NCBI RefSeq assembly: GCF_022808935.1 | Contig: NZ_JAKZFR010000001.1 | Location: 620,001 to 684,000, forward strand | Direction of reading: 5' to 3' | Length of the DNA stretch: 64,000 nt | Origin: Geothrix sp. SG200 | GTDB taxonomy: Bacteria; Acidobacteriota; Holophagae; Holophagales; Holophagaceae | Part shown: piece after piece, positions 1 to 64,000 of the stretch | Layout of the letters: every line of letters starts with the position of its first letter | How positions within the stretch are numbered: the stretch's first letter is position 1 | The notes under the pieces: generated by a model | Database searches by the model: none | Told to the model about the DNA's origin: nothing | The model's input: only the letters and a program-made list of their open reading frames with translations | Made by a program: the position numbers and the translations under genes

Positions 1-2
1 CC

Positions 3-1112
3 CTTGCTGATGTGCCCATGGCTAGGGCCAGGGTGAAGGCCGCCGAGCTGCGTGGAATGCTCGCCGAGGGTATTGATCCAAAGACGGAGATCGAGAAAAA
101 GCGGGCGGGGCTGAAGGCCGAGGCCGCGAAGGTCATGACATTCGACCAGGCGACAAAGGGGTGTATCCAGGACCGGAAGGGTGGATGGAAGAACGAGAAA
201 CACCTAGCCCAGTGGGAGAACACCCTTGAGACCTATGCGAGCCCCGTCATCGGACCGCTGGACGTGGCCATCATCGACCTCGCGCTGGTGAAGAAGGTGC
301 TGGATCCGATCTGGACCACAAAGCCGGAAACCGCGTCTAGAGTCCGCCAGCGAATCGAGGCCGTGTTGGCCTGGGCCACCGTTCATGGCCGCCGGAAAGG
401 CCCCAACCCGGCCCAGTGGAAGAACAATCTGGATCAGATCCTTCCCCCAACTTCAAAGGTGAAGAAGAAGAAGAATCATCCTGCGCTTCCCTACCAGCAG
501 ATTGGCGCATTCACGGCTGAATTGAGGACTCAGCACGGGGCGGGCGCTAAGGCTTTGGAGTTCCTCATCCTTACGGCCTCAAGGACCAACGAAACCCTTG
601 GAGCCGATCCGAAGGAGTTCAACCTCGACCGCGCTATCTGGACAATCCCGGCGGAGCGCATGAAGGCGGAGAAGGAGCACACGGTTCCCCTCTGCCCCCG
701 GGCGGTGGAGATCGTGAGGGGCCTTATCAGCGAAAGGCACAACCGAATCTTCTGCAATTCTGATGGTGAGGCGCTCTCGGACGCGGTGATGCTGCGAGTC
801 ATCTGGCGCATGAATCAGAAGAGGGCCGCCGAAGGGAAAGATGCCTGGCAGGACTCAAAGGGACAGAAGGCTGTGCCCCATGGGTTCAGGTCAACTTTCC
901 GTGATTGGGCTGGCGAGTGCTCCAACTTCCCAAGGGAGGTCATCGAAAATGCCCTTGCCCACCAGTTGAAGGACAAAGCCGAGGCCGCGTACTCGCGTGG
1001 CACACAGCTGGCGAAGCGGAAGTTGCTCATGAATTCGTGGGCAGCCTACTGTGCCAAGCCAAGCGAGCCGCAATCTGAAAACGTCATCCCGATCCGTGCT
1101 GAGGTCGGATAA
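3..1112 (+). CDS. P4-type tyrosine recombinase (integrase), 5' end outside the window
   Basis: Site-specific integrase expected to catalyse integration and excision of the element to its right. The frame is open to the window edge. Its first residues match the tail of the N-terminal DUF4102 arm-binding domain (AxxRxLxxxGIDP pattern), so the start is missing. The C-terminal catalytic domain keeps the full set: Arg at bases 582-584 (ASRTNE), His and Arg of HGFR at 879-890, a later His in AHQL, and the nucleophile Tyr at 990-992. Length and order fit the P4/CP4-57 family, which usually recombines at tRNA 3' ends; a tRNA-Ser gene lies about 12 kb to the right. Codon use is less GC-biased than in the chromosomal genes. 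Confidence 0.93.
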   Translation, partial: LADVPMARARVKAAELRGMLAEGIDPKTEIEKKRAGLKAEAAKVMTFDQATKGCIQDRKGGWKNEKHLAQWENTLETYASPVIGPLDVAIIDLALVKKVLDPIWTTKPETASRVRQRIEAVLAWATVHGRRKGPNPAQWKNNLDQILPPTSKVKKKKNHPALPYQQIGAFTAELRTQHGAGAKALEFLILTASRTNETLGADPKEFNLDRAIWTIPAERMKAEKEHTVPLCPRAVEIVRGLISERHNRIFCNSDGEALSDAVMLRVIWRMNQKRAAEGKDAWQDSKGQKAVPHGFRSTFRDWAGECSNFPREVIENALAHQLKDKAEAAYSRGTQLAKRKLLMNSWAAYCAKPSEPQSENVIPIRAEVG

Positions 1113-1154
1113 CTCAACCCGCAGGGCCGTGCCCTGCACTCTCATGGAGCCAAC

Positions 1155-1775
1155 ATGGCCCGGAGTCCCGAATCAAAAGTTCCTACCGCTCCCACTAACA
1201 ATAGTGATTTTGTCACCGTTCCAAGGTCAGCCCTTCAAGCCCTGGCCGAGTGGGCTTACCCAGTGATTGGTGCTGACCGCGTCTGGGCCAAGCTCCCCCC
1301 TAAGCACCCTCGCTGGACCTCCTGGAATATCGATGACGATTTGTTTGAGCAACTCTTGCGAGAGCGGATGGCCTTCCTTAAGGGGATTTTTTGGAAGGCC
1401 GAACAAGAGGCCGCCCGGAGAGAACGGGCCATGGATCCGATCCGAGACCTTGGCCATTGCCCGTCACTGGAAACATTTATGGAGTGTGTGGCGGAAATGG
1501 ATGATCCGAACTGGGACAAGCCCCTGGCTCCCAAGGAAGTGACCAAACGGAAAAAAGAAATTAGGGCCAAGCGGGCAGAGGAGGCCAGGGTTAAGAATGC
1601 CTTTGAACATCCCACCCCCGAGAAAATAGTCGGGACTATGACTCTCCTGGCTGACACATCTGTATCTGTCATCAAGAAAAACCTGGCTAGTGATGACCCA
1701 GAGATTCAAGCCAAGGCACAGGAAGAGATCCCACGCTTGGTGGCGGAACTGGGCAAGCTGGCAACGGCCTCTTAA
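1155..1775 (+). CDS. Hypothetical element protein, 206 aa
   Basis: I do not recognise this protein. It is soluble, with no signal peptide or membrane segment. The middle third is rich in Lys/Arg/Glu and probably helical (KRKKEIRAKRAEEARVKNAF, about residues 130-150). The C-terminus (ASDDPEIQAKAQEEIPRLVAEL) also looks helical. It sits 42 bp after the integrase on the same strand, with an ATG start after a weak purine stretch, and is probably element cargo. A possible role in DNA binding or recombination is a guess from position only. Confidence 0.6.
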   Translation: MARSPESKVPTAPTNNSDFVTVPRSALQALAEWAYPVIGADRVWAKLPPKHPRWTSWNIDDDLFEQLLRERMAFLKGIFWKAEQEAARRERAMDPIRDLGHCPSLETFMECVAEMDDPNWDKPLAPKEVTKRKKEIRAKRAEEARVKNAFEHPTPEKIVGTMTLLADTSVSVIKKNLASDDPEIQAKAQEEIPRLVAELGKLATAS

Positions 1776-1865
1776 GATTCAAACAGGCGCGGCTAGGGTA
1801 GCTCCCGAACGCTGGTCCCACACCAGTTGCCGCGCCTCCTTTGTGGGGCATCGGTGGGGTGCTGA

Positions 1866-2618
1866 GTGGTAAAACCAAAAGTAAAGCGCAGAGACATTCC
1901 ATCTGGTTACGTATGGGAGCAGATGTGGGCGTGGTCCGGAATTTACATGAATCAAATGAACGGGTTGAACCAAACTGCACTGGTAGAACTGGCTGCTTGG
2001 TTTCAGAAATACGGATTCGATAAAGAAGACTCTAGGTTGTTCGCAGAAGCGCTATCTTCTAGGCACCGACACAACCTCCGGGAGTGGGGCAATGGCCCCC
2101 GGAACGCCGAAATCCGCAAGGAACTAGGGGAGCTTGGGAAAGCCGTAGAACAATTCAAGACAGCACTAGAAAAACTATCTGTTCCCGTTCGGGCGAAACT
2201 AAGCGCTGAATTATTCCGACGTGCACCCGACCCGCCTGAATTGAAAGGGTTCATGGTTTCGTCCCAAACCAATGTGAGTAAGGTCGCCACTCTATTCCTT
2301 CACCCCGCCTCCATTCGGGCGCTCGAGTTAATCGAAGGTTCCGCTAGCGAGGTGGTCTCCGGGACACCGAAGGATCGTGGGGGGAAGAGGTCCGGCCCCT
2401 GCGATGTTGATGGTACGGAAGCAAAACGCAGTCTGATTGTGGAACTCCGCTCAATACTCCAGGTTCTATCCCTGCCTATCAGCTCATCAAAGCGTGGTCC
2501 GCTTTCAGAGTGTTTTGAGTTGATTCATTGGGCAGCAAGCGGGGACAGGTCTCCTGGATTGGCCGACGATTATGCGGAACTTGCTCCAACTACCGAGCGC
2601 CAAATCCCTATATTTTGA
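1866..2618 (+). CDS. Hypothetical element protein, 250 aa
   Basis: Unrecognised protein. The frame opens with a GTG at 1866; an in-frame ATG near residue 20 (MWAWSGIYM) is an alternative start. The N-terminal half is rich in helix-formers, including a stretch of about 40 residues with regular Lys/Glu/Leu spacing (near residues 85-125). The C-terminal half is richer in Ser/Gly and looks less ordered. There are no transmembrane segments and no metal-binding motif. Codon use is mixed, unlike the GC-rich chromosomal genes. The gene stands alone with about 90 bp before it and 125 bp after it, so it may have its own promoter. Confidence 0.55.
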   Translation: MVKPKVKRRDIPSGYVWEQMWAWSGIYMNQMNGLNQTALVELAAWFQKYGFDKEDSRLFAEALSSRHRHNLREWGNGPRNAEIRKELGELGKAVEQFKTALEKLSVPVRAKLSAELFRRAPDPPELKGFMVSSQTNVSKVATLFLHPASIRALELIEGSASEVVSGTPKDRGGKRSGPCDVDGTEAKRSLIVELRSILQVLSLPISSSKRGPLSECFELIHWAASGDRSPGLADDYAELAPTTERQIPIF

Positions 2619-2743
2619 AAGGCATTATCCCCTTACCTTGGCAAATTTGCTTAGGTAACCGGGGTTAGAAAACGGCTTCTCTGGGACCACCTTGGATGAC
2701 ATGGGATTGGATTGACCATCCCAACAGCCCAAGGAGATCCAAG

Positions 2744-2947
2744 ATGGAAGCCACCAAACCCGACACCCTCAAGGGTGCATTTACTGTTCCCGAGTTCGCC
2801 GCGTGGGCCGGTATCAGCAGGACCAGGGCCTTTGCTGAGATCAAGGCATTGCGGCTTTTCCCCCGCAAGTGCGGCAGGGCTACGCTGGTGCCCCGGGACG
2901 AGGCGGAGCGATGGCTTCAGGGGCTTCCCCTTCGCCAGGCCTCCTGA
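2744..2947 (+). CDS. AlpA/excisionase-like small HTH protein
   Basis: A 67-residue protein with one predicted winged or MerR-like helix-turn-helix: TVPEFAAWAGISRTRAFAEI, followed by a basic wing and LVPRDEAERWLQ. This is the layout of AlpA/Xis-type DNA-binding proteins, which in P4-like elements activate int or bend DNA during excision. The start at 2744 is chosen because AGGAG lies 8 nt upstream; the upstream ATG at 2696 lacks such a site. It is the first gene of a closely spaced block leading into the replication genes, which fits a regulator or directionality factor. Confidence 0.7.
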   Translation: MEATKPDTLKGAFTVPEFAAWAGISRTRAFAEIKALRLFPRKCGRATLVPRDEAERWLQGLPLRQAS

Positions 2948-3013
2948 AATGGCCGATAGGCGCAAAGCTGCCGGGAGACTTCAAGAGGGTCTCCCAACCA
3001 TGGGGGAGGACTG

Positions 3014-3802
3014 ATGCCCCGGGTGTGGTCGATGAGGTTCAACTCAGATGGTTTTAACCACGCCTACGCAGGGCTGGACACCGATGAGGAGAAGGCCCAA
3101 TTCGTGACTGGCTTCTACCGGGGAACCAACGGAGTCCCACTCAAGGAGGGTCAGCCTTCGCCAATGCTTACCGGCCATGCCTTCGGTCTGAAGATGCGCG
3201 AGGAAGCGGAAGCATCCCTGGCCCAGGCCGCCATCAATGGTGCCAAGAGGGGAAAAGGGAAAGGCACCCAGGAGGACCCCTCTAGGGTGCCTGGAGGGGA
3301 GCTTGAGGGTGCCTCGGGTGAGGCTCCAGGGTCCACAGAGGGTCCTGGTTTAAGGTTTAAGGTTCAAGGATTCCCTGACCAGGAAAAGCCTGTACTTAGG
3401 TTGGAACCAGTACCCTCTCCAGCGCCCAAACCTTCCAAGGATCCGATTCTCCGAGATGCCTGTGACCAGTGCCAGGCCGCCTGGAACAAGGCATTGGCCC
3501 CCCTTGGCTTTGGTGAATGCCTGAAGCTGGCAGATTCCACAGACAGATCAAGGGAGATCCAGAAACGCCTAAAGGCTGATCCTGATTTCGTGGAGACGTT
3601 CCAGAAGGCCGTGGCCCAGATTGCAAGCGATCCCTACTGGAAGGGGAAAGGTGGCTACATCTCAATTGACTACCTCTTGCGACCAGGCAAGGCACAGGAA
3701 TTCGCCGAGAAACCGATAGCAGGAAAGGCTGGGCAAGGACCTGCACACAGGGCCGAGGTAGACAGCGGGTGGGATTTCCCAGAGCGGGTGATCCATGCCT
3801 GA
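3014..3802 (+). CDS. Phage replisome-organiser-like protein
   Basis: A 262-residue protein probably needed to start element replication. The first 80 residues are acidic/aromatic. The middle is a low-complexity Gly/Pro/Glu linker (about residues 80-150). The C-terminal 60 residues carry the pattern of phage O-like or DnaD-like initiators: a hydrophobic segment with F, then SDPYWKGKGGYISIDYLLRP, resembling the SxFLxG...WLL ending of many phage replication proteins. It overlaps the next gene, a DnaC-like ATPase, by 8 nt, the standard initiator-loader pairing in lambdoid and other phages. A strong GGGGGAGG site precedes the ATG. The family call is by pattern and context only. Confidence 0.6.
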   Translation: MPRVWSMRFNSDGFNHAYAGLDTDEEKAQFVTGFYRGTNGVPLKEGQPSPMLTGHAFGLKMREEAEASLAQAAINGAKRGKGKGTQEDPSRVPGGELEGASGEAPGSTEGPGLRFKVQGFPDQEKPVLRLEPVPSPAPKPSKDPILRDACDQCQAAWNKALAPLGFGECLKLADSTDRSREIQKRLKADPDFVETFQKAVAQIASDPYWKGKGGYISIDYLLRPGKAQEFAEKPIAGKAGQGPAHRAEVDSGWDFPERVIHA

Positions 3803-4544
3803 GGTCTGCCAGATCCCCGAGCATCAGGACGCCATTCACCAGGGCGCGTGCTGGAAGTGTGGAGAGGTGATCCGGCGTGCTGAGGCGGTGGCTGAATTCC
3901 GGAAGATCCGAGAAGACTGGATTCTCGAACGGCTTCGGGCCGATGGAAACGGGATGCAGCGGAGGGAAGCCACTGCCGACCTCACCAAGATCCCCCGCCC
4001 CATTTTGGAGGCCATTCCCAATCAGCTTCTTGATGGACATTTGAATGTTGGGTTCGGGGTAGGTGGAAATACTGGTGTCGGCAAAACCCAAGCTATTGCT
4101 GCCGCCATCGTCCATGCCCTGGTTCAGTACTCGGAGCGGGTAATTGTGCCGTCCATCCGGCGGCAAGCGGAGGATGGAAAACCCTTTCCTAGGGTGCGCT
4201 GGTCAAGTTGGCCCGATGAGGTTCATTGGCTCCGATCCCATGCGCTCCGCGGTGCCGAGGATCGTGTTGAATACCTCGCCGGGGCGGATCTTCTGGTCCT
4301 GGATGACCTCGGACGAGAGCGGATCAAGGGCGACTATTCGCAGGACTATGGCGCGTCCCACCTCGATTTCATCGTCAACAGTCGGTATCGGGCCGAACTC
4401 CCGATCATCTGGACCTCGAACGTTCGCCAGGCGGACCTGGTTGGGCTTTATGGGGCGGCCATGGTGCGCCGCTTGATCGAGCCAAACCCCTTTACCTGGA
4501 TCGAAGGCCTAAAACCGTTTCATCTCTCGCAGAGGGCTTCATGA
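3795..4544 (+). CDS. DnaC/DnaA-like AAA+ ATPase, helicase loader
   Basis: A 249-residue AAA+ ATPase. Walker A is GNTGVGKTQ (near residue 93) and Walker B is LLVLDDLGRER (near residue 165). The latter is the signature of the DnaC/IstB group. The usual sensor region follows with IIWTSNVRQADL and a C-terminal RRLIEP Arg motif. The N-terminus has one CWKCGEVI pair (CxxC) and a His, perhaps a small metal site. The expected role is to load the host replicative helicase onto DNA melted by the preceding initiator-like protein. IstB-type transposition helpers share this fold, but no IstA transposase is nearby. The gene overlaps both neighbours. Confidence 0.85.
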   Translation: MPEVCQIPEHQDAIHQGACWKCGEVIRRAEAVAEFRKIREDWILERLRADGNGMQRREATADLTKIPRPILEAIPNQLLDGHLNVGFGVGGNTGVGKTQAIAAAIVHALVQYSERVIVPSIRRQAEDGKPFPRVRWSSWPDEVHWLRSHALRGAEDRVEYLAGADLLVLDDLGRERIKGDYSQDYGASHLDFIVNSRYRAELPIIWTSNVRQADLVGLYGAAMVRRLIEPNPFTWIEGLKPFHLSQRAS

Positions 4545-4834
4545 CCCCCAAGAAACTGCCTTCCGCAGGACTCAAGCGCGGGGCTTCATTACCTCTCCAG
4601 TTCCGGAAGCCCGATCCAACCGGAGCCTGGGGAGCCATGCGCGAGATCTTCGCCCCTAACGTGGTTCCGTTGGCCATTCCTGCGCCGACAACCCATCTAA
4701 ACGGCCCGATGGACCTAGACCTCATGGCGGTAGAAGCCGAGGCCATGGAAGCGGCTGGCATCCCTCCTGAACTTCTTCTCGGGTATGACCGGATTGATTT
4801 CGGCCATCCCATCCCCGGTGGCGGCACTGCCTGA
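4541..4834 (+). CDS. Hypothetical element protein, 97 aa
   Basis: Small unknown protein whose ATG overlaps the stop of the helicase loader (ATGA), so translation is probably coupled. It is basic at the N-terminus (TPKKLPSAGLKRG), Pro-rich in the middle, and has an acidic helical patch near residues 60-75 (LDLMAVEAEAMEAAGIPPELL). No membrane segment or metal motif is visible. Its place in the replication operon suggests an accessory role in replication or regulation, which is inference from position. Confidence 0.55.
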   Translation: MTPKKLPSAGLKRGASLPLQFRKPDPTGAWGAMREIFAPNVVPLAIPAPTTHLNGPMDLDLMAVEAEAMEAAGIPPELLLGYDRIDFGHPIPGGGTA

Positions 4835-4886
4835 CCACCTCCCCACAACCTCCTTTGCCGGTTAGACCCGGCCCCATGGAGAGCAG

Positions 4887-5564
4887 ATGTCAAAACCTGA
4901 AACCTTTCTTGACCGCCTGAAAGCCGAGCCAGCCTCAGTAATTGTCCCTGGAGACGGGGCCACTACCTTCATTGAGCACATGAGGCGGGGCGCAAGGCCG
5001 GAAGTGGTTCCCCCGCCACCTCCCCCTCCTCCTTCGCTGGATAAGCTGCGGGCCAAATACCACGAGGCCAAGGCCGAGTTCGAAACGAACCTTGAAAAGT
5101 TCAATTCCTTCAATGCGCTTGGGGCGGCCGCCGAGCAGGCTCTTGTACACGCCGATCATGCCGTGAAGGACGCCATGATAAGGCTTCAAGACACCGTTAC
5201 CGCTGGTGGGGATGAAGCGCCCGTTCTCCGGGAACTAAGGGAGGCTCGTGCTGCCTTCGAAGATGCAAAGGCGATGGTCCAGGTCCGCCGGAACCTAGTT
5301 GCACCCAAAGACCCCAGTGACCGCGACGTCGATAGCGCTTTGCGCGAATTCTGTCTGCGAATTGTTGAGGTCGAACGTGAATCCATCCCGATGGAGATGA
5401 TCGAACTATTGAATCGGTGCTTCGCCTCCGTGTCTATCGGCACTCCGGCTGGTGCTAGCTCCCCCAGTTGGGAGGAATGGTTGGCTCGCAATATCCCGCA
5501 ACAGAAAGAACGCCACGCCGAATACAGGACCGACCTGCTCGCGAAGTATGGGGTGGAACTGTGA
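4887..5564 (+). CDS. Hypothetical helical protein with polyproline stretch, 225 aa
   Basis: Unrecognised. After about 40 residues there is a run of eight prolines, then a long helical segment (about residues 50-130) with Ala/Glu/Lys/Leu heptad-like spacing that may form a coiled coil. The C-terminal third is acidic and ends in a basic tail. A GGAG site lies 7 nt before the ATG. The stop overlaps the GTG start of the next gene. The proline run plus coiled coil resembles an adaptor or assembly protein, but no family is recognised. Confidence 0.6.
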   Translation: MSKPETFLDRLKAEPASVIVPGDGATTFIEHMRRGARPEVVPPPPPPPPSLDKLRAKYHEAKAEFETNLEKFNSFNALGAAAEQALVHADHAVKDAMIRLQDTVTAGGDEAPVLRELREARAAFEDAKAMVQVRRNLVAPKDPSDRDVDSALREFCLRIVEVERESIPMEMIELLNRCFASVSIGTPAGASSPSWEEWLARNIPQQKERHAEYRTDLLAKYGVEL

Positions 5565-5773
5565 GTATCCGGGCCTCGCAGTTCACATACACCTGCAGCA
5601 TCTGCCGCCGGGAAAAGGTTGGGACCATGCTCCCTGAGGGTTGGGTGGCATACGATAAAGATGGCTTAGATCACAGCTGCCCCGAATGCCTCCAATGCTT
5701 TAATGCTTGGCGTGAATCCCGCCGGCAGGCTGTGCTGGGCAAGACACGGACTCGTGCCAAGGGGGGCAAGTGA
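5561..5773 (+). CDS. Small zinc-ribbon protein, 70 aa
   Basis: The GTG start at 5561 overlaps the previous stop. The encoded protein has CSIC near residue 13 and CPEC followed by another Cys near residues 39-44, the spacing of a zinc ribbon or small treble clef. The C-terminus is very basic (RRQAVLGKTRTRAKGGK), consistent with nucleic-acid binding. The upstream in-frame ATG at 5468 was rejected because it lies deep inside the previous gene. Small CxxC proteins of this type are common in phage early operons as regulators; the exact role is unknown. Confidence 0.6.
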   Translation: MSIRASQFTYTCSICRREKVGTMLPEGWVAYDKDGLDHSCPECLQCFNAWRESRRQAVLGKTRTRAKGGK

Positions 5774-6438
5774 GCAGACCCGAAGCCCCCAAACGGGGCC
5801 GGGGGCGGCCCTCCAAGCTGTCTGACAGGGACCGGGCCGAGATTCTCCGCAGGCTGGCACTGGGGGAAACCCCAGCCAGCTTGTGCGGGGAGTTCCGGGT
5901 TAGCCGATCTCGCTTCTCTGAGCTATTTTCGGAAAAAGCCACAATGGTTCGAGAAGTAGCAACCAGGCTAGCTGACGTTGAGCGCGAAGTTGAGGCGCTG
6001 CCCATTTCCGAAATGATTTCCGTAAGGACTTTGGCCGATCAACTCAAGGACCTGGGCCAGAGCCTAGTGACGACTGCCACCCTAAACGGTCGGACTGCCG
6101 AGATCATGGCTGGAAAGGCTGTGAAGGCGGCTGAACGGTTAGGCGAAACCCCGACACTTGAGGATCTACGGCTTCCCGGGGCCTACATCGAGGTAGCAAA
6201 CAAAGGCACAGCCCTTGGGGTTTCTCTGATGAACCAAGGCCGGGCCACCACGATTGCCCCAGAGCAGAGAGTGACGCTCGAAGAACTTGTAGCAGGAGCC
6301 AAGCGCCAGCCCCCTCCCTCAGATGGGTCACTGGCTGAAATCCTCCGGAAGGCACGATTAAGGGCCATGAGTGAACAAGACCTTGAAGCGGTCGTGCTTG
6401 AAAAGGCCGACCAAATCCGGGCCACCTCCGCCAAATAA
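5770..6438 (+). CDS. HTH protein resembling a phage terminase small subunit
   Basis: A 222-residue protein starting with GTG that overlaps the previous stop. The N-terminus is an AT-hook-like basic segment (KRGRGRPSKL) followed by a helix-turn-helix in which a short Leu/Ala-rich helix leads to SLCGEFRVSRSRFSELF. This is the GRPSK...SxCxxxxV pattern seen in Sf6/P22-like terminase small subunits and in some phage regulators. The rest is helical (about residues 60-150), as expected for an oligomerising domain. Phage satellites often carry a small terminase to redirect packaging. No large terminase is visible in the window, so a purely regulatory role remains possible. Confidence 0.45.
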   Translation: MSRPEAPKRGRGRPSKLSDRDRAEILRRLALGETPASLCGEFRVSRSRFSELFSEKATMVREVATRLADVEREVEALPISEMISVRTLADQLKDLGQSLVTTATLNGRTAEIMAGKAVKAAERLGETPTLEDLRLPGAYIEVANKGTALGVSLMNQGRATTIAPEQRVTLEELVAGAKRQPPPSDGSLAEILRKARLRAMSEQDLEAVVLEKADQIRATSAK

Positions 6439-6476
6439 CCCTCCCTTGCCGGTATCCCGGCCCATACGGAGAAACC

Positions 6477-6788
6477 ATGAACGATTTCTATCCATCCATG
6501 AGCGCCACACCAGCTCCCGCTGCCCCGCAGTCCGATCCGAACCCAACCCCCGCCGAACCTCCCACTGAACCTAGCGATACCGCCAAGGCGATGTATCCCT
6601 CCATGGAGGGGGCCCCGGGTGAATACAGGTATGAGATTCCGCCGGAGTTTGAGCACCTCGGCCTAGTCCACGATCTGAGTGCCCAGGACGCGTTCTCGGC
6701 AGAGTTCCGAAAGCTGGGCCTCACCCAGAGTGCGGTAAATGAACTTGTGGGGCTTCACCTTCGCCACCATTACGGCTCGAAGAAGTAG
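6477..6788 (+). CDS. Scaffold-like small phage protein, 103 aa
   Basis: The N-terminal 45 residues are a disordered Pro/Ala/Ser/Thr-rich segment. The C-terminal half (YRYEIPPEFEHLGL, then AEFRKLGLTQSAVNELVGLH) resembles the region of many phage capsid-scaffolding proteins in which a Y-x-(L/I)-PE motif precedes a helix containing LGLTQxxxxxLV. Scaffolds guide capsid shell size and are discarded. The ATG follows GGAGAAACC. No capsid gene is adjacent, so if the call is right it may act on a helper phage capsid or be a relic. The call rests on a short motif and is tentative. Confidence 0.4.
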   Translation: MNDFYPSMSATPAPAAPQSDPNPTPAEPPTEPSDTAKAMYPSMEGAPGEYRYEIPPEFEHLGLVHDLSAQDAFSAEFRKLGLTQSAVNELVGLHLRHHYGSKK

Positions 6789-6796
6789 GGCGAACC

Positions 6797-6976
6797 ATGG
6801 ATGGCGAATCTCTTACCCATGAATTCGCACTGGCTTTGGAGGCTCGCGCCGAAGCTGCCTTAGCTGACCCAAAGCTTCCTCACCACCTTCAAGCCTATTA
6901 CCGCGCAAATCTTCGCGAAGCTAGGCGGCTGTTGAATCAGCCATCTGAAACCCAGTCGTTTACCGTCCGTCTTTGA
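6797..6976 (+). CDS. Small acidic/helical hypothetical protein, 59 aa
   Basis: A short frame starting 8 bp after the preceding stop: ATGGATGGCGAA, encoding MDGESLTHEFALALEARAEA and continuing to a TGA at 6974-6976. The product is helical and Ala/Leu/Glu-rich, with a small basic C-terminal part (RANLREARRLL). Placement in the gap between two same-strand genes and coding-like composition support it as real. The upstream sequence GTAGGGCGAACC gives only a weak ribosome site. Function unknown. Confidence 0.5.
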   Translation: MDGESLTHEFALALEARAEAALADPKLPHHLQAYYRANLREARRLLNQPSETQSFTVRL

Positions 6977-7055
6977 ACCGTCTGGCCCCGGGAGTATCCG
7001 CTTCCAGGGCCATCTATTCCTCATATTGCTGGGATATCCAGCCACCGGAGCCCTC

Positions 7056-7310
7056 ATGGGTGATACGAACACCTTCCCTATCCGAATCAAAACAATCACG
7101 GTCACGCGTGCGATTTTTGATCTTCTAGTCAACCTGGCTTTCTACCCGGGCGGCCCAATCAGTGAGGCACAACTGGACCTTGCCGCCGAGAGCTACGGTC
7201 TGCCAGGGGATGGATCTCGCGTCGTCCCCTTTTCTGCTGTCATGGCGGAACTAGACACCTTGCGAGACATGATCGTCCTCTCGTCAAAACTTGAACGTGG
7301 GGTCGAGTGA
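7056..7310 (+). CDS. Hypothetical element protein, 84 aa
   Basis: Start at ATG 7056 is favoured by GGAG 8 nt upstream; a longer frame begins at 7026 without a clear site. The product has an N-terminal beta-like segment (TFPIRIKTITVTRAIFDLL) and a helical C-terminus. The stop overlaps the start of the large helical protein by one base (TGATG), so the two are probably translationally coupled. Unknown family; possibly a small virion or chaperone partner of the next gene, by position only. Confidence 0.5.
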   Translation: MGDTNTFPIRIKTITVTRAIFDLLVNLAFYPGGPISEAQLDLAAESYGLPGDGSRVVPFSAVMAELDTLRDMIVLSSKLERGVE

Positions 7311-9061
7311 TGGCGATCCAGCGATACGATTCCCCACAGGTAGGAAACGCCCCGCTTGAAGCTGCGCGGCTCAACCCCGGTATGGCTCCAAATCCTGGCG
7401 TTGTGGGGCAAGGGCTTCAGCACGCGGCGGAAGGGTTTGGGCAGATCATCCAGGAGGCGGGAACCATCAAGGGTGAGGGGGCCCTCACCAAGCTCCGTGA
7501 GAAGCAGCAGGAATACACCCAATGGGTGCAAACCCTGAACGGAGAAAAGGCCTTCGATCCTGAAGCCTATGGGGGTGCTCCTGGAAAGTCCCTGCACGAA
7601 ACGGCTCTTGGACGGTTCGACGCTGCTGTGACGGAGACCGGCATGGGGCTTTCAGGACACGCCCTGGAAGTCTATAGAACTGGGGCCGCCCGATTCCGAC
7701 TGGAGTTTGGTGGTCATGTGCAACAGCACGAGACCCGGGAATCGGCTGTTGTTGCCAAGGACACCTATACCGGGGTTTCGGCGGTCGAGGATCAGAACAT
7801 CACCCAAAATGGGCTCTCCCAAGATGGCCGGATCCAGTTCGACACCATTAATCAGAGCGTGGCTCGGAAGGTCCATGCAGCCCAGCAGCTCTCAGACTGG
7901 CTCGGAGAAGGCCCAGATATGCGCCAGGCTCGGCAACTCGAGGCCAAGAGTTCGGCCTACTCCATCGTCTTGGAGGGGCTCCTCCAGCGGAACAACACTC
8001 AAGGCGCCCAGGTCTTTTTCGATGCCCATAGGGACAGCCTGGACCGAAGAGTTGTCATCGTCATGGAAGGGAAGATCCAGCAGGCCGCCCTGGCGAATGA
8101 CGTTCAGACCAAGGCAGACGAGATCGAGGCCCGGGGCCTCACCCTTGATCAGCAGGACGCCATGGCCCGCGAAGCGTTCAAAGGCAATGTGGATGGCCAG
8201 AAGGCCCTTCAGTCGGAACTGGAGCACCGCTTCTCTGTGAAGAGGACGGCCCAGACTGCGGCCATCCAGGAGGTGACTGGGAAGCTGTGGGACATGCGGT
8301 TCCCGACACTCCCGAATCAGCGGTCCCGGTCCATGCCCGACATCATGCGAACGCCCGAGTGGTCAGCCCTGAATGGGACCGAGCGGAATGAGCTTCGGGT
8401 TCAGTGGGAAAGCTACTCCAAGCGGAATGAGAGCGATCCGGCTACCCGGGTTGCTAAGTTCGCAACCTTCATGGATATTTTGGATAATCCAGCGTCCTTG
8501 ATCAGTCTCTCGGATTTTCAGATCGCCTCGATGACGGGAACGCTCGGCGCGGACTACACCATGAAACTCATGGAGATGAAGCGTAAGGCTGCGGGGGATC
8601 TTGAAACCCTTAAAGCAAACACCCTGAACGACATTCCATTCCGTGACATTGCAGGTGAGTACGGACTGAAGACCAAGGGGGCATTGGCGCAAGAAGACCT
8701 GGCGAAGCTGGGTTCCTTGCGGGACCAGGCTCTGGACGCTATCAGGTACGAGCAGCAGGCGACGGGTAAGGTTCTCGGCCCTGAACGTAAGGAGGAGATC
8801 CTTCGGAAGCTGTTGGTTAGTGTTGTGACGAAGCCAGAGAATGCCTTCCAAAAGAACTTCGTGCCTGGAGATTGGAATGATCGAGCGCCACTCTTCGAGG
8901 CCGTGAGGTCTAAACCAGTTCCCCTAGCTTTCATAGACATTATGAACGCAAAGATGAAGGCCCTCGGTCGCCCAGCGCCATCCCCACTAGAACTAAGTAA
9001 GCTCTGGATTGAAGCGAGGGCAAAGGGCCTGGTCGATGAGCAAGGGAATCAAAAGCCCTAA
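7310..9061 (+). CDS. Large all-helical protein resembling a phage ejection/internal virion protein
   Basis: A 583-residue Gln/Ala/Glu/Leu-rich protein with no signal peptide, no membrane span and no obvious catalytic motif. The overall pattern is that of internal virion (ejection) proteins of podovirus-like phages: a Gly/Pro-rich N-terminus (QRYDSPQVGNAPLEAARLNP), then repeated helical blocks of about 60-70 residues with alternating A...L...G...A spacing and conserved-looking Asp/Trp turns (YTGVSAVEDQNITQNG; QVFFDAHRDSLD; GTLGADYTMKLMEM). Such proteins enter the cell with DNA or line the channel. A lytic transglycosylase domain, sometimes fused in this class, is absent. The call is pattern-based; a tape-measure-like or toxin-delivery protein is an alternative. 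Confidence 0.4.
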   Translation: MAIQRYDSPQVGNAPLEAARLNPGMAPNPGVVGQGLQHAAEGFGQIIQEAGTIKGEGALTKLREKQQEYTQWVQTLNGEKAFDPEAYGGAPGKSLHETALGRFDAAVTETGMGLSGHALEVYRTGAARFRLEFGGHVQQHETRESAVVAKDTYTGVSAVEDQNITQNGLSQDGRIQFDTINQSVARKVHAAQQLSDWLGEGPDMRQARQLEAKSSAYSIVLEGLLQRNNTQGAQVFFDAHRDSLDRRVVIVMEGKIQQAALANDVQTKADEIEARGLTLDQQDAMAREAFKGNVDGQKALQSELEHRFSVKRTAQTAAIQEVTGKLWDMRFPTLPNQRSRSMPDIMRTPEWSALNGTERNELRVQWESYSKRNESDPATRVAKFATFMDILDNPASLISLSDFQIASMTGTLGADYTMKLMEMKRKAAGDLETLKANTLNDIPFRDIAGEYGLKTKGALAQEDLAKLGSLRDQALDAIRYEQQATGKVLGPERKEEILRKLLVSVVTKPENAFQKNFVPGDWNDRAPLFEAVRSKPVPLAFIDIMNAKMKALGRPAPSPLELSKLWIEARAKGLVDEQGNQKP

Positions 9062-9165
9062 ATGTCTCGGCTGAAGGTTGGGGGGAGCCCTTGAACTGGC
9101 CCCCTCCAATTCTGTTTTGTCATGGCGTGTCCAATCGACCCCCCTACAATGAGCCTGGAGCGCGT

Positions 9166-9594
9166 ATGCCTGACCCGGAAGGCAAGTCGCAAGACAACTC
9201 AAACCCGCTGGGCCTCACCCTGGTGGAGCGCCTTGCCAAGATCCGGGAGCAGATGAGGCGGATCGCCGGAACCAATAGCGGGGACACCGGAAGCTCTGCG
9301 AATGTGCGGACGATCCCGGATTGGATATGGGGCCCCTTTGAGCCGATACCCGATCCGGGACCGACTGAAGCCCGATTTCTCCAGGCTCATCCTGATTGGG
9401 CCGTGTCGCACCCATGGCGGCTCCTTTCGGCTAGAGACGGTGATATCCGACATCGACAACTCATAGAGGCTGCTGCAGCCCAGGATCACTGGGAATTCAT
9501 GAGGGCGATGGAGAGAGTGGAAGAGTCAATCTTCAGGGAAGTGATTGACATCGAGGTGGCGCGGGTGGGTGCCACGGGTGGCCCCACTATCTAG
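9166..9594 (+). CDS. Hypothetical element protein, 142 aa
   Basis: Start at ATG 9166 is chosen because TGGAG lies 5 nt upstream; the frame could also open at TTG 9091. The product has a hydrophilic N-terminus, a Pro-rich middle (WIWGPFEPIPDPGPTEARFL) and a helical acidic C-terminus (FMRAMERVEESIFREVIDIE). No membrane segment or metal site. It follows the putative ejection protein by about 100 bp and may be a partner, but no family is recognised. Confidence 0.5.
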   Translation: MPDPEGKSQDNSNPLGLTLVERLAKIREQMRRIAGTNSGDTGSSANVRTIPDWIWGPFEPIPDPGPTEARFLQAHPDWAVSHPWRLLSARDGDIRHRQLIEAAAAQDHWEFMRAMERVEESIFREVIDIEVARVGATGGPTI

Positions 9595-9609
9595 CCTGGA
9601 AGGGGTTAT

Positions 9610-9870
9610 ATGGATCAGGAACCTATGTATTGGCCGACCATCTCTTTGGATGAGGACGCCCGTCTTGAAGGTGTAGCAATTGATGAGCGAGTACGGGCCG
9701 AGAGAGAATCGCGGCTGGTATCCGCTGAACCGCCCCCAAACGAGAGTTCGAAGACTTCTCGGGTTCCCGCCTTGCTCAAGAACAAGACTTGGGAACAGAT
9801 CGGGGCGGAGATGGAAGCGCAGGCGGAACTGGATCGGCAACGCCCGATCCATCCGGCCAACCTGGAATAG
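9610..9870 (+). CDS. Small acidic hypothetical protein, 86 aa
   Basis: ATG start 7 nt after GGAAGGGG. The product is hydrophilic, Glu/Arg-rich and probably largely helical or disordered, with a predicted C-terminal helix (TWEQIGAEMEAQAELDRQRP). It is in the same-strand train, 15 bp after the previous stop. No known family. Confidence 0.45.
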   Translation: MDQEPMYWPTISLDEDARLEGVAIDERVRAERESRLVSAEPPPNESSKTSRVPALLKNKTWEQIGAEMEAQAELDRQRPIHPANLE

Positions 9871-10008
9871 GCTACCTCCAACCCGGCGACGGTTCCCGCC
9901 TTGCCCGCATGTCGGCCGAACATCTCTAACGGTTGCTAGCCGCTTGATCCAGGGATTTACGCTGGAATTCGTTGGACACCGCCAAAGCCCTAAACACAAG
10001 GAGGCCGC

Positions 10009-10245
10009 ATGATGAAGAAGGCCCTCATCTTCCTCAAGGCGAATTGGGGATCAGTCCTGCTCTCGATTTGGTGCATCTGGGCGATGGTCAAGCTTCACCG
10101 AATCGAGTCCAATCTAGTTACCACCTCTGATCTTCAGGACATCGAATTGACCGTCCACCAAACCTCGACCGAATTGCAGGAATTCCGAGAGGAAATGGCT
10201 AGGGAGAGAAGGAACCAAGAAATTGCAAAATTGTTCCGGCATTAA
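10009..10245 (+). CDS. Small single-span membrane protein with coiled-coil tail
   Basis: A 78-residue protein beginning MMKKALIFLKANWG, followed by one hydrophobic span (SVLLSIWCIWAMVKL, about residues 15-30) and a soluble helical tail rich in Glu/Arg/Gln (TSTELQEFREEMARERRNQE), likely a coiled coil. A strong AAGGAGG precedes a double ATG, so the start may be 10009 or 10012. Its size and topology resemble phage Rz-like spanins or pinholins, but it has no lysozyme neighbour, so a lysis role is only a possibility. Confidence 0.55.
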   Translation: MMKKALIFLKANWGSVLLSIWCIWAMVKLHRIESNLVTTSDLQDIELTVHQTSTELQEFREEMARERRNQEIAKLFRH

Positions 10246-10262
10246 GAGGAGGCGGGGACAGC

Positions 10263-10556
10263 ATGAGCTCAGGTAGGCCTGGCAAGCGACTGGGAACCCC
10301 ATCACCCAACAAGAAATTCTGGGTGTTGAGGGTCAAGGCTGGATTGGTCCGGCTTGAGGGGTTCGGGATCCAGCAATTCGAGAGTGGCCCAACCCCCTTC
10401 CTTGACGAGAAGGGGGCCCTGAACGCCACAAGGCACATTTGGGTGGGGGAGTCCTTCTACGCTGAGATCATCGCGGTGACCCGTGGTTGGCTGGAGTCTG
10501 TTGCTAGGGGGGAGCACCCTGAAGTGAAAGTAGATGTCTACGTTGCTAGACGCTGA
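10263..10556 (+). CDS. Hypothetical element protein, 97 aa
   Basis: ATG start 8 nt after a GAGGAGGCGGGG purine run. The product is basic at the N-terminus and then shows alternating hydrophobic residues suggesting beta strands (KFWVLRVKAGLVRLEGFGIQ; VKVDVYVARR). No membrane segment or cysteine motif is visible. It lies between the single-span membrane protein and the SRAP gene on the same strand. Unknown function. Confidence 0.45.
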   Translation: MSSGRPGKRLGTPSPNKKFWVLRVKAGLVRLEGFGIQQFESGPTPFLDEKGALNATRHIWVGESFYAEIIAVTRGWLESVARGEHPEVKVDVYVARR

Positions 10557-10580
10557 CCCAAGTTGGCTTACCCTTGCGGT

Positions 10581-11255
10581 ATGTGCGGCCGCTACACCTT
10601 CACCTTCAGCGCCAAGAGCCTAGCTGAAGCCTTCGGCATGGTGCCCCCAGGGTTCACCATCAAGCGGGGTTACAACATCGCCCCCGGCCAATACATTGTC
10701 ATCGTCCGGCCAGAACGGGACCAACGGGTGGCTGACGTGGCGTATTGGGGCCTAATCCCGGCATGGGTGGAAGATCCGAAGGAATCTAGAAAACCCTTCA
10801 ACGCTCGGGCCGAGACCCTGACAGAGCTTCCAACCTTCCGCAATGCCTTCAAGAGAAAGCGGGTGATCATCCCCGCTTCCGGCTTCTATGAGTGGAAGGA
10901 GGAAGAAGCGGGTAAGCAGCCCTTCTACATCTACCCCAAAGAGGGCGGATTCTTCGCATTCGCTGGACTGATGGAGGACTGGACGGGCCCTAACGGTGAA
11001 GTGATGATCAGTGCCTGCATCATCACCACGGAGCCGAACGAGTTGTTGGCTGAGATCCACAATAAGAAACCCCGGATGCCCGTCATCCTTCCCCGCGAGG
11101 CTTGGTCCCTGTGGTTGGACCCCGCCGCGCAAACACGGGAGGTCAAACCCCTTCTGGTGCCATATCCCACGGAACTGATGGCCGCCTATCCTGTGAGTCC
11201 GGCGGTGGGTAATGTCCAGAACGATGGGCCGGAATTGATACTGCAGCGCGTTTGA
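10581..11255 (+). CDS. SRAP-domain protein (YedK/HMCES family)
   Basis: A 224-residue protein that should crosslink to abasic sites in single-stranded DNA and shield them. The catalytic Cys must follow the initiator Met, so the start is the ATG at 10581 (MCGRYTF); the in-frame TTG at 10563 is rejected. Conserved parts are visible in order: MCGRY, NIAPGQ, WGLIPAW, NARAET, FYEWK, CIITT, and EIHNKKPRMPVIL, whose His is the usual active-site residue in a loop variant with extra residues before RMPV. Mobile elements and phages often carry SRAP genes beside replication functions. The gene is followed by a clear terminator-like hairpin. Confidence 0.93.
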   Translation: MCGRYTFTFSAKSLAEAFGMVPPGFTIKRGYNIAPGQYIVIVRPERDQRVADVAYWGLIPAWVEDPKESRKPFNARAETLTELPTFRNAFKRKRVIIPASGFYEWKEEEAGKQPFYIYPKEGGFFAFAGLMEDWTGPNGEVMISACIITTEPNELLAEIHNKKPRMPVILPREAWSLWLDPAAQTREVKPLLVPYPTELMAAYPVSPAVGNVQNDGPELILQRV

Positions 11256-11283
11256 GTGCCGACTCAATGACTGCAGTAAGCAG

Positions 11284-11309
11284 GAGAGGCCACCTTTCGG
11301 TGGCCTCTC
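11284..11309 (+). terminator. Hairpin after the SRAP gene
   Basis: A perfect 11-bp stem (GAGAGGCCACC / GGTGGCCTCTC) around a TTTC loop, 28 bp after the SRAP stop codon. There is no T-run on the forward side. It probably ends the long forward transcript of the element or protects its 3' end. Confidence 0.65.
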
Positions 11310-11392
11310 GAAGGACTACTCGGATAACTTGGAGGACATACCTTGCGGCCTAGGACCTTCCAAGCGTGCAAATCAAGCATAGGACGGTGGGA

Positions 11393-12040
11393 ATGAAAGG
11401 CAAGAGACAATTAATCACCACCCTCTCATTCCCTCGCTTCGAGAGATACTATGCCGCATGCTCAAATGACGCAGATCTAGCTTTTAAGCTATACCGTAAG
11501 AATCAGATTATATCTGAGCGTATGTTTGTCCCAATTCAGAATCTCGAGGTAGCGCTAAGGAATGCCCTCCACAGTTCGATAGCTCCTGTTTGGGGAGAGA
11601 ATTGGTTTGACCACCCCAAAATTGGGCTGACCTCTTGGCAACTAGGCAAGGTCTCATCTGCAAAGGATGACCTATTAAGACAGTCGAAATCGATTGAACC
11701 CAATCGTTTAATTGCAGAATTAACCTTTTCCTTCTGGACATCAATGTTTTCGGGGCACTTGGAACACGCCCTTTGGCATAAGGGTCTGCTCAACGTGGTC
11801 TTTCCATTTGCCGTGACCCCAATACAGAGGCGTGAGGTCCTTCAAGATCTCGAGGCAGTCAGGAATTTTAGGAATCGCGTTTTCCATCACGAACCCGTAT
11901 TTCGTGCCGCTGCAGTTACTGATATTCACGATAAAATATTGAAATATATTGAATGGATAAATCCGGAATATAGACAGTGGCACAACAAGCATGATGGGTT
12001 TTTAGCGATAAAAGGGAAGTTAGGACCAGTTTATCCTTGA
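11393..12040 (+). CDS. Abi_2-family (AbiD/AbiF-like) HEPN abortive-infection protein
   Basis: A 215-residue protein matching the Abi_2 layout. There is an N-terminal helical segment with QIISERMFVPIQNLEVALRN, a middle with FSFWTSMFSG, and a C-terminal RNRVFHHEPVF. The R-x4-H within RNRVFH (residues 160-165 from this start) is the HEPN ribonuclease motif, so the likely action is RNA cleavage that kills or stalls infected cells. The frame opens at GTG 11366; ATG 11393 is preferred because of the GGTGGGA just before it. The gene is clearly AT-richer than both the element core and the chromosome, suggesting separate acquisition, and it lies after a terminator, so it probably has its own promoter. 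Confidence 0.85.
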   Translation: MKGKRQLITTLSFPRFERYYAACSNDADLAFKLYRKNQIISERMFVPIQNLEVALRNALHSSIAPVWGENWFDHPKIGLTSWQLGKVSSAKDDLLRQSKSIEPNRLIAELTFSFWTSMFSGHLEHALWHKGLLNVVFPFAVTPIQRREVLQDLEAVRNFRNRVFHHEPVFRAAAVTDIHDKILKYIEWINPEYRQWHNKHDGFLAIKGKLGPVYP

Positions 12041-12159
12041 GGATGATGCACATGCCAGCGGCCGAACGTCAGGTCTAAATTGGCCAGGTCTTCCATCTGT
12101 TCTAAACAGGCACATTGTAACCAGCGGGTCCGACCCATACGGGCGCTTGAGGAGGTGGA

Positions 12160-12501
12160 ATGAGAATCATCCCTGCAATTCTAGCCATGGCGTTTGCCGC
12201 TTCACCCGCATGGCCCCAAGCAAAGAAGCAACCAACCCCACAGCCATTGCCCGCCTTCCCGGCACCAATACCCCCACCTCCAATCGGACGGTATGTAGCG
12301 ATTCAACCTCCAGCTGGAACATCCAACAGCGCATACACAAACTTCCTCTGGGTATTGGATACCTCAACTGGAGTGATTAACGCTTACCGGGTTGCTAGCT
12401 ACGACGAGAATGGGAAACACGCCGGGTTCCTTGTAGAGAAGTTGGAATCAACCGGCGAGTACTACTACCGATTGTTGAACACGCCGCCACAGCCTAAGTA
12501 G
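12160..12501 (+). CDS. Small secreted protein, 113 aa
   Basis: The product begins MRIIPAILAMAFAASPAWPQ, a typical Sec signal peptide likely cleaved near residue 20. A Pro-rich linker (about residues 25-42) and a small hydrophilic domain with many Tyr/Asn/Ser follow. GAGGAGG precedes the ATG at good spacing, which makes translation likely. There is no cysteine for lipid attachment. It lies between the Abi gene and the right end of the element. I recognise no family; an envelope or exported cargo role is inferred from the signal peptide only. Confidence 0.6.
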   Translation: MRIIPAILAMAFAASPAWPQAKKQPTPQPLPAFPAPIPPPPIGRYVAIQPPAGTSNSAYTNFLWVLDTSTGVINAYRVASYDENGKHAGFLVEKLESTGEYYYRLLNTPPQPK

Positions 12502-12553
12502 CCGAGCTAAATATGTTCCTTGGCGGGGTCGAGGACCCTTCAAAGAACGCTAA

Positions 12554-12688
12554 CCTCTGGGCGGATTCCAGCCACCATCCTCCCCCCCAGATTTGATCAA
12601 GTGGCAAACCCTCTCCGACTTCTTCGACCAGAAGAGCGGCGAGGGAATGAGTTACCGCATCATCCAGGCATGGCTGGCCCCGAACTAA
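12554..12688 (+). pseudogene. Possible 3' remnant of an unknown gene
   Basis: An open stretch without a plausible start ends with a protein-like C-terminus: SDFFDQKSGEGMSYRIIQAW, then a few residues to TAA at 12686-12688. A stop in frame at 12551 and a proline-rich low-complexity start mean it cannot be a full gene. It may be the tail of a gene disrupted by the element's past rearrangements. Weak evidence. Confidence 0.25.
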
Positions 12689-12701
12689 TCCTGCCTGTCT
12701 C

Positions 12702-13034
12702 CTAGTCGAAGAGGCTCGGCTGAACTGCCACGATCCACGGGGCCGGCGCCTTCCACCCTGGAAGTTCCAGCACCAGGGCCTCGTCCTCCCAGCGGGGAAC
12801 CCAGCCGAATTCGGCGACGAGGTGTTCCACCAGCCACGGCGGCGTCTCCTCCGGCCCTACCGCACGGCAGCATCGCTGCAAGGTGAGGTAAAGGTTCGCC
12901 GCTTCCACCCAGCGTCTCGCCTCCATCCGGACGGTCCCGTGAGCCTCGAGGCCGGCCTTGGCCTCGTCCATCAGTCGGACCAGTTCAGATCGATGCCCGC
13001 CCTTTGGCGGCTTCCTCTGCCTGCGCGTGAACAT
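12702..13034 (-). CDS. Hypothetical protein, 110 aa
   Basis: Reverse-strand gene with GGAGG seven bases before its ATG. The product is basic at the N-terminus (FTRRQRKPPKGGHRSELVRL), has a helical middle (RRWVEAANLYLTLQRCCRAV) and ends in a short aromatic segment (PWIVAVQPSLFD). Its third-position G/C bias is closer to the chromosome than to the rest of the element. It lies about 190 bp from the tRNA 3' end and is the only reverse-strand gene of the element. Function unknown. Confidence 0.6.
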   Translation of the reverse strand: MFTRRQRKPPKGGHRSELVRLMDEAKAGLEAHGTVRMEARRWVEAANLYLTLQRCCRAVGPEETPPWLVEHLVAEFGWVPRWEDEALVLELPGWKAPAPWIVAVQPSLFD

Positions 13035-13141
13035 GCCCCCACCTCCGCTGCGGCGGGCATGGAAGGGGACCCCAGCGTACCACCCAGGGACCCCCCTCCA
13101 GGAGGGGGTGAAGGGTCGGGCTAATCCACTCCACCAACGGC

Positions 13142-13180
13142 ACCTAAATGTATGGGGCCATGTATGGGGTGAATTTAGGT
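13142..13180. repeat. Paired short direct repeats inside an inverted repeat near the tRNA 3' end
   Basis: Two direct copies of TGTATGGGG (13149-13157 and 13161-13169, period 12) are enclosed by an inverted repeat ACCTAAAT (13142-13149) / ATTTAGGT (13173-13180). Paired TGGGG-type direct repeats beside a tRNA end are the usual look of integrase or excisionase arm-binding sites. That role is inference. Confidence 0.5.
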
Positions 13181-13188
13181 CAATAAAT

Positions 13189-13212
13189 AAACCCCTGATT
13201 TCTCAGGGGTTT
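13189..13212 (-). terminator. Hairpin downstream of tRNA-Ser
   Basis: Perfect 10-bp stem AAACCCCTGA / TCAGGGGTTT with a 4-base loop, starting 11 bp beyond the tRNA CCA end. On the reverse strand it is followed by ATTTATTG, so it can act as the tRNA terminator. On the forward strand it could insulate the element from the chromosome. Confidence 0.65.
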
Positions 13213-13223
13213 GGGTATGTTTC

Positions 13224-13313
13224 TGGCGGAGAGAGAGGGATTCGAACCCCCGTTGAGGTCACCCCCAAACCTGATTTCGAGTCAGGCGCCTTCAACCGCT
13301 CGGCCATCTCTCC
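13224..13313 (-). tRNA. tRNA-Ser (anticodon CGA)
   Basis: Read on the reverse strand this 90-nt stretch folds as a class II tRNA. The acceptor stem GGAGAGA pairs with TCTCTCC, the D-arm is typical (TGGCCGAGCGGTTGAAGG), and the anticodon stem-loop is CCTGACTCGAAATCAGG, giving anticodon CGA (Ser UCG codons). A long variable arm follows, then GGGGGTTCGAATCCC as the T-arm and an encoded GCCA end. The gene is intact. Its 3' end points toward the mobile element, as expected for a P4-type integrase attachment site. Confidence 0.95.
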
Positions 13314-13319
13314 GGATCG

Positions 13320-13338
13320 CCCAGTTTAGCAAACTGGG
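13320..13338. terminator. Hairpin between tRNA-Ser and doxX
   Basis: CCCAGTTT / AAACTGGG, 8 bp with an AGC loop, 6 bp upstream of the tRNA 5' end and about 80 bp after the doxX stop codon (reverse strand). No T-run. It may end the doxX transcript before the tRNA. Confidence 0.4.
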
Positions 13339-13416
13339 GCTGAGATTCCAGTCTGGGGATGCCTGGAGCGGCTGCACGTGCGTGGCGTCGGGGTTTGTGA
13401 TCCCGATGCGGAAGGG

Positions 13417-13833
13417 TCAGGCGAGATCGGGGTTGTACCCAGGGATCCTGTGGCCCGCGGTCGCTTCACGCACCTCCGTGAGCTGGGCCAGCGTGTAGGC
13501 CGCGAGGGCGAGCAGGAGGTCGCGGACGGCCACGTCGAGGTAGGCGCCCATGGTGAGCAGGTTCAGGGCGATGCCCACGAGCCAGATGCCGGCGACGTAG
13601 GCGCCCAGGCGGGTCCAGCGGGTGAGGATGGCGAGGCCGACGGCCATCTCCACCAGCCCAATGGCGCGCATGAAGGCGGCCGGGGAGACGGGGATCACGC
13701 GCAGCGCCAGGGGATTCAGGTACAGCTCCCACTTGGCGAGGAGGTTGAAGTACTTGTCCAGTCCGGCCAGGAAGGGCGCGGCGCCGAGGCCGATGCGCAG
13801 GGCCCACCAGCTTGTGTTCAGCTTGTCGTTCAT
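13417..13833 (-). CDS. DoxX-family membrane protein
   Basis: A 138-residue integral membrane protein with about four hydrophobic spans and the DoxX-like N-terminal pattern WWALRIGLGAAPFLAGLDKY, followed by GLVEMAVGLAILTRW. Proteins of this family are small quinone- or redox-linked membrane subunits of uncertain function. It lies 30 bp downstream of the di-haem cytochrome gene on the same strand, so the two form an operon and may share an electron-transfer role. Strong third-position G/C bias marks the return to normal chromosome. Confidence 0.85.
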   Translation of the reverse strand: MNDKLNTSWWALRIGLGAAPFLAGLDKYFNLLAKWELYLNPLALRVIPVSPAAFMRAIGLVEMAVGLAILTRWTRLGAYVAGIWLVGIALNLLTMGAYLDVAVRDLLLALAAYTLAQLTEVREATAGHRIPGYNPDLA

Positions 13834-13863
13834 GGTCTGGTTCCTTTCTTCAAGAGGGGAGAC

Positions 13864-15090
13864 TCACAGGCTCTTCAGGTATTCGACGAGGTCTGCCTTC
13901 TGGGCACTCGTCAATCCGAGGCCCTTCCGCGTGTCGTAGGTCTCGACGACGGCGTCGAGCGTGGGGGCGGTGCCGTTGTGGAAATAGGGCGCGTGCTGCC
14001 ACAGCCCGGCCAGCGGCGCGGTCCGGTACATCTTGGTGGCGCTTCGCGAGGCGTAGCTGGGAATGCCCGCCGGCTCGGGCTCGCTGACCACCTCGCTGGG
14101 CGGGTGAAGCCGGAGGTTGGCGTCGGTCAGCGTCGGGCCCGCGTGGCAGGCGGCGCACTTCCCCGGGCCCTCGAAGACGGCCCTTCCCCGGACGGCGGCC
14201 GCCGCATCAAAGCTTCCAGCGGGTGGCCGCGGCGCGGCGAGGCTCAGCTGGTAGGCCTGGAGGGCCGGCAGCTTGGCGGACACCAGGTCCGTCGTCCCGT
14301 TCGTGACGTTCACGCCGGTGCGGGGTTCGGTGAAGCTGCCCTGGCCACCCATCTGGGTCACGGCCACGTAGCGGTTCCAGTAGGCGAGATCGCTGCCGTC
14401 CCCGGTGGCGGTGACGCTGTGCACGCCCAGCAGCCCGTAGGCCGGCGGGATCACCTGGGGCCCGTTCTGGCCGTCCAGGTTGAAGCGGGGGTCGTACCTC
14501 CCCTTGCCCCAGGAGGCGTAGACGGCCTTGGCGCCTGCGGGCACCGCGGGGGAGAGGGCGATGATGGCGCCCGGGTTCAAGTCGCGGTTGGCCCAGCCGT
14601 CCAGGCGCCTGCCGATGCCCGGCGAGAAGGAATCGTCCACGGTGGAGTGGCACAGCGCGCAGGTGATGCCGACCCGTGTGAGGGTGTCCTTCCCGTTGAC
14701 GCTCTCCACGGTGCCCTTCACCCCCACGACGGCGTTGAGCTTCAGCAGGGCCACGGTGGTGGCCGGGTCCGTCAGGCTGATGGCCCCGCTCTGGATCCCC
14801 TGCACCACCGCCGGGGGCAGCGCCTCGGCGTCCACCTTCAGGCCCACGGACAGGGCGGTGGCCGGGTCCACGGCGGAGGCGATGACCTGGTGCATGCCCA
14901 GGGTGTCCGTCCAGAGGGCCTCATCCCCGAAGGTGTCGTTCCGGAAGATGTCCTTGCCCTGGGCGACCAGGGCCGGGTCCAGGGGCGGCTCACCCGGGAC
15001 GGCCCCTGCGCGATGGCTGGCATAGCAGCCAGCGGCGGCGAGCAGGGCCGCGACCGGGAGGGCCAGGGCGTATCTCAGGGGCAGTTTCAT
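13864..15090 (-). CDS. Di-haem c-type cytochrome lipoprotein (peroxidase/MauG-like)
   Basis: A 408-residue exported protein. The N-terminus is a signal peptide ending in a lipobox (LAAAGC), so it should be a lipoprotein facing the periplasm or outer membrane. Two CxxCH haem sites are visible, CALCH (about residue 145) and CAACH (about residue 310). The C-terminal part has the cytochrome-c-peroxidase-like ending YRTAPLAGLWQHAPYFHNG, in which a Met/His region would ligate the second haem. It probably transfers electrons or reduces peroxide. It is co-transcribed with doxX and divergent from a SufR-like regulator. The exact substrate is not clear. Confidence 0.82.
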   Translation of the reverse strand: MKLPLRYALALPVAALLAAAGCYASHRAGAVPGEPPLDPALVAQGKDIFRNDTFGDEALWTDTLGMHQVIASAVDPATALSVGLKVDAEALPPAVVQGIQSGAISLTDPATTVALLKLNAVVGVKGTVESVNGKDTLTRVGITCALCHSTVDDSFSPGIGRRLDGWANRDLNPGAIIALSPAVPAGAKAVYASWGKGRYDPRFNLDGQNGPQVIPPAYGLLGVHSVTATGDGSDLAYWNRYVAVTQMGGQGSFTEPRTGVNVTNGTTDLVSAKLPALQAYQLSLAAPRPPAGSFDAAAAVRGRAVFEGPGKCAACHAGPTLTDANLRLHPPSEVVSEPEPAGIPSYASRSATKMYRTAPLAGLWQHAPYFHNGTAPTLDAVVETYDTRKGLGLTSAQKADLVEYLKSL

Positions 15091-15166
15091 GGCGGACTCC
15101 TTGCCCGGACGGGGCTCCAGTGGTTCACCACCTGAATCTAGGGATCAGATAAAAACAAACAAGAAT

Positions 15167-15183
15167 GTTTAAATTGTTTAAAC
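15167..15183. promoter_or_regulatory. Operator-like palindrome between the cytochrome operon and the SufR-like gene
   Basis: GTTTAAA-TTG-TTTAAAC, a perfect 7-bp inverted repeat with 3-bp spacer, in an AT-rich island within very GC-rich DNA between divergent genes. It is a likely binding site for the adjacent regulator and would let it control both itself and the cytochrome-doxX operon. Confidence 0.6.
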
Positions 15184-15215
15184 TCTCGCCAGCAGACGCG
15201 CCCGCGGAGTCAGCC

Positions 15216-15857
15216 ATGAAGCACCTGCACGACAACCAGCGGAAGATCCTGGAGTTCCTGCTGGGCCACCACGAGGGGGCCTCGCTGGACGAGCTGGGGG
15301 CGCACCTCGGCCTCACGCGGACGGCAGTGCAGCAGCATGTCCTCAGGCTGCTGGATCTCGGCTGCCTCACCTATGAGGACGCCAGGGGGGCCGTGGGCCG
15401 GCCCCGGCGGCGGTACCTGATCTCGGACGAGGGGATCGATGTCTTCCCCAAGAAGTACTCCTGGCTGGCGAACGCCATCCTGGCCCAGCTCGCCCAGGAC
15501 CTGGGCCCGGGCGGGTCCCGGGCATTCATGAAGAACCTCGCCGCGGCCGTGGCGGCCTCGCTGGAGAGCCAGGTGAACCCCGCCGATCCCCCGGCCCAGC
15601 GGCTGAGGAAGGTCACGGCGCTCATGAACGAGCTGGGCTACCGGGCCGTCCTGAAACCGGGGGAGCGCGCAGGAGAGGCTGCCATCGAGGCGGTCAACTG
15701 CGTCTACCACTCCGTGGCCAAGGTGCATCCGGAGCTCTGCCAATTCGACGTGAGCCTCATTGAGCAGGCCTCCGGGATGCGCGTCCACCTGGAGACCTGC
15801 ATCGCCAAGGGGGGCGCTGTCTGCCGCTTCTGCGTGGCGAAGGCGCCCCGGCGCTGA
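15216..15857 (+). CDS. SufR-like HTH regulator with C-terminal cysteine cluster
   Basis: A 213-residue regulator. The N-terminal winged HTH spans about residues 8-75 (SLDELGAHLGLTRTAVQQHV, then a wing with GRPRRRYLIS). The C-terminal part has cysteines spaced as in SufR iron-sulfur regulators: NCVYH, ELCQF, ETCIAKGGAVCRFC. These should bind a redox- or NO-sensitive Fe-S cluster. An ATG at 15165 also opens the frame but lies at the palindrome itself and has no ribosome site; 15216 follows CGGAG and leaves the operator non-coding. Divergence from the cytochrome/DoxX operon suggests that operon is its target, rather than suf genes, which are absent here. Confidence 0.8.
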   Translation: MKHLHDNQRKILEFLLGHHEGASLDELGAHLGLTRTAVQQHVLRLLDLGCLTYEDARGAVGRPRRRYLISDEGIDVFPKKYSWLANAILAQLAQDLGPGGSRAFMKNLAAAVAASLESQVNPADPPAQRLRKVTALMNELGYRAVLKPGERAGEAAIEAVNCVYHSVAKVHPELCQFDVSLIEQASGMRVHLETCIAKGGAVCRFCVAKAPRR

Positions 15858-15917
15858 GGATCGCGAGCGCCCTCGGTCCGCCGCCATCCGATAGAATCCA
15901 GCATCCGGGAGGCTGGC

Positions 15918-17000
15918 ATGGGGGCTGGGGCGTGGATGCTGGGACTGGCTGTGGCGGCCTCGCTGTCCGCGCAGGAGGCGGACCTTTCGCTGACGGACGC
16001 GGCGGCGGATCGCTTCGCGGCATTGGCGCTCAAGTGCGCGCGGCAAGAGTACCCGAACAAGCTGGATCACGTGATGAACGGGGCGGGGGAGGTGCAGTCG
16101 CCGAAGGCCCTGCATCCGGCCTTCTACGGGTGCTTCGACTGGCACTCGTCGGTTCACGGGCACTGGATGCTGGTCCGCCTGCTGCGCACCCACCCGGACA
16201 TGGCGAAGGCGGCGGAGATCCGCGCAGTGCTGGACGAGAACCTGGCGCCGGAGCGCATCGCGGTCGAGGTGGCCTACCTGGACCAGCCCAACCGGCGGAG
16301 TTTCGAGCGCACCTACGGTTGGGCGTGGCTGCTCAAGCTGGCGGCGGAGCTGAAGACCTGGCACACCCCCGATGCCCGCCGCTGGTCCGCGGCCCTGCAG
16401 CCCCTGGCGGATCGGATCGCCGTCGCCTACCGGGACTTCCTGCCCAAGCAGACCTACCCCATCCGCACCGGTGTCCACCCCAACTCCGCCTTCGGCCTGG
16501 ACCTGGCGCTGGATTATGCGAAGGCCGCGCCGGACCCGCGGCTGGAGGCGGCCATCCTCGAGCGGGCGCAGGCCTGGTTCGGCAGGGACCGCCGCGGCCC
16601 CCTGGCCTGGGAGCCGGGCGGGGAGGATTTCCTGTCGCCCTGCCTGGAGGAAGCGGCGCTGATGGCGCGCGTGCTGCCCCGGAATCGCTTCGGCCCCTGG
16701 CTGGACGCGTTCCTGCCGGGTCTGCCCGGATTGCTGGCGCCTGCGGTGGTCTCAGACCGGACGGATCCCAAGATCGTCCACCTGGACGGCCTGAACCTGA
16801 GCCGGGCGCGGGCTCTGTACGACCTGGCCCGGACCTTCGGGCCCAGGGACCCCAGGAGGACCGCCCTGATCCGGACCGCCAACCGTCACGCCCGGGCCTC
16901 GCTGCCGCACCTGGCCTCTGGCAGCTACGAGGGGGAACACTGGCTGGCCACCTTCGCCGTGCGCATGCTCGAAGCCAGGGGCACGGGTATCAACAGATAA
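15918..17000 (+). CDS. DUF2891-family exported protein
   Basis: A 360-residue protein with a short signal peptide (MGAGAWMLGLAVAASLSAQ). The family hallmark HPAFYGCFDWHSSVHGHWML appears near residue 67, and conserved Trp/Asp-rich blocks follow (RTYGWAWLLKL; HPNSAFGLDLALDY; GGEDFLSPCLEEA). DUF2891 proteins have an alpha/alpha toroid fold like some glycosidases, but the substrate is unknown. No carbohydrate genes are adjacent. Monocistronic by context, about 60 bp after the regulator and 210 bp before the next gene. Confidence 0.85.
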   Translation: MGAGAWMLGLAVAASLSAQEADLSLTDAAADRFAALALKCARQEYPNKLDHVMNGAGEVQSPKALHPAFYGCFDWHSSVHGHWMLVRLLRTHPDMAKAAEIRAVLDENLAPERIAVEVAYLDQPNRRSFERTYGWAWLLKLAAELKTWHTPDARRWSAALQPLADRIAVAYRDFLPKQTYPIRTGVHPNSAFGLDLALDYAKAAPDPRLEAAILERAQAWFGRDRRGPLAWEPGGEDFLSPCLEEAALMARVLPRNRFGPWLDAFLPGLPGLLAPAVVSDRTDPKIVHLDGLNLSRARALYDLARTFGPRDPRRTALIRTANRHARASLPHLASGSYEGEHWLATFAVRMLEARGTGINR

Positions 17001-17004
17001 CGAG

Positions 17005-17140
17005 GGGTGATAAAAGGTAACTCTTTGGTTATCTATGATTTGCCTGGCCGAAAAATACCATCCAGACCCTTGACTCGTGGACGCCATCGCACGACCATCG
17101 GCAGGCATTGCCTGACATCAACGTGCAAGGTTTATCACCC
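17005..17140. promoter_or_regulatory. Inverted repeats upstream of the envelope operon
   Basis: GGGTGATAAA (17005-17014) is matched by its reverse complement TTTATCACCC (17131-17140). Between them lies a perfect palindrome CAGGCA-T-TGCCTG (17102-17114). A TTGACT hexamer sits at 17071-17076, but no convincing -10 was found. The region is the only long gap ahead of the next three genes, so it probably holds their promoter and operator(s). Confidence 0.4.
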
Positions 17141-17211
17141 GTCCGGAGGGTTCTGGATCGGCTTCGCCGATTCATTCGAACCCCTTCCGGACCCTGCCGA
17201 GGGAGGATTTC

Positions 17212-18675
17212 GTGAGATTGCGAACCTATTCCATCGCCACCGTGGCGCTGGTGAGCGTGTTCCCACTCGCCACCCCGCTCCAGGCCTGCTGCGACGACTT
17301 CTGGAGCTGCGTGGGCGCCGTGGCCTCCGGTGGGCTCACCTGCGCGGTGGAAAGCCTGATCAACAGCATCAACACCCTCATCCAGAACGTCGGGCGCCTG
17401 GCGTCGACCCTGGGGCAGCAGGCGGCCGACGTGGTGAACCTGGCCAAGTCGGAACTGAACGGCGCTGCCAACGACCTGCGCAACCTGGCGGGTCAGGCAG
17501 AAGGGGACTTTAACGCCGCCGCCCAGCTGGCCCAGTCCGTCCTGAACGAGGCCAGCCGTCCGCAAGTGATGGTTCCCCACGTGGCGCCCGGGGTCACCGC
17601 GGCCGCCGGTACCGCCGGAACGCGGATGGCCACGGCCGGCGTGCAACCCCCGGGTGTCCGCGCGGGTGCGACCGCCGCCCTCGCGAAACCGGCGGCGGTG
17701 GGCGCGGTCGGCGCGGGCACGGGAGTCCGGATGGATCAGATTCCGGCCGACCCCCAGGAAGTGACGGACGCCCTTCGGAGGGCCAAGGACGCCATCGACG
17801 CCCTCCGCCCCGACGTGACGCAGCCCATCAACCAGGTCCGCCAGTTCGCCACCCAAGCCGAGCAGCAGGCGGCCTCCGCGGCCTCCTCGGCCGCAAACAT
17901 CGCCCAGACCGCCCTGCTGGCCCCGCTCCAAACGCTTGGCAACATGCTCACGGACCTGGTCAACCATCCGGAGCACCTCTTCGATCCCAGCAAGATCGTG
18001 GATGACGCCATCACCCAGATCACGAGCCAGGCCATCACCACCATGACCCAGGTGCATGACGCCGTGATGCAGCAGGCCAAGGGCACCCTCGATCAGGCCC
18101 AGCGGCCCATCCAGGACGCCCTCGACCGGGCCTCGGTGGCGAAGAAGATCGCCGACGCCATGCAGAAGGTCCAGCACTCGAGGACCAAGGCCTCCTGCGA
18201 CGCCCTCAACAGCCTGGTCCCCCGCCAGCGGCTGGATGTCCGCGCCTTCGTCACCCATGTGGCCGGGGCTGCGCCCGCCCCCGGGATCCAGGCGCTGAAC
18301 CTGAGCCAGCACCGGACCATGGCCCTGGCACCCTTCAACCGGACCGCGGCTTCTCGGCTCACCGCCCGCACCGCCGGCACCCAGATGGGCGCCAAGCTCA
18401 AGGGTCCCTGGCAGGAGTTCAAGCGCATCCAGGCCACGGCGCCCAAGGTGGATCCCGCGGCGAAACCACGGGTGGATGCCGAGATCTCCCGCCGCTTCGC
18501 CGGCAAGTCCGGACCGGCGGCGGAGGCCGAGAAGCAGGCCATGCTGAACGAGGCCCGCACCCGCTTCGCCAAGGATCCCGCGCTGCTGCGGAAGGTCGAG
18601 GCCATGCTCGACAACGATCCGGTCATCCGCGGCCACCAGGGCGGACCCCACGGCCCCGCGGTGCGGGAGCAGTAG
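17212..18675 (+). CDS. Secreted Ala-rich helical protein, 487 aa
   Basis: GTG start after GAGGGAGG. Signal peptide MRLRTYSIATVALVSVFPLA, then a short Cys-rich stretch (CCDDFWSCVGAVASGGLTC) that may form disulfides. The bulk is Ala/Gln/Asp-rich amphipathic helix (about residues 50-110 and 175-330) of coiled-coil type, with a Gly/Ala/Val-rich low-complexity linker between (about 118-175). The C-terminus is basic and helical. I recognise no family. The next two same-strand genes encode a probable outer-membrane protein and a PKD-like exported protein, so this may be part of an envelope or secretion complex. Confidence 0.6.
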   Translation: MRLRTYSIATVALVSVFPLATPLQACCDDFWSCVGAVASGGLTCAVESLINSINTLIQNVGRLASTLGQQAADVVNLAKSELNGAANDLRNLAGQAEGDFNAAAQLAQSVLNEASRPQVMVPHVAPGVTAAAGTAGTRMATAGVQPPGVRAGATAALAKPAAVGAVGAGTGVRMDQIPADPQEVTDALRRAKDAIDALRPDVTQPINQVRQFATQAEQQAASAASSAANIAQTALLAPLQTLGNMLTDLVNHPEHLFDPSKIVDDAITQITSQAITTMTQVHDAVMQQAKGTLDQAQRPIQDALDRASVAKKIADAMQKVQHSRTKASCDALNSLVPRQRLDVRAFVTHVAGAAPAPGIQALNLSQHRTMALAPFNRTAASRLTARTAGTQMGAKLKGPWQEFKRIQATAPKVDPAAKPRVDAEISRRFAGKSGPAAEAEKQAMLNEARTRFAKDPALLRKVEAMLDNDPVIRGHQGGPHGPAVREQ

Positions 18676-18709
18676 ACCCTCGAGTTCCCCTCTTGCCAGG
18701 GAGGCATGT

Positions 18710-20767
18710 GTGATCGAACGGTCTCTGCGGACCCTCGTCCTGGCCGCCGCCGCCTCTGTGGCGCTGGCGGCCGGAGAGGCCTTCGAGCTGAAGCTGCCCG
18801 CGACGCCGGGCGGGCCCGTCCAGGGCACCGCCACGGCGCCTGTGGGGACCGAATGGGTAGTGGTCTTCTACCGCGTGGCGGGCGAAGAGGAGTTCTCCAG
18901 CTTCAACCTGGACGCTGGCCCGGACGGGACCTCGTACGCGGGCCAGCTGGAGGCGGCCATCCCCGCCGGGGCGAAGCTGGAGTACTACGCGGCCCTGCGC
19001 ACGCCTTCCGGCATCAAGTACCTGCCCCAGGAGGCTCCGGCCTCCTTCGCCAGCCTGCAGATGCCCGGCACGCCCTCCGCCCCGGCCGGCGGGAGGGCCC
19101 CGGCCCAGGGTCAGACACCGGCCCTGACTCAGACTGGAGCCGCCGCCGTTCCGCCTCCCGGCGGAGCTCTCGGGGGGCAGCCTCCGGCCCACGGCCCCAT
19201 CTACTTCGACGGCGCCTTCGAGCGCGTGGCCCACCACCAGGAGCCGGTGCCCGGCGAGCAGCGGAACCTCGCCTCGGGCCAGATCCGGTTCGCCTACCAA
19301 AAGGAGGAGGACGGCCACCAGGTGCTGCTGAACGCCCGGGTCGTCTACACGAATCAGCCCCTCGGCACCCAGACGCGCTGGAGCCTCGGCGACCTCCAGG
19401 CGGCCTACGCCACGGGGAACCACAAGCTCCAGCTGGGTGACATGGTGGTCCAGGAATCCGAGTTCACGCTGGCCGGAGCGGGGCGCCGGGGGCTCGACTA
19501 CGCCTACACGGGGCAGCTGCTGGGAGCCCATCTCTTCGCTCTGAACACCCAGGCTCATTCCGGCACGGACGGCCTGGCCTGGCCCGAGAAGGGCAGCGAG
19601 GTCTATGGCGGATCCCTCGGCTACGGCTGGCTCGCCGGGAACCTTCGGGCCAAGGTCGTCTTCCTGTCGGGAAAGGATGACCCGGCGACGGCCGTGAACA
19701 TGCTGTCGCTGTACGCGCCCATGGTGCGGGATGGGTCCACAGGTTCCTTCCTCCTCGACGGCCGGTTCTTTGACAGCCGATTGGCCCTGTCGGGAGAGTA
19801 CGCCCGCAGCCTCTTCACGAAGGACCTGGTGAACCAGGGAACCCACCTCACCGACCAGGCCTGGCGCCTGGGGGGCATGTGGATGGACGGTCCCTTCAGC
19901 GCCCAGCTGGGCTACCGAGACGTGGGGCGGGACTTCGGCACCGTGGGCGTGGCCTTCTTCGTGGGGGATCGCCGCACGCTGAACGGCAGCGTGGGCTTCA
20001 ACCGCTCGACCTGGAGCCTGAGCGCCACCGCCGTGGACGAGCGCACCAATCCCACCGGACAGCCGGGCCTGGACCAGGCCTGGAACCAGTCCCAGAGCCT
20101 GGACGCGCGGGTGGGCCTGACGCAGGCCCTGTTCTGGCGCGTGGGCGTACGACACGCCCGCCAGGAGGCGGAACTGGTCTCCAATCCCCTCATCCCCTTC
20201 AGCAACAGCAACCGCTCCGGCTTCACCACGGGCTTCGACCTGATGCTGCCACCCGCGTCGAGCCTGGCCTTCAACGCCCAGTTCGACCGACTGCGCTCCG
20301 AGGGCGCCAGCGATACCCGGGGCACCAGCACCACGTTCTCCCTGGGCGGAAGCCTGGGCCTGGGCGCGCGAGTGCGGGTCTCCCCGAACCTGAGCTGGTC
20401 CCGCACCCTCAGCGATCCCGGCGACCAGAAGACCACCATGGAGAACGCCTTCCTCAACGCCGATGTCGCCCTCATCCCCGGGCTCCTGGGCTTCCTCCTG
20501 AACGGAGGCGTCTCCCGCACCATCCTGGTCACCGGCGATGTGGTGGAGAACTCCGTGGCGGAGGGCACCCTGCGCCTCTTCCTGGATACCTTCCTCAAGG
20601 GCCGCGGCCGGGCCAGCCTGGGCCTCAAGGGCCGCTACACCCACGCGCCGGACCTGGCGGCCCTGGCCCGGAGCACCGCGGCCACCGGCGTTCCGGCCAC
20701 CGGCACCACCACGGCCCCCATGGCCAACGACACCCAGGTGTCGATCCTCCTGAACGTCTCGTACTGA
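18710..20767 (+). CDS. Probable outer-membrane beta-barrel protein, 685 aa
   Basis: GTG start after GGGAGG, and a signal peptide MIERSLRTLVLAAAASVALA. An N-terminal soluble domain (about residues 25-125) looks Ig-like (WVVVFYRVAGEEEF; KLEYYAALRTPSG) and is followed by a Pro/Gly/Ala linker. From about residue 165 to the end the sequence shows many short alternating hydrophobic/polar segments with Tyr/Trp/Phe at turns, as in barrels. It ends in VSILLNVSY, with the C-terminal aromatic residue expected for Bam recognition. No TonB box or plug domain is seen. It could be a transport or assembly porin; no named family is recognised. Confidence 0.65.
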   Translation: MIERSLRTLVLAAAASVALAAGEAFELKLPATPGGPVQGTATAPVGTEWVVVFYRVAGEEEFSSFNLDAGPDGTSYAGQLEAAIPAGAKLEYYAALRTPSGIKYLPQEAPASFASLQMPGTPSAPAGGRAPAQGQTPALTQTGAAAVPPPGGALGGQPPAHGPIYFDGAFERVAHHQEPVPGEQRNLASGQIRFAYQKEEDGHQVLLNARVVYTNQPLGTQTRWSLGDLQAAYATGNHKLQLGDMVVQESEFTLAGAGRRGLDYAYTGQLLGAHLFALNTQAHSGTDGLAWPEKGSEVYGGSLGYGWLAGNLRAKVVFLSGKDDPATAVNMLSLYAPMVRDGSTGSFLLDGRFFDSRLALSGEYARSLFTKDLVNQGTHLTDQAWRLGGMWMDGPFSAQLGYRDVGRDFGTVGVAFFVGDRRTLNGSVGFNRSTWSLSATAVDERTNPTGQPGLDQAWNQSQSLDARVGLTQALFWRVGVRHARQEAELVSNPLIPFSNSNRSGFTTGFDLMLPPASSLAFNAQFDRLRSEGASDTRGTSTTFSLGGSLGLGARVRVSPNLSWSRTLSDPGDQKTTMENAFLNADVALIPGLLGFLLNGGVSRTILVTGDVVENSVAEGTLRLFLDTFLKGRGRASLGLKGRYTHAPDLAALARSTAATGVPATGTTTAPMANDTQVSILLNVSY

Positions 20768-20777
20768 GGAGCTGCCC

Positions 20778-21905
20778 ATGCGAACCCTCCTCATCACGCT
20801 CGCGCTCCTCGGCTCCCTGGCCCTCCGGGCCCAGGGGACCATCTCGGCCACCCCGGGCCTTCCCCTCACGGGGATCCCCACCACCTTCCTCCTGTCGGCC
20901 CAGCCGGTGGGACCGGTGGCCTGGGACTTCGGGGATGGCAGCACCCTCAGCGGCGGGACCACGGTGTCCCATGTGTACGCCCGGTCCGGAACCTTCCTCG
21001 TGCAGGCGGTCTTCCCGGTGGTGGTGGGCCAGGTCATCCAGACCGCCCAGCTGCCCCTCCGCGTCGCAGACCGGCTCGGTCCCGCCGCGCCCTTCAGCAT
21101 CTCCATGCTGCGCCTCCGCTGGGAGGATGGCCGCGTGGACACCACGGTGGAGCAGGGCTTCAGCCCCCTGACCGCCTATGCGGACCTGAAGTTCGAGGGC
21201 ACGGGGCAGCTCCAGGCCCAGTGGGTGGTGGACGGGATTCCCCTGAGCACCTTCATGGCCCCCCTGGCCTTCGCGGGCGCGGTCACCCTCGATTCCCGCA
21301 GCGCCATCCCGCTTCCCACCACGGACTACGGCGAACACCGCGTCACCCTGCGGATCCTCTCGCCGGTCATGCCCTTCGAGTCGCCGCAGATTCGGTACTT
21401 CGTGAGGCTGGGCGGCGAGGAGGCCCCCCAGGTCGACGACGTGATCCCCTCCGCCGCGCGCCCCGGCGAGGAGACCGAGCTCCGCATCCGGGGCCGCCGC
21501 CTGGCTCCGGGCATGGCCCTCTCCTTCGGGAAGGACGTCGCCCTGGTGGCGCCCCTCCGCTTCCCGGAGCCCGGCTGGGCCATCGCCCGGGTCTTCGTCT
21601 CACCCACCGCCAGACCCGGGTTCCGCGAGGTCCAGGCCTTCAGCAAGACGGGACGGAGCCGGGGACCCGCCCGTCTGGAAGTGCTGCCTCGGTCGAAGCG
21701 GGTCGCCGCCGCGGAACCGGCCTCAGTGCAGTCCCCGCCTTTACCTCCGTCCTCACCCCTGGTGGCCTTCCTCTGGTCCGAAGGGGAGGGCGTGGCGCGA
21801 CCCAGCCTCCTCCGGGCGCTGACCGCCGCCTTCCTCCCTCCGGGCGAGGAGGATCCGCTGGAGGCGAGGCCCGGCCCCTTCCAAGTGGCAGCGATCCCGC
21901 GCTAA
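20778..21905 (+). CDS. Exported PKD/IPT-domain protein, 375 aa
   Basis: Signal peptide MRTLLITLALLGSLALRAQ, then a PKD-like domain with the usual WDFGDGS...HVYARSGTFLV motif (about residues 48-80). A beta-rich middle follows, then an IPT/TIG-like domain introduced by VDDVIPSAARPGEETELRIRGRRL (about residues 225-310). The C-terminal 60 residues are Pro/Ser-rich and probably unstructured. PKD and IPT domains serve binding and display on the cell surface. It follows the barrel gene by 10 bp, so it is probably a partner. Its stop codon overlaps the convergent tadA stop by 4 bp. Confidence 0.75.
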   Translation: MRTLLITLALLGSLALRAQGTISATPGLPLTGIPTTFLLSAQPVGPVAWDFGDGSTLSGGTTVSHVYARSGTFLVQAVFPVVVGQVIQTAQLPLRVADRLGPAAPFSISMLRLRWEDGRVDTTVEQGFSPLTAYADLKFEGTGQLQAQWVVDGIPLSTFMAPLAFAGAVTLDSRSAIPLPTTDYGEHRVTLRILSPVMPFESPQIRYFVRLGGEEAPQVDDVIPSAARPGEETELRIRGRRLAPGMALSFGKDVALVAPLRFPEPGWAIARVFVSPTARPGFREVQAFSKTGRSRGPARLEVLPRSKRVAAAEPASVQSPPLPPSSPLVAFLWSEGEGVARPSLLRALTAAFLPPGEEDPLEARPGPFQVAAIPR

Positions 21906-22357
21906 CCCCGCCGCCGACGGAAGAAGGCCTGGAGCTGCTCCCGGCACTCGGGCTCCAGGAGGCCGCCCTCGAAGGCGATGCGGTGGTTCAGGTTCGCGTC
22001 TTCCAGGGCGCCCAGCCAGCGGCTGACGCCCACCTTGGGATCCGAGGCGCCGAACACCACGCGGCCCACGCGGGCGTGGACGAGGGCGCCGAAGCACATG
22101 AGGCAGGGCTCCAGCGTCACGTAGAGCGTGGCGCCCGTGAGCCGGTAGTTCTTCGCCCAGGCCCCGGCGCTGCGGAGGGCCAGGATCTCAGCGTGGGCCG
22201 TGGGATCGTTCAGCTTCACGGGGTGGTTGTGCCCCCGGCCCAGCAGGGCGCCCTCGGACACCACCACGGCTCCCACGGGCACCTCGTCCAGGCGGTCGGC
22301 CTTTTCGGCCTCCTCGAGGGCGAGCTTCATGAAGTAGATGTCGTCACCTGACCACAT
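21902..22357 (-). CDS. tadA: tRNA-specific adenosine deaminase TadA
   Basis: Converts A34 to inosine in tRNA-Arg(ACG). The 151-residue frame from the ATG at 22357 begins MWSGDDIYFMKLALEEAEKA, as in the family. The zinc site is complete: HAEI (His and the proton-shuttling Glu) and PCLMC. The family region GASDPKVG is present. A longer frame to 22399 has no ribosome site. The gene is divergent from carA, and its 3' end overlaps the PKD-protein gene. Confidence 0.92.
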   Translation of the reverse strand: MWSGDDIYFMKLALEEAEKADRLDEVPVGAVVVSEGALLGRGHNHPVKLNDPTAHAEILALRSAGAWAKNYRLTGATLYVTLEPCLMCFGALVHARVGRVVFGASDPKVGVSRWLGALEDANLNHRIAFEGGLLEPECREQLQAFFRRRRG

Positions 22358-22408
22358 GCCTTCAGTGTGGCCGAACAGCGCGCTGTACATCGGGAACAAA
22401 GGAGCAGT

Positions 22409-22636
22409 ATGGCCGAAAACCCCTTGAACAAAAAGGCTGATCCTCGGTATCCCAGGTCGTTACACTCACTTTGGTCCTTCGGACCGATGTCATTCTCACG
22501 ACCCCGCGGCGGCCCGGCCCCCGCGGGGTTTTTGCAGAGCCGCCGAGCGGGGGACGCACATGCGAGCGCACCTGATCCTGAAGGACGGGACCATCTTCCG
22601 GGGGCGGGCGCCGTTGGGCTTCGGCGGGGGCGGTGA
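22409..22636 (+). CDS. Possible carA leader peptide
   Basis: An AAAGGAG site precedes this ATG by 4 nt. The frame starts MAENPLNKKADPRYPRSLHS, runs through a hairpin and an intrinsic terminator, and overlaps the first 77 bases of carA in a different frame. It contains several Arg codons before the terminator. A leader ORF in this position could couple translation to read-through of the terminator. Coding status is uncertain. Confidence 0.3.
   Translation: MAENPLNKKADPRYPRSLHSLWSFGPMSFSRPRGGPAPAGFLQSRRAGDAHASAPDPEGRDHLPGAGAVGLRRGR
22501..22533 (+). terminator. Intrinsic terminator in the carA leader (attenuator candidate)
   Basis: ACCCCGCGG (22501-22509) pairs with CCGCGGGGT (22521-22529) and is followed directly by TTTTT. 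It ends 26 bp before the carA start, and the gene to its left (tadA) is divergent. Transcripts that meet it must therefore have started in the leader itself. A smaller hairpin GGTCC-TTC-GGACC (22473-22485) lies just upstream. Confidence 0.75.
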
Positions 22637-23639
22637 GGCCGTGTTCACCACGGCCATGGCGGGCTACCAGGAGATCCTCACGGATCCCAGCTTCGCCGGG
22701 CAGATGGTCTGCATGACCTTCCCCGAGCAGGGCATCTACGGCATCCACGCCGATCTGAACGAGGGCACGCGGCCCTGGGCCACGGGTCTGCTCTGCCGGC
22801 GCCTGACCTTCTCGCCGGATCACACGCGCTCCGAGGGCGACCTGGCGGGCTGGCTGAAGCGCCACCACATCCCCGTGATGACCGACCTCGACACCCGTGC
22901 CCTCACCCAGCATCTGCGGGACCAGGGCTCCCAGCCCTCCCTCATCTGGACCGAGCTGGACGGCAGCCTCGAGGCGGGCGTGGCCAAGGCCAAGGCCCTG
23001 CCGGACATGACCGGCCAGGCGCTCTGCGCGGAGGTGAGCTGCCAGGAGCGCTACGACCTGAACCCCGGCGGCGGCTTCCGAGTGGCGGTGCTGGACGGCG
23101 GCATCAAGCTGAGCATCCTGAACCAGCTGGTGGCCGTGGGACTCCACCTCGAAGTGTTCCCCTGGGACGCCCCGGCCACGGAGCTGGCGGACAAGCGCTT
23201 CCACGGCCTCTTCCTCAGCAACGGCCCCGGCGACCCCGCCGCGCTGCCCGGCATGCAGAAGGAAGTGGAGGCCTGCATCGGGAAGCTGCCCATCTTCGGC
23301 ATCTGCCTGGGCCACCAGCTGCTGGGCCAGGCCTTCGGCGGCCGCACCTTCAAGCTCAAGTTCGGCCACCGCGGCGCCAACCAGCCCGTGCACGACCTGA
23401 CCACGGGCCGCATCGAGATCACGGCCCAGAACCACGGCTTCGCCGTGGACGAGGCGAGTCTCCCCAGGGAAATCGAAGTCACGCACAAGCACCTGAGCGA
23501 CGGCACCGTCGAGGGCCTGCGGCACACGAAACTCCCGATCTTCAGCCTCCAGCACCATCCCGAGGCCTCACCGGGCCCCCACGATGCGCACCCGGCCTTC
23601 CAGCGTTTTGTCCACCTGTTGGAAAGCAATCAAAGATGA
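22560..23639 (+). CDS. carA: Carbamoyl-phosphate synthase small (glutaminase) subunit
   Basis: Hydrolyses glutamine and delivers ammonia to CarB for pyrimidine and arginine synthesis. The 359-residue length fits. The N-terminal CarA domain ([30 protein letters not shown]-like [14 protein letters not shown]) is followed by the class I glutaminase domain. Its nucleophile Cys is in [10 protein letters not shown] (about residue 247), and the His/Glu pair is in [13 protein letters not shown] near the C-terminus. It is followed by carB after a 100-bp gap holding an inverted repeat. An attenuator-like terminator lies just upstream. Confidence 0.97.
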
Positions 23640-23643
23640 TTCA

Positions 23644-23722
23644 CCGCAGAGGCCGCAAAGGGCGCAGAGAAAGACAAAATCTCTTTGCTTTTCCTCTGCG
23701 ATCTCTGCGTTCTCTGCGGTTA
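23644..23722. repeat. Intergenic inverted repeat, family A (copy 1)
   Basis: The left arm begins ACCGCAGAGGCCGCAAAGG and the right arm ends GATCTCTGCGTTCTCTGCGGTT. Both arms are built of GCAGAG-type units, giving an imperfect hairpin that fills the carA-carB gap. A second copy lies at 57087-57168. Confidence 0.7.
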
Positions 23723-23739
23723 AACAAAGAGGATTGGCG

Positions 23740-26949
<3,210 letters not shown>

Positions 26950-26956
26950 AGAGCGG

Positions 26957-27036
26957 AACCGCGAATGGCGCGAATGAGCGCGAATAAGGATTGGCTCGCC
27001 TTGCCATCTTCGCGTCCATTCGCGTCATTCGGGGTT
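26957..27036. repeat. Intergenic inverted repeat, family B
   Basis: Left arm starts AACCGCGAATGGCGCGAATG (26957-26985); right arm ends CATTCGCGTCATTCGGGGTT (27008-27036). The arms are near-perfect reverse complements over 29 bases. Same general design as family A but with CGCGAATG units. Confidence 0.7.
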
Positions 27037-27062
27037 AGAGTCTTTTTTTCCAGGAGGTGCCC

Positions 27063-27467
27063 ATGGCCGTCCAAGATCGCATCCAGTCGTTCCTCGCTTC
27101 CGGGCCCTTCGCGGTGGTGGGCGCCAGCACGGACCGCTCGAAGTACGGCAACAAGGTGCTGCGCTGCTACCAGCAGCACGGGCATGAGGTCTACCCCATC
27201 AACCCCAAGGCCCCTGAGGTGGAGGGGCTGAAGGCCTACCCCTCACTGGCGGCGCTGCCGGTGAAGGTGCCGGCCATCTCCGTCATCACGCCGCCCGCGG
27301 CCACGGAACAGGTGGTGCGCGAGGCCGCCGCGGCGGGCGTGACGCACATCTGGATGCAGCCCGGCGCCGAGAGCGACGCGGCCGTCCGCGCGGCAGAATC
27401 CCTGGGCATGAGCGTCATCGCAGGCGGGCCGTGTCTGTTGGTGGTGATGGGGTACCACGAGCGCTGA
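27063..27467 (+). CDS. CoA-binding domain protein (YccU-like)
   Basis: A 134-residue single-domain Rossmann protein of the CoA_binding_2 group. The ATG at 27063 follows AGGAGG; a GTG two codons earlier is also possible. The sequence shows the dinucleotide-type glycine loop AVVGASTDRSKYGNKV, the NPKAPEVEG segment, and the conserved VITPPAATEQVV and GVTHIWMQPGAES motifs. Family members bind CoA as a small regulatory or storage module; the physiological role is unclear. It lies between two intergenic repeat regions and is probably monocistronic. Confidence 0.88.
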   Translation: MAVQDRIQSFLASGPFAVVGASTDRSKYGNKVLRCYQQHGHEVYPINPKAPEVEGLKAYPSLAALPVKVPAISVITPPAATEQVVREAAAAGVTHIWMQPGAESDAAVRAAESLGMSVIAGGPCLLVVMGYHER

Positions 27468-27490
27468 ATCTGCTGCGCACATTCGGCAGG

Positions 27491-27509
27491 GAATTCGCTT
27501 TGCGAATTC
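27491..27509. terminator. Hairpin after the CoA-binding gene
   Basis: GAATTCGC-TTT-GCGAATTC, a perfect 8-bp stem and 3-base loop, about 25 bp after the stop codon. Related GAATTCAGC/GCTGAAT pieces on both sides (27467-27550) suggest a larger nested inverted repeat. It lies between convergent genes and may terminate both. Confidence 0.5.
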
Positions 27510-27547
27510 AAGAAATATTCCTTCCCGACTGGATTCGTGCAGCGAAT

Positions 27548-28582
27548 TCAGCCTACGCCAGCCCCAGGCTCCGCCTCACTTCCAGCCGGTCCTCCTCGTG
27601 GGCCTGGATCAGCTTGGGCACCTCGCTCCGCCACAGCTTCGATAAATCGGCGAAGGAGATGGTCGGCTTCGCTTCGGCGCCAGGGGTCGAGGGTTCGGTT
27701 GAGTCCTGCGAGTACGTCCCGCGGGTACCAGGTTCGGGGGTCATGGGTTTGGATCCTCAGTAGGGAAAGGTAAGCGGTCTGGAGCTGGTAGGCAACCACG
27801 GAATCGACGGGCTTGGGGCGGGCCCGCACGGCGGCGATGGCTTCGTGCCCCGTGGTCATGTGGTCCGGACCTTCATCTTCCACGCGCACGTGGTAGAGGC
27901 GCAGGGAGCGGCCCGCCCGGGGCGCGAACCCCAGGAAGGTGAAGGGGGCCCAGGCGTGGGCACGGGCCATGCGGTCCAGGGGCACATAGCGCCCTTCGCG
28001 CTCGGAGCGGGCCAGCATGGCTTTGAGGGCGCCGCCGGGGTCGCGGTCGGTGTAGGCGAGGTGGACCTCGTGGCTGCCCGCGCTCCGGATGCGGTCCAGG
28101 AGGAAGGCCACGCCATCGGGATCCGTGTGCGGCGCGTCGAACACGGCGCCGAAGGCGGAGCCGAGCGCCAGGGCGTTGGTGGTCTTCCCTGTGGCCTGGC
28201 CGCCCATGAAGATGATCACCGGCCCGCCCTGAGCCTGGGCCAGGGCCCGGTCCCGGAGGCGCTTGCCGAGCGCGTTCAGGTGCACAGCGGCCCGGCCGGC
28301 GGGATCTTCCAGGGCCTCGTAGCCCTGGGTGGGGTTCTGGCGGAGGGTGGGCAGCAGGGTGGCGAGCAGGTCGCCATTCACCAGCTGGCCCTTCAAGGTG
28401 CCGGGCCGGGCTGCGTAGTCGTCGAGGGCCGGGCCGGCGTGGCGGGCCAGGTCCGCAGCCTCGGCCTCCAGGGCTTCGCGCAGCTCCTTCCTCCGGCCTT
28501 CGTCCAGCTCCCAATAGGAGCGGCGCTCGTGCCAGGGGACCTGCTGCCAGGGCAGCGGGGCCGGGGAGGGAAGGGGGGACAT
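27548..28582 (-). CDS. Zeta-toxin-like P-loop kinase
   Basis: A 344-residue frame. After an acidic N-terminal helical region, a nucleotide-binding domain has Walker A GGQATGKTT (about residue 148) with the preceding beta strand PVIIFM, followed by an Asp-containing HTDPDG motif. It ends the recognisable part with EVHLAYTDRDPGGAL and FTFLGFAPR. This resembles the zeta-toxin/AAA_33 group, which phosphorylate small substrates such as UDP-GlcNAc. The start is the ATG at 28582. The last ~50 codons lose G/C third-position bias (about half A/T-ending) and overlap an out-of-phase ORF with strong bias, so the true end of this gene is doubtful. Confidence 0.55.
   Translation of the reverse strand: MSPLPSPAPLPWQQVPWHERRSYWELDEGRRKELREALEAEAADLARHAGPALDDYAARPGTLKGQLVNGDLLATLLPTLRQNPTQGYEALEDPAGRAAVHLNALGKRLRDRALAQAQGGPVIIFMGGQATGKTTNALALGSAFGAVFDAPHTDPDGVAFLLDRIRSAGSHEVHLAYTDRDPGGALKAMLARSEREGRYVPLDRMARAHAWAPFTFLGFAPRAGRSLRLYHVRVEDEGPDHMTTGHEAIAAVRARPKPVDSVVAYQLQTAYLSLLRIQTHDPRTWYPRDVLAGLNRTLDPWRRSEADHLLRRFIEAVAERGAQADPGPRGGPAGSEAEPGAGVG
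27553..27744 (-). CDS. Small ORF overlapping the kinase 3' end, 63 aa
   Basis: It reads in a different phase from the kinase gene on the same strand. By hand count about 84% of its codons end in G or C, the local coding signature, against about half for the kinase phase over the same bases. The product is hydrophilic at the N-terminus and then helical (TISFADLSKLWRSEVPKLIQ, then an acidic/basic helix to the end). The composition says the overlap encodes this protein. It could be a separate partner (antitoxin-like size) or the original C-terminus of the kinase after a frameshift. Confidence 0.55.
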   Translation of the reverse strand: MTPEPGTRGTYSQDSTEPSTPGAEAKPTISFADLSKLWRSEVPKLIQAHEEDRLEVRRSLGLA

Positions 28583-28633
28583 GGCCCCAAGCCTACTGGA
28601 TGACGGGGGATCCGACACCCTATCCTCGAAGCC

Positions 28634-29533
28634 ATGCCCGCGCCCGCCTCCATCCTCCTGTTTCCCGGCCAGGGCACCGAGGCCGTGGGCATGTCCCAGG
28701 GATGGGAGGTCCACCAGGCCTGGATGGGGACCCTGGCGGCCGCCGAGTCCCGCACGGGCAGGCCTCTGCGGCAGGCCATGGCGGAGGGGCCCCTGGACCT
28801 GCTGCGGTCCCAGCGGTTGGCGCCTTGCGCCGTGCTGGCCCATTCCGTGGGCGTCTACCGGGCCTGGCGCGCGGCGGGCATGCCCCTTCCCGTCGCCGCC
28901 ACGGGCCACAGCATGGGGTTCTACTCCGCCCTCGTGGCGGCGGGCGTGGTGCCGCTCGAAGCGGCCCTCGACCTCATCTCCGCGGTGGAGGATCTCAGCG
29001 AGGCCGCCTTCGGCCCGGGGGCCATGGGCATGGCCTTCCTCATCGGCGTGACGGAGCTGGAGGTGCGGCGCGCCCTGACGGACCAGCCGGAGCTGGTGCT
29101 ATCGAACCGCAACGGCCAGGCCCAGTTCACGGTCTCGGGGCCCGTGCCCGCGCTGGAGGCGCTGGTGGCGGCGCTGGGCCCCTCCGCCCTGAAGGCGGGG
29201 CTGCTGCCCGTGCGCCATCCCCTGCACGGTCCCCACATGGCGGCCCTGCTGCCTGCCATCACCCGGAGGCTCGCGACGGTGGTGCCGGCGGAGCCCGCGT
29301 TCCCCCTGATCTCCCACTTCGATGGGCGGATCCTGGGCAGGGGCGCGGCGGCCTGGGACGAGGGCATCGCCTCCGTGGGCCTGCCCGTGGACTGGCTGGC
29401 GGTGGTGGCCCGGCTGCAGGCGCTGGGCGCGCCCCTCGCCGAGTGCGGCCATGGCCGGCAGCTGGCGGGGCTGACCCGCTGGGCCGCCCGGGACCTGGCG
29501 GTGGCTTCGCTCCAGATGGCTCCGGAGCCGTAA
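28634..29533 (+). CDS. FabD-like acyltransferase-domain protein
   Basis: A 299-residue protein with the malonyl-CoA:ACP transacylase fold: LFPGQGTEAVGM at the N-terminus, the nucleophile elbow GHSMG (Ser near residue 95), and a later HGPHM whose His fits the catalytic His position. The usual R-G-x-x-M segment following the elbow is replaced (AVEDLSEAAF), so the Arg that holds the malonyl carboxylate in FabD appears to be missing. No acyl carrier protein or ketosynthase gene is adjacent, and the neighbour 50 bp away is divergent. It may act on a different acyl group; the assignment to a pathway is open. Confidence 0.75.
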   Translation: MPAPASILLFPGQGTEAVGMSQGWEVHQAWMGTLAAAESRTGRPLRQAMAEGPLDLLRSQRLAPCAVLAHSVGVYRAWRAAGMPLPVAATGHSMGFYSALVAAGVVPLEAALDLISAVEDLSEAAFGPGAMGMAFLIGVTELEVRRALTDQPELVLSNRNGQAQFTVSGPVPALEALVAALGPSALKAGLLPVRHPLHGPHMAALLPAITRRLATVVPAEPAFPLISHFDGRILGRGAAAWDEGIASVGLPVDWLAVVARLQALGAPLAECGHGRQLAGLTRWAARDLAVASLQMAPEP

Positions 29534-29587
29534 AAAAACGTTTCAACAATTAGCCGTGCATCTAGATGTTCAGGGCGGGGGTCTGCC

Positions 29588-31396
29588 ATGATGGGCCATC
29601 TTTGGGTCTGGATGCGTCCCATGCCGGTGTCCCCTCTCATCCTTGGTGAAGCACTGGCGAATCGCTGCTCCCAGGTGCTCTATCGCTGCATGGAGGAGGT
29701 GGGCAGCACCAAGGGCGCCCTCTACCTCCGCGTGCCCGGGCAGGGCGCCTTCGAGGTGGTGAGCTTCTACGGATGGCCCCGGGGCACCCGCCCGCCCGTA
29801 TCCATCCCGGAGGGCCACCCGCTCCTGGTGAGGACCCAGCGGGCGCGCCGGACCTACGTGGTGAACGACACGTCGGAATCGCCGGAGCTGTCCGCCTTCG
29901 GCCAGGGCGGGGAGTGGCCCCGCTACCTCATCACGCCGGTGTACCTCCAGGGCGACTGGGTGGGCCTCCTGATCCAGCGGGACCGCATCAAGGGAGGGAC
30001 CTTCGAGGTGGAGCGGGACGAGCCGCCCACCCTGGCCATCTGTGGGGACCTGGTGGGGGCCCTGAAGGAATTCCACTTCTTCGGCGGGGCCCGCACGGTC
30101 AGCCCCGCGCCCTCCATCGGCCCGGGCGTGGTGCCGGAAGGCCTGCCCACCGCGGCCGATCTCCTCGAGGAACTCGCGCCCGCGCCGGAACCGCTCCTGG
30201 CGCCGGCCCGACCCACCGAGCACCCGCGCGCCCCGGGGCCGGGAGTCCACTCCGCCGGCCCCTCGAGCAGGGAGCGCCTCTACGGATTCCCCGGTGGCAG
30301 GGAAGGCTACGGCTCGCTTCCCTGGGAGCCGGACCGCTCCCTCAGCGGCTGGGTGGCCCCCGCCCCCGCCAATCCGGATCGACAGAAGGGCATGGTGCGC
30401 CCCGAGCAGCGGGCCTTCTTCTGGGAGATCGCCGGCCTCATCAGCCAGATCCTGCCGGCCACCGCCGTGGCCCTCTGGATCGAGGACCCCGAGGAGATCC
30501 GGCCCATCCTGGCCTTCAGCACGCTGCCCCTGTCGCCGGATCTGCAGCAGCAGATCCTGGCCCACGCCACCTTCCACCTCCCCAAGGTGAGGGAGCCGGA
30601 CCTGCGCCTCATCACCCGGACCGAGATGCCGGAAGTGCCGCCGCTGACGGGGGCCTTCGCCACCTACATGCCCCTCCTGCTCAACGAGACGCCCCAGGGA
30701 CACGACCTTGTGATGGTGTTCCGCCTGGAGGACCAGTCCTTCTCCCTTGCCGAGATCGAGGCCATCCGTCAGCTGAGCCGGGTGCTGGCCCTCCACCTGC
30801 AGGAGGCGCGGCTCCACGAGCGCTACCACCAGGCCTTCCTGTCCGTGAGCCATCGCATCCTGCAGTCCAGCGAGATCCGAGTGCCCAACCTCCGGCCCCA
30901 CAGCCTGGCCACTGCGCGCCTGGCACGGGACCTGGCGCTCCTGCTCGACCTGCCCACGGAGGAAGTGGAAGCCGTGAGCATCGCCGCCATGCTCCATGAT
31001 GTCGGCCTGCTGCTGCTGGATCCCCAGATGCTCGCCAAGCCGAAGCTGAGCGACGAGGAGATGAAGAAGGTCCGCAGCCATCCGGAGCTGGCGGCGGTCT
31101 TCCTCAAGGACCTGCGGTTCCCCTTCGACGTGGTCCGCATGATCCGCCATCACCACGAGCACTGGGATGGCCGGGGCTATCCGGACGGCCTGCGGGAGAC
31201 CGCCATTCCCATGGGCAGCCGGATCATCGGCCTCATCGAGGCCTACGAGGTCATGACCAGCGGGAAGGGTTACCGCCGACCGCAGGGCTTCCGCCAGGCG
31301 CTGGCGGAGCTGCGGAACGAAGCGGGTTCCCAGTTCGATCCCGCAGTCGTGGAAGCTTTTACCGAGCTCATGGCACGTAAGGGGGAACGGGCCTGA
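29588..31396 (+). CDS. GAF-domain HD-GYP phosphodiesterase
   Basis: A 602-residue signalling protein. The N-terminal GAF-like sensor spans about residues 15-160 (GALYLRVPGQGAF; YLITPVYLQGDWVGLLI). A disordered Pro/Arg-rich linker spans about 165-260, followed by a second GAF-like domain (about 270-410). A C-terminal HD-GYP domain has HDVG (HD pair near residue 465), the HHHEHWDGRGYPDGL signature (GYP present), and a downstream EAYEVMTSG segment. The expected activity is hydrolysis of c-di-GMP or a related cyclic dinucleotide. It is followed at 21 bp by a prepilin-like gene, suggesting a link to surface behaviour. The start could also be an ATG 12 codons in. Confidence 0.9.
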   Translation: MMGHLWVWMRPMPVSPLILGEALANRCSQVLYRCMEEVGSTKGALYLRVPGQGAFEVVSFYGWPRGTRPPVSIPEGHPLLVRTQRARRTYVVNDTSESPELSAFGQGGEWPRYLITPVYLQGDWVGLLIQRDRIKGGTFEVERDEPPTLAICGDLVGALKEFHFFGGARTVSPAPSIGPGVVPEGLPTAADLLEELAPAPEPLLAPARPTEHPRAPGPGVHSAGPSSRERLYGFPGGREGYGSLPWEPDRSLSGWVAPAPANPDRQKGMVRPEQRAFFWEIAGLISQILPATAVALWIEDPEEIRPILAFSTLPLSPDLQQQILAHATFHLPKVREPDLRLITRTEMPEVPPLTGAFATYMPLLLNETPQGHDLVMVFRLEDQSFSLAEIEAIRQLSRVLALHLQEARLHERYHQAFLSVSHRILQSSEIRVPNLRPHSLATARLARDLALLLDLPTEEVEAVSIAAMLHDVGLLLLDPQMLAKPKLSDEEMKKVRSHPELAAVFLKDLRFPFDVVRMIRHHHEHWDGRGYPDGLRETAIPMGSRIIGLIEAYEVMTSGKGYRRPQGFRQALAELRNEAGSQFDPAVVEAFTELMARKGERA

Positions 31397-31417
31397 TATT
31401 TTAGGCCTGGAGCATTC

Positions 31418-31942
31418 ATGCGGACCGCCTCCTCATTCCGTACCCAGCGCGGGTTCACCATGGCCCTCGCCCTGGCCATGGCCGTCGTGATGGGCGTGAT
31501 GCTCATGAAAGCCGGTCCCCTGATCAGCGCGGAGGTCCAGCGGGAGAACGAGGCCGAGCTGATCTTCCGGGGCGAGGCCATCGCCGCGGCCCTGCGGGTC
31601 TATTTCGCGAAGAACAACCGCTACCCTACGGACCTGGACGAGGTGATGAAGGTCCGCCCCCGCATCCTCCGCCAGAAATACCGCGACCCCATGACCAGCA
31701 GCGGCGAGTGGGAGTACCTCACGCAGGTGCAGCCTGGGGCCTCCGGCGACACGCAGGGGCTGCCCATCGTGGGCGTGCGCAGCCGCTGCGAGAAGGACAG
31801 CATCCACGCCTACCAGGGCAAGACCCTGGTGCGGGACTGGATGTTCAGGGCCGACGAGAACCTGCTCGGAGGCAACGTCACCGAAAACGAGCGGACCCGG
31901 CGCAACCCGCGGGGAACCACGCCGACCGTCTCGAAGCCCTGA
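31418..31942 (+). CDS. Type IV prepilin-like / pseudopilin protein
   Basis: A 174-residue protein with a short basic leader and a prepilin-type site RGFTMALALAMAVVMGVMLM. The G-F junction would be cut by the prepilin peptidase and is followed by a single hydrophobic helix, though Glu5 is replaced. The C-terminal soluble part is basic and helical with a YRDPMTSSGEWEY loop (about residue 88) similar to GspG/H-like pseudopilins. No other type II secretion or pilus genes are in the window. It lies between an HD-GYP gene and a carboxypeptidase gene with short gaps, so it may share their transcript. Confidence 0.75.
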   Translation: MRTASSFRTQRGFTMALALAMAVVMGVMLMKAGPLISAEVQRENEAELIFRGEAIAAALRVYFAKNNRYPTDLDEVMKVRPRILRQKYRDPMTSSGEWEYLTQVQPGASGDTQGLPIVGVRSRCEKDSIHAYQGKTLVRDWMFRADENLLGGNVTENERTRRNPRGTTPTVSKP

Positions 31943-31952
31943 GGTCCCCGGC

Positions 31953-33089
31953 GTGGCGGTTCGGCTTCTCCTCCTTCTGCTGCTGTGCGCTGTCCCGTCC
32001 CGCGCCCAGGGTCTCCGGGCCTGGGTGAGGGGCCTGGAGGCCCGCGGGGTCGCGGTGTCCGCGGGGATCTGGGATGTGGACACGGGCCGGGCGCTGGAGC
32101 GCCATGATGACAACGTGGCTCTCGTACCCGCCAGCACCACCAAGGTGGTCACCACCTACGCCCTGCTGAAAACGCTGAAGCCTGACACCACCATCGAGAC
32201 CGAGGTCTGGGGCGACCTGAGGGATGGCGTGGTGCAGGGAGACCTTGTGTTCAAGGGCGATGGCGACCCGCTCTTCACCAGCGAGCGGATCTGGATGCTG
32301 GCCCAGTCTCTGAAGAAAGAGGGCCTCCGGCGGGTTCTCGGGACTGTGCGCCTGGACCAGAGCGCCTTCGACGCCCAGCGCGAGCCCCAGGGCTGGGAGA
32401 ACACCTCGGTCGATACCCTGCCCGTGGTGCGGGCCCTGGCCGTGGATTTCAACCGGGACGACCGGGGCCGCATCCTCGAGGATCCTGACCGCCAGGCCCG
32501 GGAGATCATCCTCAGGATCCTGCGGGAGACCGGCATCATGGTGGAGGGCGGCGCCGCCGGGCCGGACGTGCCGCGCAAGCTGGCCACCTGGACCTCGCCG
32601 CCTCTGCGCGCCCTCGTGCAGGACATCAACAAGTGGTCCAACAACTTCATGATCGAGATGCTGACCCGCCGGTTCGGCGCGGGCTCCTGGCCCCGGGGCG
32701 TCCAACGCATCCAGGCCTTCTACCAGTCCGCCTTCAACCTGGGGCCGGAGGCGATCCGGATCACGGATGGCTCGGGCCTCAGCAAGGAGAACCGCCTCTC
32801 GGCCCGCACCCTCGCCATCATCCTGCGCGGGGCCTACCACGACTTCGAGGTGGGGCCGGAGTTCGTCTCGTCGCTGAAGATCATCGGCGGCGAGCCCTGG
32901 AAGCTGAAGATCAAGGACCCCAACCTCACGCGGCGGATCCGGGTGAAGACGGGCCACCTGGACCGCGTCACCAGCCTCTGCGGGTACCTGCAGACCTTCG
33001 ACGGGAAGGTGCGCGTGTTCGCGATCCTGCTGAATGGACCCACCCGGGACGAGGACGTCTGGGAGCAGGTCTCCCGCTGGGCGAACTGA
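31953..33089 (+). CDS. dacB: D-alanyl-D-alanine carboxypeptidase/endopeptidase, PBP4 type (S13)
   Basis: Periplasmic penicillin-binding protein that trims or cleaves peptidoglycan stem peptides. GTG start, signal peptide MAVRLLLLLLLCAVPSRAQ. Catalytic motifs in order: SxxK as PASTTK (Ser about residue 60), SxN as KWSNN (about residue 228), DGSGLS which is typical of S13, and KTG (about residue 332). Length 378 is shorter than E. coli DacB because the insert domains are reduced. It follows the prepilin-like gene by 10 bp. Confidence 0.9.
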   Translation: MAVRLLLLLLLCAVPSRAQGLRAWVRGLEARGVAVSAGIWDVDTGRALERHDDNVALVPASTTKVVTTYALLKTLKPDTTIETEVWGDLRDGVVQGDLVFKGDGDPLFTSERIWMLAQSLKKEGLRRVLGTVRLDQSAFDAQREPQGWENTSVDTLPVVRALAVDFNRDDRGRILEDPDRQAREIILRILRETGIMVEGGAAGPDVPRKLATWTSPPLRALVQDINKWSNNFMIEMLTRRFGAGSWPRGVQRIQAFYQSAFNLGPEAIRITDGSGLSKENRLSARTLAIILRGAYHDFEVGPEFVSSLKIIGGEPWKLKIKDPNLTRRIRVKTGHLDRVTSLCGYLQTFDGKVRVFAILLNGPTRDEDVWEQVSRWAN

Positions 33090-33138
33090 GAGCCTGGGAT
33101 CCTTGCCGACAGACCGGTCCGCGGGTGATGCTGGAAGG

Positions 33139-34047
33139 ATGGATGGGACACAGGCGGGGACGCCGGATCCGAGAGGCCTGGCGGCCCTGATCCTCGGAGC
33201 TTCGCTCCTGGGGTTCGCGGCCATGCTCGTGCGCTGGGCCGCGCCCGCGGGACCGCTGGCGGTGGGCTTCTACCGCATGGCCATCGCCCTGCCGCCCGTG
33301 GCCTGGCTCGCCTGGCGGGCCCGGAACTCGGCGAGGCGCGACGCCGGGAAGTCCCGTCTCTGGGCCGGCGTGGCAGGCCTCTGCTTCGTGGGCGACCTCT
33401 GGATGTGGCACTCGTCGCTCCATCACACGAGCGCCGCCAACGCCACCTTGCTGGTGACCCTGGCGCCCATCTGGGTGGCGGTGGTCTCCGTGGTCTGGCT
33501 CGGGGCCAGGCTGCGGCGCCGCTTCTGGCTGGGCGTGGCGCTGGCCCTGGGCGGAGCCCTCATCCTGGGCCTCGCCAAGGGCGCCCGCTGGGGCACGGGC
33601 CTGGGCGAGCTGCTGGGGGCCCTCGCCTCCCTGGCCTACGGCGCCTTCACGCTGGCCCTGGGGCGTGCGCGCCAGGAGCTCAGCGCCCCGGAGGCCCTGT
33701 TCTGGGTGGTGCTCTGCTGCATGGCGGGGTTCGGGGTCCTGGGCCTCGCGCAGGGAGAGGCCTTCGCGGGCTATCCCACCCGGGCCTGGTGGGCCCTGGC
33801 CGGCCTGGGCCTGGTCGTGCAGGTGGTGGCCTGGTGGCTCATCACCTGGGGCATCGGCCACGTGTCCACGAACCTGGGCGCCATGGGCCTCATGACCCAG
33901 CCCGTGGCCACGGTCATCCTGGGGTGGCTGTTGCTCGGGGAGTCCGTCCGGCCGTTGCAAGGCGTGGGCACGCTCCTGGTTCTGGCGGGCATCGCGGCCT
34001 GCGCCCTGGCGCCGCCCCTGCCGGAGAAGAAGCCTACTCGGGCGTGA
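33139..34047 (+). CDS. EamA/DMT-family transporter (first copy)
   Basis: A 302-residue inner-membrane protein with ten hydrophobic spans in two EamA repeats. The ATG at 33139 is chosen; upstream in-frame codons overlap dacB and are unlikely. The family-typical features are present: LLGFAAMLVRWA, the SSLHHTSAANATLLVTLAPIW segment and the second-repeat TQPVATVILGWLLLGE. The substrate is unknown. Its last codons and stop lie inside a duplicated 65-bp fragment of the ABC ATPase gene (see 34034-34098), so its natural C-terminus may have been altered. Confidence 0.85.
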   Translation: MDGTQAGTPDPRGLAALILGASLLGFAAMLVRWAAPAGPLAVGFYRMAIALPPVAWLAWRARNSARRDAGKSRLWAGVAGLCFVGDLWMWHSSLHHTSAANATLLVTLAPIWVAVVSVVWLGARLRRRFWLGVALALGGALILGLAKGARWGTGLGELLGALASLAYGAFTLALGRARQELSAPEALFWVVLCCMAGFGVLGLAQGEAFAGYPTRAWWALAGLGLVVQVVAWWLITWGIGHVSTNLGAMGLMTQPVATVILGWLLLGESVRPLQGVGTLLVLAGIAACALAPPLPEKKPTRA

Positions 34048-34098
34048 GGACGCCACGTTCCTCGCGGTAGGCGAAGAGCTCGCCGAAGCGGCCCCACG
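34034..34098 (-). pseudogene. Duplicated 3' fragment of the ABC ATPase gene
   Basis: Read on the reverse strand this gives the same last 20 residues and stop as the neighbouring ATPase (FGELFAYREERGVLTPE). It matches 34265-34329 over 65 bases with 5 differences, all at third codon positions. It is a remnant of a once-functional, diverged second copy. A perfect palindrome GGACAGCGCC-T-GGCGCTGTCC (34157-34177) lies between the copies. Confidence 0.85.
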
Positions 34099-34264
34099 GG
34101 GCCCCCTCCGCGATCGCAAGCCAGAGGCTCCGACTCCGCGAGGGAACCGAGCGGGAGGACAGCGCCTGGCGCTGTCCGTCAGGCGGAGGCGCAGCGGGAG
34201 CGGGAGCACGCGACTAGATGTCGCGTGCGATCGGGGCGGTCGTCAGGTGGGGCCAGGCCGGATG

Positions 34265-35563
34265 CTATTCCGGTGTGAGGACGCCGCGCTCCTCGCGGTA
34301 GGCGAAGAGCTCGCCGAAGCGGCCCCACGCGACGAGCGTCTCGAAGGTCTTCTCCGGATCCTCCATGGGCAGGCGCGTGGCCAGCTCCTGGAGGAGGACC
34401 TCCTCGGACAGCTCGCCATCCTCGAGGTGCATCATCTCCTGCACCACGCGGAAGAGCCGCAGCTCGAGGAGCTGGGCCCGCCAGAGGTCCTTGCGGTCGT
34501 CCATGTTGGCGTTCACGAACCGCTTGCCCAGCGGCGTGAGGAGGACGGCGCGCTTGGGCGTGTCCACGAGATCCAGCATCTCGGCGGCCTTCACCGTGGT
34601 GAGCACCTTCTCGAAGGCGACGTGGGTGTGCGAGGCCACCTGAAAAAGATCGCTGGTGCCGCCCTGCGTCTCCAGGAACTCCAGCAGGCCCAGGATGTCG
34701 CCGCTCTGGGCCTGGGGGAGGGGTTCCACCTGGTCCTCCTGGACCGCGGCGCTGGGGATGGGAGCGGTGACCTGGACGTCGGGCAGCTCCGCGCTGGTGA
34801 AGATGTCGTGGAGGTGGTCCACCAGCTTCATGAACTCCGGCGAGCGGCTGTCCCGCGGCCGGGCCATGGGCACATCCACGATGGTGCGGAGGGTGCCGGG
34901 GCTGCCGGAGAGGATGGCCACGCGGTCGGCCATCAGCAGGGCCTCGCGGATGGACTGGCTGACCATCACGATGGCGGAGGGGTTGCGCTCCTTGTCCGCC
35001 CAGATGTCCATGATCTCGGCGCGCAGCGCCTCGGCCGTGAGGGCGTCCACCTGGCTGAAGGGCTCGTCCATGACCAGGATCTCGGGGTCCACGGCCAGCG
35101 CCCGGGCCACGCCCACGCGCTGCTTGGTGCCGCGGGAGAGCTCGCGGGGGAAGGCCTCCTCGAAGCCTTCGAGGCCGACCTTGCGGATGGCCTGGTGGGC
35201 CCGCTCGCGCACCTCGCCCTCGGGCAGGTCGCGGGCGCGGAGCACCACCCGGACGTTCTCTTCCACGGTCATCCACGGATAGAGGGCGAAGCTCTGGAAC
35301 ACCATGGCCACGCCGGGGTTCAGGCCGTCGAGCTTTTCCCCGTGATGCCGGACTTCGCCCTGCGTGGGCGGCATCAGTCCCGCAAGGAGGCGCAGGAGGG
35401 TGGACTTGCCCGAGCCGTTGGGGCCGATGAGGCAGAGGATCTCGTCTGGGCGCACATCGAGGCGGATGTCCTCCAGGACGCGTTGGACCTTGCCGCGGTG
35501 GCCCTTGAAGCGCATCTGCACGCCGCGGAGTTCACAGATGGGGGAGGTGTAGGGCAGCTGCAT
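34265..35563 (-). CDS. ABC importer ATPase with AAA-associated C-terminal domain
   Basis: A 432-residue protein of the nitrate/sulfonate/taurine group. The ATPase part (about residues 10-250) has Walker A GPNGSGKST, Q-loop MVFQS, signature LSRGTKQRV (a variant of LSGGQ), Walker B ILVMDEP and a switch region with VSQS where His is usual. The C-terminal ~160 residues are a helical winged-helix-like AAA-associated domain (TLVAWGRFGELFAY) known from ATPases paired with fused permeases. It lies 8 bp after the permease stop on the same strand. No periplasmic binding protein gene is nearby, so the substrate is unknown. Confidence 0.9.
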   Translation of the reverse strand: MQLPYTSPICELRGVQMRFKGHRGKVQRVLEDIRLDVRPDEILCLIGPNGSGKSTLLRLLAGLMPPTQGEVRHHGEKLDGLNPGVAMVFQSFALYPWMTVEENVRVVLRARDLPEGEVRERAHQAIRKVGLEGFEEAFPRELSRGTKQRVGVARALAVDPEILVMDEPFSQVDALTAEALRAEIMDIWADKERNPSAIVMVSQSIREALLMADRVAILSGSPGTLRTIVDVPMARPRDSRSPEFMKLVDHLHDIFTSAELPDVQVTAPIPSAAVQEDQVEPLPQAQSGDILGLLEFLETQGGTSDLFQVASHTHVAFEKVLTTVKAAEMLDLVDTPKRAVLLTPLGKRFVNANMDDRKDLWRAQLLELRLFRVVQEMMHLEDGELSEEVLLQELATRLPMEDPEKTFETLVAWGRFGELFAYREERGVLTPE

Positions 35564-35570
35564 GTCCACC

Positions 35571-37319
35571 TCAGCGGTTGAGCGCGTAGCGGGTCTCGGC
35601 CAGGCGGTAGAGCGGCACCCAGACGAGGCGGTTGAAGAGGACGACGATGGCCGCCATGAGCAGGGCGCTGGCGGCGAGGTGGGGCATGGAGCCGCGCTCG
35701 GTGGCCAGCACCACCTCCGCCCCCAGGCCGAAGGTGCGGAGCGTGTGCTGCTTGGCGGTGACGATCTCGGTGATGATGCTCGCGTTCCAGGCACCGCCGG
35801 TCGCCGTCACCCAGCCCGTGACCAGGAAGGGGAAGACCGCCGGGAAATAGAGGGTCCAGCAGCGCTTCCACAGGGACATCCGGTAGGCCTTGGAGGCCTC
35901 CCTCAGGTCCGCGGGGATGGCCTGGGCCCCCGCGATGATGTTGAAGAGCAGGTACCACTGGGTGGACAGCACCATCAGCAGCACGCAGCTCACGCCGAGG
36001 CCGATGCCCAGGGAGCTGAACACCATGATGAGGGACGCGAAGATCAGGGAGGAGGGGAAGGAGGCCGCCACCTGGACCACGGATTGGAGGCGCCGCGACC
36101 AGACCGGGGACATGCCGATCCACAGGCCCACGGGCAGCGTCCAGATGGTGGCCAGGAACGTGGAAAGCAGCACCCGGGACAGAGAGGCGCCGCCGGCTTT
36201 CAGCAGCTGCACCCATTTCTCGGCGTCGACCTCCGCCAGCAGGCGCACCACGGAGACCCCGCCGAGGGCGATCAGGGCCAGCACCCCCAGCATGGCGGAG
36301 GCGCCCACCCAGGAGAGCAGGCGGCCCGGGCGCTCGATCTCCTGCTGGGCCTTGCGGATGAGGGCGGGCCGCGGGGTTCGCTGCTGCAGGCGCTGGTTGC
36401 GGCGCATCTCCAGCCACTTGAGCAGGCGCGAGCGGCGGAAGAGCCGCAGCAGCCAGTTGTCGCCCGGGTCCACCTCGGCGCCTTCGTCCACCTGGAAGCG
36501 CTGGGACCAGGCCACCACGGGGCGCCAGACCAGCTGATCCAGCAGCACCACCAACACCAGCATGGTCAGGATGGCCCAGATCTGGGCCCGGCCGTTGCCC
36601 TGCTCCACCGCGGTGTTCATGTACGAGCCCACGCCCGGCAGCTGGAAGTTCTTGTCGCCGGCCCTGAAGGCCTCGGCGGACATGAGGAAGAACCAGCTGT
36701 TGGCGACGCTCACCATGGAGTTCCACACCAGGCCCGGCGTGGCGAAGGGGATCTCCACCCAGCGGAGCTTCTGGAGCCAGGTGAAGCCGTACAGGCCCGA
36801 GGTCTCCTCCAGCTCCTTCGGAATGGTCTTCAGCGACTGATAGAAGCTGAAGGCCATGTTCCAGGCCTGGCAGGTGACGATGAGCAGCACGGCCGACAGC
36901 TCCAGCCCGATGTTGCTGCGGGGGAAGAGCGTGAGCATGAGCAGCAGCACCGGCGGGAGGAAGGCCAGGAGGGGCACGCTCTGCAGGATGTCGAGGATGG
37001 GGACGAGGATGCGCTCAGCCAGGGGATCCTTGGCCGCCCAGTAGGCCACCACCAGCGTGAAGGCGAGGGACACGAGGTACGCGGCCACGGCGCGGATCAG
37101 GGAGAGCAGGAGATACTTGGGCAGGGCCCAGGCGCTGAGGTCGATCACCACTGTGGGGCGCTGGACGGAAGCCCACTCCTTCCCCACCAGCCAGAGCGCC
37201 GCCAAGGTGCCCGCGAGGGCCGCCAACACGAGCAGGTCGATCCAGCGCCGGCGCCGGATGGGCGCCGTCAGAAGGTTCATCGCCTGGCCCCAGACGCTGT
37301 CAAGCAATCGGTGGATCAT
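35571..37319 (-). CDS. ABC importer permease with two fused BPD_transp domains
   Basis: A 582-residue membrane protein with two permease halves. Each has an EAA-type cytoplasmic loop: LEETSGLYGFTWLQKLRWVE in the first half and LREASKAYRMSLWKRCW in the second, the helices that contact the ATPase. About ten to twelve hydrophobic spans are visible, with a charged linker between the halves (about residues 290-350, RRSRLLKWLEMRRNQRLQQR). Because one polypeptide supplies both halves, one gene completes the channel. The start at 37319 is an estimate; the frame is open to 37370. It is divergent from the kinase gene. Confidence 0.88.
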   Translation of the reverse strand: MIHRLLDSVWGQAMNLLTAPIRRRRWIDLLVLAALAGTLAALWLVGKEWASVQRPTVVIDLSAWALPKYLLLSLIRAVAAYLVSLAFTLVVAYWAAKDPLAERILVPILDILQSVPLLAFLPPVLLLMLTLFPRSNIGLELSAVLLIVTCQAWNMAFSFYQSLKTIPKELEETSGLYGFTWLQKLRWVEIPFATPGLVWNSMVSVANSWFFLMSAEAFRAGDKNFQLPGVGSYMNTAVEQGNGRAQIWAILTMLVLVVLLDQLVWRPVVAWSQRFQVDEGAEVDPGDNWLLRLFRRSRLLKWLEMRRNQRLQQRTPRPALIRKAQQEIERPGRLLSWVGASAMLGVLALIALGGVSVVRLLAEVDAEKWVQLLKAGGASLSRVLLSTFLATIWTLPVGLWIGMSPVWSRRLQSVVQVAASFPSSLIFASLIMVFSSLGIGLGVSCVLLMVLSTQWYLLFNIIAGAQAIPADLREASKAYRMSLWKRCWTLYFPAVFPFLVTGWVTATGGAWNASIITEIVTAKQHTLRTFGLGAEVVLATERGSMPHLAASALLMAAIVVLFNRLVWVPLYRLAETRYALNR

Positions 37320-37562
37320 GGCCGGTCCGGAGACTCGGAAGGGGCGCGGACGAGCGCGCCGCCATCCCATTCAGGGTGCGGATTCGGGGGAGCCGGGGGT
37401 GGCCGCCTCAGCGGGCGGCGCACCACGACGGAGGTTCGGAAAGGTCGGATTGTCGTCCCATCGAACCTCCTTTCCGGCGCCGGGGCCAGGGCCAGTCTGA
37501 CCGCCCCGCATGGGGGGGGTCAACCCGGGAAGTGCTTCACCTGCAGCCTCAAAGGGGGCACC

Positions 37563-40500
37563 ATGAACGGTCCAACGGGAGCGGAATCGTGCGGGAAGGC
37601 ATTCGTGGCGACCGCTGAGGAGCGGGTGCTGGCCTTGGCCGTGGCCCGTGGCCTGCTCGAGCCCGCCGACGCTGCCTCTCGTGGGCTCGACGAGCTGGTC
37701 GCCGCCGGGCGCCTCGCCGAAGGGGACCGGCGGATGCTGGAGCAGGACCTGGCCGATCTGCAGGCGGCGGACTCGACCCACTGGTCCCTGGAGGTCACGG
37801 CCCAAGCGCCGGGGACGCCGGACGGGGTGCCGCCGGAGGTGGCCCTCCTGGCGGATCCGTCGGATCCCGCCCTTGAATCCGTCCTCCCTCTGGCGGCCCA
37901 TCGGCAGAGCGGCATCTTCCGGGCCCGGACCCTCGAGCGCTGGGGCCGGTTCGAATCCCTTGAGCTGCTCGGCGAAGGGGGCATGGGCCGCGTGTTCCGC
38001 GCCACGGACTCGCGTCTCCGCCGGGTGGTGGCCCTGAAGCTCCTGCGGCGGGACGATCCGGAGCTCATCCGGCGGTTCATCCACGAGGCCCAGCTCCAGG
38101 CCCGGGTCGATCATCCCAACGTCTGCCGGGTGCATGAGATCGGCGAATGGCGCGGCCAGCCCTACATCGTCATGCAGTTCATCTCCGGCGAAACCTTCCT
38201 CCAGGCCGCCCACACCCTGTCGCTGGAAGAGCTGCTCCGCCTGATGAAGGAGGTCTGCGAAGGGGTCCACGCGGCCCATCGCATGGGGCTCATCCACCGG
38301 GACCTGAACCCGGCCAACCTGATGGTGGAGCGGCTGGAGGACGGATCCACCCGGGCCAGCGTGCTCGACTTCGGGCTGGCCCGGGGCCTCGGGGACGGGC
38401 GGCTCACGGAGACCGGGCGGGTCATGGGCACCGTCAGCTACATGTCGCCCGAGCAGGCTCGCGGGCATACGGCCCTGCTGGACCGCCGGACGGACGTCTA
38501 CTCTCTGGGCGCCACCCTCTACGAGCTGCTGACCGGGAATCCGCCCTTCGAAGGAGAAGGGCTCGAGCGGATGTCGCGCATCGTGAGGGACGATCCCGTG
38601 CCGGTTCGGCGGCTGGTGCCCACCATCCCGGCCGACCTCGACACCGTGGTGCTCACCTGCCTCCAGAAGGATCCGCGCCGCCGGTACCCCACGGCCAGAG
38701 CCCTGGGGGACGACCTCCAGCGCATCCTGGACGGCGAGCCCATCCAGGCCCGCGCGGCGACGCCCATGGAGCAGCTCGGGCGCTGGATCAGGAAGCACAA
38801 GGCCCTGGTGGCGGCTTCGGCGGCGATCCTCCTCACCGCCGCTGTCTTCGGGGGATTCGCGCTGAGGGAGCGGCTGCGCGCCCAGGCCCAGGCCGCCTAC
38901 GCCCAGCGCTTCGCCCAGGCCGCGGAACGGATCGAGGCCTTGGCCCGCTACCTCCGCATCCAGCCGGCGAGGGATCTGACCCGCGACCAGGCGGACCTCC
39001 GGGCCCGGGTCGAGGCGCTGTCCCAGGAGGTCCAGGCTGCGGGATCGCTGGCCGCGTCGCCGGGCGCCTACGCCTTGGGGCGGGCCCGCCTGGCCCTGGG
39101 CGATCCCGCCGGGGCCCGGACCCAGTTGGAACGGGCCTGGACCCTGGGGTTCCGGACGCCGGAGGCCGCCCATGCCGAGGGCCGGGCCCTGGCCGCGATC
39201 TACCAGATCGAGCTGGGCAAGGCCGCCGCCTTGCCGGATCCGGAGCTGCGGCGACGCCGACTCGATGAGCTGAAGGATTCCCTGCGGAATCCCGCGGCGG
39301 ACTGGCTGAGACGCGGCGCCAGCGCCAGCCTCGAGCCCCAGGCCTTCCGGACGGGGCTGCTCATGCTGATGGAGGGCCAGCCCCAGGAAGCCATCCGGCT
39401 GGCGCGGGAGGCCCAGGCGCAGGCCCCGTGGTTCTACGAGGCCCTGCGCCTGGAGGCGGAGGCTTGGCTGGTCCAGGCCCGCTTCGCCCAGGAAGCCTCG
39501 GTGGCCAGGCCGGCCCTGGAGGCCGCAGGCAGGGCCCTCGCGGAGGCGGAACTCCGGGCCCCCTGCGACGTGGGCCTTCTCGAGCTGGATCTGCGGCGCT
39601 GGCAGGAGGCAGTGGCGCAGGGCTGGCAGACCGGGGCGGATCCGGAGGTCCCGGTCCTGGCCCAGGTGGCCGTGGCCGACCGCTGGGCCCGGCTCGAGCC
39701 CACCGCCGCCGGACCTTTGGCTTGGCGGGCTCGGGCCCGTGGGGAGATGGCGCGGTTCCTGACCTTCCAGGAAAAGGATCCCGGAGCCTGGCTGAGCCGG
39801 GCCAGGACGGATGCGGAAGAGTCCCTGCGGCGGGATCCTGGCGAAGTCGAGGCCTTCGCGGCCCAGGCCTCCGTGCTCCGCACCGAGGGCTACCGCCTGA
39901 TGAGCCGGGGGGCGGATCCCTCGTCCCGGCTGGAGGAGGCCATGGCCGCCGCCGATCAGGGCCTCCGCCTGGATCCGGCGCACATCGTCCTCATGAACAT
40001 CCGCAATTCCGCCCTGCTGGCCTGGATCGACCATGCCCGCCTGAGTGGAACGTACCAGCGCGCGGCTGTGCTGCCATACCTCCAGATGGCCCGGGTTGAG
40101 GCGGGGGCCCATCCTGAAGACGCGTATTACCAGGCGAACCTGGGCGGGGTGGCTCAAGCCATGGCGAAGGCCGAGTTGGCATCCGGCCAGGACCCTACCG
40201 CCGACGTGGAGGAGGCCGTTCGAGCCTATGAAGCTGGTCTGAAGCTCCAGCCACGTCACACAGGCCTTCATCGGGGCATTCTTATCGCATGGGCGGTCCA
40301 GGCCCGGGCCATGGCAAGGAAGGGGGGGGACCTCTCAGGCGTCGCCGAGCAGGCGCGAGCGGCGTTCCAGCGAGCACAGAGCGTCGAAGTGCCCCTTGAG
40401 ACCTTGACGCCCTTTTTTCTCGACGTCCTCACTTCGGCTGCGACCCGGGCCTTGGCGCAGGGCCAGGAGGCCGGCGCCTATCTGGATGAGGCTGGGCGGC

Positions 40501-40787
40501 TGCCCGTCCAACAGGACAGCAGATCCGAAGACCCGGTGGAGCCAGGCGCGATCCGGCTGCGCTACATCGCCCTCATGCTGCGCTCAGGCCATCAACCCCA
40601 GCCGCCGGCCCTACGGGAGACAGGGAATGCCATTGCCAGCGCCCTGATGCGTCTCAAGCCCGTGGATCCCGGCTTTTGGATGGCCCTGGCTCAATTCCGG
40701 GAAGCTACAGGCGACTCTGCCGCCGCAGCCCAGGCACGAGCGCGAGGCAGGGCCCTGGAGGCCGGGAGCAGGCCCATCACCCGTTGA
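37563..40787 (+). CDS. Transmembrane Ser/Thr protein kinase with large helical C-terminus
   Basis: A 1074-residue PknB-like kinase. An N-terminal helical region precedes the kinase domain (about residues 129-395): glycine loop LLGEGGMGRVF, VALKLL Lys, catalytic loop HRDLNPANLM (usual Lys replaced by Asn), DFG, and the activation segment ending GTVSYMSPEQARG. One transmembrane span follows at about 412-435 (VAASAAILLTAAVFGGFAL). The remaining ~640 residues are Ala/Leu/Arg-rich TPR-like helix pairs, presumably a sensor or scaffold outside the membrane. The ATG is preceded by AAGGGGG. The frame could be opened far upstream, but that part is antisense to the permease gene. Its 3' end overlaps a convergent gene by 11 bp. 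Confidence 0.93.
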   Translation: MNGPTGAESCGKAFVATAEERVLALAVARGLLEPADAASRGLDELVAAGRLAEGDRRMLEQDLADLQAADSTHWSLEVTAQAPGTPDGVPPEVALLADPSDPALESVLPLAAHRQSGIFRARTLERWGRFESLELLGEGGMGRVFRATDSRLRRVVALKLLRRDDPELIRRFIHEAQLQARVDHPNVCRVHEIGEWRGQPYIVMQFISGETFLQAAHTLSLEELLRLMKEVCEGVHAAHRMGLIHRDLNPANLMVERLEDGSTRASVLDFGLARGLGDGRLTETGRVMGTVSYMSPEQARGHTALLDRRTDVYSLGATLYELLTGNPPFEGEGLERMSRIVRDDPVPVRRLVPTIPADLDTVVLTCLQKDPRRRYPTARALGDDLQRILDGEPIQARAATPMEQLGRWIRKHKALVAASAAILLTAAVFGGFALRERLRAQAQAAYAQRFAQAAERIEALARYLRIQPARDLTRDQADLRARVEALSQEVQAAGSLAASPGAYALGRARLALGDPAGARTQLERAWTLGFRTPEAAHAEGRALAAIYQIELGKAAALPDPELRRRRLDELKDSLRNPAADWLRRGASASLEPQAFRTGLLMLMEGQPQEAIRLAREAQAQAPWFYEALRLEAEAWLVQARFAQEASVARPALEAAGRALAEAELRAPCDVGLLELDLRRWQEAVAQGWQTGADPEVPVLAQVAVADRWARLEPTAAGPLAWRARARGEMARFLTFQEKDPGAWLSRARTDAEESLRRDPGEVEAFAAQASVLRTEGYRLMSRGADPSSRLEEAMAAADQGLRLDPAHIVLMNIRNSALLAWIDHARLSGTYQRAAVLPYLQMARVEAGAHPEDAYYQANLGGVAQAMAKAELASGQDPTADVEEAVRAYEAGLKLQPRHTGLHRGILIAWAVQARAMARKGGDLSGVAEQARAAFQRAQSVEVPLETLTPFFLDVLTSAATRALAQGQEAGAYLDEAGRLPVQQDSRSEDPVEPGAIRLRYIALMLRSGHQPQPPALRETGNAIASALMRLKPVDPGFWMALAQFREATGDSAAAAQARARGRALEAGSRPITR

Positions 40788-41130
40788 TGGGGTTCATGGT
40801 GCTCTTGCAGAGGAACGCCGGGGTGGTGCCATCGGGCTTGGGCAGGGTCCAGAGCTGGTCCACCACGCCGGGGCTTATCAGGATGTCGGGCTGGTCGCCG
40901 ATGAGGCTCGCGGCCTGGGGAAAGTGCTGGAGGAAATCCTCCCGGGTCATGCGCTTGCCTTCCGCGGGGCCGCCTATATCGTAGAACTTGCGGAACACCT
41001 GCACGGCCCGGTCGCTCCACACGAGCGCATCGGATGAGTTGGGATCGATGGCGAGGGTCCGCGCCGTGCCGTCGGGCATGAGCACGTCCAGGGTGATGCC
41101 GGTGATTCTGGGCCGGGGTGCGGTGGGCAT
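40777..41130 (-). CDS. Hypothetical protein, 117 aa
   Basis: Reverse-strand gene after GGAGG, encoding MPTAPRPRITGITLDVLMPD, then a beta-rich stretch and a helical middle (REDFLQHFPQAASLIGDQPD) and a hydrophobic/aromatic end. No signal peptide or membrane span. It precedes the MoxR gene on the same strand direction by 43 bp but is downstream in transcription, so the two may be co-transcribed. Unknown family; perhaps a small regulator or scaffold of MoxR. Confidence 0.65.
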   Translation of the reverse strand: MPTAPRPRITGITLDVLMPDGTARTLAIDPNSSDALVWSDRAVQVFRKFYDIGGPAEGKRMTREDFLQHFPQAASLIGDQPDILISPGVVDQLWTLPKPDGTTPAFLCKSTMNPING

Positions 41131-41173
41131 GGAACCTCCTGTGGGATGAGCCGGAGGGTGGGCTCGGTCCGGC

Positions 41174-42124
<951 letters not shown>

Positions 42125-42233
42125 GATGCGACCATTCTGACCGCCCCGCTCCAGGCCTGGGAACCCGCAATCGGAGGATCCGGCAGAGGGGCCTAGTCGG
42201 GCGTACCATGGGGGACGTCCGCCCGGGGGAGCG

Positions 42234-45200
42234 ATGCTCCGACCCGCCATGACACCCGCGCCTGGGGACCACGTCGTGCGCTACGTGGGCGATCGTCTGC
42301 GCGTGGACCTGGCCCATCCCGCGCCGGGGCACGCCGGCTGGCGGGCCTTCCTCCGCACGAACCTCACCCGGGGCGATCGAGCCCGGGAGGAGATCCTGGC
42401 CCGGGCCGGCACCCTCCCCGGCGAGGCCCTCACCTTCGCCGGGGCCGCCTGGCGGGATCTGCCCCTCCAGACTGAAGAGGGCGGCTGGTCCCTGGATCTG
42501 GTCCTCACGGAGCCTGGCCCCTTCCGCGCCAAGGCCTACGCGGTGGATCCCGCCGGCTACCAGCACTGGCCGGCGGGGGACGACCTGGGCGTGAGCGTCC
42601 TGCCGGACCGGCTGCGCTCGGCCAACCTCGTCTACTGCGCCTTCCCCCGCATGTTCGGGCCCGCCCGCGCCTTCCGGGAGACGCGGGATCCCGCCCGGGA
42701 GGCCGCCTGGGCGGAGCTCGACGGGCAGGGGGTGACGGTGATTCCGCCCTCGGGCACCCTGCGGGACCTCACGGCCTGCCTGCCCCACATCTTCGACACG
42801 CTGGGCTGCCGCATCCTGCACCTGCTGCCGGTGGGGCCGGTGCCCACCACCTTCGCCCGCATGGGGCGCTTCGGGAGCCCCTACGCCCAGCTGGACCTCA
42901 CGGCCATCGACCCCGCCCTGGTGGTCTTCGACCGGCGCACCACGGCCGTGGACCAGTTCCGGGAACTGGCGGACGGCGTGCATCTCCGGGGCGGAAGCCT
43001 CTTCCTGGACATCGTGGTGAACCACACGGGCTGGAGCTCCCGGCTGATGGAAACCCACCCGGAGTGGTTCCGCCGGGAACCGGACGGGAGCTTCCACAGC
43101 CCTGGCGCCTGGGGTGTCACCTGGGGCGACCTGGCGGAGCTGGAGGGCGGCCCACCCGCCTTCTGGGAGACCGTCGCCGAGTCCCTGCTCACCTGGTGCC
43201 GCCGCGGAGTGGACGGCTTCCGTTGCGATGCCGGGTACCTGGTGCCCATGCCCGTCTGGCAGTACCTCGGCGCCCGGGTGCGGCGGGAATTCCCCGACTG
43301 CGCGTTCCTTCTCGAAGGCCTGGGCGGAAGCTGGGAGGCCACCGAGCGCCTCCTGGGCGAAGGCGGCCTGCAGTGGGCCTACTCGGAGTTGTTCCAGAAC
43401 CACGAGCCCCGCCCCGTGGCCGCCTACCTGGACCATTGCCTCCGCCATGCGCCGCGGCTGGGCCCCCTGGTGCACTTCAGCGAGACCCACGACAACGACC
43501 GCCTGGCCGTGCGGGGAGCCACCTGGTCCCTGATGCGCACCCGGCTCTGCGGCCTGGCGAGCCACTGTGGAGCCTACGGCTTCACCACCGGGGTGGAGTG
43601 GCTGGCGGCGGAAAAGCTGGACGTTCACGAGGCCCGGGGCCTGGCTTGGGGCGCCGAGCCGAACCTCGTGCCGGAGCTGGCGGCCCTCCACCGCCTGCTG
43701 GCGGAGCATCCCTGCTTCTTCGACGGCGCGGCGGTGGCGCGCCTGAGCCCGGAGGATTCGCCGGTGCTCGCGCTGGCCCGCCGCTCCGCCGAGGGGCTGG
43801 ACCGCTGCCTCGTGCTTGTGAACCTGGACGTGCGCGAGCCCCGGGAGCTGGTTCTGGCGGAGACGGCCTGGACCAGCCTGGGGGCGCCTGCCCTGGACCT
43901 GCTGGGCGCGCCGCCGGAGATCCGGCGTTCCGAGGGCCGCGTGGGGTTCCTCCTCCACCCCGGCGCGGCCCACTGCCTGGCGGACCGGCCCGCCCCTGCG
44001 GGACTCTCCGGCGAGGCCTACCGCGCCCGCCGGGCCCAGGCCGCCTGGGGCTTCCAGCGGCTGGCCGAGGCCATCCCCGCGGAGGCCATCGGGCCCTGCG
44101 ACTGGCGCCTGCTGGCGACGCGGGTGGACCGGGATCCCGCGGCCTTCCTGGCGGCCCTGCCGCGACTGGACCCCGCGCGGGCCTCCGCGGACCTGCTCGG
44201 CGCTCTGGATGCGGCGGCGAGCGGGGACCGCTACCCCGCCGTGGCCCTCTGGGGACCCGAAGATGCCGCCCGTGTCTTGCCCGTGCCGCCGGGGCACCGG
44301 GTTCTCATCGAGGATGCCCTGCCGTTTTCCGCGACGCTCCGTGCGGTCGGGGCCTTGGACCTGAACCTGCGCTCGATCCCGGCCGGGGGCCGGCACTTCG
44401 CCGCGCTGCCCCCGCGGCCGGGCGATGCGGCCGGCCTGGCGGACCTCCACCTGGACCGCTTCGGCGAGGAAGGGCCCCCGATCCGGGGACAGCTCCGGTT
44501 CTGCCCTGCGCTCCCGTGCTTCTCCAGCCACGGCGAATCGGGGCTGGCCCTGCTCACCAACGGCCGCGGCGGCATGGCCCGGGTGCACGCGGACCTGGGG
44601 GCCATCGCCTCGAAGTACGACTGCCTGCTGGGCGCCAACCTGCATCCGGACCTGCCCTGCGATCGCCATGTGCTGGTGAAGCGGCTTCGGGCCTGGGTCA
44701 TCGCCGACGGGTTCCTCTCGGCCCTCGGGGCGGACAACCTCGAGGGCTTCGAGCCCGGCCCGCCGGCCCGCTGGCGCTTCCGGGCCCACGCCGGGGATGG
44801 CCGGACGGTGCCCGTCCACCTCGACGCGGAGATGCCGGAGGGCCGGAACGCGGTGGTGCTGAGGTTCAGCCGCGGAGCGGGGAAGGAGGTCTCCGGAGAA
44901 ATCCGCGTGGGCCTCACGGTGCGACTGGACCTGGAGGACCGCAGCTTCCACGAGGAGACCACCTGGAGCCCGGACCTGGACCGCCGCTTCGCCGCGGCCA
45001 CTTCCCCGCTGAGCGGCCGTCCGGGCTTCCAGGTCCGCCTGGCGGCGGACCGCGGGCTGCGGGCCGGGAGCGAAGGGGGGAGCTACCACCCCGAGCCCGA
45101 GTGGTGCCGGGGCATCCCGCATCCCGTGGAGGCCGGCCGGGGGATGCGGGCGCAGGGGGATGCCTGGAGTCCCGGCTGGTTCGAGCTGCCCCTTCCTCCG

Positions 45201-46514
45201 GGCGGCAGCCTGTCGATCACCGTGGACGCGGATCCGCAAGCGCGGTTCGCGAGAACCTCCCTGGAACCGCACCCCTCCGGAAGGCCCGAGTCGGACAGCT
45301 TCGGCCGGCAGCTGGAGACTGCCTGCGCGGCCTTCCTGGCGCGCCGTGGGACCGGGACCACGGTCATCGCGGGCTATCCCTGGTTCCTCGACTGGGGCCG
45401 AGACACCCTCATCGCCGTGCGCGGCCTCCTGGCCGGGGGCTGGACCCGCGAGACCCTGGAGATCCTCCGGACCTTCGGCGCCCTGGAGCGGGATGGCACC
45501 CTGCCCAACCGCCTGGCGGCCTCGGAGGACGGAGACCGCGACACCTCCGATGCGCCGCTCTGGTTCGCCCTCGCCCTCGAGGAGGCCGCCGCCGTCCTGG
45601 GTCCCGAGGTCTATGCGGCCGACGCCGGGGGGCGGCCCCTGGGGGCGGTGCTGCGCAACCTGGCGGCGGGCTACCTGGCGGGTACGCCTAATGGCATCCG
45701 AGTGGATCCAGGCTCCGCCCTGGTCTGGAGTCCCGCCCACTTCACCTGGATGGACACGGCCCATCCTGCCGGCACGCCGCGCGAAGGGTACCCGGTGGAG
45801 CTGCAGGCCCTCTGGATCCGCCTGCTGCGCCAGCTGGCGCGGCTCGACGGCGAGGCCTCCGGGCGCTGGGACACCCTGGCCCTCCAGGCCGAGGCCTCGC
45901 TGGACCGCTTCTGGCTGCCCGCCTCCGGCTGGTTCGCGGACCTGCTGGCCGCGCCGGCGGGGGTGCCCGCGGCCCAAGGTGTCCCCCAGGACCATCTGCG
46001 CCCGAACCAGCTCTTCCTCGTGAGCCTGGGGCTCCTGCGGGGGGCCCGCGCCCGCCGGGTCGTGGAAGCGGCCCAGCGCCACCTGCTGGTGCCCGGCGCC
46101 CTGCGAAGCCTGGCCCCCCTTCCCGTGGCCGCGGCGCTGGAGATCCGCGATGCCGCGGGCCACCTGCTGAACGACCCGCTGCGCCCGTACTGGGGCCACT
46201 ACGAAGGCGACGAGGACACTCGGCGCAAGCCCGCCTACCACAACGGCACGGCCTGGGTGTGGCTGGTGCCCACCTTCTGCGAGGCCCTCGCCGCCGCCTG
46301 GGACCAGGCGCCCGAGGCGGTGGCCGCGGCCCGGGCCATCCTGGGAAGCCTGGAGACGCCGCTCGCGGAGGGCTGCGTGGGCCACCTGCCGGAACTGCTG
46401 GACGGCGACGCTCCCCATGCCCAGCGGGGCTGCGACGCCCAGGCCTGGAGCGCCACGGAGGCGCTTCGGGTGTGGCTCCAGTTGTCCGAAGGCCTCTGGA
46501 GCGGAGGACGCTGA
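42234..46514 (+). CDS. Bifunctional glycogen debranching enzyme (GH13-like plus GH133)
   Basis: A 1426-residue protein. The N-terminal half is amylase-like (GH13): the nucleophile in [17 protein letters not shown], the acid/base Glu in FLLEGLGG and the third Asp in [10 protein letters not shown]. This fits a 4-alpha-glucanotransferase. The C-terminal part (about residue 1000 on) is a GH133 amylo-alpha-1,6-glucosidase with [17 protein letters not shown] and [15 protein letters not shown]. Together they resemble the eukaryotic-type bifunctional debrancher in one chain. The frame starts at ATG 42234, 2 nt after GGGGGAG; the ATG at 42249 is an alternative. It overlaps glgB by one base, and is the first gene of the glg operon. 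Confidence 0.9.
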
Positions 46515-48430
46515 TGCCCCGGACCCCGTTCCCGTCGCGGCTGGGGCCGCTGGACCACCACCTGCTCGCCGAGGGCACGCACCGCCGGGCCTACGAGAAG
46601 CTGGGCGCCCATCCGGTGATCCTGAACGGCGTGGCTGGGACGGCCTTCGCGGTGTGGGCGCCCAACGCCCGCCGGGTGAGCGTGGTGGGGCCCTTCAACG
46701 CCTGGGACGGGCGCCGGCATCCCTTGCGGCCCAGCGACGCCGGCGTGTGGGAGGGCTTCGTTCCGGATGTGGGGCCGGGCGAGCTCTACAAGTTCGAGCT
46801 GCACGGCCCGCGGGGTGAGCTGCTCCCCCTGAAGGCGGACCCGTACGCGTTCCGTTGCGAGGTTCCGCCCGGCACCGCCTCCGTGGTGCACGGCCTGGGC
46901 GACTACGCCTGGGGCGATGCCGAGTGGATGGCGGTCCGGGGCCGCGTCCCCATCCACCGGGCGCCGTTCAGCGCCTACGAGGTGCACCTGGGCTCCTGGC
47001 GCCGCCGTCCGGACGGCGGCTACCTGAGCTACCGCGAGATCGCGGAACAGCTCATCCCCTACGTGCGCTACCTGGGCTTCACCCACGTGGAGCTGCTGCC
47101 GGTCGGCGAGCACCCCTTCTTCGGCTCCTGGGGCTACCAGCCGCTGGGCCTCTTCGCGCCCACCGGACGCTACGGCACGCCGGAGGACTTCAAGGCCTTC
47201 GTGGACGCATTCCACCAGGCGGGCCTCGGGGTGGTGCTGGACTGGGTGCCCGCGCATTTCCCGGGGGACGCGCATGGTCTGGCCTTCTTCGACGGGACGC
47301 ATCTCTACGAGCATGCCGATCCCCGCCAGGGCCGCCACATGGACTGGGACACCCTGATCTACAACTACGGGCGGCGGGAGGTGCAGACCTTCCTCATCTC
47401 CAACGCCCTGTATTGGCTGGACCGCTTCCACATCGACGGCCTGCGCGTGGACGCGGTGGCCTCCATGCTCTACCTGGACTACAGCCGGAAGCCGGGCCAG
47501 TGGATCCCCAACCGCTACGGAGGTCGGGAGAACCTGGAGGCGGTGGCCTTCCTCCGCCGCTTCAACGAGACGGTCTACGCGGAGCATCCGGACACTTTCA
47601 CCATCGCCGAGGAATCGACGGCCTGGCCCATGGTCTCCCGGCCCACGTCCGTTGGCGGCCTGGGCTTCGGCTTCAAGTGGAACATGGGCTGGATGCACGA
47701 CACGCTGGGCTATTTCGCCCGCACCATGCTCCACCGTCGGTACCACCAGGATGAGCTGACCTTCAGCATGCTCTACCACGGTACGGAGAACCATGTGCTG
47801 CCGCTGTCCCACGACGAAGTGGTCCACGGCAAGCGGAGCCTGCTCGGCCGCATGCCGGGCAGCGAGTGGGAGCGCCTGGCGAACCTGCGGCTCCTGCTGG
47901 CCTGGGCCTTCGCCCACCCGGGCAAGAAGCTGGTCTTCATGGGGACGGAGCTCGGTCAGACGCGGGAGTGGAACCACTCGACGGCGCTGGAGTGGGAGCG
48001 GCTCGACCAGCCGGAGCCCAAGGGCATCCACGACCTGCTCCGGGACCTGAACGGGCTGCACCGGGCGCGGCCGTCCCTCCACGATGGCGACTGCGAGTCC
48101 TGGGGCTTCGCCTGGATCGATTGCGGCGACCGCGCCAACAGTGTTCTTTCCCTTCTGCGGAAGCGGGCCGATTCCCGCGACGCCACCGCCGTGATTTTCA
48201 ATTTCACGGCGATGGTCCACCGGGACTACCGCGTGGGCGTCCCCTTCCAGGCGGGTTGCCGGGAACTCCTGAACACCGATGCCGAGGTCTACGGTGGCCA
48301 GGGGTTCCTGAATCCCGGGAGACTGCGTCCAGAACCCATCCCGCGGCACGGGTACGGCCACTCGCTGATCTTGACCCTCCCACCCCTCGGCGCGGTCTTC
48401 CTGGCGGCCGAGCCTGGAGATGAGGCGTAG
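46514..48430 (+). CDS. glgB: 1,4-alpha-glucan branching enzyme
   Basis: Makes alpha-1,6 branches in glycogen. The 638-residue chain has a CBM48-like N-terminal domain ([20 protein letters not shown]), then the GH13 barrel with [10 protein letters not shown], the nucleophile Asp in [17 protein letters not shown], the acid/base Glu in TIAEEST and the third Asp in [14 protein letters not shown]. The start ATG overlaps the debrancher stop (TGATG). The extra N1 domain found in some GlgB is reduced, giving a short form. Downstream glgP starts 30 bp later. Confidence 0.95.
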
Positions 48431-48460
48431 AATACCCGCCAGAGAATCGAGGCCTGCGCC

Positions 48461-50584
48461 ATGGAGATCCTGCGGCAGAAGCTCGAACGACTCACCCAGA
48501 ACCTCTGGTGGACCTGGCGACCCGAGGTGCGGTCCATCTTCCGGGACCTGGACCTGGACCTGTACCAGCGCGCCCACCGGAACCCCATCTCCGTGCTGCG
48601 CCAGATCGACACCCGGCAGATGGAAAACCGGGCCATGGAGGTGGACGTGCCGGCGCGGATCGACCGCGCCCTGCGCCAGCTGGATGAGTTCCTGCATCCC
48701 GTGACCACCTGGGGCCTCTTTCATGCCGGCCCGCTGAGCACGCGCCCGGTGGCCTACTTCTGCATGGAATTCGGCATCCACGAATGCATCCCCATCTACT
48801 CGGGCGGCCTCGGCATCCTGGCCGGGGACCACCTGAAAGGCGCCTCAGACCTGGGCGTCCCCTTGGTGGGGGTCGGCCTTCTGTACCACCAGGGCTACAC
48901 CAGCCAGGTGCTGGATCCGTCGTTCTGGCAGCAGGACGTGCTGGAGCCCTTCGACCTGAAGGACCTGCCCCTGCGGCCCGCGCTCACCGCCCGGGGCGAA
49001 CCCGCCCGAGTGGGGGTGGAGATGCCGGGACGGACCGTCTGGGCCCAGGTGCTGGAAGCCTGCGTGGGCCGCGTCCGTCTCATCCTGCTGGACACCCGGG
49101 ACCCCCAGAACAGCGAGGCGGACCAGGCGCTCGCGGCCCGCCTTTATGGCGGCGACCAGCGCATGCGCATCCAGCAGGAGCTGATGCTCGGCGTGGGGGG
49201 CGCGCGGGCGCTGCGTGAGCTGGGCATCACCGCCAGCGTGTTCCACCTCAACGAAGGACACACCGCCTTCGCCATCCTGGAGCGGGCCCGGCACCGGGTG
49301 CAGGCCGATGGCCTGGAACCCTGGGCGGCGCTGAGGGAATCGGCCGCGGCCACGGTGTTCACCACCCACACCTCGGTGGACGCGGGCCATGACCGCTTCC
49401 CGGTGGAGCTGGCGGAAGAGCACCTGCGGCCCCTGGCGGACGGGCTGAAGCTCCCGGTCCAGGAGGTGGCGAACCTGGGTCGCATGAACCCCGGGGACCA
49501 CGGGTCGCCCTTCATGCCCACGGTGCTGGCCCTCCGGCAGTCCAGCCGGGCCAACGGCGTGTCGGCCCTCCATGGCGTGGTGTCGCGGGCCATGTGGACC
49601 GCCCTCTGGCCCGGCCGGCCCGAGGCCCAGGTCCCCATCGGGCACATCACGAACGGCGTGCACGTCTCCACATGGCTGGCCACGGAGATGGAGCAGCTCT
49701 TCGAATCGCGCATCGGCATCAACTGGCTGGAGGGCATGGTCCACCACGACCTGTGGACGAGGATCGAATCCGTGGACTCGGCGGAGATCTGGGAGATCAA
49801 GCAGGTGCTGAAGGCCCGGATGCTGCGGTTCGTCCGGGAGCGGGTGGCCGCCACGCGCGCGCGCCTGGGCCTCCCACCCATCGACCCGCCGCCGCTGGAT
49901 CCCGATGCGCTCACCATCGGCTTCGCGCGCCGGTTCGTCCCCTACAAGCGCCCGGACCTGCTCTTTACGGACTTGGACCGCCTCGCCGCCCTGGTGAACC
50001 ACCCCACCCGGCCGGTGAACCTCATCTTCGCCGGGCGCGCCCACCCTGCGGACCAGCGCGGGAAGAGCCTCATCCAGAAGGTCAACCACCTGCTGGAAGA
50101 CCCGCGCTTCCGGAACCGGATCGTGTTCGTGGAGAACTACAACATCCATGTGGGCCGCAACCTCTACCAGGGCGTGGATGCCTGGCTGAACAACCCCGTG
50201 CGTCCCCTGGAGGCCTGCGGCACCAGCGGCATGAAGGCCGCCATGAACGGCGCCCTGCACATCTCGGTGCTTGACGGGTGGTGGGCGGAGGCGTTCGACG
50301 GGAAGAACGGCTTCGCCATCGGAAGCGGGGAGTCCCATGCCGACGGGGAGATCCAGAACCGGCGGGACACCGAGGCGCTCTTCCGGGTGCTGGAGGAGGA
50401 GGTGGTCCCCTGCTACTACGACCGCGATGCCGCCGGCGTGCCCCGGGCCTGGGTGCGGCGGGTGAAGCGCTCCATCCGGACGCTGGCCTGGCGCTTCAAC
50501 TCCGACCGCATGGTGATGGACTACGTGCGGAACTGCTACCTGCCCGCCGCGGTGGCCGCCTCCTGCCAGATGCCGCCGGTCTGA
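48461..50584 (+). CDS. glgP: Alpha-glucan (glycogen) phosphorylase
   Basis: Releases glucose-1-phosphate from glycogen (GT35). The 707-residue length is that of the short bacterial form. It shows the N-terminal FCMEFGIHECIPIYSGGLGILAGDHLK, the glucan-binding NEGHTAF, the nucleotide/phosphate-site region IGFARRFVPYKRP, the FVENYNIHVGRNLYQGVD segment and the PLP-Lys in ACGTSGMKAAMNG. It ends 4 bp before the convergent glgA stop, so the two transcripts must meet. Confidence 0.95.
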   Translation: MEILRQKLERLTQNLWWTWRPEVRSIFRDLDLDLYQRAHRNPISVLRQIDTRQMENRAMEVDVPARIDRALRQLDEFLHPVTTWGLFHAGPLSTRPVAYFCMEFGIHECIPIYSGGLGILAGDHLKGASDLGVPLVGVGLLYHQGYTSQVLDPSFWQQDVLEPFDLKDLPLRPALTARGEPARVGVEMPGRTVWAQVLEACVGRVRLILLDTRDPQNSEADQALAARLYGGDQRMRIQQELMLGVGGARALRELGITASVFHLNEGHTAFAILERARHRVQADGLEPWAALRESAAATVFTTHTSVDAGHDRFPVELAEEHLRPLADGLKLPVQEVANLGRMNPGDHGSPFMPTVLALRQSSRANGVSALHGVVSRAMWTALWPGRPEAQVPIGHITNGVHVSTWLATEMEQLFESRIGINWLEGMVHHDLWTRIESVDSAEIWEIKQVLKARMLRFVRERVAATRARLGLPPIDPPPLDPDALTIGFARRFVPYKRPDLLFTDLDRLAALVNHPTRPVNLIFAGRAHPADQRGKSLIQKVNHLLEDPRFRNRIVFVENYNIHVGRNLYQGVDAWLNNPVRPLEACGTSGMKAAMNGALHISVLDGWWAEAFDGKNGFAIGSGESHADGEIQNRRDTEALFRVLEEEVVPCYYDRDAAGVPRAWVRRVKRSIRTLAWRFNSDRMVMDYVRNCYLPAAVAASCQMPPV

Positions 50585-50588
50585 GGGA

Positions 50589-52019
50589 TCAGCCGCTCCG
50601 GGCCGTCATCGCGTGGTAGAGATCGAGGTAGGCCCGGGCCGGGCGGTCCCAGCTCCTGTCCTGGCTCATGGCCGCGCGCTGCATGGTCCGCCAGGCGGCG
50701 GGATCGCTCCGGTACCGGGCGCAGGCGCGGTCCAGGGCGCCAGCTAGGTCCGCGACCGTGGCCTCGTTGAATACGAAGCCCGTCGCGGGGGGACCTCCGG
50801 GCCGCGTGTCGTCCGGATCCAGGACGGTGTCCGTCAGGCCTCCCGTGCGCCGCACCAGGGGCAGGGCGCCGTAGGCCTGGGCGTAGAGCTGGGTGAGGCC
50901 GCAGGGTTCCTCCCGGCTGGGGACGAGGATCACGTCGGCGCCGCCGTAACAGCGATGGGAGAGGCCGGTGTCGTAGCCGATCCGCGCCGCCACGCGCCCA
51001 GGAAACCGGCGCGGCGCGGCGCGGAATGCGGACTCCAGCGCCCCGCCCCCCTGGCCCAGGACCGCGAGCTGGGCGCCGAGGCGCGCCAGGCGGGGCAGGA
51101 TGTCCAGTACGAGGTCGAGGCCCTTCTGGGGTGCGAAGCGGCTCACGATGGCGAAGAGGAGCGCATCCGGATCCTCCCGAAGCCCCAGTTCTCGCTGGAG
51201 GGCCGCCTTGTTGAGCGCCCGGCGGTCCAGGCGGTCCAGGTCGTAGGGGAAGGCCAGGTGGAGGTTCCCGGAAGGCGTCCACACGCCGGCGTCCACGCCG
51301 TTCAGGATGCCCACCAGGTCCCGCCTCCGCGAGGCGAGGAGGCCGTGGAGCCCGCCCTTCGACGGATCCTGGATCTCCCGGGCGTAGGTGGGGCTCACGG
51401 TGCTGATGCGGTCGGCGTGGACCAGTCCGGCCTTCAGGAAGCAGATCTGGTCGTAGTACTCCAGGTCGGCCGGCGTGAAATGTTCCGGGGGAAGCCGCAG
51501 GTCCGAAAGGAGGGTCTTGGGGAAGATCCCCTGGTAGGCCAGGTTGTGGATCGTGAGCAGGGCGGCGGGGCGGGGGCCGGGTTCAAAGGCCAGGTAGGCC
51601 GGGGCGAGGGCGACCGGCCAGTCGTGGACGTGCAGGATGTGCGGGCCCCAGCCGTCGTCGCCCTCCCTTCCGAGCAGGGCCGCCACCCAGGACAGCGCCG
51701 CGAACCGCCGGGGCGTATCCGCCCGGTCCTCGTAGGGCGGTCCGCTTCCGAAGAAGGTGGGCTGGTCCAGCAGGTAGACGGGGACGCCGGCGGGAGTGCG
51801 GCCGAGGAGCAGTCGCGCGCCGCCGCCCATGAGGTCCGGCCACTGGCGGATCGGCGACAGAGGGGCGGCGGCCTGGAGGAGGGCAGGAAAGCCCGGGAGC
51901 AGCAGGCGCAGGTCGGCGCCCAGGTCCCTCAGGGCCAAGGGAAGGGCGGCCATCACGTCCGCCAGCCCGCCGACCGCCACGTGGGGATAGAGCTCCGTGC
52001 CCGCGAAGAGGATGCGCAT
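50589..52019 (-). CDS. glgA: Glycogen synthase, with Lys-15 replaced
   Basis: Adds glucose from ADP-glucose to glycogen (GT5). The 476-residue chain has HVHDWP, IHNLAYQGIFP, the Arg/Lys of VSRFAPQKGLDL, the acid/base Glu region EEPCGLTQLYAQAYG and the C-terminal TGGLTDTV. The N-terminal KTGGL motif is changed to AVGGL: residue 15, Lys in E. coli GlgA and in contact with ADP-glucose, is Ala here (codon at 51975-51977). All other donor-site motifs are intact. The gene follows glgC by 3 bp, so it is the second gene of a two-gene operon. Confidence 0.93.
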   Translation of the reverse strand: MRILFAGTELYPHVAVGGLADVMAALPLALRDLGADLRLLLPGFPALLQAAAPLSPIRQWPDLMGGGARLLLGRTPAGVPVYLLDQPTFFGSGPPYEDRADTPRRFAALSWVAALLGREGDDGWGPHILHVHDWPVALAPAYLAFEPGPRPAALLTIHNLAYQGIFPKTLLSDLRLPPEHFTPADLEYYDQICFLKAGLVHADRISTVSPTYAREIQDPSKGGLHGLLASRRRDLVGILNGVDAGVWTPSGNLHLAFPYDLDRLDRRALNKAALQRELGLREDPDALLFAIVSRFAPQKGLDLVLDILPRLARLGAQLAVLGQGGGALESAFRAAPRRFPGRVAARIGYDTGLSHRCYGGADVILVPSREEPCGLTQLYAQAYGALPLVRRTGGLTDTVLDPDDTRPGGPPATGFVFNEATVADLAGALDRACARYRSDPAAWRTMQRAAMSQDRSWDRPARAYLDLYHAMTARSG

Positions 52020-52022
52020 GCC

Positions 52023-53282
52023 TCAGGTTCCGAGTCGCTCGACCATCGCCTGGGAGATGAGGGTGACGCCGTTGGGAGTCCGGTAGAACCGGCGGCCATC
52101 CGCCTCGGGGTCGAATCCGACGGTCAGGCCCGCGGGGATGCGGCAGCCGCGGTCCACGACCACCCGTCGGAGGTGCGCGCGATGTCCAATCTCGGCCAGG
52201 GGCAGGATCACGGACTCATCGACGCGGCTGTTCGAGTGGAGGCGGACCTGGGTGGAAATGAGGGAGTTGCGGACGTGGGCGCCGGAGATGATGCAGCCGG
52301 TGGATACCAGGCTTCCGATGGCATATCCCTGCCGGGCGGCGCCGCTGAGGACGAACTTGGCCGGAGGAAGCTGTTCTTGTCGGGTGAAGATGGGCCAGGC
52401 GTCGTCGTACAGGTTCAAGGCGGGGCGGACGGAGACCAGGTCCATGTTGGCCTCCCAGTAGGAATCCACCGTGCCCACGTCCCGCCAGTAGGGTTCCGGA
52501 CTGGCCTCATTGGGCACGCAGCTGCGCTCGAACCGGTGGGCGAACACCTTCGCGCGGCTCACGAGGTTTGGAATCAGGTCGTGGCCGAAGTCGTGGCCGG
52601 TCTCCTCCTTCGCATCGCGCTCCAGCTCATCGAAGAGGAAGGGGGCCTTGAACAGGTAGATCCCCATGCTCGCCAGGCACTGAGAGGGATGGTGCGGGAT
52701 GGGTGGCGGCTCCGCCGGCTTCTCGATGAACGAGCGGATCCGGTCATCCTCGTCCACCTGGGCGATGCCGAAGCCCTTGGCCGAGATGCGCGGCATCTCC
52801 AGGCAGGCGATGGTCATGTCGGCGTCGTGGTCCAGGTGGTCCGCCAGGAAATACTTGTAGTCCATCCGGTAGACATGGTCGCCCGCCAGGACGAGGACGT
52901 GCTGGGGGTCGTAGCGGCGGATGTTGTCCAGGTTCCGGCAGACGGCGTCCGCAGTGCCGTTGTACCAGGACTCCTTGGACATGTCCTGTTGGGCCGGCCA
53001 GGCATGGACGAACTCCTGGAGGGACCCGGGGAGGAAGCTCCAGGCGAAGTGGAGGTGCTCCAGCAGCCGGTGGGAGTTGTACTGCGTGAGGATGGCGATC
53101 TTCCGGAAGCCCGAGTTCACGCAATTCGAGAGGGCGAAGTCGATGATCTTGAACCGGCCGCCGAAGTCGAGGCCAGGCTTGGAGAGCCAGTCCGTGAGGT
53201 CATGGAGGCGCCTGCCCCTGCCACCGGCCAGGACCACGGTCAGGATGCGGCGGGGGCTGAGGTACGACTCCGTCAGGGGCAT
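52023..53282 (-). CDS. glgC: Glucose-1-phosphate adenylyltransferase
   Basis: Makes ADP-glucose, the committed step of glycogen synthesis. The 419-residue chain begins MPLTESYLSPRRILTVVLAG with the GGRGRRL nucleotide motif, the Lys of SKPGLDFGG (E. coli Lys-39 equivalent), GTADAV, AGDHVYRMDY and SMGIYLFKAPFL, and the C-terminal left-handed beta-helix for allosteric control. GGGGAGG precedes the chosen ATG at 53282; a longer frame to 53309 is possible. First gene of the glgC-glgA operon, divergent from fadA. Confidence 0.95.
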   Translation of the reverse strand: MPLTESYLSPRRILTVVLAGGRGRRLHDLTDWLSKPGLDFGGRFKIIDFALSNCVNSGFRKIAILTQYNSHRLLEHLHFAWSFLPGSLQEFVHAWPAQQDMSKESWYNGTADAVCRNLDNIRRYDPQHVLVLAGDHVYRMDYKYFLADHLDHDADMTIACLEMPRISAKGFGIAQVDEDDRIRSFIEKPAEPPPIPHHPSQCLASMGIYLFKAPFLFDELERDAKEETGHDFGHDLIPNLVSRAKVFAHRFERSCVPNEASPEPYWRDVGTVDSYWEANMDLVSVRPALNLYDDAWPIFTRQEQLPPAKFVLSGAARQGYAIGSLVSTGCIISGAHVRNSLISTQVRLHSNSRVDESVILPLAEIGHRAHLRRVVVDRGCRIPAGLTVGFDPEADGRRFYRTPNGVTLISQAMVERLGT

Positions 53283-53421
53283 GGATCCTCCCCGAGGGTG
53301 AACCTGCATGAGCCATCACGTAACAAGCCCCATGGCGAGGGGGCTGGCGCCGGGAAAAGATCAGTCCGCCAGCAAACCCCGTCAAGGAGAGGGATGAGAT
53401 TGGCGACCCACTCATCATCCG

Positions 53422-53456
53422 ACCCACGGTAGGGCCACTCCCGACCTACGGTAGGT
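53422..53456. promoter_or_regulatory. Two operator-like palindromes upstream of the fad operon
   Basis: A perfect 13-bp palindrome ACCTAC-G-GTAGGT (53444-53456) and an imperfect relative ACCCAC-G-GTAGGG (53422-53434), with centres 22 bp apart, two helical turns. They lie 75 bp ahead of fadA in the glgC-fadA divergent gap and are candidate sites for a fatty-acid regulator. Confidence 0.55.
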
Positions 53457-53530
53457 GCTTTCTCTGGCGCACATGGCTGCTAGGCTCACCAAAACCCAGC
53501 TCTTCAGAGAGTCCATCATCCGGAGGTCCC

Positions 53531-54679
53531 ATGCGATCCGCAGTCATCGTCGAAGCCAAGCGCACGCCCATCGGCCGGGGCGTCAAGGGCGCCTACGCCG
53601 CCACCCGCCCGGAACAGCTGGGCGCGGTGGTCATCGAGGCCATCAAGCCCCTGCTGAAGGACTGGTCCGGCCTGGAGGACGTGCTGGTCGGCTGTGCCAT
53701 GCCGGAGGGCGAGCAGGGCATGAACATGGCCCGCCTCGTCAGCTTCCGCGCGGGGCTGCCCATCACCGCCGGCGCGGCCACCATCAACCGCTTCTGCGGT
53801 AGCAGCCAGGAGACCATGCTCATGGCCGCCCGGGCCATCATGGCGAACCAGGGCGACCTCTTCCTCACCGGTGGCGTGGAGAGCATGTCCAAGGTGCCCA
53901 TGATGGGCTTCAATCCCAGCGTGGACCCCTACCTCACCGAGCACTACCCCGAGGCCTACTGCTCCATGGGCATCACCGCCGAGAACCTGGCCAAGGAGTA
54001 CAAGATCTCGCGGAAGGACCAGGACGAGTTCGCCTACCAGAGCCACCAGAAGGCCGCCGCCGCCTGGAAGGCCGGGAAGTTCGAGCGGGAGATCGTCCGC
54101 TTCGAGACCAAGGGCCTGGACGGCAAGCCCGTCACGCTGCAGCAGGACGAGTGCGTGCGTGCCGACACCAGCCTGGAGAAGCTGGGCGAGCTGAAGGCCG
54201 CCTTCCTGGCCGACGGGTGCGTCACCGCCGGCAACAGCTCGCCTGTGACGGACGGAGCCGCCTTCCTGCTGGTGATGGAAGAGGGCCTGGCCAAGTCCCT
54301 GGGTCTCAAGGCCCGCGCGCGCATCATCGGCGGCGCCGTGGCCGGCGTGGAGCCGGACCGCATGGGCATCGGCCCCGTCCCGGCCGTGAAGAAGGTACTG
54401 GACCGCTTCGGCCTGAAGCTCGATCAGATCGACGCCATGGAGCTGAACGAGGCCTTCGCGGCCCAGAGCCTGGCGGTCATCCGCGAGGGCGGTTACGACA
54501 TGGCCAAGGTGAACGCCTGGGGCGGCGCCATCGCCGTGGGCCATCCCCTCGGCGCCAGCGGCGCGCGCATCATCACGACCCTGCTGAACCGCCTCGAGAC
54601 CGACGGTGGCAAGTACGGCATCGCCACCATGTGCATCGGCGGCGGGCAGGGCATCGCGTCCATCATCGAGAAGCTCTGA
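53531..54679 (+). CDS. fadA: Acetyl-CoA acyltransferase (3-ketoacyl-CoA thiolase)
   Basis: Last step of beta-oxidation: thiolytic release of acetyl-CoA. The 382-residue chain has the acylated Cys in TINRFCGSSQE (about residue 91), NEAFAAQSL, the His in AVGHPLGASGAR and the second Cys in MCIGGGQG. GGAGG precedes the ATG. It is followed 34 bp later by the two-domain dehydrogenase/hydratase, a FadA-FadN arrangement. The acyl-CoA dehydrogenase is not in the window. Confidence 0.93.
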   Translation: MRSAVIVEAKRTPIGRGVKGAYAATRPEQLGAVVIEAIKPLLKDWSGLEDVLVGCAMPEGEQGMNMARLVSFRAGLPITAGAATINRFCGSSQETMLMAARAIMANQGDLFLTGGVESMSKVPMMGFNPSVDPYLTEHYPEAYCSMGITAENLAKEYKISRKDQDEFAYQSHQKAAAAWKAGKFEREIVRFETKGLDGKPVTLQQDECVRADTSLEKLGELKAAFLADGCVTAGNSSPVTDGAAFLLVMEEGLAKSLGLKARARIIGGAVAGVEPDRMGIGPVPAVKKVLDRFGLKLDQIDAMELNEAFAAQSLAVIREGGYDMAKVNAWGGAIAVGHPLGASGARIITTLLNRLETDGGKYGIATMCIGGGQGIASIIEKL

Positions 54680-54713
54680 TCCAACCACGCGAATCGACAC
54701 CAGGAGGTTGGAC

Positions 54714-57077
54714 ATGAACATCAAGAAGATCGGAGTCCTCGGGTCCGGCGTGATGGGCTCGGGCATCGCGGCCCACGTCGCATCCGCGGGCTGCCAGGTG
54801 GAGCTGCTGGACATCGTCATCGACGACGCGGCTCCCGACAAGTTGGCGGAAGGCGCCCTGGCGGGCCTGGCGAAGTCCAAGCCGGCCCTCGCCATGCACG
54901 CCTCGTTCCTCAAGAAGATCCGGCCCGGCAACTTGCGGGATCACCTGGACCGCCTGGCGGACTGCGACTGGGTGGTGGAGGTGGTGAAGGAGGATCTGGC
55001 CATCAAGCGGGAGCTGTACGGCCGCCTGGAGGCCCACCTCAAGCCCGGCGCGTGGGTCAGCTCGAACACCTCGGGCATCCCCCTCAAGCTCCTCGTGGAG
55101 GGCCGCGGCGACGCCTTCCGGAAGCACTTCGTCATCACGCACTTCTTCAACCCCGTGCGGTACCTGCGCCTGCTGGAGTTCGTGAAGGGCCCCGAGGTGG
55201 ACGAGACGGAGGCCCTGGCCTTCCGCACGTGGCTGGAGGAGGCCCTCGGCAAGGAAGTGGTGCCGGCCTACGACAGCCCCACCTTCATCGGCAACCGCAT
55301 CGGCATCCACAGCATCATGGCCACCCTGCAGCTGGCCCTGAAGGAGAAGATCCCCTTCGAGGTGCTGGATTCGGTGCTGGGCGACGCCGCCGCCCGGGCG
55401 AAGAGCGCCGCCTTCCGCACCGCAGATCTCGCGGGCGTGGACATCCTCGCGGCCACGGCCAAGAACGTCTATGACCTCTGCCCCAACGACGAAGTGCGCG
55501 ACGTCTTCAAGTTCCCCGAGTTCCTCCAGTGGATGCTGGACAACAAGCTCCTGGGCAACAAGACGAAGCAGGGCTTCTTCAAGAAGGGCCCCAAGGACGC
55601 CAAGGGCAAGAAGACCTTCCTGGCCCTCGATCCCGGCACCCGCGAGTACGTGCCGCAGGTGAAGAAGGACTGGCCCCTCCTCAAGGAGCTGAAGGGCATC
55701 GACGACCCCGCCGAGAAGGTGAAGACGCTGCTCACCAGCGACACTGAGGCGGGCCGCCTGGCCTGGCGCTGCATCGCGCCCAACCTGACCTACGCCGTGA
55801 ACCGCCTGGGCGAGGTGACGGACGGCCCGCTGAACGTGGATCGCGCCATCAAGAACGGCTTCGCCTTCGAGCTGGGGCCCTTCGAGACCTGGGACACCCT
55901 GGGCGTCGAGCGGGTCGTGGCCCGCATGACGTTCGAGGAGCTGCCCGTGCCGCCCCTTGTGGAGCAGATGCTGGCCAAGGGCCTCACCAGCTTCTACCGC
56001 TGGGAGCACGGCGTCCCCGTCGCCCAGCTGAATCCCAAGACCCTGGCCTACGAGGCGATCCTCGAGGACAAGCGCGTGATCATCCTCAAGCGCGAGGAGG
56101 GCCGCGGCAAGGTTATCGCCGAGAACGGGAGCTGCCAGCTCTTCGACCTGGGTGACGATGTGGCCTGCCTGAGCTTCCACAGCAAGATGAACGCCCTGGA
56201 CGACGGCATCATCATGCTGATGGAGGACACGGTCCAGAAGCACATCCCCGGCCGCTTCAAGGGCCTGGTGGTGGGCAACCAGGGCCAGCACTTCAGCGCC
56301 GGGGCCAACCTGGTCATGGTGCTGAACGCCGCCAAGGACAAGCAGTTCGACCAGATCGAGGAAGTGGCCCGGCGCCTGCAGTACGCCGGCCGCATGCTCA
56401 CCTACGCGCCGTTCCCGACGGTGGCGGCGCCCTTCAACCTGGCTCTGGGCGGCGGCTGCGAGATGACCATGGCCTGCCAGCGGGCCGTGGGCCACGCCGA
56501 GCTCTACATGGGCCTGGTGGAAGTGGGCGTGGGCGTGATCCCGGCGGGCGGCGGCTGCCTCCAGATGCTGCTCCGCATGGAGGACGCTCTGGCCGCCAAG
56601 GGGCAGCTCGGCCCCATGCCCAAGGTGAAGGCCGCCTTCCAGGCCATCGGCACCGCGAACGTGAACACCAGCTTCGACGAGGCCCAGCGCAACGGCTACC
56701 TGCGCCGCACGGACCGCCGCGTGATGAACAAGGCGTTCCTGCTGAACGAGGCCAAGCAGGAGGTCCTGAAGATGGCCGCGGACTTCCAGCCCGTGAAGGA
56801 GCGCACCCTGCGCCTGCCGGGCCTGGGCGGCAGCGAGGCCCTCAAGCTGGCGGTCAAGGACTTCCAGCTGCAGGGCCTGGCCAGCGAGCACGACGCCGTC
56901 ATCATGGGCGAGCTGGCCAACATCCTCTGCGGCGGGGACGTGAGCCTCGTCCAGGAGGTCACCGAGGAACGGATCCTCGAGCTGGAACGGCAGGCCTTCG
57001 CCCGCCTCTGCAGCTACGAGAAGACTCAGGCCCGCATGGACGCCATCCTGAAAACGGGCAAGCCCCTTCGGAACTGA
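54714..57077 (+). CDS. fadN: 3-hydroxyacyl-CoA dehydrogenase / enoyl-CoA hydratase fusion, FadN type
   Basis: Two middle steps of beta-oxidation in one 787-residue chain. N-terminal dehydrogenase: NAD loop GVLGSGVMGSGIAAHVASAG and HFFNPVRYL with the catalytic His. The C-terminal half is crotonase-like: FHSKMNALDDG, the oxyanion loop GQHFSAGANL and ALGGGCEMTMACQ, followed by AELYMGLVEVGVGVIPAGGG with its Glu. The dehydrogenase-first order and size match Bacillus FadN, the reverse of E. coli FadB/FadJ. AGGAGG lies 7 nt before the ATG at 54714; the frame is open further upstream inside fadA. Confidence 0.92.
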   Translation: MNIKKIGVLGSGVMGSGIAAHVASAGCQVELLDIVIDDAAPDKLAEGALAGLAKSKPALAMHASFLKKIRPGNLRDHLDRLADCDWVVEVVKEDLAIKRELYGRLEAHLKPGAWVSSNTSGIPLKLLVEGRGDAFRKHFVITHFFNPVRYLRLLEFVKGPEVDETEALAFRTWLEEALGKEVVPAYDSPTFIGNRIGIHSIMATLQLALKEKIPFEVLDSVLGDAAARAKSAAFRTADLAGVDILAATAKNVYDLCPNDEVRDVFKFPEFLQWMLDNKLLGNKTKQGFFKKGPKDAKGKKTFLALDPGTREYVPQVKKDWPLLKELKGIDDPAEKVKTLLTSDTEAGRLAWRCIAPNLTYAVNRLGEVTDGPLNVDRAIKNGFAFELGPFETWDTLGVERVVARMTFEELPVPPLVEQMLAKGLTSFYRWEHGVPVAQLNPKTLAYEAILEDKRVIILKREEGRGKVIAENGSCQLFDLGDDVACLSFHSKMNALDDGIIMLMEDTVQKHIPGRFKGLVVGNQGQHFSAGANLVMVLNAAKDKQFDQIEEVARRLQYAGRMLTYAPFPTVAAPFNLALGGGCEMTMACQRAVGHAELYMGLVEVGVGVIPAGGGCLQMLLRMEDALAAKGQLGPMPKVKAAFQAIGTANVNTSFDEAQRNGYLRRTDRRVMNKAFLLNEAKQEVLKMAADFQPVKERTLRLPGLGGSEALKLAVKDFQLQGLASEHDAVIMGELANILCGGDVSLVQEVTEERILELERQAFARLCSYEKTQARMDAILKTGKPLRN

Positions 57078-57086
57078 AGACAGGCC

Positions 57087-57168
57087 AACCGCAGAGAACG
57101 CAGAGAACGCAGAGAAAAACGACAATCCTGTCCTTCCTACCTCTGCGCTCTCCGCGTTCTCTGCGGTG
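57087..57168. repeat. Intergenic inverted repeat, family A (copy 2)
   Basis: Left arm AACCGCAGAGAACGCAGAG and a further unit (57087-57118); right arm CTCTCCGCGTTCTCTGCGG (57140-57168). Same GCAGAGAAC unit as the carA-carB gap. It lies 10 bp after the fadN stop. Confidence 0.7.
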
Positions 57169-57214
57169 AATAAACCCTTCGAATTGGCATAAAGCCTGCC
57201 GGATTTGTGACCTA

Positions 57215-57243
57215 AGCCGCCTTTTCCGAGGCGGTTGTTTTTT
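57215..57243 (+). terminator. Intrinsic terminator before the EF-G-like gene
   Basis: CCGCCT / AGGCGG, 6 bp with loop TTTCCG and extended by A-T/G-T pairs, followed by TTGTTTTTT. It probably ends the fad transcript, about 140 bp after fadN. The EF-G-like start is 73 bp further on. Confidence 0.7.
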
Positions 57244-57315
57244 GTGTTGCCAGCGGTACGGCAGATCGGAACACTTGGGGCGGTCGACATCCAACACCCA
57301 CAATCAGGAGGCACT

Positions 57316-59355
57316 GTGAGCGGAAATTCTCAGTCAACTCCACGCGTAGCGGCCATCGTGGGCCCCTACCTCTCCGGAAAGACCTCCTTGATGGAGAGCC
57401 TTCTCTTCGTGGCGGGCGCCCTGCTGCGCAAGGGCTCCGTCAAGGAGGGGACCACTGTCGGCGACGCCTCCCTGGAAGCCAAGGCCCGCCAGATGAGCGT
57501 CGAGGCCAGCCTGGCCTTCTGTGAGTACCAGGGCGAGGCCTGGACCCTCATCGACTGTCCAGGCTCGGTCGAGTTCCGCCAGGAGGCGGTGCATGCCCTC
57601 ATGGCGGCGGACATCGCCGTCGTGGTGTGCGACCCCGATCCGGCGCGCGCCCTCATGGCCGCCCCGGCCCTGAAGTTCCTCGACGATCACAAGATCCCCC
57701 ACGTGATGTTCATCAACAAGCTGGAGGCGGCGGGCAGTGCCGGGAAGCTGAAGGACGTGCTCAACGCCCTCCAGCAGATTTCCGAGCGCCCGCTGGTGCT
57801 GGTGGAGATCCCCATCAAGGAGGGCGATCAGGTCACCGGCTATGTGGACCTCATCAGCGAGCATGCCTACAAGTACGAGGCGGGCAAGGACGCCGACCTC
57901 AAGCAGATGCCCGAATCCGTGCTGCCCGAGGAGCACGAGGCCCGCCAGCTCATGCTGGAGAAGCTCGCCGACTTCGACGACCACCTCATGGAAGAGCTGC
58001 TGGGCGATGTGGTGCCCTCCCTCGAGGAAGTCTCCGAGGACCTGGCCAAGGACGTCCGTGACGACCTGCTGGTGCCGGTCTATTTCGGGTCCGCCGACAA
58101 GGACGCGGGTGTGCGCCGCCTCTTCCAGGCCCTGTGCGACGAGGCTCCCCGGGTGGACGCCACGGCTGCCCGCCTGGGCATCCCCGAAGGCAAGGACACC
58201 CTGGTGCAGGTGTTCAAGAGCGTCCACGCCCAGCATGTGGGCAAGTTGAGCATCTCCCGCGTGTGGCGGGGCGAGGTGGCCGACGGCGCCATCCTGGCGG
58301 GCAACCGTGTGAGCGGCATCAACAGGCTCTTCGGGTCCCAGCAGCTCAAGCAGACGAAGGCTACCGCCGGCGAGGTGGTGTCGCTGGGCCGCATGGACGA
58401 GGTGCGCACGCGGGAGGCCCTGACGCCCGCCGCGAAGGTGGCCCTGGATTGGCCGGAGCCCCTCCAGCCCATGCTGGCCCTCAGCCTGCACACCACCAAG
58501 AGCGGCGACGACGTGAAGCTGTCGCTGGCCCTCCAGAAGCTCTGCGAGGAGGACGCCTCCCTCCAGGTGGAGCAGAACGCCGAGACCCAGGAGCGCATCC
58601 TCTGGGGCCAGGGCGAGGTGCACCTCAAGTGCGCCCTGGACCGCCTCAAGAGCCGCTTCGGCCTGGACGTGCAGGCCAACCCGCCCATGGTCCCCTACCG
58701 CGAGACCTTCACGAAGGCCGCCAAGGTCCATGGCCGCCACAAGCACCAGACCGGCGGCCACGGCCAGTTCGGCGACGTGTGGTTCGAGGTCAAGCCCCTG
58801 CCGCGCGGCACGGGCTTCCAGTTCGAGGAGCGCATCGTCGGCGGTGTGGTGCCCAAGAACTTCTTCGGCGCCATCGAGCACGGCGTCGTGGACTGGATGA
58901 AGCGCGGTCCCCTGGGCTTCCCCGTCGTGGACATCCACGTGGCCCTGGTGGACGGCAGCTACCACACCGTGGACAGCTCCGACATGGCCTTCAAGACCGC
59001 TGCCCGCATCGGCATGACCGAGGCCGCTCCCGTCTGCCATCCCGTGCTGCTCGAGCCCATCTCCGAGGTGCACATCAGCGTCCCCAGCGAATACACGCCC
59101 AAGGCCCAGCGCCTGGTGACCGGAAGGCGTGGAGGCCAGGTCCTCGGTTTCGACGCCAAGCCCGGATGGAACGGCTGGGATGTGGTCTCCGCCTACATCC
59201 CCCAGGCCGAGATGAGCGACGTCATCGTGGAGCTCCGCAGCCTCACCATGGGCGTCGGCTCCTTCACCTGGGCCTTCCACCACCTGCAGGAACTGATCGG
59301 GCGCGACGCCGACAAGGTGGTCGAGGCCCGCAAGCAGAGCAAAGCCACTGCCTAG
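57316..59355 (+). CDS. EF-G-like translational GTPase (non-canonical)
   Basis: A 679-residue protein with the EF-G domain layout: GTPase domain with GPYLSGKTS (residues 16-24), DCPG (about residue 80) and NKLE (about residue 134, in place of NKxD); then domain II, domain III, domain IV (YRETFTKAAKVHGRHKHQTGGHG; GFPVVDIHVALVDGSYHTVD) and domain V. The switch I RGIT motif is not recognisable (RQMSVEASL). Such diverged EF-G paralogues may act in recycling, stress or antibiotic tolerance rather than normal elongation. The GTG start follows AGGAGG; a longer frame to 57235 is unlikely. No str-operon genes are nearby. Confidence 0.9.
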   Translation: MSGNSQSTPRVAAIVGPYLSGKTSLMESLLFVAGALLRKGSVKEGTTVGDASLEAKARQMSVEASLAFCEYQGEAWTLIDCPGSVEFRQEAVHALMAADIAVVVCDPDPARALMAAPALKFLDDHKIPHVMFINKLEAAGSAGKLKDVLNALQQISERPLVLVEIPIKEGDQVTGYVDLISEHAYKYEAGKDADLKQMPESVLPEEHEARQLMLEKLADFDDHLMEELLGDVVPSLEEVSEDLAKDVRDDLLVPVYFGSADKDAGVRRLFQALCDEAPRVDATAARLGIPEGKDTLVQVFKSVHAQHVGKLSISRVWRGEVADGAILAGNRVSGINRLFGSQQLKQTKATAGEVVSLGRMDEVRTREALTPAAKVALDWPEPLQPMLALSLHTTKSGDDVKLSLALQKLCEEDASLQVEQNAETQERILWGQGEVHLKCALDRLKSRFGLDVQANPPMVPYRETFTKAAKVHGRHKHQTGGHGQFGDVWFEVKPLPRGTGFQFEERIVGGVVPKNFFGAIEHGVVDWMKRGPLGFPVVDIHVALVDGSYHTVDSSDMAFKTAARIGMTEAAPVCHPVLLEPISEVHISVPSEYTPKAQRLVTGRRGGQVLGFDAKPGWNGWDVVSAYIPQAEMSDVIVELRSLTMGVGSFTWAFHHLQELIGRDADKVVEARKQSKATA

Positions 59356-59363
59356 CCGTTTTT

Positions 59364-59405
59364 CCGGGGGTTCCTCGCTTCGCTCCGGTGCGCGAACCCC
59401 CCCGG
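59364..59405. terminator. Hairpin after the EF-G-like gene
   Basis: CCGGGGGTTC (59364-59373) pairs with GAACCCCCCCGG (59394-59405) around an internal loop; 8 bp after the stop codon. The T-run precedes rather than follows the stem, so it may terminate poorly on the forward strand. Confidence 0.45.
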
Positions 59406-59502
59406 GCTCGTTCTTTGGTCTCCACGCGAGCTCCAACGGGGCCTTGACCTGGCGGACCGGAGATAGGAAAAGCCATAACCCCTTCGCAATGAGACAATCT
59501 AT

Positions 59503-59530
59503 CTCCGGATTCCCGCCCGGGAATCCGGAG
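59503..59530. promoter_or_regulatory. Hairpin just upstream of the DUF512 start
   Basis: CTCCGGATTCCCG (59503-59515) and CGGGAATCCGGAG (59518-59530) are perfect reverse complements with two bases between. The element ends 14 bp before the TTG start at 59545, and its right arm contains a GGAG that could otherwise serve as ribosome site. It may control translation of the gene. Confidence 0.5.
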
Positions 59531-59544
59531 CATGGAGCGGCGCA

Positions 59545-61023
59545 TTGGCACAGAAGGGCGTTCAAGTGATCGCGGTGGAACCCGGCAGCCTGGCCGAGGA
59601 GGCGGGGATCCGCCCGGGCGACACCCTGGTGGCCATCAACGGAGAGCCCGTCCTGGACCAGCTGAACTACCAGTTCCTGGTGACCCAGCGGGACGAGACG
59701 GACCTGCGCCTCCAGCGCCCCGACGGCAGCACCTTCGAGGCTTCCGTGGAGAACGGCGGCGAAGGGCTTGGCGTGGACCTGGCCCAGGACGAGGTGAAGG
59801 TCTGCAAGCAGAACTGCGTGTTCTGCTTCGTGCACCAGATGCCGAAGGGGTTCCGGAAGTCGCTCTACCTCAAGGACGAGGATGTGCGCCTGTCCTTCCT
59901 CTATGGCCACTTCACGACCCTCTCCAGCAGCGACGACGCGGAGCTGGACCGCATCATCCGCGAGCGCCTGAGCCCCATCCACGTCTCCGTCCACGCCACG
60001 GACCCTGAGGCTCGGGTGAAGGTGGTGGGCAATCCTCGCGAGGGCCACATCCTGAAGAAGATCGACCGGCTGCTGGCGGGCGGCATCGACGTCCATACCC
60101 AGGCCGTGGTGGCGCCCGGGCTCAACGACGGGGCCATCTGGCAGCAGACCGTGGATGACCTCTGGGCGCGCCGGAAAGAGGGCAGGGGCAGCGTCCTGAG
60201 CCTGTCCTGCGTCCCCGTGGGGCTCACGGCCCACCGGGAGAACCTGCCCGTGGTGCAGGATGTGGAGGCCGAGTTCGCGCGGGAGTGGGTGGCCCGGTGG
60301 ATGCCCGAGGTGCGGAAGTACACCAAGGCCAATGACGGCGAGCCCTGGCTGCTGCTGGCGGATGAGTGGTTCACCCGGGCCGGGATTGAGGTGCCCGGGC
60401 GCGGGTTCTACTCCCGCTCCTGGGCCCAGCTGGAGAACGGCGTGGGCCTGGTGCGCCGCTTCCTGGAGCACAGCCGGCGCTTCATCAAGAGCCCCCGGGC
60501 GAAGGGTTTCGCGGGGCGACGGGTGCTGCTGCTGACAGGATCGAGCTTCGCGCCCACGCTCTCCCGCGTGGCCGCGGAGCTGAACCGTGCGGTGGGCAGT
60601 CACCTGCGGGTGGTGCCGGCCCGGAACTTCAGCTTCGGCGACAGCGTCACCGTGGCGGGCCTGCTTTGCGGCGAGGACCTGAAGTACGCCGCCCACGCCG
60701 ACCGCGAGGCCAAGGGCGGCCGGACCGACTGGGTGGACGCGGTGGTGGTGCCATCCGCCAGCCTCCGCACTCATACGGGCCCCACGGATCAGTACACCCT
60801 GCGGGGGCAGGTGGTGCGGGAGGAAGGCACCTTCCTGGACGACCTCACCTTGCCCGAGCTGGCCCTGGACCTGGGTGTGCCCGCGGTGCCCAGCGGGGCG
60901 AACCTGTCCCACCTGCTGGATCATCTCGAGGCCGCGGACCGCGGCGCCTTCCGGGGCGGGGCCCTGAGCTCGGCCTTCCACACCGCGGGCCTGAACCTGC
61001 CGCAGGGCGCCTACAACCCCTGA
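59545..61023 (+). CDS. PDZ/DUF512 protein with radical-SAM-like CxxxCxxC motif
   Basis: A 492-residue protein starting with TTG (MAQKGVQVIAVEPGSLAEEA), because the frame has no ATG and GGAG sits just upstream. The N-terminal PDZ-like segment (about residues 8-60; AGIRPGDTLVAINGEPV) is followed by CKQNCVFCFVHQMP, a CxxxCxxC cluster of radical-SAM type, and FLYGHFTTLSS. The C-terminal DUF512 region contains SFAPTLSRVA and GLLCGEDLKYA. Enzymatic activity of this family is not established; the cluster suggests an iron-sulfur enzyme. Standalone between repeats. Confidence 0.88.
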   Translation: MAQKGVQVIAVEPGSLAEEAGIRPGDTLVAINGEPVLDQLNYQFLVTQRDETDLRLQRPDGSTFEASVENGGEGLGVDLAQDEVKVCKQNCVFCFVHQMPKGFRKSLYLKDEDVRLSFLYGHFTTLSSSDDAELDRIIRERLSPIHVSVHATDPEARVKVVGNPREGHILKKIDRLLAGGIDVHTQAVVAPGLNDGAIWQQTVDDLWARRKEGRGSVLSLSCVPVGLTAHRENLPVVQDVEAEFAREWVARWMPEVRKYTKANDGEPWLLLADEWFTRAGIEVPGRGFYSRSWAQLENGVGLVRRFLEHSRRFIKSPRAKGFAGRRVLLLTGSSFAPTLSRVAAELNRAVGSHLRVVPARNFSFGDSVTVAGLLCGEDLKYAAHADREAKGGRTDWVDAVVVPSASLRTHTGPTDQYTLRGQVVREEGTFLDDLTLPELALDLGVPAVPSGANLSHLLDHLEAADRGAFRGGALSSAFHTAGLNLPQGAYNP

Positions 61024-61053
61024 TTCTTCCCTTCCAAGAATAGGAATGAATGT

Positions 61054-61139
61054 AAGCGGAGGATCGTGGAGGAGGGAGGATTGCTGAGACAGAAACATGC
61101 TGTTCTCCGCTTTCCTCAGTGATTCCGCTTTCTCCGCTT
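61054..61139. repeat. Intergenic inverted repeat, family C
   Basis: Left part AAGCGGAGGATCGTGGAGG with GGATTGCTGAGA (61054-61090); right part CTCAGTGATTCCGCTTTCTC with CGCTT (61115-61139). The arms are imperfect reverse complements built on AAGCGGAG/CTCCGCTT. It fills the gap between the DUF512 and EamA genes, similar in design to families A and B. Confidence 0.6.
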
Positions 61140-61177
61140 GTTGGATTCTTTATGGTCCAGCCCTGGTTGATTCGAGA

Positions 61178-62083
61178 ATGACCGCTTCCATTCCCGCCCA
61201 GTCCCGCCGCCGCATGGTGGCCCGCGCCGAGCTGGCGGGCTCGGCACTCTGCTTCGGGCTCATGGCCATCCTGGCGCGGAAGCTCACGATGCCGGGCATG
61301 GGCTTCTCGGCGGGTCATCTGGCTGTCCTGCGCTTCGTGGTGGGCGCCCTGGCGAGCCTTGCGGCCTTCGCCTTGATCCCGGGACTCTACCGGCCGAGCA
61401 ACTATAGGCTGTTGGTGACCCGCGGCATCTCGGGCGGCGCGGTGGTGGTGCTTTATTTCTACGCCCTGGCCCACATCCCGGCGGGCGAGGCGGGCATTCT
61501 CTACAATGTCTTCCCGGTGATCGCGGTGGCGATGTCTCTGGCGATCTTCAAGGAACGTCCCACCATCCACCTCTGGCTGGCGATCCTGGCGGCCTCCCTG
61601 GGCGTGGTCCTGGTGCTCGGCCAGGGGCATTTGGGTCTGGGCCTGGGATTGGGCAGGGGGGAGCTGGCGGCGCTGGCGGCAGCGGTCTTCGCGGCCACCA
61701 GCGCCAACGCGATCCGCGCGGCGCGCCACACGGAGAACGCCGCGACCATCTTCTTCTACTTCTGCCTGGCGGGCCTGCCCGTGGTGCTGCCTTTCGCCCT
61801 CTCGCCCTGGCCCGGCCTCCTCCACGGGGGCCTGGCCGCCTGGGGGCTGGCCGTCCTCATGAGCCTGCTGGCACTGAGCGGGCAGATGCTGATGTCCGAG
61901 GCCTATGGGGTGCTGTCGGTATCCGAGGCCGCGGTGTGGCTCCAGCTGCTGCCCATCGTCCAGTACCTCCTGGCCATGCCCATGCTGGGCGAGCGCGCCA
62001 CGGCCGCCGGCTTGGCGGGCGTCCTGATCACCGTGGCTGGCGTCGCCTATGGCACCGTGCTGGGGCACCGGGCACGGGCATGA
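61178..62083 (+). CDS. EamA/DMT-family transporter (second copy)
   Basis: A 301-residue protein with ten hydrophobic spans in two EamA repeats (GSALCFGLMAILARKL; GEAGILYNVFPVIAVAMSLAI; WLQLLPIVQYLLAMPMLGER). The start at 61178 (MTASIPAQSRRRMVAR) is chosen because upstream in-frame codons lie in the inverted repeat; the ribosome site is weak. Substrate unknown. It is not closely similar to the other EamA protein in the window. Confidence 0.85.
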   Translation: MTASIPAQSRRRMVARAELAGSALCFGLMAILARKLTMPGMGFSAGHLAVLRFVVGALASLAAFALIPGLYRPSNYRLLVTRGISGGAVVVLYFYALAHIPAGEAGILYNVFPVIAVAMSLAIFKERPTIHLWLAILAASLGVVLVLGQGHLGLGLGLGRGELAALAAAVFAATSANAIRAARHTENAATIFFYFCLAGLPVVLPFALSPWPGLLHGGLAAWGLAVLMSLLALSGQMLMSEAYGVLSVSEAAVWLQLLPIVQYLLAMPMLGERATAAGLAGVLITVAGVAYGTVLGHRARA

Positions 62084-62084
62084 A

Positions 62085-62108
62085 AAAGGGCCCCGGGAGG
62101 GGCCCTTT
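62085..62108. terminator. Bidirectional terminator between EamA and exbD
   Basis: AAAGGGCCCC / GGGGCCCTTT, 10 bp perfect stem and 4-base loop starting just after the EamA stop codon. It lies between convergent genes, and A and T stretches flank the stem, so it can serve both strands. Confidence 0.75.
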
Positions 62109-62126
62109 CCATGGGATCGGGGGCAC

Positions 62127-62621
62127 CTAGGTGACGGGTGCGGCCACGATGCGCTTCTTGAGGGAGACGGCCACTTTCACGTCGCCGCCATCCTGGCCCT
62201 GGAACTTGTCGAGGTTCTCGAGGGACTTCTTCTTGGCGGTTTCCGAGGCGACGCGGATGGCGTCGAGCACGTCCACCATGGCCTGGAACTTCACATCCTC
62301 GTCCACCTTCAGGAAGACCTTCCGGTAGTTGAGGGGCTGCAACATCACGGCATCAGGCAGCTTGTCCTTGAGGCCCTGGGCGTCGATCTTGTCCTGCTGG
62401 AGGGTCATGGTCCCGTCCTGATCCACCTGGATCAGGATGTTGTTCGGATCGGGCTTGGGAGGAGTGGCGGTCTGGACGACCTGGGGCACCACCACCTTCA
62501 TGGCCTTGCTGAGACCGGGCACCATCACGATGAAGACGATGAGGAGCACCAGCACGATGTCGATCAGCGGGGTGACGTTGATATCGGTTTTGGCTTTACC
62601 CTTGGCGCCGCCGGTATCCAT
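62127..62621 (-). CDS. exbD: ExbD/TolR-family biopolymer transport protein (second)
   Basis: A 164-residue inner-membrane protein that works with ExbB to harness proton motive force for TonB-type transport. It has a short cytoplasmic N-terminus, one span with the essential Asp (TPLIDIVLVLLIVFIV, about residue 20), and a periplasmic domain ending in KVDEDVKF. Its ATG overlaps the stop of the first exbD by one base. Longer C-terminal tail than standard ExbD (SETAKKKSLENLDK). Confidence 0.93.
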   Translation of the reverse strand: MDTGGAKGKAKTDINVTPLIDIVLVLLIVFIVMVPGLSKAMKVVVPQVVQTATPPKPDPNNILIQVDQDGTMTLQQDKIDAQGLKDKLPDAVMLQPLNYRKVFLKVDEDVKFQAMVDVLDAIRVASETAKKKSLENLDKFQGQDGGDVKVAVSLKKRIVAAPVT

Positions 62622-63124
62622 CAGTTACCCCCTTCCTTCTTGGTGTCCTTGTCCTCGCTGGTCACGATGGACGCCTCGTCGGCGCCACCCTTCCGGCAGG
62701 ACTGGAACAGCTCGTTGATGTACTTGAAGGGCAGGTCGGCGTCAGCCTTCACGAACACGCGCTTGTCGTTCAGCATCGAGACGTTCTTGTTGATGAAGTC
62801 TTCGAGCTGCTGGCGCTGGCCTTCGTTGTCGATGAAGAAGCGCATATCCTTCGCGTCCTTGTCATCGATGAGGATCGGGCCGGGGCCAGTCACGTCGCCG
62901 GTCTTCTGGTCGCGCTTGGAGGTCAGCATGAGGGTCAGGTACTTCTGGCCCGCGTCCTGCTGCTGATCCACCTTCGGGGCATGCTTCGACAGCGGCAGCT
63001 TCACAGCGTTGTTCACGGCGGGGGTGATCACGATGAAGATGATCAACAGCACCAGCACGATGTCCACAAGCGGCGTGACGTTGATGTCGGACTTCATCCC
63101 ACCCTTGGAACCACCTGTATCCAT
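62621..63124 (-). CDS. exbD: ExbD/TolR-family biopolymer transport protein (first)
   Basis: A 167-residue ExbD paralogue with the same N-terminal design (MDTGGSKGGMKSDINVTPLV) and Asp-containing membrane span DIVLVLLIIFIVITP. The periplasmic part differs from its neighbour, with an added segment LTSKRDQKTGDVTGPGPILI, so the two probably form a heteromeric pair or serve different substrates. It lies 59 bp downstream of exbB and overlaps the next exbD. Confidence 0.93.
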   Translation of the reverse strand: MDTGGSKGGMKSDINVTPLVDIVLVLLIIFIVITPAVNNAVKLPLSKHAPKVDQQQDAGQKYLTLMLTSKRDQKTGDVTGPGPILIDDKDAKDMRFFIDNEGQRQQLEDFINKNVSMLNDKRVFVKADADLPFKYINELFQSCRKGGADEASIVTSEDKDTKKEGGN

Positions 63125-63183
63125 GGTGTGTTCTCCTTAGAAATAGCCCGGGAGCTCGCGCCCCCGGGCTGGGTGGCGGTTCC

Positions 63184-63912
63184 TTAGCTCTGGCTCTCGC
63201 GGCGGATGAACTCGTCGATCATCTGGGAAGCCGCGTTGTTGATGTTGGTGACGACGACATCCTGCTTGTTGGTCAGCAGGTTGTAGATCCACACGGCCGG
63301 GATGGCGACGAACAGGCCGAGGGCGGTGGTGGCCAGGGCCTCACCGATGGAGCCGGCCAGGGCGTTGATGTCGCCGGCGCCCTTGGTCTTCAGGTCGGAG
63401 AAGACCTTGATGATGCCGATCACGGTGCCGAGCAGGCCGATGAAGGGGGCGAGGGCGCCGATGGTGCCCAGGCCGCTCATGCCCTTCTTGAGGAGCTCGA
63501 CCACTTCGGCGGTGCCGCGCTGGATGGCGCGCTCCACGGGCTGGATGGCATCGTGGTTGGGATTCATGGTCTTGAGCTGCTTCTCGTACTGGAAGATGTC
63601 CAGGCCGTGCTTCAGCACCAGGGCGATGTGGCTCTTGTTGTGGGTGGTGGCGGCGCGCTTGGCGGCTTCGAAGTCGCCGCGGCGGAGCGTGTCCATGAAG
63701 AGCTTCAGGAACTTGTCAGAGGCCTGCTTGCTCTGCGCGTAGGTCACGAAGCGCTCGATGGCCACGTAGATCTGGTAGGCCATCAGGATGAAGAGGACGG
63801 AGATGATGAACTTGTTGGCGATGGAGGCCGAACGCCAGATCTCGGCGGCGGAGAAGCTGTCGTGGCCGCCTTCGGCAAGACCGAGCATCAGGGGGGTGGT
63901 GAACAGGTTCAT
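63184..63912 (-). CDS. exbB: ExbB/TolQ/MotA-family proton channel protein
   Basis: A 242-residue membrane protein with three spans: ANKFIISVLFILMAYQIYVA (about residues 32-51), IGALAPFIGLLGTVIGIIKV (about 150-170) and the third around ALGLFVAIPAVWIYNLL. The SGLGTIGALAPFIGLLGTVI motif and the following Thr-rich third helix (ALATTALGLFVA) are the hallmarks of ExbB/TolQ. Forms the proton channel of the ExbB-ExbD-TonB complex. First of three genes here on the reverse strand, with the end of a TonB-like gene 50 bp upstream. Confidence 0.93.
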   Translation of the reverse strand: MNLFTTPLMLGLAEGGHDSFSAAEIWRSASIANKFIISVLFILMAYQIYVAIERFVTYAQSKQASDKFLKLFMDTLRRGDFEAAKRAATTHNKSHIALVLKHGLDIFQYEKQLKTMNPNHDAIQPVERAIQRGTAEVVELLKKGMSGLGTIGALAPFIGLLGTVIGIIKVFSDLKTKGAGDINALAGSIGEALATTALGLFVAIPAVWIYNLLTNKQDVVVTNINNAASQMIDEFIRRESQS

Positions 63913-63963
63913 GAGGTTTCCTTATGGAATGGAGAGAGGATTGGACGTGGGAAGGTGCGCAGG

Positions 63964-64000
63964 CTACCGGAGCCGGAACGGCATGGTGAGCTTGAATCGC
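63964..64000 (-). CDS. 3' end of a probable tonB gene (truncated by window)
   Basis: Only the last eleven codons lie in the window: RFKLTMPFRLR then TAG. The alternation of basic and hydrophobic residues fits the final beta strand of a TonB C-terminal domain, and the position directly ahead of exbB-exbD-exbD on the same strand fits an energy transducer. Too little sequence for certainty. Confidence 0.35.
   Translation of the reverse strand, partial: RFKLTMPFRLR

Follow-up and report, generated by a model that had tools for sequence, protein, structure and literature searches.

The duplicated gene end between an EamA-family transporter gene and an ABC transporter ATPase gene probably marks the insertion of a small structured mobile element, here called E, which would move in a homing-like manner from allele to allele and from species to species, keeping to fixed sites. 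In the 64,000 nucleotides analysed (the window, from the Geothrix genome G000), the interval between the two copies of the ATPase end is itself a dispersed hairpin element: a search of the own genome with positions 34030-34340 returned 10 matches, and all 9 that lie elsewhere are to this interval. Comparisons with related genomes indicate that the gene received E together with a spacer and a second gene end in its interior, the truncated copy keeping its native flank. The interrupted gene survives because its end is duplicated. The features of the locus are compiled in the following table.

Table 1. Features of the EamA-ATPase junction (positions refer to the window).
Feature	Position	Strand	Basis or remark
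EamA-family transporter gene	33139-34047	+	Pfam PF00892, E-value 2.4e-31
EamA stop codon	34045-34047	+	within the displaced tail of the ATPase
Displaced (truncated) copy of the ATPase gene end	34034-34098	-	interpreted as native convergent EamA-ATPase junction; 60/65 match and empty sites in relatives
Element E, type B (ACGGGGCCCCCTCC...GGTCGTC)	34096-34244	+	matches to other genome copies; first three bases are the last three of the displaced copy
Nested type A element (GAGGCTCCGACTCCGCGAG...GGCGGAGG)	34124-34188	+	matches L003, L004, L006, L007, L009; alignment to the G023 element
Perfect 10+1+10 palindrome	34157-34177		forms the variable hairpin in the nested type A element
Variable hairpin of the outer type B element (9+5+9)	34206-34228		corresponds to helix 4 of the family fold
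Spacer between E and intact ATPase end	34245-34264		20 bases; similar spacer in G023
Second ATPase-end copy, now in use	34265-34329	-	60/65 match to 34034-34098
Intact ABC transporter ATPase gene, nitrate/taurine-type, with AAA-associated C-terminal domain	34265-35563	-	Pfam PF00005, E-value 3.7e-33; PF09821, E-value 4e-26

The two copies of the ATPase end can be aligned without gaps and agree in 60 of 65 bases (92%) at a start-to-start spacing of 231; read on the ATPase strand, both give WGRFGELFAYREERGVLTPE followed by the stop. All five differences fall on third codon positions and are silent, as the first-pass annotation of this DNA had stated, and they lie within the 25 bases nearest the stop codon. 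Among the six families of direct repeats detected in the whole window (at least 30 nt long and at most 2 kb apart), this pair is the second longest and by far the most alike (92% versus 71-79% for the others). A chance origin of the 65-base repeat is excluded. Another direct repeat of 129 nt with 74% identity, at 62493-62621 and 62996-63124, probably represents a repeated protein domain. Regarding the gene assignments, it must be mentioned that every NCBIfam match of the ATPase gene stayed below its curated cut-off, and that the EamA start at 33139 is our choice among the in-frame ATGs of the open reading frame.

To compare the locus, 25 loci of Geothrix were inspected. In G008, G009 and G012, which are free of E at this site, there is no insert and EamA passes directly into the ATPase, its stop codon lying 12 bases inside the ATPase tail (counted from the start of the ATPase stop); an identical offset is seen in the left copies, both in G000 and in G023. 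G021 has EamA too, with an earlier end, and in the nearest relatives, G014, G024 and G007, a different neighbour stands beside the ATPase. E occurs at the same base of the ATPase gene as in G000 in three further genomes, in G001 and G015 beside other neighbours and in G023 as an exact 87-nt element that lacks the nested one. Since G008, G009 and G012 have the same junction without E, the left copy can be regarded as the native one, and the overlap of EamA and ATPase exists independently of E. Judged from these alignments, what was added at the ATPase is the hairpin element, the 20-base spacer and the right-hand ATPase end, the left copy being the gene's own original end. The EamA stop had initially been placed in a foreign piece of DNA; it does lie inside the ATPase tail, but this piece is not foreign, given the same overlap in the three insert-free relatives. 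The first-pass annotation had further explained the fragment as what is left of an additional ATPase gene or of an earlier tandem duplication, most of which would have been deleted. The silent differences between the two ends would agree with such a remnant. However, relatives keep the same junction without any insert, the same architecture recurs at 58 sites, and G023, G001 and G015 carry the same fragment and insert at the same site with no longer copy, a finding in sister genomes that the first-pass annotation itself had named as contradicting its explanation. We regard this origin as hardly credible any more.

E is usually 52-87 nt long, and the window copy reaches 149 nt because a second element is nested in it. 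The nesting of the type A element amounts to a net insertion of 62 nt, the ends of which are ambiguous by a few bases. The perfect palindrome noticed previously between the copies is present, and it belongs to this nested second element. The variable hairpin of the outer type B element is nearly the same in G023, G001 and G015 at the ATPase. A type A element inside a type B element, nested at the inner position known from the window, was also seen in a different gene of G017 (L181, C7, about 52.6 kb). Ten elements were aligned and folded to build a covariance model, called R1. The family has a three-way-junction fold, with compensatory changes at 18 of 21 pairs and pairing in 98.1% of the cells among 119 aligned elements, values reached in none of 500 shuffles, the alignment having been fitted to the structure, which favours such statistics. 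When the pairing partners were shifted by 1-3 columns, pairing amounted to only 41-57%. Moreover, 111 of 115 rows have U.G at one of the pairs, an indication that it is the strand as written that folds. With regard to a MITE of a DDE transposon, which would have terminal inverted repeats and a short target-site duplication, the two ends of E are only partly complementary. Searches with the Rfam covariance models found no family at gathering score in the window region 33900-34500 or at seven loci, but only chance-level matches.

With R1, 28 elements were found in the own genome at an E-value of at most 1. Among the 41 genomes searched with this model, E is present in 24 of 25 Geothrix genomes and in none of 16 others of the class Holophagae; the sole Geothrix genome without a match, G010, is 72% complete. 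Furthermore, 53 stretches were recovered from the GTDB contig collection by a pattern scan; their titles read Geothrix, Holophagaceae bacterium or Acidobacteria bacterium. At a given gene, the occurrence of E is patchy between species.

The architecture at the ATPase recurs at most copies of E. An element was counted as flanked by a duplication when a copy of its left flank, ending at most 12 nt from E, recurred within 150 nt to the right of E. The test set comprised 136 elements, i.e. the 28 of the own genome and 108 in relatives that were chosen among the matches listed; two at contig ends were left out, leaving 134 testable elements in 24 genomes. A truncated gene-end copy to the left and an intact copy to the right of E were found in 113 of them, representing 58 distinct sites in 23 genomes among the matches listed, compared with 2 of 268 control pseudo-positions 330 bp away. 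The composite element of the window itself is scored as a miss in this count. In the 113 cases the duplicated segment has a median length of 64 nt (18-235) and a median identity of 95.9%, and the median spacer length is 34 nt (0-143). Nine of the 21 elements that failed are, by eye, composites, tandems or weak copies (L044, L049, L121, L132, L136, L142, L152, L181, L189), and L052 has a 21-base copy; the remainder of the misses, with about a dozen elements lacking a clear gene-end copy, will be taken up again below. The orientation is constant, with the truncated copy at the left end of E and the intact gene on its right; E is sense to the gene when it sits in a gene start and antisense when it sits in a gene end.

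Many different genes are concerned. Gene starts with E belong to uvrA, miaB, queE, mutL, rsmI, asd, biotin carboxylase, an alpha/beta hydrolase, a ybgC-type thioesterase and a mannose-6-phosphate-isomerase-like protein. Gene ends with E belong to recR, ridA, metK, clpB, prfA, mutL, a XerD-type recombinase, superoxide dismutase, an electron-transfer flavoprotein subunit, Xaa-Pro dipeptidase and the ATPase of the window. These names are best matches to NCBIfam or Pfam, many of them below the full-length cut-offs because the proteins are partial; further genes with E were labelled from their translations alone, namely a MacB-like permease, a heptosyltransferase, a histidine kinase and the end of asd. 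Around 421-425 kb of G000 C1 (L003 / L055), tRNA 3' ends alternate with hairpin inserts, and partial gene copies lie beside E-like elements.

Tandem arrays were observed as well, with eight pairs of elements within 400 nt of each other. In these pairs, the unit of copy, E and spacer stands twice before the intact gene (L030-L031, L035-L037, L039-L044 and L042-L050 in G000, and four pairs in relatives). They might have arisen by re-insertion at the target kept in the restored gene, or by unequal exchange. The same tandem pairs, the exact direct repeats that flank E and the conservation of the fold on one strand (the U.G pair mentioned above) could also be taken as signs that E is a device acting in cis in regulation or recombination, with the duplicated ends being kept for reversible excision. 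However, E lies at gene ends and at gene starts, in many unrelated genes and in a patchy manner between species, and we consider such a device very improbable.

The truncated copy abuts E exactly in 83 of 113 cases, with one base between them in 17 and more in 13, i.e. the left joint is at the left end of E, or within one base of it, in 100 of 113. Two other descriptions of the insertion were dismissed. A simple long target-site duplication fails, because the homology of the copies usually does not extend past the start or stop codon, and this applies to identical copies as well, for example in L096 and L032. A strong target motif was not found either; there is only a weak preference, 51 of 60 non-redundant junctions having a purine at position -3. 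The precise left joint is also important for another scenario, namely homology-facilitated illegitimate recombination after natural transformation, in which incoming DNA with E, spacer and gene end would be anchored by homology on one side and joined illegitimately on the other. Such recombination has been described for bacteria that are competent and, with a low frequency, for E. coli (PMC3240628), and it has been proposed for displaced immunity genes in Vibrio (PMC5361080). It would yield the displaced-end architecture and silent differences; however, random joints would vary in position, and a cut specific for E would be needed in addition, which makes this process on its own an improbable source of the duplications.

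The insertion reading can be examined further at other genes where relatives provide empty sites. In uvrA of G000, the sequence upstream of the truncated start resembles the direct upstream sequence of uvrA in nine E-free relatives, among those listed. Insertions into this gene were independent, at base 199 in G000 and at base 40 in G001. The restored start of G000 is 93.0% identical to the sister G007, the displaced copy 89.9% and the gene body 97.5%. The restored start is not closer to any foreign genome and no donor was found, which counts against the homing-like view. Bases 1-199 of uvrA are also less alike than the next 400 when G000 is compared with each of ten relatives (L278-L288). Of 14 genomes compared at miaB, five carry E (G000, G003, G005, G011, G012), seven have an empty site, and G014 and G001 contain an unrelated insert at a different base of the start. 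The motif GGTTTGG, which stands upstream of the gene in the empty genomes except G013, in a variant form in G002, also precedes the truncated copy of G000 and G003, but not that of G005, G011 and G012. The spacer on the right side of E is unlike any upstream sequence of the empty genomes. By these comparisons, the truncated copy is identified as the native junction at the ATPase and at uvrA, and partly, in two of the five genomes with E, at miaB. The unrelated insert in G014 and G001 is a hairpin-like sequence located 16 bases into miaB (L252, L253, about 1380-1500), and it follows the same duplicated-start plan, which suggests that the duplicated-end architecture is wider than the E family.

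A different kind of insertion was found in G008, where a protein gene is cleanly interrupted by 75 nt of E (L139:801-875, C3), in frame, without a stop codon and without a duplication; there is no target duplication beyond an ambiguity of 1-2 bases. The gene presumably encodes an NADH-dehydrogenase-type membrane subunit, and the site is empty in 9 of 9 other sequences listed. Owing to this case, E alone can be regarded as the element proper, and not every insertion involves a duplication.

How the two copies of a gene end diverge can be deduced from 88 of the 113 pairs, after leaving out 11 with gaps and 14 without a clear reading frame. Truncated and intact copies differ by 189 silent and 70 replacement codon changes, i.e. 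27% replacement, where 197 replacements among 259 would be expected under neutral drift and 61% if the truncated copy alone drifts; the p-values of this comparison take codons to be independent. When only one pair per site is counted (38 sites), the mean is about 96 silent to 30 replacement changes (24%). The first reading of the ATPase fragment, that it was once part of a working gene, is thus strengthened by an excess of silent differences throughout the family. Cruder frame assignments had given 93:135, with frames that were clearly wrong, 155:63 and 127:55; they are superseded by 189:70. Translation of the truncated copies was rejected as the cause of the silent differences, since the excess is alike at gene ends (108:32) and gene starts (81:38). 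Furthermore, the truncated copy resembles its own genome. In 52 of 63 tests, covering 15 sites each shared by at least three genomes, it was at least as near to the intact copy of its own genome as to that of any other (ties counted as own), with a mean distance of 0.042 to the own intact copy versus 0.108. The elements themselves are bound to sites, the nearest neighbour of an E coming from the same gene site in 49 of 55 cases and in at most 13 in 1000 label shuffles. Finally, mismatches between the copies become rarer towards E, amounting to 95, 87, 76, 62 and 38 per fifth of the copy.

Much of this pattern could also be produced by ancient, vertically inherited insertions with gene conversion between the direct repeats and an occasional loss of E by recombination. 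Site-specific lineages of E and the similarity to the own genome are both expected from vertical inheritance, precise loss would recreate the empty sites at the ATPase, at miaB and in the G008 gene, and the thinning of mismatches towards E is what conversion tracts might give. Strict vertical inheritance with conversion therefore accounts for the site-bound lineages and the own-genome copies, but not for the silent excess, because a copy drifting between conversions should gain replacements at a rate well above that seen. Moreover, repeats so close to each other should generally delete E more often than convert. Vertical descent is a possibility that we take seriously while judging it unlikely.

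Site-bound E lineages, truncated copies that match their own genome and silent differences, taken together, fit an element that repeatedly enters E-free alleles at a fixed site. From such genome comparisons, we propose that an allele without E would be opened at the site and repaired from an allele with E. The gene end of the recipient itself would come to lie left of E as the displaced copy, and E would bring the restored end along. In its outer part, the truncated copy would then always consist of recently working sequence of the own lineage, which would explain both the mostly silent differences and the host-like truncated copies. Because E carries no reading frame, the cutting enzyme would have to act in trans. 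However, some observations speak against the homing-like view. The restored copy keeps an intact target, so that a nuclease homing to the site should cut its own carrier, none of the enzyme families searched for accompanies E, about a dozen elements have no clear gene-end copy, and at miaB the native upstream sequence stands beside the truncated copy in only two of five genomes with E, while the empty genome G013 differs.

Several enzyme families were considered as mobilisers of E, and were set aside since their occurrence does not follow that of the element. RAYTs belong to the Y1-transposase family, and a Y1 transposase was detected in only 2 of 25 Geothrix genomes and not in G000, compared with 24 of 25 genomes for E. 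Reverse transcriptase (RVT_1), which a retroelement or a derivative of a group II intron would need, was found in 8 of 25 Geothrix genomes and the TnpB zinc ribbon in 3 of 25, neither of which tracks E. IscB-type proteins were found in 0 of 41 genomes, but the positive control matched nowhere, too. More speculatively, E could be a protein-free homing determinant, the folded RNA or single strand of which is addressed by the adjoining truncated end and directs a host or trans-acting nuclease to E-free alleles. Each E lineage would be bound to one gene site, would renew its address from each new host and would restore the interrupted gene. This stronger form of the proposal appears rather doubtful to us.

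The element shares features with several known systems. To our knowledge, a gene-end-restoring architecture is otherwise known only from fungal mitochondrial endonuclease elements. Mobile endonuclease open reading frames with a foreign gene end have been described in Allomyces atp6, Rhizopus atp9, Mortierella cox2 and Glomus atp6, atp9, cox2 and nad3 (PMC3630166). They are the nearest match to the architecture of E: they likewise lie within a gene near its end, supply a second end that is used and displace the native one, and the differences between the ends are largely silent in both, a horizontal origin being proposed for the fungal open reading frames. However, the fungal elements encode a homing endonuclease and occupy the 3' ends of a few mitochondrial genes, whereas E occurs on bacterial chromosomes, at starts and ends of many genes. 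With 52-87 nt in E and 0-143 nt in the spacer, there is no room for a LAGLIDADG or GIY-YIG endonuclease gene. The nearest bacterial sequence class is that of the REP-like repeats, i.e. REP or GTAG-tagged palindromic repeats that are mobilised by RAYT transposases (PMC3733652). E resembles them in being short, dispersed, structured and non-coding, with several families per genus and sometimes a location inside genes, but differs in being larger, in its three-way junction and in being joined to duplicated gene ends, and 23 of 25 genomes lack a Y1 transposase.

Other resemblances are more partial. Rickettsia palindromic elements are inserted in frame in proteins, and the clean 75-nt element in G008 is like them, whereas most copies of E have a duplicated gene end beside them. 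At their att sites, prophages and integrative elements can substitute for the 3' or 5' end of a target gene. As in these systems, the gene end is restored at E, the native end is displaced, direct repeats stand on both sides and the differences are silent, but E has no integrase or cargo, comprises only 52-87 nt, and is shared among target gene ends that differ. In TnpB/IscB (OMEGA) RNAs, a guide stands next to a structured RNA. E likewise places a conserved fold directly beside target-matching sequence; in contrast to OMEGA, TnpB occurs in only three of 25 genomes and an intact target stays in the carrier. In the open-licence literature, we found no description of such elements for Geothrix or any bacterium.

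If the homing-like interpretation is right, bacterial chromosomes would hold tiny mobile elements that enter housekeeping genes harmlessly by restoring the gene end, among them uvrA, recR, miaB, queE, mutL, metK, clpB, prfA, asd, biotin carboxylase and others. It would also explain gene-end "pseudo-duplications" that are ignored by annotation, and the 58 sites, each with a naturally displaced and a restored gene end, would be available for measuring recombination between species. The testable question raised by these findings is what cuts at the left end of E.
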